NCBI RefSeq assembly: GCF_902806265.1
Contig: NZ_CADCVZ010000036.1
Coordinates: forward strand, 1-64,000
Direction of reading: 5' to 3'
Length of the DNA stretch: 64,000 nt
DNA from: an uncultured Sphingomonas sp.
GTDB lineage: Bacteria > Pseudomonadota > Alphaproteobacteria > Sphingomonadales > Sphingomonadaceae
Shown: positions 1-64,000 of the stretch, piece by piece
How the letters are laid out: each line of letters starts with the position of its first letter
Position numbering within the stretch: the stretch's first letter is position 1
The notes under the pieces: generated by a model
The model's database searches: none
Told to the model about the DNA's origin: nothing
The model's input: the letters and a program-made list of their open reading frames with translations, nothing else
Translations under genes and position numbers: made by a program

Positions 1-317
1 GGATCGGTGAAGTTGACCTGTCGGCCGCCAGTCACGGCGCCTTGTGTGCCGGTGCCGGTCAGGCTGCTGGCCGGCAGGCCGGCGCCGGTGACCGCGAAGG
101 AGTAGAACTGCGCCTCGAGATACTCGAGATTGAGCGCAAAGTTGAGGATGTCGGCATCCGACACCGTCTGCGCAAACGCCTTGGAGCTAAAGGCCGCGGC
201 GGCAAGGCCTGCGCCTGCCACAGCGTAGGCGCCGAAGTTCTGCACGAACGCGCGCCGATCCTCCCGCCGCTTCGCTCGGGTTTCGAGAACATCGAGCATC
301 AACTCTTGGTCGGCCAT
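1..317 (-). CDS. Ferritin-like domain protein with N-terminal signal region (partial, runs off left edge)
   Basis: Read manually from the minus strand, not in the ORF track: [88 protein letters not shown]..., typical of ferritin-like (Ferritin_2) proteins. No stop before window edge. Confidence 0.8.
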
Positions 318-395
318 CGTCGCCTCCGCATTATGGTGTCGGGGAATGGAAGCTGAATGTCCTGATTTCTAACCACATTGCCAAGGCCAACAATT

Positions 396-414
396 GTACG
401 GTACGCCACCGTAC
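396..414. promoter_or_regulatory. Perfect inverted repeat GTACGGT-N5-ACCGTAC in divergent promoter region
   Basis: gtacggt acgcc accgtac lies between the divergent ferritin-like gene and the Crp/Fnr regulator. Confidence 0.6.
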
Positions 415-509
415 GTCCGAACGAGTGACTCCGCTGGCTGTCCGATTTGTTGGTCCAGTTCAGTGCGGGTAAGCTTTATTCTTGACGGGCCTGTCTTGGG
501 GAGCTGTCC

Positions 510-1265
510 TTGCTGAAGCGGATCGAACGCGATTGGGTGCGTCCACGCTTAACAAGCATGAACCCGGATTTCCTGGGTCAACTCGCACCCGTCGATCGCG
601 CCACGATCGAGCCTCATCTGGAATCTGTCTTCGTTCTACGGGGGGAACCGCTTTTCAGAGCTGCCGATGCCGGTGAGCATATCTACTTTCCGCGCGGTCC
701 GCTGATCTCCGTCGAGCAGATCAATCGGGTCGAGGTTGCGCTGATCGGTAGCGAAGGACTGGTCGGCTGGCCTGCGCTGGTTGGCTGCAAGTATTCACCT
801 TACCATGCCATTGTCCGCGCGCGCGACGGCATCGTGCTCAAGATCGGAACCAGCGCCCTTGTTGCGATCGCCTCCGCTACGCCATCGCTGGCCTTGGTCC
901 TTAGCCGCTTTGTGAACGTCATCAGCGTGCAGATGGCGGAGACTATCGGCGCCTATGCGTTTCATCGCATCGACATGCGCATCGCGCGCTGGCTGCTGCT
1001 TCGGCACGACCGACTGAATGGCGACGACATCTCGGTGAACCACGATGAGATTGCCGACAATCTCGGTACCCGACGGGCCAGCATCACCGACTGCCTCCAC
1101 GTCATCGAAGGGAACGGTCTGGTTCGCTGTCGTCGGGGGCGGATCACGATACGCGATCGTGCCGGCTTGGAAGCGCTGGCGACAGGTTGCTACGGCGCCG
1201 CTGAGTCGTTCTATCGAGAAATCAGCGTTGCTTCCGATGAGACCGCCGCCTTCGTTCGGTGCTAA
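510..1265 (+). CDS. Crp/Fnr family transcriptional regulator (start may be the ATG at 558)
   Basis: N-terminal cyclic-nucleotide-binding-like fold followed by C-terminal winged HTH (NHDEIADNLGTRRASITDCLHVIEGNGLVRCRRGRITI). Confidence 0.85.
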   Translation: MLKRIERDWVRPRLTSMNPDFLGQLAPVDRATIEPHLESVFVLRGEPLFRAADAGEHIYFPRGPLISVEQINRVEVALIGSEGLVGWPALVGCKYSPYHAIVRARDGIVLKIGTSALVAIASATPSLALVLSRFVNVISVQMAETIGAYAFHRIDMRIARWLLLRHDRLNGDDISVNHDEIADNLGTRRASITDCLHVIEGNGLVRCRRGRITIRDRAGLEALATGCYGAAESFYREISVASDETAAFVRC

Positions 1266-1352
1266 TCCGGCAGGCGCGGAGAACCCAGGCAGCGCCGACG
1301 CAAGAACATTAGCAACGCGCTGAGTCAGTCGAAGGATGCTGTCTAGAGAACA

Positions 1353-1375
1353 GGGCGGCTCCAGCGGAACCGCCC
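1353..1375 (+). terminator. Putative intrinsic terminator after the Crp/Fnr gene
   Basis: GGGCGGCTCC-agc-GGAACCGCCC hairpin followed by a pyrimidine-rich tcttctct tract. Confidence 0.55.
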
Positions 1376-1415
1376 TCTTCTCTGCTTTGCTCGGGAAGGT
1401 CCGAATCCGAGAGCG

Positions 1416-2420
1416 CTATCCGCGCTCGGGGGCCGGTTCCGGCGGTGGCGGCGGCGGCGGCGGAAGCGGGCAGGTATCCGTCGCCAGGATTACCGAACCG
1501 TCCGGGCAGGTCTGGGTCTGCGGCGGCGGTGGCGGCGCTTCGACCGGCGGCGGCGGTGGCGGGGGCGGTGGTGCCGGCGGCGCGCCGAAGTTGAAGATCA
1601 GACTGGCCAGCAGCGAGTGGCTGCGGAACTTCTGCTCGTAATTGGCGAACAAGTCCGCATTGGTCGTCTGGTTGACGATCGTCGGGTTGGCCGGATCGAG
1701 CACGAAGCGATTGGCATTGCCGAGCAAGCTGACGGCGGTGTCGTCCGCCAGGCTGAGCTTGCGGGTGCGGAAGTGGCGGTACTTGAGGCCGAAATCGATG
1801 TTGCTGGTGAGCGCATAGCGCGCGCCGGCGATAAGCTGGCCTGCCCAGGCACCTTCCTTCTGACCGGCGAACTTCGCGCGGGCACGGCCAAGGCCGCCAC
1901 CGGCATAGAAGGACAAGCCGTCCTCGTCGCCAAAGTCTAGCAGGCCGTTGACCATCGCGGACAAAATGCGGACCCGGCCGTCGAGCGTGAAGTCGGTTGC
2001 GACCAGCGGCGCCAGGCCCGGGGCTCCCGGATCAGGGGCAACGGACGGACGGTTCAGGGCAACGTTGAGCGCGTCAACGAAACCTCCGTCGATCTCGAAG
2101 TCGTTGAGCTTGGCCCGCTTGAAACCGAGCTCGCCCTCAAGCCGGAACGCGCCAAAATCATACCCGATTATTGCATCCGCGTCGATGCCGCGCCGATAAT
2201 CGATGCCGAGCGCGTTGTTGAAGCTGGTGTCGCCGGGGCCGGCGGGCGCAGCTGGTGTGGCCGGGGTCTGAGTGGTGGTGAAGTCGACGTCGATGTCGGC
2301 ATCCTGGTCCTTGGGAAGGAGAATGCCGCCTTCAATACCGAAATAGGGCTGACCGTCGCGGGCGGCAGCGGGCGACGCCACCGCCATTGCTGCAGTGGCC
2401 GTAAGTAACAATTTTCGCAT
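1416..2420 (-). CDS. Outer membrane beta-barrel protein with proline-rich C-terminus
   Basis: MRKLLLTATAAMAVASPAAARDGQPYFGIEGGILLP... signal peptide, barrel-like repeats, ends PPPPPPPPEPAPERG. Start placed inside the 1060-aa ORF. Confidence 0.8.
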   Translation of the reverse strand: MRKLLLTATAAMAVASPAAARDGQPYFGIEGGILLPKDQDADIDVDFTTTQTPATPAAPAGPGDTSFNNALGIDYRRGIDADAIIGYDFGAFRLEGELGFKRAKLNDFEIDGGFVDALNVALNRPSVAPDPGAPGLAPLVATDFTLDGRVRILSAMVNGLLDFGDEDGLSFYAGGGLGRARAKFAGQKEGAWAGQLIAGARYALTSNIDFGLKYRHFRTRKLSLADDTAVSLLGNANRFVLDPANPTIVNQTTNADLFANYEQKFRSHSLLASLIFNFGAPPAPPPPPPPPPVEAPPPPPQTQTCPDGSVILATDTCPLPPPPPPPPEPAPERG

Positions 2421-2645
2421 GATGCCTCCTGTACGAGGTGCAACCCCCGGGTTCGCATACAGTAGCCGGACTGTGGTGGATACCGGCAGTTTGACGCGGC
2501 TCCCGCGTACTGTGGCGCTGCGGACACATCTGGTTGATCGAAGCGGTTGCGCGCGCTTCCTCTGCGGACCTTCGTTGCGCACTGCCACCCCCTCGACGAA
2601 CGCGCAGCCTCCCTTTACCCGTTCCCTGCATATGGAGGAGACGTG

Positions 2646-4493
2646 ATGGACCGGCGTTCGTTCATGGCAAGTGGAAGCGCTGCGGCGCTCGCTGCGACCC
2701 TGCCCTCCTGCACCACCCCGCCGGCACCCGGTGCCGCCGCCGCGCCGACGGGCGACAGCGCGGACGCCCGGCTTCGCGCCATGCTCGACCGCATCTTCTA
2801 CGGCCGGCTCGAGGATAATCCGGAAGGTGCCACCGGTCTCGGCCTGGACGTCGGCGAACGCGCCCACCTGCGCGGACGGCTGGACGATTACAGCAGCGCG
2901 GGCCGGGCCAAGGACCTCGGCCGAGCCCGGGCGGACCTGGCCCAGCTGCACACGGTCGACCGCACCCGGCTGTCCCCCGCCGCCGCGCTCGACCTTGAGG
3001 TGGTCGAATACGACCTCACCCGCACGCTGGAGGGCGCGCGCATCCCCTACGGCTCCGCGGGCGGCCGCTACTCGCCCTACGTCATCAGCCAGCTGACCGG
3101 CCCCTATCGCGGCATCCCCGATTTCCTCGACACCACCCACCCGGTCAAGAACGCGGCGGACGCCGACGCCTACCTGTCGCGCCTCGCGCAGTTCGATACC
3201 GCGCTCGACGCCAGCTTGGCGCGGCAGCGGGAGGACGCGGCGCGCGGCGTATTCGCGCCCGACTACGTCCTCGACACGACGTTGCGGCAGCTGCGCTCCC
3301 TGCGCGACCAGCCCGCGGCCCAGACCCTGCTGGTGACCTCGCTTGCCCGCCGCGCGCGGGAGGCGGGCCTTGGCGACGCTTATGCCAGCCGGGCCGAGCG
3401 GATCGTCGCCGCAGAAGTATTCCCCGCGCTCGACCGGCAGATCGCCCTGGTGACCGAGCTGCGCGGCCGCGCCACGCACGATGCAGGCGTGTGGCGTCTG
3501 CCGGAGGGGGAGGCCTATTACGCCGGCGCACTGGAGGCCGCGACCACCACGAGCATGGGCGCGGAAGAGATCCACCAGCTCGGTCTCAGCCAAGTGGCGG
3601 AGCTGGAAGCACGGCTGGACCCGATCCTCCGGGCCCACGGCCTGACCCGGGGCAGCGCGGGCCAGCGGCTGGCCGAGCTCAACAAGGACCCGGCCCAGCT
3701 CTACCCCAACACCGACGAAGGCCGCGCCGCGCTGCTGGCCCACCTCAACCGCCAGATCGCGGAGATCACCCCCAAGCTGCCGCAGGCTTTCGCGACCCTC
3801 CCCAAGGCAGAGGTCGAGGTCCGGCGCGTACCCCCGCTGATCCAGGCGGGCGCGCCCGGCGGCTATTACGACAGCGCTCCGCTCGACGGTTCCAGGCCCG
3901 GTATCTACTACATCAACCTGCGCGACACCTTCGACCGGCCGAAGTTCGGCCTCGCCACCCTCACCTACCACGAAGCGGTGCCCGGCCATCACCTGCAGAT
4001 CAGCCTGGCCCAGGAATCCGAGGAGATCCCGCTGATCCGGCGGCTGGGCGGCTATTCCGCCTACTCGGAAGGCTGGGCGCTCTACTCCGAACAGCTCGCC
4101 GACGAGCTCGGCATGTACGAAGGCGATCCGCTCGGCCGGGCGGGCATGCTGCAGAGCTTCCTGTTCCGCGCGACCCGGCTGGTGGTCGACACCGGCCTTC
4201 ATGCCAAGCGCTGGTCGCGCGAGCAGGCCACCGACTATTTCATCCGTACCACGGGCATCGCCCGCGGCCGCAGCCAGGGCGAGATCGACCGCTACACCGT
4301 GTGGCCCGGCCAGGCGACCAGCTACAAGGTCGGGCACATCGTCTGGGACCGGCTGCGCAGCGAGTCCAAGGCGAAGCTCGGTCCCCGCTTCGACCTGCGC
4401 GACTTTCACCAGGTGCTGCTGCAGGGCGCGGTGCCGCTCACCGTGCTGGAGCGGCTGGTCGAGCGGCGCACCGCCGAACGGCTCCGCGGCTAA
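2646..4493 (+). CDS. DUF885 family protein (copy 1, TAT/lipoprotein-like leader)
   Basis: MDRRSFMASGSAAALAATLPSC leader; TYHEAVPGHHLQ motif and C-terminal GQATSYKVG...LRDFHQVLLQGAVPLTVLE typical of DUF885. Confidence 0.88.
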   Translation: MDRRSFMASGSAAALAATLPSCTTPPAPGAAAAPTGDSADARLRAMLDRIFYGRLEDNPEGATGLGLDVGERAHLRGRLDDYSSAGRAKDLGRARADLAQLHTVDRTRLSPAAALDLEVVEYDLTRTLEGARIPYGSAGGRYSPYVISQLTGPYRGIPDFLDTTHPVKNAADADAYLSRLAQFDTALDASLARQREDAARGVFAPDYVLDTTLRQLRSLRDQPAAQTLLVTSLARRAREAGLGDAYASRAERIVAAEVFPALDRQIALVTELRGRATHDAGVWRLPEGEAYYAGALEAATTTSMGAEEIHQLGLSQVAELEARLDPILRAHGLTRGSAGQRLAELNKDPAQLYPNTDEGRAALLAHLNRQIAEITPKLPQAFATLPKAEVEVRRVPPLIQAGAPGGYYDSAPLDGSRPGIYYINLRDTFDRPKFGLATLTYHEAVPGHHLQISLAQESEEIPLIRRLGGYSAYSEGWALYSEQLADELGMYEGDPLGRAGMLQSFLFRATRLVVDTGLHAKRWSREQATDYFIRTTGIARGRSQGEIDRYTVWPGQATSYKVGHIVWDRLRSESKAKLGPRFDLRDFHQVLLQGAVPLTVLERLVERRTAERLRG

Positions 4494-4495
4494 CG

Positions 4496-6361
4496 ATGAA
4501 AAGGACACCCACGTTGAAGCAGCTTTTGCCCCTGTCCGCCTTCCTCCTCGCGACCGCCTGCGCCGCCGTGCCGCCCGGAGCGCCGCCGGCCCCCGCACCC
4601 GCGGCGCCAGTGCAGGCTCCGCCCGTCGACCCGGCCGCCGAGGACCGGCGCTTCACCGCCTTCCTCGATGCCGCCTTTGAGGCGCAGGCGGCGCGCAGCC
4701 CGCAATTCCTCACCTCGCTCGGCCGCAAGGAGCAGTACGACCGGCTCGACATCTATACCGACGAATACCGGCAGCAGGGGCTCGCCCTCGCCCAGTCGCA
4801 GCTGCAGCAGCTCCGCGCGCAGTTCGATCCCGCCCGCCTGAGCCCCACCGGACGCCTCAGCTATCGCATGTTCGAGGAGGAGATCGAGCAGGACGTCGAG
4901 AACTTCCGCTGGCGCTGGCACGGCTTCCCGGCGAGCACCAACGGCAGCCCGCTGGGCGCTGTCCCGGTGTTCCTGATCAATCAGCACCGGGTCGCCACCG
5001 TCGCCGACGCGGAAGCCTACATCGCGCGCCTGCGCGAGGTCGAGCGGGTCATGGGCGAGATTTCGGCAAACATGCGCCGCCAGGTCGAGCTCGGCATCGT
5101 GCCCCCGCGCTTCAACTTCGCACCCGTCCGCGCCGATGCCCGGCGCGTGCTGGCAGGTGCGCCCTTCTCCGGCGGCAAGGAAACGCCGCTGTTTGCCGAC
5201 TTCAAGACCAAGGTCGAGAAGCTCAGCGTTCCGCAAGCCGAGAAGAACCGCCTGGTCGCGCAAGCCCGCGAGGCGCTGACCGGCCCCTTCCAGCGCGGCT
5301 ACCGGACGTTCCTCGACACCTGGGACCTCCTTGAGGCGAAGGCCAGCGCCAGCAACGGTGCATGGAGCCTGCCGCAGGGTGAGGCCTACTATGCCAACCG
5401 CCTGAGCAACTCGACGACTACCGAACTCACCGCCGACCAGATCCATCAGACCGGCGTCACCCAGGTCGCGCGCCTCCACCGCGAGATGGAGCGGATCAAG
5501 CAGCAGGTCGGCTTCACCGGCACGCTGCAGCAGTTCTTCGCGCACATCAACCAAGGCCGGCAGTACAAATACCCGAACACCGCCGCGGGCCGCGAGCAGT
5601 ACCTCGCCGACGGCCGCCGCTTCATCGCCCAGGTCATGGCCAAGGCGCCGCAATGGTTCCGCCGGCTGCCCAAGGCGCCGCTGGAGGTCCGCGCGGTCGA
5701 GCAGTGGCGGCAGGATACCGCCGCCGTCGCCTTCTACAACCGCCCGTCTGAGGACGGCTCGCGGCCCGGCATCTACTACGTCAACCTTGCCGACATGAAC
5801 CAGGTGCTGAAGCCCCAGACCGAGGCGATCAGCTACCATGAGGGCGCGCCCGGCCACCACTTCCAGATCGCGCTGGCGCAGGAGCTGCCGGGCGTGCCGA
5901 AGTTCCGCCGCTTCGGTGGCTACGGCGTCTATTCGGAAGGCTGGGGCCTGTACGCGGAAGGGCTGGGCAAGGAGATGGGCTTCTACCCCGAACCGATCTC
6001 CGATTTCGGCATGTTGTCGACCCAGCTGTGGCGAGCGGTGCGGCTGGTGGTCGACACCGGCATCCACAGCAAGCGCTGGACCCGCGAACAGGCGATCCGC
6101 TACTTCCGCGAGAACGCCCTGCTGTCCGAACGCGACGCGACCAAGGAAGTCGAGCGCTACTTCAACAACCCCGGCCAGGCGACCAGCTACATGATCGGGC
6201 AGCTCAAGATTTTGGAGCTGCGCGACCGCGCCCGCCAGGCGCTCGGAGATCGCTTCGACATTCGCGACTTCCACGCGGTGGTGCTGGAGAACGGCGCGGT
6301 GCCGCTGGACGTGCTGGAAGAGCTGGTGAACGGCTACATCGCGGAGCGGCAGCGGGCCTGA
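4496..6361 (+). CDS. DUF885 family protein (copy 2)
   Basis: MKRTPTLKQLLPLSAFLLATACAAV lipoprotein leader; SYHEGAPGHHFQ and GQATSYMIG...IRDFHAVVLENGAVPLDVLEELV. Confidence 0.88.
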   Translation: MKRTPTLKQLLPLSAFLLATACAAVPPGAPPAPAPAAPVQAPPVDPAAEDRRFTAFLDAAFEAQAARSPQFLTSLGRKEQYDRLDIYTDEYRQQGLALAQSQLQQLRAQFDPARLSPTGRLSYRMFEEEIEQDVENFRWRWHGFPASTNGSPLGAVPVFLINQHRVATVADAEAYIARLREVERVMGEISANMRRQVELGIVPPRFNFAPVRADARRVLAGAPFSGGKETPLFADFKTKVEKLSVPQAEKNRLVAQAREALTGPFQRGYRTFLDTWDLLEAKASASNGAWSLPQGEAYYANRLSNSTTTELTADQIHQTGVTQVARLHREMERIKQQVGFTGTLQQFFAHINQGRQYKYPNTAAGREQYLADGRRFIAQVMAKAPQWFRRLPKAPLEVRAVEQWRQDTAAVAFYNRPSEDGSRPGIYYVNLADMNQVLKPQTEAISYHEGAPGHHFQIALAQELPGVPKFRRFGGYGVYSEGWGLYAEGLGKEMGFYPEPISDFGMLSTQLWRAVRLVVDTGIHSKRWTREQAIRYFRENALLSERDATKEVERYFNNPGQATSYMIGQLKILELRDRARQALGDRFDIRDFHAVVLENGAVPLDVLEELVNGYIAERQRA

Positions 6362-6493
6362 ACCCCCGCTCCCGCACGCGCCAACAGAAACCTGCCGCCT
6401 CGGACGCGGCGCACCCTGGGGCTGTCTATAACAGCTGAAACGGCAGCGGCTGCGCTGTTCGCTTCACCCGCGTGACGCCACGCGCCCGAGGAG

Positions 6494-6811
6494 ATGAGGA
6501 TGATGTCGTCCGAGGTCCGGTCCGACGTGCCGGTCGCGTTACCGGCGCAATGCGGCACCGCCGCCGCCGGAGGCCTGCGCGAAGCCTTGCTGCGCGCCGG
6601 CGGTGCCGGAGCGGTGCGCGTCGACGCCTCCGCCGTGGCCAGCCTCGGCCAGGCCGTGCTCCAGTTGCTGCTGGCAGCCCGCCGCACCGCCGAGGCCGGC
6701 GGCCTGCCCTTCGACATCGGCTCGCCCAGCACCGCCCTCAGCGACACGCTCGCACGCTGCGGCCTGACCAACACGCTTGCTTCGCTGCCCGCCCGGAGCG
6801 TCGCGGCATGA
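6494..6811 (+). CDS. STAS domain-containing protein
   Basis: 105 aa; VRVDASAVASLGQAVLQLLLAARRTAEAGGLPFDIGSPSTALSDTLARCGL is STAS-like. Stop overlaps the start of the next gene (ATGA). Confidence 0.75.
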   Translation: MRMMSSEVRSDVPVALPAQCGTAAAGGLREALLRAGGAGAVRVDASAVASLGQAVLQLLLAARRTAEAGGLPFDIGSPSTALSDTLARCGLTNTLASLPARSVAA

Positions 6812-7597
6812 GCAAGCTCATCCTCACCGTCGATGATTCCCCGAGCATGCGGATGCTGCTCAAGGCCTCGCTTTCGGCCAAGGGCTTCGCGGTCGAGACC
6901 GCCGAAGACGGGGTGCAGGGGCTCGAACGGCTGGGCCAGCTCAACCCCGACCTCCTCATCACCGACATCAACATGCCCCAGATGGACGGGTTCGAGCTGA
7001 TCGCGCAGGTCCGCGCTCGAAGCGCCTACGGCGGACTCCCCATCCTGGTGCTGTCGACCGAGTTCTCGGCCGAGAAGAAAGCCCGCGCTCGCGAGGCCGG
7101 TGCTACCGGTTGGATCACCGCGCAGGTGCAGCTCTCGCTCCGCGACCATGGCGTGCCGCCCTACCGGCTGGAGCTGGAAGTGACCGAAAGCGCGGTCATG
7201 GCCAATGCGCAACGCGCGCTGCGGCACCTGCAGATCCTCGACGACGCCGGCGTCAGGGTGGCGATCGACGATTTCGGGACCGGCTACAGCAGCCTGTCCT
7301 ATCTGCAGCTCGCTGCCCGCGAAGATGGTCAAGATCGACCAGTCGTTCGTCCGCCGGCTGGCCGGGGAAGAGCGCGCCCGGACGCTGGTGTGCTCCATGG
7401 TCAGCTTGTCGCACGATCTCGGCTACCGGGTCGTCGCCGAAGGGGTGGAAACCGCCGATGCGCTGCAGCTGCTCGGCGCGATGGGCTGCGACGAGGCGCA
7501 GGGTCATTATCTGGCGCGCCCGATGGAGCTGAACGCCTTTGAGCGCTGGCTCGGCGCGTCTCCGTTTGCCATGGACCGCGGGATCGCCGCCGCCTGA
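6808..7597 (+). pseudogene. CheY-type receiver fused in frame to the C-terminal half of an EAL phosphodiesterase, then frameshifted
   Basis: MSKLILTVDDSPSMRMLLKASLSAKGF...GATGWI is a receiver ending before the usual KPF region. It continues directly into TAQVQLSLRDHGVPPYRLELEVTESAVM...AIDDFGTGYSSLSYLQL (EAL). One extra base near 7313 is needed to reach LPAKMVKIDQSFVRRLAGEE...MDRGIAAA. Confidence 0.8.
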
Positions 7598-7690
7598 TCG
7601 CTGAGCGCCCGCTAAAGCCCCTTTTCTCCCCGCTCCGCCCGGCGCATGAGACGCTTGATTCAGCGTCTCAGCCGATGGAGCCCAAGTCCC

Positions 7691-9439
7691 ATGATTCGCC
7701 CCGCTTTTCTGCTCGCCGCCACTGCCCTGCTGGCCGTCCCCGCCGCCGCGCAGCAACAGCCCGCATTCAGCACCCAGCGCCTGTCCCAGCATGTGCAAAC
7801 GCTCGGTTCCGACGCCTATGAAGGCCGCGGCGTGGGCGTGCCGGCCGAGGGCCGCACCGTGCAGTACCTCATCCGTGAGTTCGGCCGCGCCGGCCTGCAG
7901 CCCGGCGGCGACCTCCAGAACGGCCGTCGCGGCTGGACCCAGCGCGTGCCGCTGCTGCAGTCGGACTGGCAGGGCACGCCCACCCTGGCGATGAACGTCA
8001 ATGGCCAGCAGCTGCCGCTCACCCAGGGGCAGGAGATCGCCGCTCGCGCGCCGACCAACGGCCAGAGCGCGCTCAACCTCCAGAACCTGCCGCTGGTGTT
8101 CGTCGGCTACGGGGTCAAGGCGCCCGAGCGGAACTGGGACGACTTTAAGGGCCAGGACCTCCGCGGCAAGATCATGGTCGTGCTGGTCAACGATCCCGAC
8201 TTCGAAGGCCCGCTCGCCGATCCCCAGAACGGCGACTTCGGCGGCAAGGCGATGACCTACTATGGCCGCTGGACCTACAAGTATGAGGAGGGAGCGCGGC
8301 AGGGCGCAGCCGGCGTGCTGGTGATCCACGAAACCGCGCCCGCCTCCTACGGCTGGGCGACCGTCAAGAACTCCAACACCAACACCATGTTCGACATCGT
8401 CCGGCAGAACCCGGCGGCCGAGCACCCGCCGCTCGAAGCGTGGATCCAGCAGGATCTCGCCGGGCGCATCTTCGCCGCGTCGGGCACCAGCCTGGAGCAG
8501 ATGAAGGCCGCCGCCCGCCGCCGCGACTTCCGGCCGGTGCCGCTCAAGGCGACGCTGACCGCACAGGGCCAGGCCCGCACTCAGGTCATCAACTCCAGCA
8601 ACGTCGTCGGCATCCTGCCCGGCAAGTCGCGGCCGGACGAGACGGTGATCTATACCGGCCATTGGGACCACCTCGGCATCGGCCAGCCGGACGCGAACGG
8701 CGACCGCATCTACAACGGCGCGCTCGATAACGCGTCGGGCATCAGCCACATGATCGAGCAGGCCCGCGCCTTCGCCCGCGGCCCGCGGCCCGACCGCTCC
8801 GTCGTGTTCCTGGCGGTCACCGCCGAGGAGAAGGGCCTGCTCGGCTCCGAATATTACGCGGCCAACCCGCTGTACCCGGTCGAGAAGACCGCGGGCGTCC
8901 TCAATACCGACTCCATGGGCGTGTTCGGCCGGGCCAACGATTTCTCCATTTCCGGCACCGCGCGGCTGGAGCTGCTCGACATGCTGGTGGAGGAAGGTCG
9001 CCGGCTCGGCCGCAAGTTCACGCCCGACCCCAATCCGCAGAGCGGCGGCTTCTACCGCTCCGACCATTTCTCGATGGCCAAGGTCGGGGTTCCGGCCATC
9101 TCCTTCCGCTCGGGTCAGGACTTGGTCAGCGGCGGCGTGACCCGGGGCGAGGCGATCGCCCGCGAGTACACTGAGAAACGCTACCACCAGCCCGACGACG
9201 AGTATCTGCCGAGCTGGAACTTCGAGGGGATCGCGGCGGATGCGACCTTGCTCCACGCCGTCGGCCGGCGGCTGGCGAACAGCACCGCCTGGCCGAACTG
9301 GAGCGCCGACAGCGAGTTCCGCGCCGCGCGCGATGCCAGCGCGGCCGTTCGCGGCGGCGGCGCTCAGCCGGCCGGCGCGGCGCCCGCCCCCGCCGAGCCC
9401 GTCCCAACGCCCGCCGACGTCGCTGGAGAGCGTGGTTGA
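7691..9439 (+). CDS. M28 family metallopeptidase
   Basis: Signal peptide; GHWDHLGIG, NGALDNASG, AVTAEEKGLLGSEYYAANP and FYRSDHFSMAKVGVPAI match M28 aminopeptidase motifs. Confidence 0.92.
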   Translation: MIRPAFLLAATALLAVPAAAQQQPAFSTQRLSQHVQTLGSDAYEGRGVGVPAEGRTVQYLIREFGRAGLQPGGDLQNGRRGWTQRVPLLQSDWQGTPTLAMNVNGQQLPLTQGQEIAARAPTNGQSALNLQNLPLVFVGYGVKAPERNWDDFKGQDLRGKIMVVLVNDPDFEGPLADPQNGDFGGKAMTYYGRWTYKYEEGARQGAAGVLVIHETAPASYGWATVKNSNTNTMFDIVRQNPAAEHPPLEAWIQQDLAGRIFAASGTSLEQMKAAARRRDFRPVPLKATLTAQGQARTQVINSSNVVGILPGKSRPDETVIYTGHWDHLGIGQPDANGDRIYNGALDNASGISHMIEQARAFARGPRPDRSVVFLAVTAEEKGLLGSEYYAANPLYPVEKTAGVLNTDSMGVFGRANDFSISGTARLELLDMLVEEGRRLGRKFTPDPNPQSGGFYRSDHFSMAKVGVPAISFRSGQDLVSGGVTRGEAIAREYTEKRYHQPDDEYLPSWNFEGIAADATLLHAVGRRLANSTAWPNWSADSEFRAARDASAAVRGGGAQPAGAAPAPAEPVPTPADVAGERG

Positions 9440-9950
9440 CGGAAGCGCTTAGCGCGGCACTCCCCGACGACCTCGACCGCAAGGCCGAGAGCTGATGAAG
9501 CAGGTCTGCCGGAAAGAGCTGAAGGTCGCTACCGCCGAAAGCTGCACCGGCGGCTTGCTCGCTTCACTGCTGACCGACATCGACGGCGCGGGCCATGGCT
9601 TCGACCGCGGCTTCGTGACTTATTATGACGCCACGGCCAAGCAGGACCTGCTGGGCCTTACGCCCGAGATGACCGGGCGCACCAGGCGGTGACCGGCGCG
9701 GTTGCCCGGGCGATGGCCGAAGGCGCGCTCCAGAACAGCCGGGCCGATATCGCGCTGTCGGTCACCGGGTTCGCGGGCCCCGCGGGCGAACAGGAGGAGG
9801 AAGGCCTGTGCCACTTCGCCTGCGCCCGCCGCGGCCGGCCGATCAGGCTGCGGGAGGGAGCACTTCGGAGCGCTCGGCCGCGGCCCCATCCGCATCAAGG
9901 CGATTGGCGTGCTGCTGGAGATGCTTGAGGAAGCCGTCGAACAGGTGTAG
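9436..9950 (+). pseudogene. CinA family protein (nicotinamide-nucleotide amidohydrolase type), three apparent frameshifts
   Basis: Pieces in three frames: LTEALSAALPDDLDRKAES / MKQVCRKELKVATAESCTGGLLASLLTDIDGAGHGFDRGFVTYYDATAKQDLLGLTPEM / AVTGAVARAMAEGALQNSRADIALSVTGFAGP / GRGPIRIKAIGVLLEMLEEAVEQV. Confidence 0.85.
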
Positions 9951-9982
9951 GTTCTTGCTTTGTTCTCACAGGGGAGACGATC

Positions 9983-10615
9983 ATGGCCGACCTCATCTTC
10001 TACACGATCCCATGTCGCGCGGGCAGACGGTCCGCTGGATGCTGGAAGAGATCGGCCAGCCGTACGAGACGGAAATCCTGGATTACGGCACCAGCATGAA
10101 GGCCGAGCCCTATCTGGCGATCAATCCGATGGGCAAGGTTCCGGCGCTCCGGCACAACGGCAAGGTCGTCACGGAAGTCGCGGCCATCTGCCTTTATCTC
10201 GCGGACGCGTTCCCGGAAGCCGGCCTCGCCGCCCGACCCGCGGGACCGGGCCGACTATTACCGCTGGGTGTTCTTCACCGCCGGCCCGGTAGAGGCGGCC
10301 TTCACCACCAAGTCCATGGGAGTCGAGGTTCCGCCCGAGCGCCAGGCGATGGCCGGCTTCGGCAGCTACGAAACGGCGATCGACACGCTGGAGAAGGGCC
10401 TCACCGGCCGCCAGTTCATCGCCGGCGACCGCTTCACTGCCGCCGACCTGTTTGTGGGCGCGATGGTCAACTTCATGCTGACCTTCAACCTGCTGGAGCC
10501 GCGGCCGGTATTCACCGACTACGCCGCGCGCATGACCGATCGCGACGCCCACCGCCGCGCTCAGGAGATTGACGGCAAGCTGATCGCCGAAGCACAAGCG
10601 AAGCAATCAGGCTGA
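9983..10615 (+). pseudogene. Glutathione S-transferase family protein with two apparent frameshifts
   Basis: MADLIFYT / PMSRGQTVRWMLEEIGQPYETEILDYGTSMKAEPYLAINPMGKVPAL...LADAFPEAGLA / PDPRDRADYYRWVFFTAGPVEAAFTTK...AQAKQSG across two frames. Confidence 0.85.
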
Positions 10616-10629
10616 GGAGAAGCGGAGCG

Positions 10630-11496
10630 ATGGACGAGCAGCTCAAGCGCGAGGCCATCGCGCTCTACGACCGCTTTACCCACGAAGGCCTGGAGCGGCG
10701 CGACTTCATGGCCCGCATGGTGGTGATCGCCGGCAGCGCGGCGGCCGCCGAAGCGCTGATCGGGGCCATCGCCGCCAGCCCGGCCGCCGCCGCGGTGGTG
10801 CCCGCCGACGATCGCCGGCTGCGCACCGCGACCCTCACCCCCTATCCGCGCTATTCGGCCTACGCCGCGGTCCCGCGCGCCGTTCCCGGCCGCCTGCCCG
10901 CCGTAATGGTCATTCACGAGAACCGCGGGCTCAACGAGCATATCCGCGACGTGACCCGCCGAGTGGCGCTGGCGGGCTATTTCGCCCTAGCGCCCGACTT
11001 CCTGTCCCCCGCCGGCGGCACGCCCGCCAACGAGGACCAGGCTCGCGAGCTGATCGGCAAGCTGGACCTCGCTGCTGCCGTCGCTGCCGGCGCAGGCATG
11101 ATCGACAGCCTAAAGCGTCGCAGCAACAGCAACGGGCACGCTGGCGCGGTCGGCTTCTGCTGGGGCGGCGCCTTCGTCAATCGGCTGGCGCTCGCCGCCG
11201 GCAACCGCCTCGACGCGGGCGTGGTCTATTACGGCACCGCGCCCGACCCGGCCGAAGCGGCCAAGGTGCAGACGCCGCTGCTCATCCACCATGCCGGCCT
11301 CGACGAGCGGGTCGCCCAAACCCTCCTCCCCTGGGCTGCAGCGCTGCGAACGGCGAATAAGCCGGTGACGCTTTATACCTACAAAGGCGCCAATCACGCC
11401 TTCAACAATGACACTTCCGCCGAACGCTACAGCAAGCCAGCCGCCGACCTCGCCTGGCAGCGCACCCTCGCCTTCTTCCGCGAGCAGTTGCGGTGA
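10630..11496 (+). CDS. Dienelactone hydrolase family protein
   Basis: AVMVIHENRGLNEHIRDVTRRVALAGYFALAPDFL, VGFCWGG nucleophile elbow, YKGANHAFNND. Confidence 0.93.
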   Translation: MDEQLKREAIALYDRFTHEGLERRDFMARMVVIAGSAAAAEALIGAIAASPAAAAVVPADDRRLRTATLTPYPRYSAYAAVPRAVPGRLPAVMVIHENRGLNEHIRDVTRRVALAGYFALAPDFLSPAGGTPANEDQARELIGKLDLAAAVAAGAGMIDSLKRRSNSNGHAGAVGFCWGGAFVNRLALAAGNRLDAGVVYYGTAPDPAEAAKVQTPLLIHHAGLDERVAQTLLPWAAALRTANKPVTLYTYKGANHAFNNDTSAERYSKPAADLAWQRTLAFFREQLR

Positions 11497-11837
11497 GCGG
11501 GTCGTTGCGCAAGGCCCTCCAGCTCACCTCGCTGCTCGCCGCGTCGTTGGCCCTCGGCGGCTGCGTCGCCAGCCTCGCCGCCAGCGCTCTGGGCGCGGCG
11601 GCGCGCAGCGGGCAGAAGCCCTACCAGCATAGCGAAGCGCTCCAGCTTGCGGCGACCCAGGCCTGCCGCGCCCATGCCGCGCAGCACGGCGAGGTCCACA
11701 TCATCGACTGGGAGCAGCGCGGTTCCGGCAAGGTCGTGGTCTACGGCACCGCCACCAACGGAGCGAACCGCCGCTCGTTCGAATGCACCTACACCAACAA
11801 GGTGGTCGGCTTTCGCTTGCGCGCGATCGGGGGTTAG
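11493..11837 (+). CDS. Hypothetical lipoprotein
   Basis: GTG start overlapping the upstream stop; lipobox LALGGC; 114 aa. Confidence 0.6.
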   Translation: MSGSLRKALQLTSLLAASLALGGCVASLAASALGAAARSGQKPYQHSEALQLAATQACRAHAAQHGEVHIIDWEQRGSGKVVVYGTATNGANRRSFECTYTNKVVGFRLRAIGG

Positions 11838-11898
11838 TCCGCTTTCGACGCATCGCGGACACTAGCGGTTAGTCCGCTTTCGACCGTTGCGGACATTA
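11834..11898. repeat. Two tandem copies of a ~29-bp inverted-repeat element
   Basis: ttaGTCCGCtttcgacgcatcGCGGACact followed by ttaGTCCGCtttcgaccgttGCGGACatt; each copy has a GTCCGC/GCGGAC stem. Confidence 0.75.
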
Positions 11899-11940
11899 CG
11901 TTTGCCCTTAGACTGAGATAAGCCTGCTGAACGAGACGAG

Positions 11941-12408
11941 TTGCCGATCATGATTGCAGCGCGCGCATTCATCATTCTCTTTGGCTGTGTGTCCTGCGCG
12001 CCGACATCGTCTCTATATTCTCTCCCGCAGCCGCTTGATGCAATCCTCGACGCTCCTGATCCGCTTGCTGAAGGGCTTGTGAGCGTAACGGGCAAGATAT
12101 ACCCAGCGGCACGCAATTCGATCCTTCTGGGTAGGAAGAGCTATGTACTCGAAGGCGATGACGAAATCCCGCCGCCAACTGAGTGCATTCACCTGCTGGC
12201 ATCGCAAGATCAATATGAACGCCTCCGCGGTAATGCTGGAAACCTCGTCACGGTTTATGGAGAACTCCGACTCATTGACCAGTCCCCCGATCCGGTGCCA
12301 TCCTCATGCAAATCGCCGTCCAAGGCAGAAGAACTCACCCCTACTGCCAATACTCCCGCGCAGCGCTTCCCGTCATCGTGCTGCGAAACTGGTCGGTACC
12401 TAAGCTGA
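11941..12408 (+). CDS. Hypothetical secreted/lipoprotein-like protein
   Basis: TTG start or ATG at 11950; hydrophobic N-terminus with FGCVSCAPT; no recognised family. Confidence 0.45.
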   Translation: MPIMIAARAFIILFGCVSCAPTSSLYSLPQPLDAILDAPDPLAEGLVSVTGKIYPAARNSILLGRKSYVLEGDDEIPPPTECIHLLASQDQYERLRGNAGNLVTVYGELRLIDQSPDPVPSSCKSPSKAEELTPTANTPAQRFPSSCCETGRYLS

Positions 12409-12570
12409 TGTTGCTCAAATAAGCCGCCGATGACACATTTGGACGCAGTCAGGCGCGAGGGGTGGCGGGAGCATTGGTTGGGCAGCATCCAAGAGTTTGC
12501 GGACTTGAGAGCTTAGCGTGAGAGTTGGCTAAACCCGCAGAATACCAATCCGCACTTTTCGTTCGTCGAG

Positions 12571-12879
12571 TTGATGTGCACCTACTTCGATGGTTTAGGA
12601 TTCTCAGACGAAGGCTACTCTCGATTTCAGGCCGAAGGCCTTTTGAACGCCGAGGAAGCGGCTGTTGTCGCTCGGTTCCATGATTTAGCGGACGCCTACG
12701 TCAGTCCTACGGACGATTATGACCATGCCGCTATCCGGAGCGACCCCAAGTGGGGAGCGGTGGTTGAGTCCGCTTGCGCCGCTCAGAAAGCTCTATTGCT
12801 CCTCCTTTCTGATGAAAGAGAGCGGGATGCTTTGTTGATGCGTAGCGGCCACACATGGGAGGCGATGCGGCGTAACTAA
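12571..12879 (+). CDS. Hypothetical protein
   Basis: 102 aa ORF MMCTYFDGLGFSDEGYSRFQAEGLLNAEEAAVVARFHDLADAYVSP...; start uncertain, frame open further upstream. Confidence 0.45.
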   Translation: MMCTYFDGLGFSDEGYSRFQAEGLLNAEEAAVVARFHDLADAYVSPTDDYDHAAIRSDPKWGAVVESACAAQKALLLLLSDERERDALLMRSGHTWEAMRRN

Positions 12880-12908
12880 GTGTCCGCTTTCCCACCCTCA
12901 GCGAACCT

Positions 12909-13088
12909 TTACCGCAGCTTGGCGATCTTCAGCCCGTCCGCTTTTGCCCGTAGCTTGATCGACTCCTCGCTCCGCGTCAGCGCTTTGGCCAGTGCCTTCA
13001 GCGCCACGCCCTTGCCTGCCAGCGTGTGCAGCTTGGCGATCTCCTCGGGGGTCCATGGCTGCTTGTGCCGCTCAAAGCGCTCCGCCAT
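12909..13088 (-). CDS. Small SANT/Myb-like helix-turn-helix protein (59 aa)
   Basis: Read manually, below ORF-track length: MAERFERHKQPWTPEEIAKLHTLAGKGVALKALAKALTRSEESIKLRAKADGLKIAKLR*. Confidence 0.7.
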   Translation of the reverse strand: MAERFERHKQPWTPEEIAKLHTLAGKGVALKALAKALTRSEESIKLRAKADGLKIAKLR

Positions 13089-13139
13089 CCCCTTGTCTCC
13101 CTGCTTCCGCGTGGCGGCGACCGGCCGGCGCGCCGTGGC

Positions 13140-13655
13140 CTAAAGCTTGCGGATCGTCCCTTCGGACGTGGCCACGCGGATGCCGAACTTCTTCACCGTT
13201 GTCCGGCTGTGCGCGATCCGCCCTCCGGGCTGGGGCGTCAGCCATTGATCGACGTCCAGCCCGCCCTTGATCCTAAAGCGGAACTGGTACTTGCCGTCCA
13301 CCTCCCGCACCGTGACCGGCCCGGCGGCGTCCGACATGGTGCCGGCGAAGCGGCCGTCCGCGACCCGCTTGATCCGCCACCGCCGTTCCAAGGGCGGCTT
13401 GCCGTCCTCCTGAACGTGCTGAACGAGCGCGAGGGAGCCGTCGGGGAGAATCTGCCCGCGGCCCAGCGTGCGCGAGCGATAAGGCTTCTTGGCGACGACC
13501 TTGATGGTGCTCACCATCTCGGTGCGCCCTTCGAAGAAGCCGAGCGGCTCCGTCCCGCCGCCCTCGCGCGCCGATGCCGCCGGCGCGACGGCCGCCAGCA
13601 GTGCGGCGGAGGTCAGGAAAGCACGGCCGGTCAACGGCTTAGGAAGAGCGAGCAT
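13140..13655 (-). CDS. DUF3833-like protein
   Basis: MLALPKPLTGRAFLTSAALLAAVAPAASA signal peptide, then PLGFFEGRTEMVSTIKVVAKKPYRSRTLGRGQILPDGSLALVQHVQEDGKPPLERRWRI. Confidence 0.8.
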   Translation of the reverse strand: MLALPKPLTGRAFLTSAALLAAVAPAASAREGGGTEPLGFFEGRTEMVSTIKVVAKKPYRSRTLGRGQILPDGSLALVQHVQEDGKPPLERRWRIKRVADGRFAGTMSDAAGPVTVREVDGKYQFRFRIKGGLDVDQWLTPQPGGRIAHSRTTVKKFGIRVATSEGTIRKL

Positions 13656-13750
13656 GGGGTCATAACGCAGCAATGCGCAAAGCTTTCCGCGCGCCCGGAG
13701 CTCCGCTCGCGGCTGTCCCACGCCGGTCCACCGCCCCGTGCATGAAGAAA

Positions 13751-13776
13751 GGGCCCGGCGGTCGCCCGCCGAGCCC
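13751..13776 (-). terminator. Intrinsic terminator downstream of the BI-1 gene
   Basis: gggcccggcggtcgcccgccgagccc hairpin; the minus strand continues into TTTCTT. Confidence 0.65.
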
Positions 13777-13841
13777 TCTCGTACTTCGCGGTCGCCGATC
13801 GACAGCACGCATGAAGCGTGCCGCCGAGCGGCTCAGCTCCG

Positions 13842-14573
13842 TTACTCGCGGTTGCCCATGAAGTTCAGCAGGAAGGTGAACATGTTGATGAAGTCGAGAT
13901 AGAGGTTCAGCGCCCCCATGATCACGACCTTGCCCATCATGTCCGTGCCGGCCACGTAGGCGTACATGCTCTTGATCTTCTGCGTGTCGTAGGCGGTCAG
14001 GCCCGCGAACAGTAGCACGCCGATCGCGCTGATCGCCAGCTGCATCGCGGTGGACTGCAGGAAGATGTTGATGACCATCGCCACCAGCAGGCCGACCACG
14101 CCCATGATCAGGAAGGTGCCCATGCCGGACAGGTCCTTCTTGGTCGTGTAGCCCCACAGCGACAGGCCCAGGAAGGCGGCCGCCACCGCGAAGAAGGTCT
14201 GCGCGATGCTCGCCCCGGTGAACACCAGGAAGATCGACGACATCGACAGGCCCATTACGAAGGCGAAGGCCCAGAACAGCCCCTGCAGCGCCCCGGTCGA
14301 CAGCCGGTTCATGCCGAAGCTCATCACCATCACAAACGCCAAGGGTGCGAACATGATGACCCAGCGCAGCGGGGTCGACAGCACCTGCTCGGCCATGCCG
14401 CTCGACGCGAACAGCAGGGCGACGATGCCGGTCAGCAGCACGCCGGAGGCCATGTAGTTGTAAACGGACAGCATGTAGGACCGCAGGCCCGCGTCGCGGG
14501 CGGCGCGCGGAACACCGACCGACGGTGCGGCGGTCGGCGCAGCGGTCGTGCGCGGGTCAGACCAGTTCTGCAT
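13842..14573 (-). CDS. Bax inhibitor-1/YccA family membrane protein
   Basis: 243 aa, multiple TM helices, GVLLFAGLTAYDTQKIKSMY and ALNLYLDFINMFTFLLNFMGNRE. Confidence 0.95.
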   Translation of the reverse strand: MQNWSDPRTTAAPTAAPSVGVPRAARDAGLRSYMLSVYNYMASGVLLTGIVALLFASSGMAEQVLSTPLRWVIMFAPLAFVMVMSFGMNRLSTGALQGLFWAFAFVMGLSMSSIFLVFTGASIAQTFFAVAAAFLGLSLWGYTTKKDLSGMGTFLIMGVVGLLVAMVINIFLQSTAMQLAISAIGVLLFAGLTAYDTQKIKSMYAYVAGTDMMGKVVIMGALNLYLDFINMFTFLLNFMGNRE

Positions 14574-14640
14574 TTCTAACTCCTTGCCGACGAGCCAACG
14601 CGCCCGTCACAAAGACATATATCGTCGGGAGCCCGATTAG

Positions 14641-14682
14641 TTTCAAGTAAAACCGGACGCGAAACGACCTACTTTCAAGTAA
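14641..14682. promoter_or_regulatory. Repeated TTTCAAGTAA motif in the BI-1/DUF350 divergent region
   Basis: TTTCAAGTAA at 14641-14650 and 14673-14682 (32-bp spacing); the second copy is in the near-palindrome TACTTtcAAGTA. Confidence 0.5.
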
Positions 14683-14779
14683 GTAGATGCTCGGCGGCCG
14701 ACGGCTCGGCAGAAACCGTTTGCGCGGCCCGTTTGGCGCCTTTAACCAACAACGCTTCGAGGGGCCGGGGGGGCAGGTG

Positions 14780-15187
14780 ATGGTGGCGTATTTCACGGGG
14801 GCTTTGCCGCACTTTTTCGCCTATTTCGCGTCGGCCCTGGCGCTCGCGGCGGGATTTATGCTGCTGTACGTGTTCGTCACCCCGCACCGCGAGTTCGCGC
14901 TGATCCGCGAAGGCAACAGCGCCGCCGCCCTGCAGCTGACCGGCACCTTTCTCGGCTTCGCGATTCCTGTCGCGGTGGTGATCGGCCATTCGGTCAGCAT
15001 TCCGGACATGCTGCTGTGGGGCGCGGTCGCCGCGCTGGTGCAGCTGGCGGTGTTCGCCCTCATTGCCCGGCTGCTGTTCAAGGGCATTTCGGACCGGATC
15101 ACCCAGCGCTGCGCCGCGTCGGGTATCTTCGTCGGCGGCATGGGTCTGGGCGTGGGCGTGCTCCAGGCCGCCTGCATGGTCCCCTGA
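14780..15187 (+). CDS. DUF350 family membrane protein (YjfL-like)
   Basis: FFAYFASALALAAGFMLLYVFVTPHREFALIREGNSAAALQLTGTFLGFAIPVAVVIGHSVSIPDMLLWG...ASGIFVGGMGLGVGVLQAACM. Confidence 0.9.
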   Translation: MVAYFTGALPHFFAYFASALALAAGFMLLYVFVTPHREFALIREGNSAAALQLTGTFLGFAIPVAVVIGHSVSIPDMLLWGAVAALVQLAVFALIARLLFKGISDRITQRCAASGIFVGGMGLGVGVLQAACMVP

Positions 15188-15204
15188 GCGGAGCGTCCGG
15201 CCCC

Positions 15205-15594
15205 ATGCGCAAGCCTCTTCCGATCACGGGCGCGGTCGCCGCGGCGCTGCTCGCCCTGCCCGGCTGCTCCACCCGCAACGAGTGGGACGACGACTATGTC
15301 GCGACCGGCGACACCGCGGTGTGCGTCGACCGAGACGGCCGCCGCATCGACGACGATCATTGCGATCGCCGCCGCGGCGGAGCCAGCTTCTTCTTCCTGC
15401 GGACTGGCGCCCCAATCCCCTACTATGGCGACTCGGTCCGCAATCCCCGCTACGCCCGCTACGGCTCCTACAACGGGACTTGGGGCACCAGCTATGCCCG
15501 GGCGCCTCGCGCCACCCAGATGAGTCGTTCGGCCGCCGTGTCGCGCGGCGGGCTCGGCGCGACCGGGCGGGGCTTCGGCGGCCGCGGCGGCTGA
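15205..15594 (+). CDS. Lipoprotein, YgiB/YjfM (DUF1190)-like
   Basis: Lipobox LLALPGC; C-terminal TQMSRSAAVSRGGLGATGRGFGGRGG resembles the Gly/Arg tail of YgiB-type proteins; sits directly upstream of a YgiC/YjfC-like gene. Confidence 0.6.
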   Translation: MRKPLPITGAVAAALLALPGCSTRNEWDDDYVATGDTAVCVDRDGRRIDDDHCDRRRGGASFFFLRTGAPIPYYGDSVRNPRYARYGSYNGTWGTSYARAPRATQMSRSAAVSRGGLGATGRGFGGRGG

Positions 15595-16739
15595 TGCAGC
15601 GTCGGACGATCGCTCCGCGGCCCGGCTGGCAGCGGATCGTCGAAGAACAGGGCCTCATCTGGCACACCGGCGACGACGGTCAGCCCTATTGGGACGAGAG
15701 CGGCTGCTACGTCTTCACCCTGGCCGAGATCGAGCAGCTCGAGGCCGCGACCGAAGCGGTCTACGATCTGTTCCTCAAGGCCGGCGACCGCATCGTCAAG
15801 GACGCGGCCCTCCTGTCCTCCCTCGGCATCCCCGACTTCTGCCACGCCGCCATCCGCAGCGAATGGAAGGGCGACCGCCCAGCGCTCGACTATGGCCGCT
15901 TCGACTTCGGCTGGGACGGCACAGGTGAGCCCAAGCTGTTCGAGTTCAACTGCGACACCCCCACCGCCATGCTGGAGGCCGGCGCGATCCAGTGGGATTG
16001 GAAGGAGCAGTGCTTTCCGCAAGCCGACCAGTTCACCAGTCTCCACGACAAGCTGGTCGAACGCTGGCGCTTCATGGCGCCCGACTTGAGCGGGCGGATC
16101 TGGTTCGCCCATGCCGACGACGCCAGCGGCGAGGACACGCTCACCACCACCTACATGCGCGACCTCGCCGAGCAGGCCGGACTCGAGACGCGCGGCCTGC
16201 TGATCGACGAGATCGGCCTCGACGCCGCCGGCCGTATCGTCGACGGCCAGGACCATCTGATCACCGCCATCTTCAAGCTTTACCCGTGGGAATGGATCGT
16301 CGCCGAGGAGTTCGGCCCGGCGATCGTCCGCAACCTGCCGACCACCCTGTGGATCGAGCCCATCTGGAAGATGCTGTGGAGCAACAAGGCGGTGCTGGCG
16401 CTGCTCCACGACATGTTCCCGCGCCACCCGAACCTGCTCCCCGCCTCCCTGGAGCCGGGCAAGGTCGGCCCAAGCTACGTCGCCAAGCCGATCCTCGCCC
16501 GCGAAGGCGCCAACATCGAGCTGGTCCGCGACGGACAGGTGCTGGCCCAGTCGGAAGGCGGTTACCAGGCGGTGCCCCGCGTCTACCAGCAGCTCTATCC
16601 GCTGCGCGACTTCGGCCGCGGCTATCCCGTGCTCGGCTCGTGGGTCGTCGGCGGGGAAGCGGCGGGCCTCGGCATCCGCGAGGACGGGCTGATCACCGGC
16701 AACCGCGCCCGCTTCGTTCCGCACATCATCGAAGGCTGA
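15594..16739 (+). CDS. Glutathionylspermidine synthase family ATP-grasp protein (YjfC/YgiC-like)
   Basis: YGRFDFGWDGTGEPKLFEFNCDTPTAMLEAGAIQWDWKEQ, IFKLYPWEWIVAEEFG, TLWIEPIWKMLWSNKAVLALL; start overlaps the upstream stop. Confidence 0.92.
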   Translation: MQRRTIAPRPGWQRIVEEQGLIWHTGDDGQPYWDESGCYVFTLAEIEQLEAATEAVYDLFLKAGDRIVKDAALLSSLGIPDFCHAAIRSEWKGDRPALDYGRFDFGWDGTGEPKLFEFNCDTPTAMLEAGAIQWDWKEQCFPQADQFTSLHDKLVERWRFMAPDLSGRIWFAHADDASGEDTLTTTYMRDLAEQAGLETRGLLIDEIGLDAAGRIVDGQDHLITAIFKLYPWEWIVAEEFGPAIVRNLPTTLWIEPIWKMLWSNKAVLALLHDMFPRHPNLLPASLEPGKVGPSYVAKPILAREGANIELVRDGQVLAQSEGGYQAVPRVYQQLYPLRDFGRGYPVLGSWVVGGEAAGLGIREDGLITGNRARFVPHIIEG

Positions 16740-16742
16740 CCC

Positions 16743-17159
16743 ATGAAGAAGCTGCAGGCTGCCACCGACACGCTCAAGGAGCTGGCGCTGATCTACTTCG
16801 CCATCCTTCTTGCCGCGTCCGTCCTGTTCATGGTGCTGGAAGCGCGGACCTTCGCCGAAAGCTTCTACTGGGCCGCGACCACCGCCACCTCGACCGGCTA
16901 CGGCGACGTGACTCCCAAGACCGTGGCTGGCCAGCTCCTTGCCGCCGTGCTGATGCACATCTCAATCTTCGGCATCGCGCCGCTGATCATCGTCCGGCTG
17001 ATCGACCGGCTGAACGAGAACCGCGACGCCTTCACCCACGAGGAACAGGTCCACATCCTGGAGGGCATCGCCCGCATCGAGCAGCGGCTACAGCGGCTGG
17101 AGGACGGCAGCGAGCGTGGGCCCGAGGCCCCGCCCGCTTATGCCAGGATCGATCCCTGA
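16743..17159 (+). CDS. Two-TM potassium channel family protein
   Basis: TATSTGYGDVTPKT selectivity filter between two hydrophobic helices; C-terminal helical tail. Confidence 0.9.
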   Translation: MKKLQAATDTLKELALIYFAILLAASVLFMVLEARTFAESFYWAATTATSTGYGDVTPKTVAGQLLAAVLMHISIFGIAPLIIVRLIDRLNENRDAFTHEEQVHILEGIARIEQRLQRLEDGSERGPEAPPAYARIDP

Positions 17160-17186
17160 GGTCCGCGACCTCCGAGGCCCGGTCCC

Positions 17187-19310
17187 TCAGGCGGGTGCCG
17201 CCAGGTTCGCTCCTCCCGCCAGAACGGTGTCGATCTCGGCGGCGCTCTGCGGCATGCCGTAGAACCACCCTTGCAAGAATTCGCACCCGGCCATGGCCAG
17301 GATGGCGGCGTGGTGCTCGGTCTCTACCCCCTCGGCCAGGATCGGGATCTTGAGCGCGCTGCCCAGCGCCACCACCGCCAGCGCGACGTCCGCCGCTTCC
17401 GGGCTGCTGACCACCGGCTCGACGAACGAGCGGTCGAGCTTGACCTTGTCGAACTCGAACCGGCGGAGATAGCCGACGCTGGCATAGCCGGTGCCGAAAT
17501 CGTCCAGCGCGACCTTGATGCCGTGGCGGCGGAGGTCGCGGATCACCTCCTCCGCGGCATCGGGACGGCGCAGCAGGTAGGTTTCGGTGATCTCGAACTC
17601 GAGCCGCTCGGGCGGAAAGCCGCACTCGTCGAGCGTCCGCAGCACGTCATGGACCAGCATGCGGTCCCAGAACTGAGCCGGGGACAGGTTCACCGACAAC
17701 AGGAACGGCCAGTCGCGCGCCCGCAGGCAGGCCTCCCGCAGGACAAAGCGCCCGAGTTCGACGATCGCGCCGCTATCCTCGGCGATGGGGATGAACAAGT
17801 CCGGTGAGATGGCGCCGCGGGTCGGGTGGCTCCATCGCGCCAGCGCTTCCACGCCGCTGATCTGGCCGCTGCGCGAGCGCACGATCGGCTGGAACGCCAC
17901 AGAAATCTCGCCCGCCGCGATCGCCCGGCGGAGATCGCTTTCCAGCTCCCGCCGCTCGCGCCGGCCGTCATTGAGGGTTGGCGAGTAGAGGCACCAATTG
18001 TCGCGGCCGCGCGACTTAGCCGCGTACATCGCCACATCGGCGCGGCGAACCACGTCCGCATACTCCAGGCCGGCGCCTCCGGCGATCCCGACGCTGGCTC
18101 CGACCAGGATCGGCTCGGCCTGGAACTCGTGCGGCTCCCGCACCGCCTCGATGATCGCGGTGGCGGCCGCCTGATGGTCCATCGCCTCACCCCCATGTTC
18201 CCAGGCCACGAAGAACTCGTCTCCGCCGGGGCGGGCCAGATAAGCGTGGGGCGGCAGGGCGCGACGCAGCCGCTCGCTGGTCCGCCGCAGCAGCAGGTCG
18301 CCGGTGGCATGGCCGAAGCTGTCGTTGACTTCCTTGAAGCCGTCGAGGTCGATCACCAGCACGCTGTAGACCGCGTCCCGCCCGGCCAGCTTGACCAACC
18401 GCTCGTTGAAAGCTCGCCGGTTAGGCAGTCCGGTCAGCGCATCGTGCCGGGCCAGGTGCTGCGCCTTGGCCTCGCTCGCCTGGAGCTCGCGCAGGTCGGT
18501 CGAGGCGTTGCGCAGGACGATCGTTCCAAGTCCAAGAAGTACCAGCACGAACCCAGCGAGGATCGGCATGCTGCCGTGTCGCAGCTCTGTCCCAGGGGTG
18601 GTCGGCGCCCAGGCATAATAGCCGATGGTCGAACCTGCGTAGGTCCGGACCGGCACAGCTGCCTCGGCTGGATCGGGTCGGCGAATGAGGCGGAGCGCTG
18701 CGATCTGGGCGGCCTGTTTGGTGTTCAGCGCCAGCTGCTCGTCCACTTCCTTGGCGACGACCATGTAGCGGCGCGGCGCGCCGCGAGGCAGGGCGCTGCC
18801 CGGGCTCCGCAGGATGCGGTGAACCGCGAACAGCAGCGGGCCGTGCGCACCGACCGACAGGCCACCGACCGAAATCTCCTTGCCCGCCGTCTGCGCTGCG
18901 GCCGTGCTCAGTGCCTGCCGGTAGTCGCGCCCCAGGTGCCGGTCCGCGGCATCGCCTGTCCGCCTGCCGTGGACTGCGGCGTAGATGGTGCGCCCCTGCT
19001 CATCGACGATGAAGTTGGCCTCGTATCCATTGGCCTCATGCAGATAGAGGCCGAACTGCTCGTCCAGCCAGCCGGCGTCGAAGCCGGTGACCGCATGCGC
19101 GGCCGCGTCGTCCCACCGGGCATATTCCCGCAGAACCTTCTGCAACCCGTCGATCTGGCCGGCCAGGGCCAGGGCGACCACCCGCTCCTCACGGTGGCGC
19201 TCCCGCGCGTCCTGCTGGTGGGTCATCGCGTACAGACCGGCGATGAGCGCCGTACTTGCGCTCAGCAGGATAAGGGTGATCGGGACCAGGAACCGCTTAT
19301 AGAAACTCAC
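17187..19310 (-). CDS. CHASE4-GGDEF-EAL bifunctional c-di-GMP enzyme
   Basis: CHASE4-like periplasmic region, RPGGDEFFVAWE, GVEALARWSHP, IAIDDFGTGYAS-type motif; 707 aa. Confidence 0.93.
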   Translation of the reverse strand: MSFYKRFLVPITLILLSASTALIAGLYAMTHQQDARERHREERVVALALAGQIDGLQKVLREYARWDDAAAHAVTGFDAGWLDEQFGLYLHEANGYEANFIVDEQGRTIYAAVHGRRTGDAADRHLGRDYRQALSTAAAQTAGKEISVGGLSVGAHGPLLFAVHRILRSPGSALPRGAPRRYMVVAKEVDEQLALNTKQAAQIAALRLIRRPDPAEAAVPVRTYAGSTIGYYAWAPTTPGTELRHGSMPILAGFVLVLLGLGTIVLRNASTDLRELQASEAKAQHLARHDALTGLPNRRAFNERLVKLAGRDAVYSVLVIDLDGFKEVNDSFGHATGDLLLRRTSERLRRALPPHAYLARPGGDEFFVAWEHGGEAMDHQAAATAIIEAVREPHEFQAEPILVGASVGIAGGAGLEYADVVRRADVAMYAAKSRGRDNWCLYSPTLNDGRRERRELESDLRRAIAAGEISVAFQPIVRSRSGQISGVEALARWSHPTRGAISPDLFIPIAEDSGAIVELGRFVLREACLRARDWPFLLSVNLSPAQFWDRMLVHDVLRTLDECGFPPERLEFEITETYLLRRPDAAEEVIRDLRRHGIKVALDDFGTGYASVGYLRRFEFDKVKLDRSFVEPVVSSPEAADVALAVVALGSALKIPILAEGVETEHHAAILAMAGCEFLQGWFYGMPQSAAEIDTVLAGGANLAAPA

Positions 19311-19423
19311 CTGACGCCCCGCCGCACCCGCACTTGCCCTCGAGCCCTAGACCCGACAAAGTTGACGGATTATAACCTTTCGGTTCGCTCCGGACGGTTA
19401 ACCGTTCGACGACCCGACCTCCC

Positions 19424-19963
19424 ATGCACCGCCTGTTCCTCGCCATCCGCCCGCCCGAGCCCGTCCGCGACCTGCTCCTCGACCTGATGGGCGGCACCGA
19501 AGGCATGCGCTGGCAGGATGAGGAGCAGCTCCACTGCACCCTGCGTTTCGTCGGCGAAGTCGACGGCGACGTCGCCGAGGACCTAGCGAGCGCGCTCAGC
19601 GCCATCCGCTTCGAAGCGTTCGGGATCCGGGTGCAGGGCGTCGGCCGCTTCGAGCAGCGCCGCGGCGGCGCGCTCTGGGCCGGGCTCGCGCCGCGCGAAC
19701 CGCTAGCCGCGCTTGCCGCCAAGATCGACCGCACCTGCGTGGCCGCCGGCCTCGAACCCGAGCGCCGGGCCTACCACCCGCACGTCACCCTCGCCCGCTG
19801 GAAGTGCGGCGCCGCCCCGGTTCAGCCCTTCCTCGAACGCCACGCGAACCTCGCATCCGAACCGTGGCAGGTCGCCCGCTTCACCCTCTACGAAAGCCAC
19901 CTCGGCCGCAGCGGCGCGCACCACGAAGCGGTCGCCGACTATGGCTGCGGCGGTCTGCCCTAA
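19424..19963 (+). CDS. thpR: RNA 2',3'-cyclic phosphodiesterase
   Basis: MHRLFLAIRPPEPVRD plus two HxT motifs (LHCTLRFVGEV, HPHVTLAR). Confidence 0.92.
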   Translation: MHRLFLAIRPPEPVRDLLLDLMGGTEGMRWQDEEQLHCTLRFVGEVDGDVAEDLASALSAIRFEAFGIRVQGVGRFEQRRGGALWAGLAPREPLAALAAKIDRTCVAAGLEPERRAYHPHVTLARWKCGAAPVQPFLERHANLASEPWQVARFTLYESHLGRSGAHHEAVADYGCGGLP

Positions 19964-20752
19964 TAGACTCGCCAGGTCAGGCGGGTGATGAAGGGTGCCT
20001 CGACAGCCTTCCCGCTTGCGTCCAGGGCAGGCTCGAACCGGGCTCGCTGTACCAGGATCGCGCAAGTTGTCGCGTCCAGCGCCTGGTGTCGGGCCGATCT
20101 GAGGACGCGGCAATCCCTTGCCCGTCCGTCCAGACCGATTGTAGCCATGATTTCGGAGGTACCGCCGGCGCCATCCGGGAGGGCCGCAGAGGGGTAGTCT
20201 TCGTCCGTGACGTAGGCCGTCGCCTTCTTGTGGGGCATGGCATAACGCGTGAGCCGGGCCGTGCTTGCCAGGAAGCCCCACTCCTTCAGCAGACCTTCCA
20301 TGCAGTCCTGCAGGGCGCCCCGCACTGGATGGAGGGCGGGAAGATCCATTGCAGCAACCAGCTTTGAGCTTCGGATGCCCAGGCGTCCCGTGGCCCACAG
20401 CCTTTGCAATTCTTCACCTTGCAAGCCTGCCCGCCAGACCCGCTGCTTGCTGGCGGTAAGGCCGGTCGGGTTCATGCCCTTGGCTTCAATCGCGGCGCGC
20501 CCGGTCTCGATCCGAGCGCGCGAGCGCCAGCCGCGGATCATCGGTCAGCACCCACAGCTCACCCGAGTCATTGGCAGGCGTAGGAGCGAGTACCACTGTG
20601 AGCGACTGACCGTCTCGAACGAAGGTTCGGCTGGCGAGGCATTGCCGGTCGGCATGCTCCACCGTCCACTTGCCTGTGGGCTGCCATTTCACCGCTGGCT
20701 CCGCGCGAAGTGCGGTGGAGACCAGAATGCCCGTCATCAGAACAGACCTCAT
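19960..20752 (-). pseudogene. TonB C-terminal-like secreted protein split by one frameshift
   Basis: N-terminal part 20486-20752 ([44 protein letters not shown]...) and C-terminal part in another frame ending ...IGLDGRARDCRVLRSARHQALDATTCAILVQRARFEPALDASGKAVEAPFITRLTWRVY. Shift lies about 20490-20540. Confidence 0.7.
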
Positions 20753-20842
20753 CACGCGCACCCGCAAATCCTTCCTTCCACGCCCGAACGCACTATCTTG
20801 TCGGCTTGCTCGGCCGTGGGCCAGCCCTTCCGCTTGTCCTAA

Positions 20843-20857
20843 GAACAAATCTGGAAC
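20843..20857 (+). promoter_or_regulatory. Candidate LexA (SOS) box upstream of uvrA
   Basis: GAAC-aaatctg-GAAC, the reverse complement of the alphaproteobacterial GTTC-N7-GTTC consensus, 47 bp before the ATG. Confidence 0.8.
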
Positions 20858-20903
20858 AAACTTACTCCATGATGAAGAGCATCACAAAGCAGAGCGGAAG
20901 CGA

Positions 20904-23933
<3,030 letters not shown>

Positions 23934-24168
23934 GCTGAAGCTCCGCCCACACTCGTCAGAAAACACGGCTCTATATCTCTTGAAAGTCGCGCGCACCTGT
24001 CGGCCGGCGCTTCGCGTCTTCTGGTTAAGCTCCCCGTTGCTGCGCAACGGCTTCCTTAACCGCGGCGCTCCGCGAGGTTGTTTTCGGTTCATGCATCTTG
24101 CGGGGCTACTGCCCGTTTACTATCCTAAACTCCCCGGCGCTTTCCGGCGGAGAGCCAAGGAAGTTCGC

Positions 24169-24840
24169 ATGCGTATTCTTCCCCTCATCGCCGTCGCCAC
24201 GGCGCTCGGCGGCGTCGCCGCGCCGGCCGCGGCGCAATATTATCCGCAGCCGGGCTATCCCCAGCAGCAGGGTTACCCGCCGCAGCAGGCCCCCTACCCC
24301 GGTCAGCAGCCCGCGCCCTATCCGGGCCAGCCGGGCTACGAATATTACCAGCGGCAGCAACAGCAGCAAGGCTACGGCTACCCGCAGGGGGGCTACGGCT
24401 ACCCGCAGCAGCAAGGCGGCATCGGCGGGATCATCGGCCAACTGCTCGGCAACCGCTATGCCGGGAACGACCGCCAGGCGATCACCCAATGCGCCAGCGC
24501 GGCCTCGGCCCAGGCGTCACGCCAGTACCGCCCGGGCTATGGGCAGCCCTACGGCAACGCCTACGGCTACGGCCAGCAGTACGGCGGCGGCGCTCGCGTC
24601 ACCGCCGTCACCAACGTCGAGCGGCGCCGCAACGGCCTCCGCGTCACCGGCCTGATCGACAGCGGCGCCAACCCCTATGGCTACGGCCAGCAGGGCTACG
24701 GCCAGCAGGGTTACGGCCAACCGGGTTACGGCCAGCAGGCCTACGCCCAGGGCGACCTCAGCTTCCGCTGCAACGTCGACTACCAGGGCCGGGTCACCAA
24801 CCTCCGCCTCAACCGCGTAAACCCCCGCCGCGGCTACTAG
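24169..24840 (+). CDS. Secreted low-complexity Tyr/Gln/Gly-rich protein
   Basis: Signal peptide, PGYPQQQGYPPQQ and GYGQQGYGQQGYGQPGYGQQ repeats, then DLSFRCNVDYQGRVTNLRLNR. Confidence 0.8.
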   Translation: MRILPLIAVATALGGVAAPAAAQYYPQPGYPQQQGYPPQQAPYPGQQPAPYPGQPGYEYYQRQQQQQGYGYPQGGYGYPQQQGGIGGIIGQLLGNRYAGNDRQAITQCASAASAQASRQYRPGYGQPYGNAYGYGQQYGGGARVTAVTNVERRRNGLRVTGLIDSGANPYGYGQQGYGQQGYGQPGYGQQAYAQGDLSFRCNVDYQGRVTNLRLNRVNPRRGY

Positions 24841-24844
24841 GCCC

Positions 24845-25591
24845 TCACGGGCGCGCGGCCGACGAAGCTGCGCGCCCGAACGGCTTCGCGCCTGAAGACC
24901 CGACTATCCTCGCCACCGCCAGGCGCAGCTCCGCCGGGGTGTCGTCCGCCATAACCTCGACCAAACCGATCCCCGCCCGCCGCAGCGCTTCCTTCTTGAC
25001 CGCGTCGCGGGCGGCGGCCGTGCCCTGGTGGTGACCCTGCCCCTGATACTCGATCGCGTGCCGCGGCTTGAGCTCGGCATCGACCAGCAGGAAGTCGACC
25101 CGCTTGGCGTTGATCGTGTTGAACGCTTCGGTGCTGTCCGCGTCCAGCACCTCGCCCAAACTCACTTGCGCCATCACCCGCCAGCCGGGCGCCAGTTCCG
25201 CGACGATCGGCTCCAGCGCCGCCAGCACCCGGCTCTCGCCCCGGTTCAGCAGCCGCTTGGGCTTGAACTCGGCCCCCATCACCGTCCTGAGCTGGTCGGC
25301 CGCATTGGGGATGCGCGAGCCGCCCGGAACTGGATCGTGCCGCGGCTGCCCCCATGGACCCTCCGCAACGTTGGCCTGAGGCGGCCATGGCCCCTCCCAT
25401 CCCGGAGGTGCATCCTTGCGCCTGCGGCCACGCTCCACCCAGTTGCCCCGCGCCTGCTTGCGGGCCTTCCACGCTTCCCGCCGCTGCTTGGACACGATCT
25501 GCTCGAACGTCATCCCGAACAGCGCGCCGACGAACAGCACGGCGACTAGCGACAAGGGCTTGTCGATCAGGGCGAGGATCTCGGGCGGCAT
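24845..25591 (-). CDS. DUF2726 domain-containing membrane-anchored protein
   Basis: N-terminal TM; KRLLNRGESRVLAALEPIV...AQVSLGEVL...INAKRVDFLLVDAELKPRHAIEYQGQGHHQGTAAARDAVKKEALRRAGI. Confidence 0.85.
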   Translation of the reverse strand: MPPEILALIDKPLSLVAVLFVGALFGMTFEQIVSKQRREAWKARKQARGNWVERGRRRKDAPPGWEGPWPPQANVAEGPWGQPRHDPVPGGSRIPNAADQLRTVMGAEFKPKRLLNRGESRVLAALEPIVAELAPGWRVMAQVSLGEVLDADSTEAFNTINAKRVDFLLVDAELKPRHAIEYQGQGHHQGTAAARDAVKKEALRRAGIGLVEVMADDTPAELRLAVARIVGSSGAKPFGRAASSAARP

Positions 25592-25911
25592 CGCGGCAGG
25601 ATGGCACGGACGGCTTACCGACCGGTTACTCAGACGACCCCTCCGCCGTTTGCTTATGCGCTTGGGCGGACCCAGGGGCGGCGCGGTGAGGACTCCAAGA
25701 AACTCTGTCCTACACGCCCCCCAAGGGACTATCAGGCGCCCGCCATGCGCTCCGCCTGCCTCCCTCCTATGCGCCACCTCAACCCTCCGGTGAAGGTGAC
25801 AAAGATCACAACGGTTCGGCGGCGTAATCCTCCAAACCCCGGAAATCCGGGAAAGCAGAACGCGATCCACAGTCAACCGCAGTCAAGCGCGCCGCCCCGG
25901 ACCCCCCACCG

Positions 25912-26817
25912 ATGCGGCTGATCTTCATGGGCAGCCCGGGCTTCGCGGTGCCCACCCTCGATGCGCTGGTCGCAGCGAGGCATGAGGTGGCGGCGGTCTA
26001 CTGCCAGCCGCCCCGCCCCGCCCACCGCGGCAAGAAGCTCCAGCCCACCGCAGTCCAGACCCGGGCGGAAGCGCTCGGCCTGCCCGTCCGCACCCCCGCC
26101 CGTCTCCGCGCTCCCGAGGAGCAGCAAGCGTTCGCGGCGCTCGGGGCGGAAATGGCGGTGGTTGCCGCCTATGGCCTGATCCTGCCCCGGCCCATCCTCG
26201 ACGCCCCCGCCCGCGGCTGCGTAAACGTCCACGCGTCCCTCCTCCCCCGCTGGCGCGGCGCAGCGCCGATCCACCGGGCCATCCTCGCCGGCGACGGGGT
26301 GACCGGGGTGACGATCATGCAGATGGAGGCCGGGCTCGACACCGGCCCGATGCTCCTCCGCGGCGAGCTTCCGGTCGGCCCCCGCAACGCCGGCGAGCTG
26401 ACCGAGGAACTGGCGCTGCTCGGGGCCAGGCTGATCGTCGACTATCTCGCCAACCCCGCCGCCCACCCGCCGGTCCCGCAACCCGGGGCCGGCGTCACCT
26501 ACGCCGCCAAGATCGACAAGGCCGAAGCACGGATCGACTGGACCGCGCCGGCGGAGCAGATCGAACGCCAGGTCCGCGCCTTCGCCCCCGCTCCCGGCGC
26601 TTGGTTCGAAGTGGCGGGCGAGCGGGTGAAGCTGCTGGCGGCTGAGGTGGCCGACGCCACTGGCCAGCCCGGGGAGGTGCTGGACGCGGCGCTGACGATC
26701 GCCTGCGGCACCGGAGCGATCAGTCCCACCCTCTTCCAACGCGCCGGCCGCGGACCTATGGCGCCCGCCGACCTGCTCCGCGGCTTCGCGGTCCCGGTCG
26801 GCACTGTCGTCCTGTGA
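25912..26817 (+). CDS. fmt: Methionyl-tRNA formyltransferase
   Basis: [61 protein letters not shown]. Confidence 0.97.
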
Positions 26818-27554
26818 CCCGCTGGAAGCTAATCCTGGAGTGGGATGGCGGTCCCTTCATGGGCTGGCAGCGGCAGTACCACGGCCCCTCGGTCCAGGCG
26901 GCGCTGGAGAGGGCCGCGGCGGCAATGACGGGCGAGGAGGTGACCGCCTATGCCGCCGGCCGCACCGACGCCGGGGTGCACGCCCTCGGCATGGCCGCGC
27001 ACCTCCAACTGGCGAAGCAACTCACCCCTGACCGCCTGCGCGAGGGGCTGAACGCCCTGCTCCGCCCCGACCCGGTCGCGGTGCTGTCTGCGGAGCCCGT
27101 GGCTGACGACTGGCACGCCCGCTTCTCCTGCACCGGGCGCCGCTACCTCTACCGCATCGCCAACCGCCGCGGGCTGCTCACCCTCGACCGCGGCCGGGCC
27201 TGGCGGATCGGGCCTGAGCTCGACGTGCCCGCCATGGCAAAAGCCGCGGCGATGCTCGTCGGCCGCCACGACTTCACCACCTTCCGCTCGGTCCATTGCC
27301 AATCGGACAGCCCACTCAAGACCCTCGACCGCCTCGACGTCGAGCGCGTTGGCGATGAGGTCCACATCCACGCCGCTGCCCGCAGCTTCCTCCACCACCA
27401 GGTCCGCTCCATGATCGGCTGCCTTGCCCTCGTCGGCCGGGGCCAATGGCGGCCGGATCAGATGCGTGACGCACTGGAGGCCCGAGACCGCTCGGCGCTC
27501 GGCCTCAACGCCCCGCCCGAGGGGCTTTACTTCGTCGAGGCACTCTATCCATAA
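26814..27554 (+). CDS. truA: tRNA pseudouridine(38-40) synthase TruA
   Basis: [32 protein letters not shown]; overlaps fmt stop. Confidence 0.97.
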
Positions 27555-27649
27555 GCTCTGCTGCACCTGCGGTTGTGCACTGCAGCACTTGATTGTCGAC
27601 GGGCGCGTCCTCACCTGATAGTTGCGGCCCTGTACGAGGAGGATAAGCC

Positions 27650-28057
27650 TTGTTTCGGACCATGCTGAAGTCGAAGATCCACCGCGCGACGGTGACTCAG
27701 GCCGACCTCCACTACGTCGGGTCCATCGCCATTGACACGGACCTGATGAACGCCGCGGACCTGCTCGAAGGCGAGCAGGTCACGATCGCCGACATCAACA
27801 ATGGCGCTCGGCTGCAGACCTACGTCATCCAAGCGCCTGCGGGCAGCGGCATAATCAGCATCAACGGCGCCGCGGCGCACCTGGTGGAGCCGGGCGATCT
27901 CGTGATCATCATGGCCTATGGCGTGCTGGAAGATGCCGAAGCGCGCGCGCTGAAGCCGCGGGTGGTGCATGTCGACCGGAACAATCGGGCGGTCGCGCTC
28001 GGCGACGATCCGGCCGAACCGGTGCCCGGCGACCCCGACCAGCGCCGCGCTGCTTAA
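27650..28057 (+). CDS. panD: Aspartate 1-decarboxylase (TTG start, or ATG at 27662)
   Basis: [57 protein letters not shown]. Confidence 0.96.
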
Positions 28058-28066
28058 GCGCCGGAG

Positions 28067-29032
28067 CTACTCCGCCGCGATCGCCTCATACTCGCGGGCA
28101 GCAAGATACTTCTCGGCATCGAGCGCCGCCATGCAGCCGGTGCCCGCAGCCGTGACCGCCTGACGATAGATCTTGTCGGTCACGTCACCGCACGCGAACA
28201 CCCCGTCGACGCTGGTCCGGGTGGAGCCGGTCTCGACCGCGATATAGCCTTCGTCGTCGAGCTTGAGCTTGCCGCGGAACAGCTCAGTCGCCGGCTTGTG
28301 GCCGATCGCGACGAACGCTCCATCGACGTCGATCACCTGGGTCGCGCCGGTGAGCCGGTCCTTGAGGCGTAGGCCGACCAGCGTCTCCGGCTGGCCGCCT
28401 GCTAGGAACTCGTCGACCTCATGGTTCCAGATCACGCGGATGTGCGGGTTGGCGAACAGCCGGTCCTGCAGGATCCGCTCGGCGCGGAGGCTGTCGCGGC
28501 GGTGGATCAGGGTGACGTCCTGGCTGTGGTTGGTGAGGTATAGCGCCTCCTCGACCGCGGTGTTGCCGCCGCCGATCACCGCCACCTTCTTGCCGCGATA
28601 GAAGAAGCCGTCACAGGTCGCGCAGGCGGACGCGCCCTTGCCCTTCATGTGCTCCTCGGACGGCAGCCCCAGCCACCGCGCCTGCGCGCCGGTTGCGATC
28701 ACCAGCGTTTCGGCTTGGTACACGTCGCCGCTGTCCCCGATCAGGCGAAACGGCCGACGGCTAAAGTCGACTTCGCTGATGTGGTCCCAGATAAAGCGCG
28801 TGCCGACATGCTCGGCCTGCGCCTGCATCTCCTCCATCAGCCAGGGGCCCTGGACGACGTCGCGGAAGCCGGGGTAATTCTCGACATCGGTGGTAGTGGT
28901 CAGCTGCCCGCCCGGCTGGATGCCCTGAATGACGATCGGCTGGAGGCCGGCGCGAGCGGCGTAGATGGCGGCGGTGAGGCCGGCCGGGCCGGAGCCGAGC
29001 ACCGCCAGGCGGGTGGAAACGACGTTGTTCAT
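28067..29032 (-). CDS. trxB: Thioredoxin-disulfide reductase
   Basis: GSGPAGLTAAIYAARA, ACATCDGFFYRGK active site, GVFACGDVTDKIYRQAVTAAGTGCMAALDAEKYL. Confidence 0.97.
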   Translation of the reverse strand: MNNVVSTRLAVLGSGPAGLTAAIYAARAGLQPIVIQGIQPGGQLTTTTDVENYPGFRDVVQGPWLMEEMQAQAEHVGTRFIWDHISEVDFSRRPFRLIGDSGDVYQAETLVIATGAQARWLGLPSEEHMKGKGASACATCDGFFYRGKKVAVIGGGNTAVEEALYLTNHSQDVTLIHRRDSLRAERILQDRLFANPHIRVIWNHEVDEFLAGGQPETLVGLRLKDRLTGATQVIDVDGAFVAIGHKPATELFRGKLKLDDEGYIAVETGSTRTSVDGVFACGDVTDKIYRQAVTAAGTGCMAALDAEKYLAAREYEAIAAE

Positions 29033-29077
29033 GGACAACCATTTGGCGGCTCCCACCCGCGCTGGCAATGGGAGCGC

Positions 29078-30502
29078 TCAGTCGATCTTGAGCCGCAGGA
29101 ATGCCATTCCGCCGATTGGGCGGGATGAGCCGTATACGTCCTGCAACCCGCCCGGCACGAAGTTGACCGCAACCAGGCCGCCCAGGCCGAGCTTCACATG
29201 ATCCGCGAGCTGGAAGTCACGGATGGCCCCAGCCGACACCTTGCCCACGCGGAACGCTCGCCCATGATCCTCTCCCTCGGTTTCGATCAGCTCGTTGTTC
29301 TCCGTGATTTCGCCGCGTCCAAACGCCGTCCACAAGCCCTTCTTGAGCAAGGTCTCAGCGACCCAAGCATCATAGCTGTGGCCTTCCGCCTTGCGGCGCC
29401 CCCAAGCCAAGGTCGACGCCCATCTTACGCCCTGTCCGATTTCCCGCGCGTACATGGCGCTCGCCGACCAGCGTGTCTGGTCGATCCCCGGCTCAAGCTG
29501 CTCCGGCTCCTTGAGGTCGGCCCAGCTCGCCTGCAGCGCCAATTCGTCCGTCGGATTCCAGCTGACGCGTGCGGCGGTGGAATCAAGCGGACCGGTCTCG
29601 ATGTTCCAGCGCCGCTGGTCGGGCTCGCGCCCGTTGAAGCGGGACAGCTCCAGCTTGAATCGGTCGAGCACCACGCCGCCAGTCAGCACGCCGAAGGTGA
29701 TGTGCTGGGAGTCGAGCCAATGGTGGCTGATTGGCGCTTCGGGCGAGTCCATGATCGACTCGCGGTGCATGTAGGCGCCCGGCCCGAATGCCGGCTCGCC
29801 GGGCAGGCCGCCGTAGAGGAAGACGCTGCTGTTCGGACCGATCGGGTGGGACACGGAGGCGGACAGCTCCATGAAGAAGTCGTGCGGATGCTGCCGGTCG
29901 ATCAGCCGGTCGCGGCCGTTCGCCGTTTCCCCGCTCGCCAGCAGCAGCGGGTAGCCGCGGCGACCCATCAGCGGGTCGGGGCTGAACCCTGCCCGGAGTT
30001 GCAGCGTGCCCTGGCCCAGCGGCCGGCGAGCCATGCCCATTACCATGCCGGACACGAAGGTCTTGTCGTCACCGCGGCGACCACCCTGCCCGCTATGGAC
30101 CAAGGTTAGGTCGGCGTGACCCATCAGGTGCCAGTCGCCCGCCGACGCCATGACGCCGCGGTGCTCGCTGTTGTCCGGCTGCCATGCCGTGCCCGACGAC
30201 TCGCGCCCTATCGGGTAGGAACCGAGAGCGCCGGTCATAGCGCCGTGGTCCGCGTGACCCGTGTCGCCAGCACCCGTTTGGGTGTGGCCCATCGTCGAAT
30301 GATCCATTTGCGAGTGGTCCATCCGCGAGTGGTCCACTTGCTGAGGAGCCGGTGGCGGATGATCCACATGTTGCTGCGCTTGCGGGGCCGGATCTGGCGC
30401 GGGTTGCGGAGCATGATGTTCGTGCTCGGCATGCTGGGCAGCAGCGGGGGAAGCGGCGAGCAGGCCCGCAAGGCCTGTCGCCAGCAGAAAGCTGGTTTTC
30501 AT
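29078..30502 (-). CDS. Outer-membrane-type protein with His/Met-rich N-terminus (putative metal/copper related)
   Basis: Signal peptide then HAEHEHHAPQ...VDHSRMDHSQMDHSTMGHTQ; long barrel-like C-terminal region. Confidence 0.75.
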   Translation of the reverse strand: MKTSFLLATGLAGLLAASPAAAQHAEHEHHAPQPAPDPAPQAQQHVDHPPPAPQQVDHSRMDHSQMDHSTMGHTQTGAGDTGHADHGAMTGALGSYPIGRESSGTAWQPDNSEHRGVMASAGDWHLMGHADLTLVHSGQGGRRGDDKTFVSGMVMGMARRPLGQGTLQLRAGFSPDPLMGRRGYPLLLASGETANGRDRLIDRQHPHDFFMELSASVSHPIGPNSSVFLYGGLPGEPAFGPGAYMHRESIMDSPEAPISHHWLDSQHITFGVLTGGVVLDRFKLELSRFNGREPDQRRWNIETGPLDSTAARVSWNPTDELALQASWADLKEPEQLEPGIDQTRWSASAMYAREIGQGVRWASTLAWGRRKAEGHSYDAWVAETLLKKGLWTAFGRGEITENNELIETEGEDHGRAFRVGKVSAGAIRDFQLADHVKLGLGGLVAVNFVPGGLQDVYGSSRPIGGMAFLRLKID

Positions 30503-30566
30503 CGGGTATCTCCCGCGACGCGGGGACGGCTGCCTGACAGAGGCGCCGTCCCCGCGCGCTTAGTGC

Positions 30567-30833
30567 TTAATGGCCGTGCTGGTGGTTTCCGGCATGAGCC
30601 TCGTCCGGCTTGGCCTGACTGGCGCAGCAATCGGCGCTCTTGCCCTTGCAGCAATCTGCGGACCCCGCCTTGTCCTTGCAGCAGGCCATGTCATGGCCGC
30701 TGCGCTGGGCGCCCTGATGCCCGGCGTGACCGGCCTGGCCGTGCCCGGCATGATTGGCATGGAGGTTTGCCGGGGCAGCCTGCTGCGCCGGCGCGGCCGC
30801 AGCCAGGGCAACGGTGAAGAGGATGGTGAGCAT
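30567..30833 (-). CDS. Small secreted His/Cys-rich putative metal-binding protein
   Basis: HANHAGHGQAGHAGHQ...HDMACCKDKAGSADCCKGKSADCCASQ...HAGNHQHGH, 88 aa with signal peptide. Confidence 0.75.
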   Translation of the reverse strand: MLTILFTVALAAAAPAQQAAPANLHANHAGHGQAGHAGHQGAQRSGHDMACCKDKAGSADCCKGKSADCCASQAKPDEAHAGNHQHGH

Positions 30834-30872
30834 GGTATTGAACTCCTGTGACTGAACGTGAGAGGGCGTTCT

Positions 30873-31181
30873 TCAGGAGCGGGGTGGAGGGTCCTCGGCC
30901 TCGGACTGCAGCCCAGCAAGTTGCAGAACCGTGCTGAAGCTGATTCTCTTCTCTCGGGGCGGAGTAGCGGAGCTTGCCGCTGCCGAGGCGGGCAGCGCGG
31001 CCGGTACTGCAACGCAGCACCTCGCATCGTCGGGCTGCGGCTTGATCGGGTGCTGATCGGATTGGCTCCCCATGTCGGCACAGTGGGTCTGCTTGGCGTC
31101 GACGGTCATCGCCTGCGCAGGCGCTGTGAACGGCGCAAGCGTCAGCGCAAGAAGCGACAACAGGCGAAGGATGAAGCGCAT
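30873..31181 (-). CDS. Small secreted protein (DUF2946-like), adjacent to the metal-binding genes
   Basis: MRFILRLLSLLALTLAPFTAPAQAM... THCADM, ARCCVAV; last gene before pyrG in the same orientation. Confidence 0.55.
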   Translation of the reverse strand: MRFILRLLSLLALTLAPFTAPAQAMTVDAKQTHCADMGSQSDQHPIKPQPDDARCCVAVPAALPASAAASSATPPREKRISFSTVLQLAGLQSEAEDPPPRS

Positions 31182-31235
31182 GCCTTCAAGCACATAGGCC
31201 CGCGGCGGCGAACCCGCAATCGGTGCCGACAGCGG

Positions 31236-32879
<1,644 letters not shown>

Positions 32880-32949
32880 TTAAATCCAGCGCGCGTCGGC
32901 AGGCAAGCGGATTATCCGTTTGGCGCCCAAGTTTCCGGAAGGGTGTGGC

Positions 32950-33360
32950 TTATTGAGCCAGCGGAACCGCGCCGTTATCGGCGGGCTGCTGCGAACCCGG
33001 CGCGGCGTTGTTGGGCGGCGCGGTGTTGGGGCCGGCGGGCGGCGCGGACAGCGGATTGCCGCCGGGCTCCAGCGGGCTGATCGGCGTCGCCGGAGCCACC
33101 TGGTTGGCGACCGAGGCATCCACCGACTGGGCGTCGCCCCGAGTGCCGGCGATAGCCGCCAGGGCGATGCACAACACCACGAACACCGTTCCAAGAATAG
33201 TCGTCGCACGCGTCAGGAAATCAGCCGCGCCGCGTGCCGTCATCAGTCCGGCCGAGCTGCCGCCTACCCCCAGCCCGCCACCTTCCGAGCGCTGCATCAG
33301 GATCACGGCGGCAAGCGCCAGCGCGACCAGCGTCTGGACGATCAATAGGAAGGTAAACAT
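32950..33360 (-). CDS. secG: Preprotein translocase subunit SecG
   Basis: MFTFLLIVQTLVALALAAVILMQRSEGGGLGVGGSSAGLMTARGAADFLTRATTILG. Confidence 0.95.
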   Translation of the reverse strand: MFTFLLIVQTLVALALAAVILMQRSEGGGLGVGGSSAGLMTARGAADFLTRATTILGTVFVVLCIALAAIAGTRGDAQSVDASVANQVAPATPISPLEPGGNPLSAPPAGPNTAPPNNAAPGSQQPADNGAVPLAQ

Positions 33361-33420
33361 CGGTGGCGACCGCTTTCTCGAAAGATCAGGTGCGGCACTT
33401 AGCGGCCAGGCGTCCTGAGT

Positions 33421-34182
33421 TCAACGTGCGGCCGCCTCCACGATCGGCAGGAAGTCCGCCGCCCTGAGGCTCGCCCCGCCGACCAGCGCACCGCCGACAT
33501 CCGGGATGGCGAAGATCTCGGCCGCGTTGGACGGCTTGACTGAGCCACCGTAGAGAATGCGCACTTGCCCGCCCGCGTCGCCGTACGCCGCGAGCAACCG
33601 CTGGCGCAACGCCCGATGCATTTCGGCGATATCTTCGGTGGTCGGGATTTTGCCCGTACCGATCGCCCAGATCGGCTCGTAAGCGATCGCCAGACTGTCA
33701 GGCACCGCTCCCGCCGCCGCCTCGCCACCCGGAAGCGAAGCGTCGAGCTGCCCGCAAACGACCTCCACCGCGCGCCCGGATCCCCGCTCGCCATCGCTCT
33801 CCCCGACGCACAGGATCACCCGCAAGTCGGAACGCAGCGCCGCCTCCGCCTTGGCGCGGACGCAGCTGTTGTCCTCCCGGTGCGCGTCGCGGCGCTCGCT
33901 GTGCCCGACGATGGTCAAGGCCGCACCCGCATCGTGCAGCATGGCCGCGCAGACGTCGCCGGTGTGGGCGCCTTGATCAGCCATGTGGATGTCCTGCGCG
34001 CCCACGGGGAAGCCGGGCACGGCTTCGGCCGCGCGATGGATCAGCGTTGCCGGCAAACACAGAGCGACCTCAACCCGGCCGTCCAAAGCGTGGGCCGCGT
34101 CAGCGATCGCCTGGACCTCCCGGAGGTCTGCCGAGGTGCCATGCATCTTCCAATTGCCCGCAACCAGCTTCGCGCTCGTCAT
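33421..34182 (-). CDS. tpiA: Triose-phosphate isomerase
   Basis: LVAGNWKMHG, VGHSERRDAHRE, AYEPIWAIGTGK, ILYGGSVKPSNA. Confidence 0.97.
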   Translation of the reverse strand: MTSAKLVAGNWKMHGTSADLREVQAIADAAHALDGRVEVALCLPATLIHRAAEAVPGFPVGAQDIHMADQGAHTGDVCAAMLHDAGAALTIVGHSERRDAHREDNSCVRAKAEAALRSDLRVILCVGESDGERGSGRAVEVVCGQLDASLPGGEAAAGAVPDSLAIAYEPIWAIGTGKIPTTEDIAEMHRALRQRLLAAYGDAGGQVRILYGGSVKPSNAAEIFAIPDVGGALVGGASLRAADFLPIVEAAAR

Positions 34183-34297
34183 TGCCGTTCAGTCTTCCAT
34201 CCCTTGTTCGCCACGCGCCTAGCTGGCGCTCGCCTTGATGGGAAGCCGCGGCATCCCTAAAGCACCCGCTACCCCGTCCCCGCGAGAACCATCTTCC

Positions 34298-36229
34298 ATG
34301 CTTTCGTCCGTTCGCCGCCTGTCCAAGTCCAAGGTCGGCACCGTCATCGTCGTCCTGTTCCTGCTGGCGATCCTGGCCAGCTTCGCGCTGGCCGACATCA
34401 CCAGTCTGCGGCCGGGTGGGTCCTTCTCTCAGGGCGTGCTTGCCCGGGTCGGTTCCGAGCAGGTGACGGAAGCCGAACTGTCGGACATCATGCAGCGGCA
34501 GCTTCAGCAGCTGCGCCAACAGAAGCCCGACGCGACCTATGCCGACCTCGCGCCCGAGTTCGATGCCATCGTCAATGGCCTCATTCAGGAGAGGGCCCTG
34601 AAGGCCTATGCGGAGGAGCATGGGCTGCTGCCCTCGAAAAAGCTGGTCGATGCGGAGATCGTGAAGATCCCGGGCGTGCGCGGTCTGGACGGCCGGTTCA
34701 GCGAGGCAAGCTATCAAGGCTGGCTAGCGCAGAACCGCCTGACGGACGCGCAGGTCCGCTCCGAGCTTACCACCCTGCTGCTGCAGCGGCTGGTCCTGAC
34801 CCCGTTGGCCGCGAACACCCGAGTGCCGGTCGGGGTGGCCCGCCCCTATGCCTCCATGCTGCTCGAGCAGCGCTCGGGACAGGTCGCGCTGGTGCCCACC
34901 ACCGCTTACCAAGCCGGCCCCGCGCCGACCGATGCCGAACTCCAGGCCTTCTACAACCAATATCGTGACCTTTATCTGGTCCCCGAACAGCGGGTGGTTC
35001 GCATTGCCCGGATCGGCCCGGAGCAACTTGAAAACATCGCCGCGACTGACGCAGAGATCGCCGCATACTACAATGCCAATCGCGCCAGCTACGCGGGCGG
35101 CGAAACGCGCGTGCTGAGCCGGGCTTCGGTGGCCGGCCGCAGCGCCGCCGCGCAGATTGCGGCACGGGCGAGGTCCGGGACCTTCGCCGCGGCTGCCGCT
35201 CCCGCCGGCTTCAGCGCCGCCGATGTCGCGCTCGGCGCCCAGAGCCGCGAGCAGCTTGCCGGCTTGGCGGGCGCCGAGGTTGCCGCGCAGGTGTTCGCCG
35301 CACCTGCGGGAACCGTGATCGGCCCGGTCCAGTCCAGCACGGGCTTCGACGTCATCAAGGTCGAGTCGATCAACCGTACTCCCGGCAAGACGCTCGAGCA
35401 GGCGCGAACCGAGATCTCCGGGAGGCTGTCCGCGAATAAGCGCAAGAACGCTCTCACGGACCTGGTCGCCCGGGTCGAGGAACAGCTTGCCGACGGCCGC
35501 AACTTCCAGGAGGTCGCCGCCGCCAACCGGCTGCCGGTCCTCAGCACTCCACCCGTGCTCGCCAACGGCACCTCGCCCAGCGATCCAAACTTCCGCTTGC
35601 CGGCCGAGTACGCCGCCCTTCCCACCGTCGCCTTCGACCTTGCCCCCGACGACGACCCGATAGTGGAAGAGCTGCCGGGAGAAGCGGGCTACGCGCTGGT
35701 CGCGACCGGCGATGTCACTCCGGGGGCGCCAGCGCCGCTCGCCTCCATCCGCGAACGGGTAGCAGCCGACTTCCGGACCAAGCGCGCCTTGGACCGGGCC
35801 CGAGCCGTTGCCAACCAGGTGGTCGCCAAGGCTAGCTCGGGTATGCCTCTGGCGCGCGCGTGGAGCGAAGCGGGCGCACCCGCGTCCTCCGCGCCGCGCC
35901 CCCTGCAGGTCCGGAGGCTTGAGCTGGCTGAGCTCCAAGGCCAAGTACCGGCACCGCTCCGCATGTTGTTCAGCCTTGCGCCGGGGAAGACCCGCATCGT
36001 GGCGGCTCCGAACAACGGCGGTTATTTCGTGGTCCGCTTGGAGCGGATCGTTCCCGGCGACGCCCTCAGCCAGCCCGGGCTGATCTCGCAGGTCCAAGCC
36101 GATTTCAATCGTCAGGCCGGAAGCGAGCTGGTCGCACAGTTCCTCTCGGCGGCGCAGCGCGAACTGGGTGTGCGCCGCAACGAGACGGCGATCGCCGCCG
36201 CCAAGCGGCGTTTCACCAGCGGCGGTTGA
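34298..36229 (+). CDS. SurA N-terminal domain / PpiD-like peptidylprolyl isomerase
   Basis: N-terminal TM anchor MLSSVRRLSKSKVGTVIVVLFLLAILASFALADI; SurA-N and rotamase-like regions; 644 codons. Confidence 0.9.
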   Translation: MLSSVRRLSKSKVGTVIVVLFLLAILASFALADITSLRPGGSFSQGVLARVGSEQVTEAELSDIMQRQLQQLRQQKPDATYADLAPEFDAIVNGLIQERALKAYAEEHGLLPSKKLVDAEIVKIPGVRGLDGRFSEASYQGWLAQNRLTDAQVRSELTTLLLQRLVLTPLAANTRVPVGVARPYASMLLEQRSGQVALVPTTAYQAGPAPTDAELQAFYNQYRDLYLVPEQRVVRIARIGPEQLENIAATDAEIAAYYNANRASYAGGETRVLSRASVAGRSAAAQIAARARSGTFAAAAAPAGFSAADVALGAQSREQLAGLAGAEVAAQVFAAPAGTVIGPVQSSTGFDVIKVESINRTPGKTLEQARTEISGRLSANKRKNALTDLVARVEEQLADGRNFQEVAAANRLPVLSTPPVLANGTSPSDPNFRLPAEYAALPTVAFDLAPDDDPIVEELPGEAGYALVATGDVTPGAPAPLASIRERVAADFRTKRALDRARAVANQVVAKASSGMPLARAWSEAGAPASSAPRPLQVRRLELAELQGQVPAPLRMLFSLAPGKTRIVAAPNNGGYFVVRLERIVPGDALSQPGLISQVQADFNRQAGSELVAQFLSAAQRELGVRRNETAIAAAKRRFTSGG

Positions 36230-36242
36230 GCGCGGCTCGGGC

Positions 36243-36818
36243 ATGGGCATGCCCTCCATCCTGGTCCTGGACAATCAGGACAGCTTCACCTTCACCCTGG
36301 TCGACTATCTCACGACGCTTAGCGCGAAGGTGCGGGTGGTCCGAAGCGACCAAGTGACCCTCGCGGAGGTTCTGAACAGCCCTTTCGACGGCTTCCTGAT
36401 CTCGCCCGGACCTGGTCGCCCCGACGCCGCCGGCATCTCGGTGGAACTCTCCGCGGCCTGCATCGCTGAGGCGCGTCCGCTACTCGGAGTTTGCCTCGGC
36501 CATCAGGCGATCGGGCTCGCAGTCGGCGCGGAGGTCGAGCAAGTGCCTCCGGTGCACGGCAAGACGTGCGCGGTCACCCATGACGAAAGTGGGCTGTTCG
36601 CACGTCTGCCTTCGCCGCTTAATGCCACCCGCTACCACTCGCTGGCGGTCACGGCCTACCCCAGCGCGCTGCGTCCGAATGCCTGGGCTGCGGATGGCAC
36701 CGTGCAAGGCTTTCGCCACGCCCATGCGCCGGTGCATGGGGTGCAATTCCATCCGGAAAGCGTGGCGTCGCAACACGGCCACGCGCTGCTCCGCAACTTC
36801 CTCGACCTGTGCAGTTGA
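36243..36818 (+). CDS. trpG: Anthranilate/aminodeoxychorismate synthase component II (glutamine amidotransferase)
   Basis: [49 protein letters not shown]. Confidence 0.92.
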
Positions 36819-36832
36819 CAAGCCGCTACAAT

Positions 36833-36858
36833 GTTCTTTACACGTTCTCCGTCTGTTC
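36833..36858 (+). promoter_or_regulatory. Two overlapping LexA boxes (GTTC-N7-GTTC-N7-GTTC) upstream of lexA
   Basis: GTTC tttacac GTTC tccgtct GTTC, directly before the lexA ATG at 36874. Confidence 0.85.
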
Positions 36859-36873
36859 ACCAGGGAGAGTGGC

Positions 36874-37539
36874 ATGCTCACGGCTAAGCAGCGCGAACTC
36901 TTGCAATTCATTCACGATCGTCTGGGCAAGAGCGGCGTGTCGCCGAGCTTCGACGAGATGCGGGAAGCGCTCGACCTCAAGAGCAAGTCGGGGGTTCACC
37001 GCTTGATCTCCGCTTTGGAGGAGCGTCAGTTCATCCGGCGGCTGCCCAACCGTGCGCGGGCGTTGGAAGTCTTGCGCATGCCCGATGCCGGCGGTGCGGT
37101 GGGTGAAGGCAAGTTGCCCGCGGCTGCGCCCCTGCGAACTGTGCGCACTCCGGCCAATGATACGATCGCCATTCCGCTCCATGGCCGCATCGCCGCGGGA
37201 ACGCCGATCGAGGCGTTGCAGGGGACTGAAGCCTTTTCGGTGCCGGCGGCATTGCTCGGCCCCGGCGAGCACTACGCGTTGGAAGTCGCGGGGGATTCTA
37301 TGGTCGAAGAAGGCATCCTCGACGGCGACTATGCGCTGATCCGCAAGATCGATGCGGCGCGCGACGGCGAGATCGTGGTCGCGCTGATCGACGATGAAGA
37401 AGCGACCCTGAAGACCTTCCGCCGCGAAGGCAGCATGATTCGGCTCGATCCCGCCAACCGCTCCTACAAGCCGCAGCGCTATGCAGAGGACCGGGTCAAG
37501 ATCCAGGGTCGCCTCGCTGGGCTGATCCGGCGTTACTGA
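36874..37539 (+). CDS. lexA: Transcriptional repressor LexA
   Basis: [84 protein letters not shown]-terminal peptidase domain. Confidence 0.97.
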
Positions 37540-37540
37540 G

Positions 37541-37906
37541 ATGGATGGCGATAGTGGAGCAGGTACGCGGATCGACTATGTCGAGCTGCCTTCGCTTACC
37601 GCGCACGAGCTGACCCGCGCCTTTTACGCCAAGGCTTTCGGCTGGAACTTCACCGACTACGGCCCGGATTACGCCGCAACGACCAACGGTGTGGTCGACG
37701 TCGGCCTGAACGGCACGCCCGAGGACTCGATCTCCGCACCTTTGCCGGTGGTTCGGGTCGCGGATCTTGAAGCAGCGCTGGCCGCGGTGGTGGAGGCAGG
37801 GGGCATTGTCGCCCGGCCGATCTACGCTTTCCCAGGCGGACGACGGTTTCACTTCATTGATCCTTCGGGCAGCGAATTGGCGGTCTGGCAGCCGGCAGAG
37901 CACTAA
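37541..37906 (+). CDS. VOC family (glyoxalase-like) protein
   Basis: IDYVELPSLTAHELTRAFYAKAFGWNFTDYGPDYAA...FHFIDPSGSELAVWQ. Confidence 0.9.
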   Translation: MDGDSGAGTRIDYVELPSLTAHELTRAFYAKAFGWNFTDYGPDYAATTNGVVDVGLNGTPEDSISAPLPVVRVADLEAALAAVVEAGGIVARPIYAFPGGRRFHFIDPSGSELAVWQPAEH

Positions 37907-38145
37907 GCGCTCTCGGCGCTGTCGCCCGTAGCGACGGATCAGGCCGGCCGATGCATAAGGCACTCGCGCCTGTGCTCAGGGTGTCCCGTGTTGCTTCAGG
38001 CTGACGTGTCGCTTTCGACGCCCGGTATGGGCGTCAGCGGTCTCTCACCCCGACCTCGCATTGCTCAGCAAAAGATCAGGCGGTGCTCATGCCGCTCACG
38101 CGATTGCCGTGCAGGGTGGACTCTCCTTATTTCGGAGGGACAACC

Positions 38146-38721
38146 ATGACCAACGACGTAAACAGACAGGCTGCCAGGGTAAACTGGCGTATCATTTGCT
38201 GGGGGATAGCAGGCTTGGTTCTGCTTCTGCCACTGGCGGCCATGCAGCTCACGGACGAGGTCCGCTGGAACGGTGCCGACTTCATCTTCGCAGGAGTGCT
38301 CATTGGCGCCGTCGGCCTCACCTACGAGCTGGCGGTGAGCAGGACCCGAGACCGGGCGTACCGGGCGGGCGTGGGAGTGGCGCTGGCCGCCACCTTTTTG
38401 CTCGTCTGGGCCAATGGCGCGGTCGGGTTGATCGGAAGCGAGGACAACCCGGCCAATCTGCTGTTCGGCTTGGTCCCGCTTACCGCGCTGGTCGGCGCGA
38501 TGCTGGCCGCCTTCCGGCCGGCCGGGATGGCCCGGGCCTTGCTCGCGGCCGCCATCGTCCAGCTGCTCGTCACCAGCACCGTCCTCGCGATCGGCTGGGG
38601 CGCGCGCTCACCGGTCTGGCCGCGTGAATTCGTCTTGGCTGGAGGAGGGTTCTGCGGCCTCTGGCTCGCTTCCGCCTGGTTGTTCGGCAAGGCGGCGCGA
38701 ACCGCGCCCGCGGCCAGGTAG
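38146..38721 (+). CDS. Multi-TM membrane protein of unknown function
   Basis: MTNDVNRQAARVNWRIICWGIAGLVLLLPLAAMQL...; several hydrophobic helices. Confidence 0.7.
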   Translation: MTNDVNRQAARVNWRIICWGIAGLVLLLPLAAMQLTDEVRWNGADFIFAGVLIGAVGLTYELAVSRTRDRAYRAGVGVALAATFLLVWANGAVGLIGSEDNPANLLFGLVPLTALVGAMLAAFRPAGMARALLAAAIVQLLVTSTVLAIGWGARSPVWPREFVLAGGGFCGLWLASAWLFGKAARTAPAAR

Positions 38722-38782
38722 ACCAAGAGATCCGGTAGCCAGCCCCTCAACGCTAATCCCGGTCCGAGGGCTTCTGCCAGCC

Positions 38783-40411
<1,629 letters not shown>

Positions 40412-40430
40412 GCACTTTCCTCCGACATTC

Positions 40431-40471
40431 AAAAACAAACGGCGGCCTGGCTCCCCGAGCCGGGAACCGCC
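40431..40471 (-). terminator. Intrinsic terminator-like hairpin in the pckA leader
   Basis: Minus strand: GGCGG-TT-CCCGGCTC-GGG-GAGCCAGG-CCGCC followed by GTTTGTTTTTG, then GGAGGAAA and the start codon. Confidence 0.65.
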
Positions 40472-40577
40472 GCCGCAAACGTATACGTAAAGTGCCTATA
40501 GCCTCAAAAAAGTTGCACCGTCAAAACGGGCGGACGGCTTGTCTCCCTCTGGTACGCCCGGTTAAAGGCGCTGAGCC

Positions 40578-41315
40578 GTGCAGGAGTTGTCATTGAGCCA
40601 GGTGATCGCGCTGGTCGACGACGACCGCAATATTCTCACCTCCGTGTCGATCGCGCTCCAGGACGAGGGCTTCATCACCCGCGTCTACACCGACGCCGCC
40701 AGTGCCTTGAAGGCGCTGGCCGACAACCCGGCGGAGCTTGCGGTGCTGGACATCAAGATGCCCGGCATGGACGGCATGGAGCTGCTCAGGCGCTTGCGGG
40801 AGAGCGACGGGCCCGCGGCCAGGATGCCCGCGATCTTTCTCACCTCCAAGGACGACGAGCTGGACGAAGCGCTAGGGCTGGCGATGGGCGCCGACGACTA
40901 TATCGCCAAGCCGTTCAGCCAGCGCCTGCTTATTGCGCGCATCCGCGCGATCCTGCGCCGTACGGAGATGACCCGCGGCGGCCCGGACGCCCTACCCGAC
41001 GACCCGAGCAGTCCGCCGATCGAGCGTGGCCGTCTGCTGATGGACCCGGCGCGCCACCGCGTTACCTGGGACGGCAGGCCCGTCACCCTGACCGTTACCG
41101 AGTTCCTGATCCTGGAAGCCCTGGCCCAGCGTCCGGGCGTGGTGAAGAGCCGCAATCAGCTGCTCGACATCGCTTACCAGGACGACGTCTACGTCGACGA
41201 CCGCACGATCGACAGCCACATCAAGCGCGTCCGGCGCAAGTTCCGCAGCGTCGATCCGGAGTTCGACGCGATCGAAACCCTATATGGCGTCGGCTACCGT
41301 TTCGGCGAAGAATGA
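40578..41315 (+). CDS. chvI: Response regulator ChvI-type (OmpR family)
   Basis: [45 protein letters not shown], ...[36 protein letters not shown]; followed by a ChvG-type kinase. Confidence 0.92.
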
Positions 41316-42879
41316 CGCGGGCGACACGATCGAGCGCGATCTGGCGCTCGGCTGGTCGCGCCGCTGGTCGCTGAGGCGACGGATCCTGGCGGTGAATGTC
41401 ATCACCCTGGTGGTGGTGGCGCTGGCCGTGCTGTTCCTGGACAGCTTCCGCAACCAGCTGCAGGACGAACGGGAACGCCAGGTCCAGCGCGAAGCCCATC
41501 TCGCCGCGGCTGCGCTAGGCAGCCTTCCGACCCGGAGTTGGACCGAATATTTCGGCCGCATCGGCGCGGCCAGCAACAGCCGGTACCGCTTGTATGCCCC
41601 CAGCGGCAACCTGCTGCTCGACAGCTGGCGGACGAGCGGCCCGACTTATCGGCTGCGCGATCCCAGCGAGCAGCCCTGGACCAAGGCGATCGCCCGCACC
41701 CTGGACCGCGGCTTCAACGCGGTCGTGGGCGAACGCTCCCCGCCGGACTATGAGGAACCCCCCGTGGATCGGCTCGGAGCGTGGCCGGAGGCGGTCCAGG
41801 CAGCCCGCGGTCGCCGCGCCGTTACCGCAGTGCGCAACGCGCCCGACCTCACGCCCGTGATCTCCACGGCCGTGCCGGCCACCGCGGGAGCGGTGGTGCT
41901 CGTCACCTACAACGATCGCAACTTCACCCGCACCGTGCGGGCGGAGCGACGCAAGCTCGGCCTGGGATTGCTGGTCGCGACAGTTCTCTCCGTGCTGCTG
42001 TCCCTGTTCCTGGCGCGCACCATCGCTCGGCCGTTGCGGCGCCTGGCGCTCGCCGCTCATCGCGTGCGTCAGGGCCGCGCCCGCGAGGTCAAGGTGCCCC
42101 GCCTGCCCTCCCGCCGCGACGAGATCGGCCTGCTTGCCCGCTCGGTCAGTGACATGAGCCAGGCACTGCGCCAGCGCATCGACAACATCGAAGCGTTCGC
42201 GGCGGACGTCACCCACGAGCTCAAGAACCCGCTAGCCAGCCTCCGCTCCGCCGTAGACGGGCTTGAGCGGATCGAGGATCCGGGGCTCCGTTCACAGCTG
42301 CTCGATGTGGTTCGTCAGGATGTGCTGCGTCTGGACCGGCTAATCGGCGACATCGGCGAGGCGGCAAGAACCGATGCCGAGCTGGCCCGCGCCCGCTTCG
42401 AGCCGGTCGATCTTGGCGCCTTGATCGGCCAGTTGACGAGCGGGTGGGAGCAGCAGCGGACCAAGGGTGACGTACGGCTGGCCTTTGCACGTCCGCGCGC
42501 TGGAAGTACGGTCGTGCTTGGGGAGCCCGGCCGCCTTGCCCGCGCCATCGACAACCTCGTCGACAATGCCATCAGCTTTTCTCCGCCCAGCGGGCTGGTG
42601 GAGGTCGCCGTTGCGCGGGTCGGCGACAAGGTGCGGCTGCGGATTGACGATGAAGGGCCCGGCGTGCCGGCTGAAGCGCGTGAAGCGATCTTTAACCGGT
42701 TCCATTCAGTACGGCCCGATAGCGACCAGTTCGGTCGCCATTCTGGCCTCGGCTTGGCGATCGCGCGTGCGATCGTGAAGGGCCACGACGGGGAGATAGA
42801 CGTGGCCGACCGCGACGATGCGCCCTCCGGAGCGCGCTTCACCATCTGCCTTCCGGCGGCGGGAGCAGCACAAGCATGA
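41284..42879 (+). CDS. chvG: ChvG-type sensor histidine kinase
   Basis: Two TM segments, [28 protein letters not shown]-box, HATPase motifs. Confidence 0.92.
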
Positions 42880-43313
42880 CCATCCGCCTATCGTCCGAAA
42901 CCATCCATGCCACCTGCGTAGCGGTTGACGGCCGGGCGGTGCTGATCAGCGGCCCATCGGGCGCGGGCAAGTCGGACCTCGCGCTTCGCCTGATCGATCG
43001 CGGCTTTACCCTGGTCAGCGACGACCAGACGCTTGTGCGCAAGTCCGGGGAGCGGCTGCTTGCCGCCGCCCCTGCCGCCATTGCGGGAAAGCTGGAGGTT
43101 CGCGGCATCGGCATCGTGGACATGGAAACCGTTAGCGACGTTCCTATCTGCCTGATTGTGGACCTTACCAGCGACATCCGCCGCATGCCCGACGACAGCC
43201 GCGAACGCTCCGTGCTCGGCACGCCCCTTCCCTTGATCAGCGTGGACGCGACCACCGCCTCCGCCGCGGCCAAGGTCGCACTGGCGCTGGACAGGTTCGG
43301 CCGGCTCAAGTGA
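42876..43313 (+). CDS. hprK: HPr kinase/phosphorylase (short alphaproteobacterial form)
   Basis: ISGPSGAGKSDLALRLIDRGFTLVSDDQ; LEVRGIGIVDM. Confidence 0.93.
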   Translation: MTIRLSSETIHATCVAVDGRAVLISGPSGAGKSDLALRLIDRGFTLVSDDQTLVRKSGERLLAAAPAAIAGKLEVRGIGIVDMETVSDVPICLIVDLTSDIRRMPDDSRERSVLGTPLPLISVDATTASAAAKVALALDRFGRLK

Positions 43314-44254
43314 ACTACGAAGCGCGGCCTCGTTCCGAGCGCTTGCCGCGCCTGCTGCTGGTCACCGGCATGTCGGGCGCGGGTAAGTCGACGGTACTGG
43401 ACGCGCTGGAGGACATGGGCTGGGACACCGTCGACAACCTGCCATCGGCCCTCCTCCACGATTTCGTGCACGGCGCCGATCGGGCGCGGCGCGATACTCA
43501 CGTCGCCGTGGGCATGGACGCGCGCAGCCGCGGCTTCGATGCGGCGGCGTTGCCCCGCCTGATTCGCTCCATTGCTGGGGTACGACCCGAGATCCTCTAT
43601 CTCGACGCTGCCGGCAACGAACTCATCCGCCGCTACAATGAGACGCGCCGGCGCCACCCGCTGGCGCCTGACCGCCCGGCAGAGGACGGCATTGCCAAAG
43701 AGCGGAATCTCACCTCCGCCCTCCGCCTCGCCGCCGACTCGATCCTGGATACGACCGATCTCAAGCCCGCCGACCTGCGGGACGAGCTGCGCCGGCGCTA
43801 CGGAGAGGATCGCGATGAACCGGTGATCACCATCGGCAGCTTCGGCTTCGCCCGCGGGGCCAGCCGAACCGCCGACCTGATCTTCGATCTGCGCTTCGTG
43901 CCTAACCCGCACTGGGTTGATGAACTCCGGCCGCTGACGGGCCTTGATCAGCCGGTGCAGCAGTATGTCGCCGCGCAACCGGGATGGCGCGAAACGATGG
44001 ACCGGGTGGAAGAGCTTCTTGCCGACCTCATCCCGCGCTACTGGAACAGCGGAAAGAGCTACGTTGGGGTGGCCTTCGGCTGTACCGGAGGGAGACATCG
44101 CTCGGTCGCCGCTGCGGTCGAGATGGCCGAACGGTTGCGTGTTCGCGGCTTTTCGCCGAATATCCGGCACCGCGATCTTGCAACAAGCCCGAGCGATTCC
44201 ATCGAGGAACCTGCCGCGCTGAGCCCAAGCGCGAGAACGACATCGGGTGACTGA
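43310..44254 (+). CDS. rapZ: RNase adapter RapZ
   Basis: LVTGMSGAGKSTVLDALEDMGWDTVDNLP; FDLRFVPNPHWVDELRPLTGLD; GCTGGRHRSVA. Confidence 0.96.
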   Translation: MNYEARPRSERLPRLLLVTGMSGAGKSTVLDALEDMGWDTVDNLPSALLHDFVHGADRARRDTHVAVGMDARSRGFDAAALPRLIRSIAGVRPEILYLDAAGNELIRRYNETRRRHPLAPDRPAEDGIAKERNLTSALRLAADSILDTTDLKPADLRDELRRRYGEDRDEPVITIGSFGFARGASRTADLIFDLRFVPNPHWVDELRPLTGLDQPVQQYVAAQPGWRETMDRVEELLADLIPRYWNSGKSYVGVAFGCTGGRHRSVAAAVEMAERLRVRGFSPNIRHRDLATSPSDSIEEPAALSPSARTTSGD

Positions 44255-44662
44255 ATGATTGGACTAGTACTGGTGACTCATGGCCGGCTGGCGGCCGAGT
44301 TCATCATTGCGATGGAACATGTCGTCGGACCGCAAAAGGCGATCGAAGCCGTGTGCATCGGGCCGGACGACGACATGGAAGCACGCCGCACCGACATCGC
44401 GGATGCGGTCGGCCGGGTCGAGGGCGGCCAGGGCGTGATCATCCTCACCGACCTGTTCGGCGGCACCCCGTCCAACCTGGCGATCAGCCTGATGAAGAGC
44501 GAGAACGTCGAGGTCATCGCGGGCGTCAACCTGCCGATGCTGATCCGGCTGGAAGGCGCGCGCAAGGTGCTGGGCGTGCGCGCAGCGGTGGCCGCGGCGC
44601 GCGAGGCCGGCCGCAAATACATCTCGGTGGCGTCCGAAATACTGGGCGAGGCCGCCGCTTGA
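44255..44662 (+). CDS. PTS EIIA, mannose family
   Basis: MIGLVLVTHGRLAAEFI; IILTDLFGGTPSNLAISL. Confidence 0.94.
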   Translation: MIGLVLVTHGRLAAEFIIAMEHVVGPQKAIEAVCIGPDDDMEARRTDIADAVGRVEGGQGVIILTDLFGGTPSNLAISLMKSENVEVIAGVNLPMLIRLEGARKVLGVRAAVAAAREAGRKYISVASEILGEAAA

Positions 44663-44931
44663 CCGAAGTCACCCGCGAAGTCCGCATCGAGAACCGCCGC
44701 GGGCTCCATGCCCGGGCGAGTGCCAAGTTCGTCGGCCTCGCCAGCGAGCTCCCGGCCGAGATCGAGGTCGCCAAGGACGGGCATGCGGTGTGCGGCACTT
44801 CCATCATGGGCCTGATGATGCTGGGCGCCGCGCGGGGCGATACCATTCGGATCAGCGCGCGCGGAGACGGCGCGGAGGAGGCGCTGGCCCGGCTGGTCAC
44901 GCTGGTCGAGGACCGGTTCGGCGAGGAGTGA
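44659..44931 (+). CDS. HPr family phosphocarrier protein (TTG start)
   Basis: LTEVTREVRIENRRGLHARASAKFVGLASELPAEIEVAKDG...GLMMLGAARGDTIRI. Confidence 0.94.
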   Translation: MTEVTREVRIENRRGLHARASAKFVGLASELPAEIEVAKDGHAVCGTSIMGLMMLGAARGDTIRISARGDGAEEALARLVTLVEDRFGEE

Positions 44932-45731
44932 TGCCCCGCCAGATCACCTCTTTCTCGAACGACACCGTCAAGCAGCTGAGGTCCCTTCGCGACAAGAAGG
45001 CCAGGCGCGAACAAGGGCTGTTCCTGGCTGAAGGCCTGCGCATCGTCGCCGAAGCGCGCGACAGCGGGATGCTTCCGGAGGTACTCGCCTTTTCCGCCGT
45101 GGGCGGGCTCCATCCGCTCGCCGCCGAGATCGTCTCAGCGACCGAAGCTGCGGGCGGCGATGTGATCCAGACAACGCCCGACATCTTGGCCAAAATGAGC
45201 GGCAAGGAGAACCCGCAGGTGCTGCTCGGCGCGTACTGCCAGCCGCAGAACCGCTTGGCCGATCTCAACCGCTCGGCCGCACCCTTATGGATGGTGGCCG
45301 AGAAGCTTCGCGATCCGGGCAACATCGGCACCATCCTGCGCACGGGCGACGCCGTCGGCGCGGGCGGGCTCATCTTGATCGACAATAGCGCCGACCCCTA
45401 TTCGGTCGAGGCGGTTCGCGCTTCCATGGGGGCGATCTTCACCCAGACCGTCGTGCAGGCGCGTTGGGATGAGTTCCTGCCCTGGCTGCGCGCCGGCCCT
45501 GGCCAGCTCGTCGGGACCAGCCTCAAGACCGACACGGATTACCTGTCCGCCACTTACGAGCAGCCATGCTTCCTGCTGATCGGGAACGAGCAGGCCGGAC
45601 TGCCGGTAGACTATGAGGACGAGTGCGACCTGCTGGTAAAAATCCCGATGGCCGGACGCGCCGACAGCCTGAACGCCGCCGTGGCGGCCGCAGTAATGGC
45701 CTTTCAGGTCCGGGCAAGCTGGCGCAGCTAA
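44931..45731 (+). CDS. SpoU/TrmH family RNA methyltransferase
   Basis: REQGLFLAEGLRIVAEA; EKLRDPGNIGTILRTGDAVGAGGLIL; LLIGNEQAGLP; VKIPMAGRADSLNAAVAAAVMAF. Confidence 0.94.
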   Translation: MPRQITSFSNDTVKQLRSLRDKKARREQGLFLAEGLRIVAEARDSGMLPEVLAFSAVGGLHPLAAEIVSATEAAGGDVIQTTPDILAKMSGKENPQVLLGAYCQPQNRLADLNRSAAPLWMVAEKLRDPGNIGTILRTGDAVGAGGLILIDNSADPYSVEAVRASMGAIFTQTVVQARWDEFLPWLRAGPGQLVGTSLKTDTDYLSATYEQPCFLLIGNEQAGLPVDYEDECDLLVKIPMAGRADSLNAAVAAAVMAFQVRASWRS

Positions 45732-45770
45732 GCTCGCAACAAGCCTGACCTTGCTGCGTTTGTTAAGCGG

Positions 45771-46598
45771 ATGAAACGAGCTGCCCTGATGCTTCTGCTG
45801 GTTACCGCGGGCTGCAACGGCGCTCAGGACCGGCTGACCGACGAGCAGGCGATGCAGGAGGCTGCAGCCAGCAACGAAGTGCTTGCCGGCGGAAGCGAGG
45901 CATCTGCAGCCGCCGTAGCCGCTGCGGTCACGGAGCCTGGCGAGACCGTCTATAAGGCACTGGGCACCGAGCCGGGCTGGGCACTAACCGTGCGGGCGAA
46001 TGCCATGCTCTTCCAGGGCAATGATGGCACGACCCGGCTCGTCGAAGCCACGCCGCCCGGCTTCGCCCCGAGGTCCGGGACCTACCGGTCCGGCCGGTTG
46101 GCGATCACCATTGCGCCCGGCCCATGCAGGGACGGCATGAGCAACCACGCTTGGCGCGACAAGGTCAGCGTGGCGCTGCCGAGCGGCCAGGCAGCGCGGG
46201 GCTGCGGTGGTGGCCTGCTCGCCGTGGACGCGGCCAGGCCGGCGGGCGCTGCGCCGGACCCGGCGGAAGGCAATTGGACGGTAACCGCGATCAACGGCGT
46301 TCCGACCGGCGGGGGTGAGAATTTCGTGCTCACCCTGATTGGCGGCGAAATCCAAGCGGCGTTCGGCTGCAACGGCCTGCAAGGCCAGGCGGCTCGGAAC
46401 GGCGACCATCTTGCCGTCACCCGTCTGCTTGGCACACAGATGGCGTGCGGCGATCCTGCCGACCGCTTCGAGCGCGAGGGCAAGGCGGTGCTGAACGCCA
46501 ACCCGCGGATCGAACATGCGGACGGCCGGACCCGGCTGGTCGGCGAAGCTGGCACGATCGACCTCGCGCCCCGCCAGGAGGAAGGACCAACGGCATGA
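45771..46598 (+). CDS. Lipoprotein with COG3650-like N-terminal and META C-terminal domains
   Basis: Lipobox LVTAGC; YKALGTEPGWALTV; C-terminal GCNGLQGQAARNGDHLAVTRLLGTQMAC. Confidence 0.85.
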   Translation: MKRAALMLLLVTAGCNGAQDRLTDEQAMQEAAASNEVLAGGSEASAAAVAAAVTEPGETVYKALGTEPGWALTVRANAMLFQGNDGTTRLVEATPPGFAPRSGTYRSGRLAITIAPGPCRDGMSNHAWRDKVSVALPSGQAARGCGGGLLAVDAARPAGAAPDPAEGNWTVTAINGVPTGGGENFVLTLIGGEIQAAFGCNGLQGQAARNGDHLAVTRLLGTQMACGDPADRFEREGKAVLNANPRIEHADGRTRLVGEAGTIDLAPRQEEGPTA

Positions 46599-46969
46599 AA
46601 AAGATTGCACCGCTGCTCGCCGTGCTGCTGGCCGGCTGCATAACGCCGCCGCCCCCGCCACCGCCGCCGCCGACCGGACAGCTCTATGTGGCGCTCGGCA
46701 CCGAGCCGTTCTGGCGCCTGACCATGAATTCGGCGGAGATCGTTTTCACCGAAGCCAACGTGCCAGGGGTGCAGATCGCCCAGCCGACGCCGCCGCCGAT
46801 CATCGGCGTCGCCGGCGAAATCTACCGGACGCCGCGGATCAGCCTCAACGTCGTCCACGGATCATGCAGCGACGGCATGAGCGGCCGCGTCTACCCGGAC
46901 AAAGTGCAGCTCAGCGTCGACGGCCGCGCCTTCCAGGGTTGCGGCGGAGAGCCGACCGGTCAGCCGTAG
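46595..46969 (+). CDS. COG3650-like lipoprotein
   Basis: LLAGCITPPPPPP; YVALGTEPFWRLTM; HGSCSDGMSGRVYPDKVQL...GCGGEP. Confidence 0.8.
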   Translation: MKKIAPLLAVLLAGCITPPPPPPPPPTGQLYVALGTEPFWRLTMNSAEIVFTEANVPGVQIAQPTPPPIIGVAGEIYRTPRISLNVVHGSCSDGMSGRVYPDKVQLSVDGRAFQGCGGEPTGQP

Positions 46970-46975
46970 GCGGCT

Positions 46976-48466
46976 TCATTCCGCCGCGATGGGTGGCAAG
47001 TCCGAGTCGGCGGGCGGAGCGAGCTTGGTCATCGGCCGCGGCAGCGCTTCGACCATCGGCGGAACCGCGATCTCCTTGGCGCTTCCTGCGCCCAGGGTCT
47101 CGAAGCGCCGGGCCTGTGTGAAGACTTGGCTCTCGAAGCTGCCGACCATCTGGTTGTAGGCGGCGTTGGCGGTTGCGAGATTCTTGCCCATGCGCGCGAC
47201 ATGCTCGGCCATGGTCGCCAGCCGCAGGTGGAGCTCCTTGCCCAGGCCGGCGATCTCCTCGGCCGCCTTGGCGAGCTTCTCCTGCTTCCACATGCTGGCG
47301 ACCGTGCGCGCGATCGCCACCAGGTTGGTCGGTGTGGCGAGCAGAACGCGGTCCTTGTGTGCCTTTTCCCATAGGTCGGGATCCTGCTCGAGCGCCGCCG
47401 ACAGGAAGTGCTCGCCCGGGATGTACATGACGACATAGTCCGCCGAGTCGCCGAACTGCGCCCAGTAATTCTTGCTGCCGAGCTGCTGAGCGTGACGGAC
47501 GATGGAGGCGAGATGCGCCCGGAAGCAGGCGGTGCGCCGCTCGTCGTCGACCTCGTCGCACCCATCGAGGTAGGCGTTGAGCGAGCATTTGGCATCGACG
47601 ATCAGCTTGCGCCCATCGGGCAAGTTGACCACCGCGTCCGGCCGCAACCGGCCTTCGTCAGCGTCGACCGAGACCTCCATGTGGAAGTCGATGTTCTTGA
47701 CCAACCCGGCCTGCGTCAGAACGTTCTCAAGCGACTTCTCGCCCCAACGCCCGCGCTGCTTGGGCGAGGAGGTCAGCGCGGTGACCAGCCGGCGTGCTTC
47801 GTCGCGGACCTGGCCCTGTCCCGTGCGGACCAGCTCGACCGCTTCGCGCAGGCCGGCGTAGTGATCGACCCGCTCCTTTTCCACGCGCTGCAGCCCTTCC
47901 TCGTATCGCTTCAGGGTTGCCTCGACCGGTTGCAGGAGGTTCTGCAGCTTGGCGCTGCTTTCCTTGTCGGCTTTGGCCAGGCGATCGTCGGCCTTGGTCA
48001 GGAAATCCTGGTGCGCCTTCTCCAGCAGCTTGTCGCCGACCTCGCGAAATTGCGCGATCAGCCCGTCACGCGACTTCTGCAGGTCGGTCATGCGTTCGTC
48101 GAAGTTGCGCACGTCCGCCTCGAGAGCCGCCTTGCCCCGTAGCGCCTCGTCCCGCTCGGCAGTAACTGCCCGCAGCCGATCGCTCAGCTGATCCACCTGC
48201 CCGGCCCGCTCCGTCGCCGCCGCGAGCTGCTGACGAACGGCATCGCGCTCGTCCGTTACCACCCGCAGCGTCTCCTCCGTTTGCGGCAGCCGACGGGCAC
48301 GCTCGGCGGCGACCGCCAGCTCCTGCTCCGCGGTTCCGCAACGGCCCCGCAGGACCTCAGCCTCCGCCCTTGCCGCGGCGGCGGGGCGTCCGCCCAGAAA
48401 CCAGCCGAGCGCCAGGCCGACCAGCAGTGCGCCGACCGCCAGAACCGCCACCATCACTGCGTCCAT
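46976..48466 (-). CDS. rmuC: DNA recombination protein RmuC
   Basis: RGRWGEKSLENVLTQAGLVKNIDFHMEVSVDADEGRLRPDAVVNLPDGRKLIVDAKCSLNAYL. Confidence 0.95.
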   Translation of the reverse strand: MDAVMVAVLAVGALLVGLALGWFLGGRPAAAARAEAEVLRGRCGTAEQELAVAAERARRLPQTEETLRVVTDERDAVRQQLAAATERAGQVDQLSDRLRAVTAERDEALRGKAALEADVRNFDERMTDLQKSRDGLIAQFREVGDKLLEKAHQDFLTKADDRLAKADKESSAKLQNLLQPVEATLKRYEEGLQRVEKERVDHYAGLREAVELVRTGQGQVRDEARRLVTALTSSPKQRGRWGEKSLENVLTQAGLVKNIDFHMEVSVDADEGRLRPDAVVNLPDGRKLIVDAKCSLNAYLDGCDEVDDERRTACFRAHLASIVRHAQQLGSKNYWAQFGDSADYVVMYIPGEHFLSAALEQDPDLWEKAHKDRVLLATPTNLVAIARTVASMWKQEKLAKAAEEIAGLGKELHLRLATMAEHVARMGKNLATANAAYNQMVGSFESQVFTQARRFETLGAGSAKEIAVPPMVEALPRPMTKLAPPADSDLPPIAAE

Positions 48467-48569
48467 GACTCACCCCCGACCGGAACGAAATGGGAACTTA
48501 CGGCCATGTGCGGCCTTGCTCAAGCGGAACATTGCGCCCATTCTGCTGCCGCCGTGAACAGGAGAGCCC

Positions 48570-48962
48570 ATGTCCATTCGCAAGATGATCGGCCTGCATC
48601 CGGCCAGCCGCGAACACCACAACCACGCGCTGGCCGACGCCGTGCACCACCTGATGTACTGCGCGAAGATGTGCCTGAGCTGCGCCGATGCCTGCATGGC
48701 CGAGCAGGGCCACGACATGACCCAATGCATCCGCCTGTGCCTCGACTGCTCCGACATCTGCGAGGCGACCTCCCGGCTCGGGCTGCGACGGACCGGCGAC
48801 GACCAGCCGACCTTGCGCGAACTGCTCGATGTCTGCGCCCGCATGTGCGACGCCTGCGCCGCCGAGTGCGAGCGCCATGACCATGAGCATTGCCAGCTGT
48901 GCGCGCAGATCTGCCGGGAATGCGCCGCCGACTGCCGCAACGCCGCGGCTTCGATCGCCTGA
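48570..48962 (+). CDS. Four-helix-bundle copper-binding (Csp/DUF326-like) protein
   Basis: CAKMCLSCADACMAEQGHDMTQCIRLCLDCSDICEAT...CARMCDACAAECERHDHEHCQLCAQICRECAADC. Confidence 0.9.
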   Translation: MSIRKMIGLHPASREHHNHALADAVHHLMYCAKMCLSCADACMAEQGHDMTQCIRLCLDCSDICEATSRLGLRRTGDDQPTLRELLDVCARMCDACAAECERHDHEHCQLCAQICRECAADCRNAAASIA

Positions 48963-48965
48963 GCG

Positions 48966-49523
48966 CTAAAGAACCGCGGCCCCGTCCCGCTCCCGGCGGG
49001 CCTTGACCACCTTCTTGACGATCATGTCGCGCTTCAGCCGGGACAGATAGTCGATGAACAGCACGCCGTTGAGGTGGTCAACCTCATGCTGCAGGCACAC
49101 CGACATGAGGCCGGCGAACTCGCCTTCCTGGGCGCGGCCGTCCGCATCGGTCCAACTGAGCCGGATCGTGTCGGGACGCTCGATCTCGGCATACTGCTCG
49201 GGGATCGAGAGGCAGCCTTCGTTGTAGCTCTTGCGCGCGTCAGAGCGGTGCAGGACCTCCGGGTTGATGAAGACGTGGGGCCGCTTGACCGGCTCGCCCG
49301 GCTCCTCCCCCTCTCCAACCGGCTCGGGCTCCTGCAGGTCGATCACCAGCAGCCGCCGCGGCACCGCAACCTGCACGGCGGCAAGGCCGATGCCCGGCGC
49401 CTTGTACATCGTCTCGAACATGTCCGCGATCAGCCGCTGCAGCTCGTCGTCGACGCGTTCCACGGGCGCGGAAGGGGCGCGGAGAATCGGATCGGGAACT
49501 TCGATGATCGAAAGCAATGGCAT
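48966..49523 (-). CDS. def: Peptide deformylase
   Basis: GIGLAAVQVAVPRRLLVIDLQ; YNEGCLSIPEQYAEIERPD; LQHEVDHLNGVLFIDYLS. Confidence 0.97.
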   Translation of the reverse strand: MPLLSIIEVPDPILRAPSAPVERVDDELQRLIADMFETMYKAPGIGLAAVQVAVPRRLLVIDLQEPEPVGEGEEPGEPVKRPHVFINPEVLHRSDARKSYNEGCLSIPEQYAEIERPDTIRLSWTDADGRAQEGEFAGLMSVCLQHEVDHLNGVLFIDYLSRLKRDMIVKKVVKARRERDGAAVL

Positions 49524-49554
49524 AAGCGCCGGTTAGCTCCCGCCGGTCAGGCGA

Positions 49555-50151
49555 TCAAGCAACCGGACGGCGGGCCCTCAGCGCCTGCGCCAGTGTGCCC
49601 TCGTCGAGATAGTCGAGCTCGCCGCCGACCGGCAGGCCGTGCGCCAGCTGGGTCAGCCGCACCGGATGCTTCTCGAGTCGCTCGGCAAGGTAGTGCGCGG
49701 TGGTCTGGCCTTCCAGCGTCGCGTTCATCGCCAATACGACCTCGTCGATGCCCCCGGCCGACACTCGGCGCAGCAAGCCGTCGATGTTGAGGTCATCGGG
49801 CCGCACGCCCTCAAGCGCCGACAGGCGACCGCCCAGCACATGGTAACGGCCAGGGAATAGCCGCGACCGGTCGAGCGCCCAAAGATCGGCCACCTCCTCA
49901 ACCACGCACAGGCTGCGCTCGTCGCGACGTGCGTCGCGGCAGATGCTGCAGGGGTCTGCCGTGTCGACGTTGCCGCAGGTCGAGCAGGTGGACAGCTTCT
50001 CCGCAACGTTCTGCAGCGCCGCGAGCAGCGGCTGCAGCGCATTCTCCCGCCGTTTCATCAGGTGCAGCACCGCCCGCCGGGCCGAGCGTGGCCCGAGGCC
50101 CGGCAGCCTGGCAAGCGCGCCGGCCAGTGCTTCGATCTCCTGGGATGCCAT
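49555..50151 (-). CDS. recR: Recombination mediator protein RecR
   Basis: [22 protein letters not shown]; zinc finger [18 protein letters not shown]; Toprim [21 protein letters not shown]. Confidence 0.96.
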
Positions 50152-50222
50152 GACAACGGAGATAGTGGGTCCGGCGGAAAACCGCGAGTGCCGGATGTCC
50201 GCGGCCGCGCTAAGCTTCGAGC

Positions 50223-50810
50223 GTGTGCAATCTTTACACCCAGACCAGCGCGCCCGAGGGGCTCCGGCGAATGATCGAGCAGCTTGGCATGCCCCTCGGC
50301 TTTCCCGAAGGTATCCCCAACCTCCAGCCGCGGGACGTCGCCATCACCGATCCAGGTCCCATCGTGCGGGCCGCGGGCGCTGGCGGGCGTTACGAGCTGG
50401 TCGTGCGCCGCTGGAGCTGGCCGGGTTCGGGCGGCAAGCCAGTCTACAACTTCCGCTCGGACGGACGCGAGTTCGGCTCGGGCCGGTGCCTGATCCTGAC
50501 CGACGGGTTTTACGAGTTCACCGCGCCGACGGAGCCTGGGGCCAAGCGCAAGAACCGGTGGCTGTTCACCGATCCCGCCGGTGCGCCGCTGGGCATCGCC
50601 GGCCTGGTCCGCGCCGTGCCGGAGGGTGGCGAGGCGTTCACCATGCTGACCTGTCCGCCCGGTCCGGACGTTGCGCCTTACCACGGTCGGCAGGTCGCCG
50701 TGCTGCCCGCCGCCAAGTGGCAGGCGTGGCTCGATCATGACGCGCCCGCCGCCGAGCTGATCGGACCGCTTCCGCCCGGCACCCTAAGCGTGTCGGCGGC
50801 CACCCGCTGA
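50223..50810 (+). CDS. SRAP (SOS response-associated peptidase / YedK-HMCES) family protein
   Basis: MCNLY start with Cys2; [43 protein letters not shown] start. Confidence 0.9.
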
Positions 50811-50850
50811 CGGGAACGCGGCCATGCCCGTGCCGTTGAGGCGGCACGCA

Positions 50851-51273
50851 ATGGAGGATCGGATGGACTACAAGAAGCTGGGTCTGGGCCTTGGTGTGTT
50901 CAGCATCGCGGTGGGTGCGCTGGAGGTCGCGGCGCCGGGCCGGATCGCGCGTGCGCTGGGGCTCGATGAAGATGGTCCCGCCAGGAAGACGATACTTGCC
51001 TTCGGGCTGCGCGAGCTGGCGGCGGGCGCGATGCTGCTGCGCGGACCCGCAGTCTCGTTCAATGTCTGGAACCGGGTGTTCGGCGACACGCTCGATACCG
51101 GCGCTCTGCTGCTGGCGCTCGGCTCATCGCGCAAGACGGGTGCGGTCGCAGGCGCGCTGGCCTTTGTGGGCGGAGTGACGGCGCTTGACGCCTGGACCGC
51201 ACGCGGCCTCGACAAGGAGACCGGGCAGGCTTTCCCGCTGACTTACGGGCAGTCGGACATGAGCAAGCGCTAA
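50851..51273 (+). CDS. Small membrane protein (cyclase/dehydrase-like, unknown function)
   Basis: GLGLGVFSIAVGALEVAAPGRIARALGLDEDGPARKTILAFGLRELAAGAMLL. Confidence 0.7.
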   Translation: MEDRMDYKKLGLGLGVFSIAVGALEVAAPGRIARALGLDEDGPARKTILAFGLRELAAGAMLLRGPAVSFNVWNRVFGDTLDTGALLLALGSSRKTGAVAGALAFVGGVTALDAWTARGLDKETGQAFPLTYGQSDMSKR

Positions 51274-51282
51274 CCGGCAAAG

Positions 51283-51316
51283 GCGTGCCCACCTGTCCTC
51301 GGACCGGTGGGCACGC
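51283..51316. terminator. Bidirectional hairpin between convergent genes
   Basis: GCGTGCCCACC ... GGTGGGCACGC perfect 11-bp stem. Confidence 0.65.
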
Positions 51317-51327
51317 TCCGCCTTGTA

Positions 51328-51651
51328 CTAGGCCGCGGTCTTCGCGCCCATGGCTTGGGCCAAACCGCGAACCTTTTCCACGATCTTCTCGTCTTCGGCA
51401 CGCTCGACGGCCTTGGCGGTGCCTTCGCCGATCTTGTCCAGCAGGTCCTTGATCTTCTGCCCGTCCGGCTGGTCGGCGCCGAGCAGCTTCTCAAGCTTCT
51501 CCAGCTCGCTGGCCAGACCCTTCGCGCCCGGGAAATCCGCCTTGCGGAGCTCCTCGACCCACTCCCCCGTGAGCTTGGCACCCTGCTTGGCCGAAGTGTT
51601 CTCGATGCCCTTCTCGAAGGCATTCTCAGTTGCGGTGAAACGTTGCGGCAT
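51328..51651 (-). CDS. Hypothetical helical protein
   Basis: MPQRFTATENAFEKGIENTSAKQGAKLTGEWVEELRKADFPGAKGLASELEKLEKLLG... Confidence 0.7.
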   Translation of the reverse strand: MPQRFTATENAFEKGIENTSAKQGAKLTGEWVEELRKADFPGAKGLASELEKLEKLLGADQPDGQKIKDLLDKIGEGTAKAVERAEDEKIVEKVRGLAQAMGAKTAA

Positions 51652-51771
51652 GGCAGGCTCCTGTTGGATCAGTAGTGAAGCGCAACGCTTCACCACCAGC
51701 CCAATGCCGCATCGCGAAAGAGGAAGCTCGCTTCGTCGCAGAGGCCGATCGCGGCATCGGTCGGCGAACGG

Positions 51772-52407
51772 TCAGCTCTCCGTGCCTGCCCCACCCGCGC
51801 CAAGAACCGCGCAGGCGATCCGATCGCCGCTGTTGCCGCTGGGGTCGGTTCGGTAGTCGTCAGCCTTGGCGTGGATCATCAGCGCCGCTCCGTCCTCGTC
51901 GAGCATCGGGGTCATGCCGCCGCGCAAGGCAACGTTGCGGAGGTTTGCAGTCACGCCGCCCGAGCCGGCCTGGCCGACGGTGATGTTCTCAAGGTCGCCC
52001 GCGTGCGCGCCCTGCGGATTGGTGGTGCCATGCTGACGGTTCTCCGGGTTCCAGTGCGCCCCGGCGCTCTCGAACTTCGGACTCTCGCACTTGCCGACCG
52101 CATGCACGTGCATCCCGTAGGTACCCTGCGGCATGCCCTGCACCGCGACAGTCAGCACGGTCACTCCGCCTTCGTCGCGGGTCGACACAGTTCCGACCTG
52201 CCGCCCGTCCGCAGTGCGCAGCTCTGCGGCCTGCATCATGCCGGTGCCGGTCGTGCTCGTCCCCATCGTTTCCGCCGCGCCGTTGACCGGCACCGCCTGC
52301 GCATCATTCTCCATGTTCAGGACGTCGCGCGCGTCCTCTTCCTGCTGCGCCTGGCAAGCCGCCAGCGTCGCCGCGCAGGCCGTGATGAGAAGAAGGGGTC
52401 GGATCAT
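51772..52407 (-). CDS. Cu/Zn superoxide dismutase-family lipoprotein
   Basis: Lipobox TLAAC; GMHVHAVGKCESPKFESAGAHWNPENRQHGTTNPQGAHAGDLENI; DRIACAVL. Confidence 0.93.
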   Translation of the reverse strand: MIRPLLLITACAATLAACQAQQEEDARDVLNMENDAQAVPVNGAAETMGTSTTGTGMMQAAELRTADGRQVGTVSTRDEGGVTVLTVAVQGMPQGTYGMHVHAVGKCESPKFESAGAHWNPENRQHGTTNPQGAHAGDLENITVGQAGSGGVTANLRNVALRGGMTPMLDEDGAALMIHAKADDYRTDPSGNSGDRIACAVLGAGGAGTES

Positions 52408-52479
52408 CGTCAAAGCTCCCGAAGCCACATGTCGGGGGAGCAAACGAAGCGTCGTGCAGTTCGGTTCAAAGCCGGCGCA

Positions 52480-54303
52480 TCACTCCACCGTGACACTCTT
52501 GGCGAGGTTGCGCGGCTGGTCGACGTCCGTGCCCTTGAGCACCGCCACATGGTAGGCGAGCAGCTGCACCGGGACGGCATAGACCAGCGGCGCGATCAGC
52601 GGGTGCACCTCGGGCATCTCGATGGTTGCCAGGCAGCCCTCGCCGGCCGCGGCGATGCCCTTGGCGTCGCTGATCAGCACGATCTGCCCGCCGCGGGCGC
52701 GGACCTCCTGCATGTTGCTGACCGTCTTCTCGAACAGCGGGCCGGACGGCGCCAGCACGATCACCGGCACATCCTTGTCGATCAGCGCGATCGGACCATG
52801 CTTCATCTCGCCCGCGGCATAGCCTTCGGCGTGGATGTAACTGATTTCCTTTAGCTTCAGCGCGCCTTCCAGCGCCATCGGATAATCCGGACCGCGGCCC
52901 AGATAGAGCACGTCGCGGGCGGGCACGACCAGGTGTGCCATTGCCGCGATGTCCTCGTCATGGTCGAGCGCGCGGGACAAGGCTTCGGGCGCTTCCTGCA
53001 GATGCGCCACGATTTCCCGCTCGTCCTCCGCGCTCATGCGCCCCTTGGCGCGGGCGAGGTTGGCGGCAAGCGCGGCGAGCACCGCCAATTGGCAGGTGAA
53101 GGCCTTGGTCGACGCGACTCCGATCTCCGGTCCGGCCCGCGTCGGCAACAGCAGGTCGGCTTCCCGCGCCATGGAGCTGGTCGGCACGTTCACCACCACC
53201 GCGATGGTCTGCCCTTGGCTCTTGGCGTGACGCAGCGCGGCCAGCGTGTCCGCGGTCTCCCCCGATTGCGAGATGAACAGCGCCAGCCCGCCCGGCTCCA
53301 GCACGGGGTCGCGATACCGGAACTCGCTCGCCACATCGAGGTCGACCGGCACCCGCGCGAAGCGCTCGAACCAATATTTGGCGACCATGCCCGCGTAGTA
53401 GCTGGTCCCGCAGGCGACCACCGTCACTCGGTCGATGCCGGCCAGGTCGAAGCCGAACGCGGGGATTGCTACTTCGCCCTCGAATGCGCGGACGTAGCTT
53501 TGCAGCGTTTGCGCGACCACCAGCGGCTGCTCGAAGATCTCCTTGCGCATGAAGTGCGCGTGGTTGCCCTTGTCGACGTGCTCGGCTGAGGCGCCGCTGT
53601 CGACGATCTCGCGCGTGACCGGCTGGTTGGAGCGGTCGTAGATTTGCACCCCGTCGCGGCCTGCCACGACCCAATCGCCTTCGTCGAGGTAGGCGATCCG
53701 GCGGGTCCATGGCGCAACTGCGATCGCGTCCGAGCCGAGGTAGTTCTCACCCTCGCCGTAGCCGACGGTCAGCGGCGCTCCCATGCGTGCGCCGATCACC
53801 AGATCCGGTCGGTGGCGAAACAGAAAGGCGATGGCGAAGGCCCCGTGCAGCCGCGGCAGCACCGCCGCCACCGCATTCTCGGGCGAGGCGCCGCCCTCGA
53901 CCTCGCGCGCGACCAGATGTGCCACCACCTCTGTGTCGGTTTCGCTGGTGAACTGCCGGCCTTCGCCGATCAGCTCATCCCGGAGCGGCTTGAAGTTCTC
54001 GATAATGCCGTTGTGGACCAGGGCGACCGGCCCGACGATGTGCGGGTGCGCGTTGCCTTCGGTCGGGGCGCCGTGCGTCGCCCAGCGGGTATGGGCGATG
54101 CCGATGGTTCCTTCGGGCCGGTCCTCCGCCAGCTTGCCCTTGAGGTTGTCGAGCTTGCCCTCGGCCCGCTGCCGTTCGAACGCGCCCTCGGCGACCGTGC
54201 AGATCCCCGCGGAGTCATAGCCCCGATACTCCAGCCGCTTCAGCCCGTCGAACAAGCGCTGCGCCACCGCTTGCCTGCCGACGATCGCCACAATCCCGCA
54301 CAT
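52480..54303 (-). CDS. glmS: Glutamine--fructose-6-phosphate aminotransferase
   Basis: MCGIVAIVGRQAVAQRLFDGLKRLEYRGYDSAGI; two SIS domains; ends DQPRNLAKSVTVE. Confidence 0.98.
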   Translation of the reverse strand: MCGIVAIVGRQAVAQRLFDGLKRLEYRGYDSAGICTVAEGAFERQRAEGKLDNLKGKLAEDRPEGTIGIAHTRWATHGAPTEGNAHPHIVGPVALVHNGIIENFKPLRDELIGEGRQFTSETDTEVVAHLVAREVEGGASPENAVAAVLPRLHGAFAIAFLFRHRPDLVIGARMGAPLTVGYGEGENYLGSDAIAVAPWTRRIAYLDEGDWVVAGRDGVQIYDRSNQPVTREIVDSGASAEHVDKGNHAHFMRKEIFEQPLVVAQTLQSYVRAFEGEVAIPAFGFDLAGIDRVTVVACGTSYYAGMVAKYWFERFARVPVDLDVASEFRYRDPVLEPGGLALFISQSGETADTLAALRHAKSQGQTIAVVVNVPTSSMAREADLLLPTRAGPEIGVASTKAFTCQLAVLAALAANLARAKGRMSAEDEREIVAHLQEAPEALSRALDHDEDIAAMAHLVVPARDVLYLGRGPDYPMALEGALKLKEISYIHAEGYAAGEMKHGPIALIDKDVPVIVLAPSGPLFEKTVSNMQEVRARGGQIVLISDAKGIAAAGEGCLATIEMPEVHPLIAPLVYAVPVQLLAYHVAVLKGTDVDQPRNLAKSVTVE

Positions 54304-54304
54304 G

Positions 54305-55648
54305 CTACTTCGCCTTTGCCCCCTGCCGCTCGCGAAACCGCGCGGCCCATCCGCCCAAGCTCTTCTGTTCGGCCCTGGTCACGCCCAGCGCATCGGCCGC
54401 GACATCTCGGGTGACCACCGATCCCGCCCCGACGATCGCCCCGTCGCCGATGTTGACCGGGGCCACCAGCGCGCTGTTCGAGCCGATGAATGCCCGCTCG
54501 CCTATCCGCGTCCGGTACTTGAAGAAGCCATCATAGTTGCAGGTGATGGTGCCCGCCCCGATGTTGGCCCCTGCTCCGATTTCCGCGTCGCCCAGGTAGC
54601 TAAGGTGATTGGCCTTGGCGCCGTCCCCGAGCCGCGCCTTCTTGACCTCCACGAAGTTGCCGACCCGTGTGCCCCGGCCGAGCTCGGCGCCGGGTCGGAG
54701 CCGGGCGAACGGCCCGACCTCCGCTTGCGCGCCGACCTTTGCGCCCTCCATGTGGCTGAAGGCGCGGATGGTCGCCCGATAGGCGATCGCCACCCCGGGG
54801 CCGAACACCACATGTGGCTCGATCGTCACGTCGCGACCCAGCTCAGTGTCGAACGAGAACCAGACGCTGTCCGGGTCGATCAGGGTCGCGCCCTCTTCCA
54901 AAGCGCGCTGGCGGCGGCGCTGCTGCCAGTCATGTTCCAGCGCGGCCAACTCGGCGCGGCTGTTGACGCCGGCGGTCTGCCAGGCGTCGGTCTCGATGGC
55001 GACCGCCCCGCGCCCTTCTTCGGTCGCGATCATCACGATGTCCGGGAGGTAATATTCGCCCGCGGCATTGGTGTTGCCGACCTGGCCGAGCCAGCGGAAC
55101 AGGTCGCCGGCGCGCACCGCCATCATGCCGCTGTTGCACAGCCGTACCGCCCTCTCCGCCGGGTTGGCGTCGCGATACTCCACCATGCGTGCGATGCTGT
55201 CCTTTTCGCCGAGGATCACCCGACCGTAAGCGCCGGGATCGGCGGGGCAGCTTGCCAGCACCACCACGCCCGGCTGATCAGGCGCCTCCAACCGCTCGCG
55301 CATAGCGTCGAGCGTCTCGGCCGCAACGAACGGCGTGTCGCCGTAAAGGATGATCACCGTTCCGTCGAAGCCGCCGAGCGCGCCTTGCGCCTGCTGCACG
55401 GCGTGCCCGGTGCCCTTCTGCTCCTCCTGCACCGCGATCATGGCGTCATGCCCGGTGAGCGCGGCCTCGACCTGCTCCCGGCCCTTGCCGACAACCACGA
55501 CCCGGCGCTCGGCGCCGAGCCGGTCAACGGTGTCCAGCAGATGTTCCAGCATCGGGCGCCCAGCGATTGGGTGGAGCACCTTGTGCGTGTCCGAGCGCAT
55601 GCGGGTACCCTGGCCGGCCGCCAAAATGATAACGGAGAACGGATTCAT
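54305..55648 (-). CDS. glmU: Bifunctional GlcNAc-1-P uridylyltransferase / GlcN-1-P acetyltransferase
   Basis: IILAAGQGTRMRSDTHKVLHPIAGRPMLEHLL; LbH repeats; C-terminal GSNSALVAPVNIGDGAIVGAGSVVTRDV. Confidence 0.97.
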   Translation of the reverse strand: MNPFSVIILAAGQGTRMRSDTHKVLHPIAGRPMLEHLLDTVDRLGAERRVVVVGKGREQVEAALTGHDAMIAVQEEQKGTGHAVQQAQGALGGFDGTVIILYGDTPFVAAETLDAMRERLEAPDQPGVVVLASCPADPGAYGRVILGEKDSIARMVEYRDANPAERAVRLCNSGMMAVRAGDLFRWLGQVGNTNAAGEYYLPDIVMIATEEGRGAVAIETDAWQTAGVNSRAELAALEHDWQQRRRQRALEEGATLIDPDSVWFSFDTELGRDVTIEPHVVFGPGVAIAYRATIRAFSHMEGAKVGAQAEVGPFARLRPGAELGRGTRVGNFVEVKKARLGDGAKANHLSYLGDAEIGAGANIGAGTITCNYDGFFKYRTRIGERAFIGSNSALVAPVNIGDGAIVGAGSVVTRDVAADALGVTRAEQKSLGGWAARFRERQGAKAK

Positions 55649-55725
55649 GGCGCGCCCATTGGCATGGCCAACAGGCGGGCGCTAGATGGGACATGCGAGC
55701 GCCGGGTGGGCGCCCGCGCCAGCGC

Positions 55726-56631
55726 TCAACTGCCGGCGCCGCCCGAGTTGTCGCCGCCGGAGTTGTCGCCGCCGCCGCCCGCGTCGTCGCCCTTCTTGGG
55801 CGTGCGGCGGGTACGGGTTCCCGCCGCGGATCCCCGGCGGTCGGCAGTGCTTCCGGTCCGCGACTTGCGCGTTGAGGCACGCGACGAGGCCGTGCGCGGC
55901 CGCCCGCGGCTGGTAGTGGTGTCGGTGCCCTCGCCGCCGCTAGCTTCCTCGGACGAGCCGGACCCCTTGCGCGAACTGCCGCGGGCCTTGCTTTCGCCCG
56001 ATGCCGCGCGCTTAGTGGCGGTGCGGCGGGCTGGAGACTTGCCTGCCTCCGCGGCCTCCGTGGTCTTGCGTTTCCGGCCGTTGCCGCTGCCCGAGGTGGC
56101 CCGGCTCTGGCCCCCGGCTGCACGGCGCCCGCTTGCCGCACCGCTAGCCGGGCTGCTCTCCTTCGTCTTGTTGTCCTCGCTGCCGGCATCGCCCGACAGC
56201 ACGCGGTTAGCCGCGTCCGCCACCGCATCCGCGATCAGCGATCCGAGCCGCGCAACGCTGCTGGCGACGGAAGTGGCGGCGTTGCTGGCGGTGTCGGCCG
56301 CCTCCATGCCAGCGTCGCGGATCTTGCGGCGGGCGGTTGGGCTGGCGCTGATCGCCGCGGCGGCCGCGGCCAGACCTGCCGCGATCATCTCCTTGCTCAT
56401 CGCCGCCTTGGCCAGCTTGTCGAGATTTTCCTTGCTGGTCAGCGCGGCAAAGGACGAGCCCTGGCCGGCAGCTCTTTGGTCCTGCTTGCGTTCGGTGCCG
56501 CTCTGTGCACCGCCATCCCGCTGGTCGCTGCCGCCGTGAACGGGAAAGTCGCTCAGGGCATCGTTGTTCTGGCTGGTGAAAGAAGCGTTGCCGCCCTGGT
56601 TGTTCGACTTGCCCGTCCTGTCCTTCGCCAC
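55726..56631 (-). CDS. Ala/Lys/Arg/Ser-rich protein with basic low-complexity tail (GTG start proposed)
   Basis: VAKDRTGKSNNQGGNASFTSQNNDAL... SKEMIAAGLAAAAAAISASPTARRKIRDAG ... then GRKRKTTEAAEAGKSPARRTATKRAASGESKARGSSRKGSG. Confidence 0.7.
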   Translation of the reverse strand: MAKDRTGKSNNQGGNASFTSQNNDALSDFPVHGGSDQRDGGAQSGTERKQDQRAAGQGSSFAALTSKENLDKLAKAAMSKEMIAAGLAAAAAAISASPTARRKIRDAGMEAADTASNAATSVASSVARLGSLIADAVADAANRVLSGDAGSEDNKTKESSPASGAASGRRAAGGQSRATSGSGNGRKRKTTEAAEAGKSPARRTATKRAASGESKARGSSRKGSGSSEEASGGEGTDTTTSRGRPRTASSRASTRKSRTGSTADRRGSAAGTRTRRTPKKGDDAGGGGDNSGGDNSGGAGS

Positions 56632-56709
56632 CTCGGCTTCTCCCTTTGTCCGCGGGAAAGACGGTCCACGAGCGCAACGGTTCCGAGCTCCAAAAGCCGG
56701 CAAGTTTAA

Positions 56710-56737
56710 GGGGACCACCGCCGCGGCGATGATCCCC
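56710..56737 (-). terminator. Terminator-like hairpin in the leader of the basic low-complexity protein
   Basis: Minus strand GGGGATCATCGCCGCGGCGGTGGTCCCC followed by TTAAACTT. Confidence 0.45.
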
Positions 56738-56796
56738 TCGAACATGGTCAGCGGCCGGAGTGTTCCAGCCCGGGAGACCACGGCAGGCTTTCACTG

Positions 56797-56840
56797 ACAC
56801 CTCGATTCACCCTCCGGCCACGCCGGAACGATCAAGGTGT
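56797..56840 (-). promoter_or_regulatory. Stem-loop in leader RNA after the uORF
   Basis: ACACCTcGAT...TCCGGC-caC-GCCGGA...ATCaAGGTGT nested stems. Confidence 0.5.
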
Positions 56841-56896
56841 TAAGCCCGCATCCCCCGAACGAACCTCACCGACCCCTCTGCTGAACCATGAGACAT
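56840..56896 (-). CDS. Short upstream ORF (18 aa), candidate leader peptide
   Basis: MSHGSAEGSVRFVRGMRA* preceded by GAAAGGAGGTGATCCG, a maximal Shine-Dalgarno with 7-nt spacing. Confidence 0.6.
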   Translation of the reverse strand: MSHGSAEGSVRFVRGMRA

Positions 56897-56976
56897 CGGA
56901 TCACCTCCTTTCGCTGCGTTGAAGCTTCGGCAAGAATGCGCAGCAAACGCCGCACGTTCAAGTCTTGTAATGCACT

Positions 56977-57402
56977 CTACTTTCGGCAATCCTCGACAGC
57001 TCGCGCCGCTTCCGGCCAGGCCGGAACCACCAGCCGCGGAGCGCCCGCGACCTCCACCGCGAACTTGCCCCGGCTGAAGGCGATGGCATCCAGCAAGGGA
57101 TCGGTCGCCGGCAGGTTGGCGATCCAAGGCAGCGTGCGATCTCCGCTGCTTGTCCGCACGACTAGGGGAGCGCCGCTGATGGCTCCTGTCCGGGTCAGGC
57201 TCACGCGCCGGCTCGCTACCGTGCAGCGGAGTGCGAACTGTGCTCCGCGGACGTCTGTGAACACCGCCTCGCTCCCGCCTGGAACCGCCCGCCAGATCCA
57301 GCTACCGCCTGCGACCGGCACTGCCCGCCAGTCCGCGACAGGCGCAACGGCGGGGGTTGCGGCCTGCAGCGCCGCGGCAATCACAATAGTTCCGATCATC
57401 AC
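56977..57402 (-). CDS. Hypothetical secreted protein
   Basis: MMIGTIVIAAALQAATPAVAPVADWRAVPVAGGSWIWRAVPGGSEAVFTDVRGAQFALRC... Confidence 0.75.
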   Translation of the reverse strand: MMIGTIVIAAALQAATPAVAPVADWRAVPVAGGSWIWRAVPGGSEAVFTDVRGAQFALRCTVASRRVSLTRTGAISGAPLVVRTSSGDRTLPWIANLPATDPLLDAIAFSRGKFAVEVAGAPRLVVPAWPEAARAVEDCRK

Positions 57403-57923
57403 CGCCCCAGCTTGTCGACCTTGGCCCTTAGTGCATCGAGTTCGGCCCGCAGCGCCTCCACTTCGCCGCTGTCCGCCTTGCCCGCGGCCGGCTCCTGCCG
57501 CTTGCCGGCTGACGCCTTGGTGAACTCCTCGAACAAGGCCATGTTGCGCTGGGCGATGTCGGCGAACATGTTGGTGCCGAACGCTTCGCGGAATACCGTC
57601 TGGTTCTTGGCGAAGCTCGCCATCGCCCCTTCCAGATATTGCGGCACCATGCCCTGCATCGAGTTGCCGTACAGGCCGATCAGCTGCCGGAGGAAGTTCA
57701 CCGGCAGCATGGTCGTGCCGCGAGCCTCCTCCTCCACGATGATCTGCGTCAGCACCTGGTGGGTGATGTCCTCGCCCGTCTTGGCGTCCACCACCTGGAA
57801 GTCGCGGCCGTCGCGGATCATCTGCGCCAGCCGGTCCAGCGTGACGTAGGCCGAACTTTCCGTGTCGTAGAGCCGCCGGTTGGCGTATTTCTTGATCGTC
57901 ACCTTGGCGGTGCCCTCGGCCAT
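57399..57923 (-). CDS. phaR: Polyhydroxyalkanoate synthesis repressor PhaR
   Basis: VTIKKYANRRLYDTESSAYVTLDRLAQMIRDGRDFQVVDAKTGEDITHQVLTQII. Confidence 0.96.
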   Translation of the reverse strand: MAEGTAKVTIKKYANRRLYDTESSAYVTLDRLAQMIRDGRDFQVVDAKTGEDITHQVLTQIIVEEEARGTTMLPVNFLRQLIGLYGNSMQGMVPQYLEGAMASFAKNQTVFREAFGTNMFADIAQRNMALFEEFTKASAGKRQEPAAGKADSGEVEALRAELDALRAKVDKLGR

Positions 57924-57940
57924 GCTACGCTCCTCTTGCC

Positions 57941-58981
57941 GTGAGCAGACTAGCACCCCCGCTTGACGCACCGCAACATGAGCCGGCGCCCCGGCCGCTG
58001 CCGCTGTTTATGGGGCTGGTGCGGGAAGTCGCGACGCGCGATCCGCAGCTGGCAGCCAAGGCGTTACGCGGCCTGCGGGCCTACCAAGCGGCCCCGCGGT
58101 CTCCTCCCGTCGCGGACAGCGCGCAGGCTGCGCGGGGCGAGGCTCATCTGCGCCATTGCGCGGGCACCGGCCGGCCGATCGTCCTTGTCCCTTCCATCAT
58201 CAATCCGCCGCACGTGCTCGACCTCGACCCTGGCACCTCGCTGGCTGCGGCATTGGGCCAAGCCGGGCGGGTAGCGCTGGTGGACTGGGGGTCGCTGGCC
58301 GGGCGAAGGCATCTCGATCTATCGGGACACGTCCGCGATCTGCTGGTCCCGCTGTTGTCGCGGAGCCTTTCCGAACCGCCACTGCTGGTCGGCTACTGCC
58401 TTGGCGGAACGCTGGCGCTTGCGGCGGCGGCCCTGACCGAGGTCGCGGGAGTTGCCACCCTTGCCGCCCCCTGGCACTTCTCCGCCTACCCCGCGGACGC
58501 ACGGTCGGGCCTCGCCAGATTGTGGCAGCAGGCCCGCCCGGTTGCCGAGCAGCTCGGCGCACTGCCGATGGAGGTGCTGCAAGCCGCCTTCTGGTCGCTC
58601 GATCCCGAACGGGTGGTAGCCAAATATGCGAGTTTCGCGGACCTGGCGCCGGATAGCGCCGGGGCGCGGCGCTTCGTCCTGCTGGAAGATTGGGCCAACA
58701 GCGGCCAGCCGCTGCCGTTGCCTGCCGCACATGAGCTGATCGAGGGATTGTTTGGGCTCGACCTTCCGGGGACCGGCAAGTGGCTGGACGGCCTGCCGAG
58801 CTGCAACACCATTCACTTCACCGCTGGCAGCGACCGTATCGTGCCGCCCGCGACCGCCGCGCCGGGCGCCACGATCGCCTGTCCGGCGGGCCATGTCGGC
58901 ATGGTGGCCGGCCGCAGCGCGCCACTCCATCTGCACCGTCCCTTGCGGCAGTGGCTTGCCGCACAGCCGCGCGGCGGCTAA
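57941..58981 (+). CDS. PhaC-like alpha/beta hydrolase
   Basis: LVPSIINPPHVLDL; LLVGYCLGGTLALAAAAL (Cys-type lipase box as in PHA synthases); divergent from phaR. Confidence 0.8.
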   Translation: MSRLAPPLDAPQHEPAPRPLPLFMGLVREVATRDPQLAAKALRGLRAYQAAPRSPPVADSAQAARGEAHLRHCAGTGRPIVLVPSIINPPHVLDLDPGTSLAAALGQAGRVALVDWGSLAGRRHLDLSGHVRDLLVPLLSRSLSEPPLLVGYCLGGTLALAAAALTEVAGVATLAAPWHFSAYPADARSGLARLWQQARPVAEQLGALPMEVLQAAFWSLDPERVVAKYASFADLAPDSAGARRFVLLEDWANSGQPLPLPAAHELIEGLFGLDLPGTGKWLDGLPSCNTIHFTAGSDRIVPPATAAPGATIACPAGHVGMVAGRSAPLHLHRPLRQWLAAQPRGG

Positions 58982-58993
58982 GCGCGTGCCAAC

Positions 58994-59070
58994 GCACCCA
59001 TAGCTCAGCTGGATAGAGCGTTGCCCTCCGAAGGCAAAGGCCAGAGGTTCGAATCCTCTTGGGTGCGCCA
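58994..59070 (+). tRNA. tRNA-Arg (anticodon CCG)
   Basis: GCACCCATAGCTCAGCTGGATAGAGC-GTTGCC CTCCGAA GGCAA-...-GGTTCGAATCC-TCTTGGGTGCGCCA; cloverleaf closes and CCA is encoded. Confidence 0.96.
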
Positions 59071-59691
59071 CTGCTGTCGATCCCGAAGGACGGTTGCCGC
59101 CCGCGCCAGCTGCGCTACCTGCGTGAGGTCTGCTGCGCCCTTGGGCACGATCCAGGTCCCGCCGACGCAGCGCACGGCCGGGTGAGCCAGCCAGTCGGGC
59201 GCGTTTTCCGGGGTGATCCCGCCGGTGGGGCAGAAGCGGACGGATGCGAACGGCTCCGACAGCGACTTGAGGGCCGGCAAGCCGCCCGAAGCGACCGCCG
59301 GGAAGAACTTGAAGCGGTCGAGCCCGAGGTCCAGCCCGCGCATGACGTCACCAGCGCTGGATACTCCGGGAAGGTAGGCCAGCCCGGACTCCAGCACCGC
59401 CCGGCTGAGCCCTTCAGTCAGCCCCGGAGCGACGATGAAGGTGGCGCCGGCGTCCTGCGCTTGGGCCAGCTGCTCGCGGTTGACCACCGTGCCGGCCCCG
59501 ACGATTGCGCCCGGCACCCTCGCCATGGCGTGGATTGCGTCCAGTGCATGGGACGTACGGAGGGTCACCTCGATAACCGGCAAGCCATTGCTCACCAGCG
59601 TTTCGGCGAGGGCCGCGGGGTCGATGCTGCCGTCGAGGATCAGTACGGGGATTACCGGCGCCGCGCCCATGATCTCGTCAATGGTCGTCAT
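59005..59691 (-). CDS. eda: 2-dehydro-3-deoxy-phosphogluconate aldolase
   Basis: IPVLILDGSIDPAALAETLVSNGLPVIEVTLRT; FKFFPAVASGGLPALKSLSEPF; FCPTGGITPENA. Reading frame ends inside tRNA-Arg antisense. Confidence 0.93.
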   Translation of the reverse strand: MTTIDEIMGAAPVIPVLILDGSIDPAALAETLVSNGLPVIEVTLRTSHALDAIHAMARVPGAIVGAGTVVNREQLAQAQDAGATFIVAPGLTEGLSRAVLESGLAYLPGVSSAGDVMRGLDLGLDRFKFFPAVASGGLPALKSLSEPFASVRFCPTGGITPENAPDWLAHPAVRCVGGTWIVPKGAADLTQVAQLARAATVLRDRQQWRTQEDSNLWPLPSEGNALSS

Positions 59692-60659
59692 GGATGGGCC
59701 CTCGCGAAGGCAGCCGCGGCGCCGAAAAGCCCGGGCTGCGGATGGGTGATGAGCTTGACCGGCATCTCGTCCATGCGCCGCTCGAACCGGCCCTTGGCGA
59801 TGAACCGGTCGCGAAAGCCCGAGCGCGGCAGGTGGGCGGCCAGGCGCAAGCCGAGGCCGCCGCCGATCACTACCGCCCGTGCCCCCTGCGCGAGTGCAAG
59901 ATCGCCTGCCACCGCGCCGAGCGTCAGGCACAGCCGGTCGAGGGCGGCCGCGGCCAGGCTGTCGCTGCCGTCCATCGCCGCGGCCCACAGCTGCTTGTCG
60001 TCGCGGATGGTCAGCGGCCGGTTCTCGATCGCGCCCAGTGCCTCGTAGATATTGAACAGCCCGCGGCCGGAAATCAGCCGCTCGACCGAAACGCGGCGGA
60101 AGCTGCGGCGCAGTTCTTGAAGAATGCGGTCCTCCAGGCTGTCCAGCGGCGCGAAGTCGACGTGGCCGCCCTCGGTCTCGATCACCTGATAGGTCGAGGG
60201 ATGGCGGACCAGGCTTGCGACCCCCAGGCCGGTACCGGGGCCGACGATGCTGACGATGCCTTCTTCCGGCAACGGCACCTCAGGTCCGCACAGGTGGGTG
60301 TAGGCCGAACCGTCGAGCGCGGCCACGGCATGGGCCACCGCGCCAAAGTCGTTGACGATGGCGTATCGCTCCACGCCGAGCTTCTCGCCGATCAGCGCCG
60401 GGCGGATCACCCAGGGGTTGTTTGTGAGCTTCAGCAGCTCGCCGCCGACCGGACCGGCGAACGAGATGGCAAGCTCGTGCGGCAAGATGTTGCCCGAACG
60501 GCGTCCGAACTCCTCCCAGGCGGTCTGGAAACTGGCATGTTCGGCGGTCTTGAGCGTGACCGGCTCGGACAGGTCGGTCACGCGGCCGCGCTCCACCGTC
60601 GCGAGCGCGAAGCGCGCGTGGGTGCCCCCGATGTCCGTAGTGACAATCCGCCGTGTCAC
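59688..60659 (-). CDS. glk: Glucokinase (GTG start)
   Basis: [53 protein letters not shown]. Confidence 0.95.
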
Positions 60660-62470
60660 GCTTGCTCCTGCTCCATCATCGCCAGCATCGCCGACGCGCC
60701 CCGCTCGGCATCGTCGGCTCCAAACCGCATCAACGCGAACAGCTCGCGGCCGGTGCCGGCAGGGGGCGGGGGCGACGGTGCGGGATCGCGCGCGGCCAGG
60801 TCCACCCCGACCGCCGCCAAGGTGCCATCCTCGGCCGAAAGCCGCACCACGTCGCCGTCCCGGAGGCGGCTGAGCGGCCCGCCGCCCAGCGCTTCGGGCG
60901 ACACGTGAATGGCCGCGGGCACCTTGCCGCTCGCCCCCGACATGCGCCCGTCGGTGACCAGCGCCACGCGCTGTCCTCGGTCCTGCAGCACGCCCAAGGT
61001 CGGCACCAGCTTGTGCAGTTCGGGCATACCGTTGGCACGCGGACCCTGAAAGCGAACGACCACCACCACATCCCCGTTGAGCTCGCCCGCCGAGAAGGCA
61101 CGCAGCACGTCGTTCTGGTCGGAGAAGACGCGCGCAGGCGCCTCCACCGTCCAGCGGGTAGGATCGACCGCGCTGGTCTTGAAGGTCGCACGACCGAGAT
61201 TGCCTTGCACCAGCCGCATGCCCCCGTCGGGCAGGAACGGCTGCTGCACGGGCCGCAGCATGGTGTCGTTCCGGCTCTCGGTCACCTCGGTCCAAACGAG
61301 TTCGTCCCCGGCCAGCTCCGGGTTGGCGGTCCACGCCTGGAGGCTGTCCGCCCCGGCAGTTACGACATCCCCGTGGATCAGCCCGGCGCCGAGCAGCTCG
61401 CGCGTCACAAAGCCGATCCCGCCGGCATAATGGAAGTCGTTCACGTCGCCCGAACCATTCGGGTAGACCCGCGCGATCATCGGCACCGCGGCGGACAGCG
61501 CATCGAAATCCTCCCAGTCGATCAGGATGCCCGCGGCCCGCGCAATCGCGGGCAGGTGGATCGCGTGGTTGGTCGACCCGCCGGTCGCGAGCAGGCCGAC
61601 GGTCGCGTTGACGATGCTGCGCTCGTCGACGCACTGGCTGAGCGGCCGCTGCTTGGTGGCGGCCAGCTCCGCCAGCCGGTGCACCGCCGCCTGGGTCAGC
61701 GCCTGGCGCAGCGGCGTGTTCGGCTGGATGAAGGCCGCATTAGGGATGTGCAGCCCCATCAGCTCCATCATCATCTGGTTGCTGTTGGCGGTGCCGTAGA
61801 AGGTGCAGGTGCCCGGCGCATGGTAGCTCGCCGCTTCCGAGGCGAGCAGTTCCTCGCGGCCGACCTTGCCCTCGGCGTAGAGCTGCCGCACCCGAACCTT
61901 TTCCTTGTTGCCGATCCCGGTCGGCATCGGCCCGCCCGGCACCAGCAGCACCGGCAGGTGACCGAAGCGCAGGGCCCCGATCAGCAGCCCGGGCACGATC
62001 TTGTCGCAGATGCCGAGCAGCGCCGCGCCCTCGAACATGCCGTGGCTCAGCGCCACCGCGGTCGACAGAGCGATGGTGTCGCGGCTGAACAGCGACAGGT
62101 CCATCCCGTCCTGCCCCTGGGTTACCCCATCGCACATCGCCGGCACCCCGCCGGCGACCTGCGCGGTCGCCCCGACCTCGCGCGCGAAGATCTTCATCTG
62201 CTCGGGGAAGCGCGCATAGGGCTGATGCGCGGACAGCATGTCGTTGTAGGCGGTGACGATGCCGATGTTCGGCCCCGCGATGTTACGGATGCGGTCCTTG
62301 TCCCCTTCCGCCGCCGCGAAGCCGTGGGCGAAATTGCCGCAACTCATCCGCGGCCGGCTGATGCCGCGCTCGGCCTGCGCAGCCATGAGGTCGAGGTAGC
62401 GCCGCCGGCTCGGCCGGGAACGCTCGACGATGCGCTCGGTGACGGCGGCGATGCGCGGGTCCAGGTTCAT
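60656..62470 (-). CDS. edd: Phosphogluconate dehydratase
   Basis: [97 protein letters not shown]. Confidence 0.97.
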
Positions 62471-63171
62471 GCGGAGCACCAGTGAATGGTCGGAGGCTGC
62501 CGCAGGTCGGCCAGGACGCGCCCGATCGGCAGGTCGGAGTCGCTCCCCTCAGTGAGCGCTTGTTCGAGCAACGCGCGCTTCTTCTCGCCGGTTATACTTA
62601 CGAGCACCGCATCGGCCGAGGCGATCGCGGACCTGGTCAGCGTCACCCGGGCGACCGGCGCTTCGGGCGGGAGCGGATCGGGCCGGACGCCGACCGCCCG
62701 ACGCACCGCGGGAGCATCGAGCGCCGCCTGAAGGTCGGGACCCGCGAAGATGGAGGCGGTATGGCCGTCCTCGCCCATTCCGAGCCAGACCAGCGCGGGT
62801 GGCCAGGGCAGTTCCTGCAAGCGCGCGTCCGCAACATCGCCAGCACGCCCAGGCTCAGGCTCGCCATCCGCGATCGGAACGACCTTCGCGTCCGTGCCCG
62901 CGAAGCTCTCCTTAAGTAGCCGCGCGTTGCTCAGTTCCAAGCCGAGTTCGACCAGCCGCTCGTCCGTCGGGATCAGCGTCACTGCTTCCCACGGCAGCGC
63001 CGCCGCAGCGAGGTGGCGAAAGATCGGCCGCGGCGTGCTTCCGCCCGGCAGCGCCAGCAAGCTCCTTCCCCGCTCGCCAACCGAACGTCGCACGATCACA
63101 CTCACGTCCCCGGCGACCGCCTCGGCGAAAGCGCCCGGATCGTCGTGACAGCGCCACTCGGCCCTAGTCAT
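62467..63171 (-). CDS. pgl: 6-phosphogluconolactonase
   Basis: [44 protein letters not shown]. Confidence 0.95.
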
Positions 63172-64000
63172 TCCAGCTCACCCCGTCGCGCTCGGCCAGC
63201 GCGATCGCCGCGGACGGACCCCAATTGCCCGCCGCGTAAGGCCGCGGCGCCATGCCGGCGGCGGTCCAGGCCGCGCGCACCCCGTCGATCCATTGCCATT
63301 GCGCTTCAACCTCGTCGCGACGCACGAACAAGGTGGGGTCCCCCTCCAGCAAGTCCAGCAGCAAGCGCTCATAGGCGATGCGCCGGCGCACGTCGCTGAA
63401 GGCATGCGGTTGGTCGATGTCGAGCGCAACCTCGCGCAGCCGGATGCCGCCTCGGTCGAGCCCAGGCAACTTGGCCATCAGCTCCAACGCGATGTTCTCT
63501 TCGGGCTGGATCGAGATGATCAGCCGGTTGGGAACGGTCCGCGCGCCGCGGCTGGCGAACATGGAGTGCGGCACCTGCCGGAACTGGATGACGATCTCCG
63601 TCCGCCGTTCAGGCATCCGCTTGCCTGTGCGCAGGTAGAAGGGCACGCCCGCCCAGCGCCAGTTGTCGACATGCGCCCGGAGCGCGACAAAGGTTTCCGT
63701 GGCCGACTGGCGGCTCAGCTCGTCCGAGTAGCCGGGCACCGGCTGGCTCGCCACCGCGCCCGGAGCATATTGCCCCGTGACCACTTCCCGCTCGATCCGC
63801 TCGGGCGTGAGCGGGCGCAGCGAGCGGAGCACCTTGACCTTCTCGTCCCGGATCGCGGTCGCATCGAAGCTCGCGGGCGGCTCCATCGCCACCAGCGCGA
63901 GCAGCTGCAGCATGTGGTTCTGGACCATGTCGCGCAGCGCACCCGTGCCATCGTAATAATCGCCGCGTTTCTCCAGGCCGACCGTCTCGGCGATGGTGAT
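63164..64000 (-). CDS. zwf: Glucose-6-phosphate dehydrogenase (partial, N-terminus beyond right edge)
   Basis: TETFVALRAHVDNWRWAGVPFYLRTGKRMPERRTEIVIQFRQVPHSMF; IQPEENIALELMAKLPG; AYERLLLDLLEGDPTLFVRRDEVEAQW; frame open to window edge. Confidence 0.97.
   Translation of the reverse strand: MTIAETVGLEKRGDYYDGTGALRDMVQNHMLQLLALVAMEPPASFDATAIRDEKVKVLRSLRPLTPERIEREVVTGQYAPGAVASQPVPGYSDELSRQSATETFVALRAHVDNWRWAGVPFYLRTGKRMPERRTEIVIQFRQVPHSMFASRGARTVPNRLIISIQPEENIALELMAKLPGLDRGGIRLREVALDIDQPHAFSDVRRRIAYERLLLDLLEGDPTLFVRRDEVEAQWQWIDGVRAAWTAAGMAPRPYAAGNWGPSAAIALAERDGVSWND

Follow-up and report, generated by a model that had tools for sequence, protein, structure and literature searches.

A conserved RGG[FLIY]G tail motif in exported proteins encoded beside YgiC/YjfC-type ligases, with a candidate role for the tail in a compact sphingomonad variant of a known operon class

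Operons that combine an ATP-grasp enzyme, a K+ channel, and DUF350 and DUF1190 proteins have been described around PspA, and among the third group of these operons variants without the CesT/Tir-PspA dyad were described as well (Ravi et al. 2024, mSystems; PMC11237479). The locus analyzed here lies in a window of 64,000 nucleotides (the whole stretch of DNA under study), which belongs to a single contig of a 2.33-Mb genome in 64 contigs, and it is a compact variant of this third-group, PspA-associated class. Gene content and relatives place the genome among the sphingomonads. The likeness consists of a glutathionylspermidine synthetase (GSP synthetase)-like ATP-grasp enzyme, a four-TM DUF350 protein, a lipoprotein, and a potassium channel found together. 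Unlike the described operons, the locus lacks the CesT/Tir-PspA dyad, DUF2170, and DUF2491; its lipoprotein falls outside Pfam DUF1190, and its channel is only 138 amino acids long and has no ligand-sensing domain. YjfI, PspA, and YjfK gave no match near the locus, and a PspA-family gene is located on another contig of the same genome. The gene set is therefore a variant of a known operon class, and the C-terminal tail motif is the main new result of this study.

The yjfIJKLMC and ygiBC loci of E. coli provide a second point of comparison. They share with the window locus the DUF350 protein, the RGG[FY]G-tailed lipoprotein, and the ligase, in the same order as in yjfLMC; the ligases are approximately 40% identical, and the window locus adds a K+ channel. 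Kinship to the yjfL-yjfM-yjfC and ygiB-ygiC families had been proposed in an earlier note on this DNA, and the tail in common supports it. E. coli uses spermidine, whereas no spermidine synthase domain (PF01564) was detected in the genome containing the window. The bifunctional glutathionylspermidine synthetase/amidase Gss resembles the window enzyme in its synthetase fold and ATP/metal residues but differs in possessing an amidase domain and in carrying DSAS where the window enzyme has a family-specific DTPT, and gss in E. coli has no RGGFG-tail partner alongside.

Table 1. Features of the locus, and a parallel module in congeners
Feature	Position	Strand	Evidence or remark
BI-1 (Bax inhibitor-1) homologue	13842..14573	-	PF01027, E=3.5e-59; divergent neighbor, outside the module
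Near-palindrome CTACTTTCAAGTAAGTAG, BI-1/DUF350 intergenic region	14669..14686		Possible operator
DUF350 (YjfL-type), four-TM inner-membrane protein	14780..15187	+	PF03994, E=3.2e-33
Lipoprotein: small folded domain and predicted disordered RGGLG...RGG C-terminal tail	15205..15594	+	Lipobox LPGC-21; no Pfam match
RGGLG motif (15544-15558) and 11-residue tail ATGRGFGGRGG-COOH	15544..15591	+	Proposed recognition and acceptor peptide
Stand-alone GSP_synth ATP-grasp enzyme, predicted YgiC/YjfC-type peptide-polyamine ligase	15594..16739	+	PF03738, E=1.9e-134
Two-TM K+ channel, filter STGYGD, short C-terminal helix	16743..17159	+	PF07885 (Ion_trans_2), E=8.9e-13
Parallel module (second group of Ravi et al. 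2024)	L119 4291-7617, L120, L121, L122		Congeners G002, G048, G028, G031

The four co-directional genes and the divergent BI-1 gene are present as the earlier note had described them (Table 1), with Pfam matches for all of them except the lipoprotein. The stop/start coupling it had pointed to is likewise found, the lipoprotein and ATP-grasp genes sharing one base (TGATG, with the ATG at 15594), and the two-TM potassium channel carries its K+ filter in a pore loop between two TM helices. The DUF350 protein is modeled by AlphaFold2 as all-helical (mean pLDDT 87), and a fold search of this model against the PDB gave no match. Rfam, sigma-70, and terminator scans also returned no match.

Conservation of the gene set exceeds chance, because the ATP-grasp, full-length DUF350, and lipoprotein genes are each confined, within the genus, to one identical set of 8 of 71 genomes. 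The K+ channel gene adjoins the ATP-grasp gene in all eight of these carriers. It stands beside the ligase gene in 9/9 related sphingomonad loci in which a channel was detected, but this placement is seen in few loci elsewhere; in Deinococcus, an ion transporter adjoins the ligase. The expectation that the genes would keep company past close relatives thus holds for the lipoprotein and ATP-grasp enzyme, which are found together in about ten phyla, and only partly for the channel, with DUF350 found in about half of the loci (46/91). Since DUF350 was found in no more than this share of loci and the channel is encountered in few beyond the sphingomonads, the core pair is the ligase and the tailed protein.

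The ATP-grasp protein is aligned over positions 1-371 of the 371 in PF03738 as its sole domain, and an N-terminal CHAP amidase domain is absent (NCBIfam PRK10507, 158 bits against a cutoff of 882), in agreement with its earlier description as a stand-alone synthetase. Its best PDB matches are YgiC (7uk8, E=1.3e-88) and YjfC (7uk6, E=2e-81). Residues R316, D318, E330, N332, K498, K533, and R538 of Gss, which bind ATP, metal, and the activated carboxylate, align with R102, D104, E117, N119, K265, K298, and R303, while Gss S335 and S337 correspond to T122 and T124. Since the family's ATP/metal and substrate residues are present, the window enzyme is predicted to be a YgiC/YjfC-type peptide-polyamine ligase. 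RefSeq names both E. coli enzymes peptide--spermidine ligases, and a 2023 paper by Pederick, cited in PMC12568646, reportedly describes this activity for the two, in agreement with those names. Because the E. coli enzymes are so named, the chemistry is not wholly open, and the view that these families lack a settled biochemical role is outdated. We know of no biochemical result linking any of these ligases to the tail of a protein. YgiC is without Gss activity (PMC12506659); a statement naming the physiological peptide substrate of either E. coli enzyme was not found in the literature searched.

The lipoprotein is confidently modeled by AlphaFold2 over approximately residues 30 to 105, and its tail (residues 109 to 129, pLDDT<50) is predicted to be disordered. 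A search of Pfam gave no match, the cutoff of DUF1190 (PF06693) not being reached, and a fold search against the PDB also gave none. Consequently, the label "YgiB-like" given to this protein earlier is not readable from Pfam, although a link to YgiB does stand through the common tail and iterated profiles. The protein has the trait that marks the YgiB type, being an exported protein encoded beside the ligase with an RGG[FYL]G C-terminal tail.

The tail can be followed well beyond the sphingomonads. We compared 90 loci from about ten phyla, gathered through the ATP-grasp enzyme or drawn from congeners and E. coli, and defined the strict motif as RGG[FLIY]G no more than 30 residues from the C terminus of the open reading frame (ORF) directly upstream of the ATP-grasp gene. 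It is present in 79/90 loci, compared with 2 of the remaining 7,980 ORFs of these loci, and a looser form is present in 88/90 compared with 20/7,980; these counts do not represent independent events, because the loci are phylogenetically related. Conservation of this five-residue motif spans phyla, and elsewhere it hardly occurs. The sequence that follows it is mostly 7 to 17 residues long and is 36% Gly and 34% Ser (70% for the two); the distance from motif to end varies, mostly between 7 and 26 residues. The last residue is Ser in 41 proteins, Gly in 35, Glu in 8, and Ala in 2. At the N terminus, each of the 88 tailed proteins has a lipobox or a hydrophobic segment, and their genes mostly abut or overlap that of the ligase. 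Outside the tail, they fall into seven groups, one of 70 members, with no detectable similarity between groups, and a Pfam scan of ten of them found a match only for classical DUF1190 members. E. coli YgiB (TRGGFG...SMGG) and YjfM (SRGGYG...HWGG) both carry the motif, which names a concrete substrate candidate for YgiC and YjfC in the neighboring protein.

A set of plasmid loci, fetched after the motif had been defined and only partly independent because some genera overlap, contains the strict motif in 11/15 cases, with three degenerate forms and one locus without a motif. In two of these loci (L162 and L166, from Paraburkholderia and Sulfitobacter), the tail gene lies downstream of the ligase gene, and the linkage is therefore not a mere matter of gene order. 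The strict motif is absent at three more distant homologues (<27% identity). As sampling was based on the ATP-grasp enzyme, the view of RGGFG tails without a ligase is confined to one genus and a small number of regions. A DNA pattern for the motif gave 46 matches in the genome containing the window against 29 in a reversed control, a test that is blunted by GC-rich DNA. Within the literature searched, which did not extend to key subscription papers, no mention of RGGFG with a lipoprotein was found. Two homologues that are 22 to 26% identical (L170, 2111-2371, Brevibacillus; L169, 1126-2295, Leptolyngbya) have nearby an exported protein with a Gly/Ser-rich C terminus and no RGGFG. Separately, D217 of the ATP-grasp enzyme (window positions 16242-16244) is Asp in 78/80 ligases with RGG tails and in 2/7 with HGG, SGG, or KGG; its apparent tracking of R versus non-R motifs is only a lead, since the few non-R loci have common ancestry.

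The genome also indicates which amines may be at hand. An ornithine decarboxylase (ODC)-type decarboxylase gene adjoins a homologue of deoxyhypusine synthase (SpeY-type, PF01916) at about 31600-34100 of contig C14 of this genome (G000), and both families are present in 17/17 congeners tested. SpeY-type homologues make homospermidine in other bacteria (PMC10407285), and a homospermidine pathway is accordingly predicted here from the gene content. With an ODC and a SpeY homologue present and spermidine synthase absent, the amine used is probably homospermidine or putrescine. Two other assignments were set aside: a search for an HSS-type homospermidine synthase through PF03435 gave weak matches only, of which those inspected were not HSS, the SpeY-type PF01916 protein being found instead, and a PF02784 match taken for LysA has lysine/ornithine decarboxylases as its closest solved structures.

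We propose, with a probability of about 0.45, that the lipoprotein is tagged with a polyamine by its own module, whose ligase would amidate the C terminus before export. The earlier note had offered the lipoprotein or the channel as a possible ligase substrate, and a specific C-terminal motif now stands behind the lipoprotein as the likely one. The cytosolic ATP-grasp enzyme would recognize RGG[F/L]G within the disordered tail once the lipoprotein has been synthesized, use ATP to phosphorylate the C-terminal carboxylate of the tail, and couple a polyamine there through an amide bond. The amine would probably be homospermidine or putrescine in this organism and spermidine in E. coli. Export is predicted for the tail, and the enzyme has no signal; ligation would therefore have to precede translocation. 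The capped lipoprotein would then be exported and lipidated, displaying a polycationic tail in the periplasm or on the outer surface of the inner membrane. There it might bind anionic envelope polymers or modulate DUF350 and the K+ channel. With only slightly less probability, an unrecognized modification is widespread: RGG[FLIY]G-tailed exported proteins of about ten phyla, including E. coli, would be polyamine-capped by the neighboring ligase before export, and YgiC and YjfC would have YgiB and YjfM as their natural substrates. If true, polyamines on envelope proteins would be a regular bacterial modification.

A module in four congeners (Table 1) parallels this arrangement. It encodes a DUF4178/zinc ribbon protein, a small one-TM protein ending in GPTHK, a half-length DUF350 protein, and a 7TM-fused spermidine synthase (SpeE), with an FAD amine oxidase in addition where seen. 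Both modules combine DUF350, a small membrane protein whose C-terminal end is conserved, and a polyamine enzyme; in the parallel one, however, an aminopropyltransferase replaces the ligase and the small protein lacks RGGFG. The conserved C-terminal Lys of the GPTHK protein could be an aminopropyl acceptor.

The tail need not be the acceptor, and two readings give it another role or none. The ligase might make a small soluble peptide-polyamine conjugate resembling glutathionylspermidine, which the lipoprotein, DUF350, and the channel would sense or move, or these proteins might respond to membrane stress. The fold and catalytic residues shared with Gss are consistent with such a product, as is the activity on peptides reported for YgiC and YjfC; yet YgiC lacks Gss activity, the RGGFG tail is left unexplained, and the genes neighboring Gss-type and distant homologues encode no such tail, which makes this reading doubtful. 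That the terminal residue and the motif-to-end distance vary, the motif being more conserved than the C-terminal residue, speaks against the tail as substrate, and the conserved tail could instead be a docking or sorting signal. Specifically, it might serve, unmodified, for docking to the ligase, to DUF350, or to an assembly partner, with the ligase acting on another protein or peptide. The tailed protein, however, is present in nearly all loci and DUF350 was found in about half, which suggests the ligase as partner of the tail, and the ends are almost always Ser, Gly, or Glu; we regard an unmodified tail as unlikely, slightly more so than a soluble product.

The earlier note itself had read the locus as an ion-homeostasis and envelope-stress module of five genes, BI-1 among them, and BI-1 is indeed divergent from DUF350 in 7/8 carriers of the genus. 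Nevertheless, BI-1 is present in 67/71 congeners, including 53/53 good genomes, compared with 8/71 for the module, and no joint gain or loss of BI-1 with the other genes was found. BI-1 directly adjoins ligT, the gene for a 2'-5' RNA ligase, in eight module-free regions; the module lies between the two in seven carriers, and in the remaining carrier, G023, the module is located elsewhere and BI-1 still adjoins ligT. BI-1 is a near-universal neighbor rather than a member, and the five-gene reading is highly improbable: the module is gained or lost as a block, for which BI-1 marks only the landing site.

Two further observations concern this site. A CHASE4-GGDEF-EAL gene (window positions 17187-19310) lies between the K+ channel gene and ligT in the window and in G067 only, ligT following directly after the channel gene in the other carriers. 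The near-palindrome listed in Table 1 occurs once per genome and is found in the same place in the carriers G067, G019, and G020 (as CTACTTACATGTGAGTAG) and in the noncarrier G048; it looks like an operator or, in G048, a scar of module loss.
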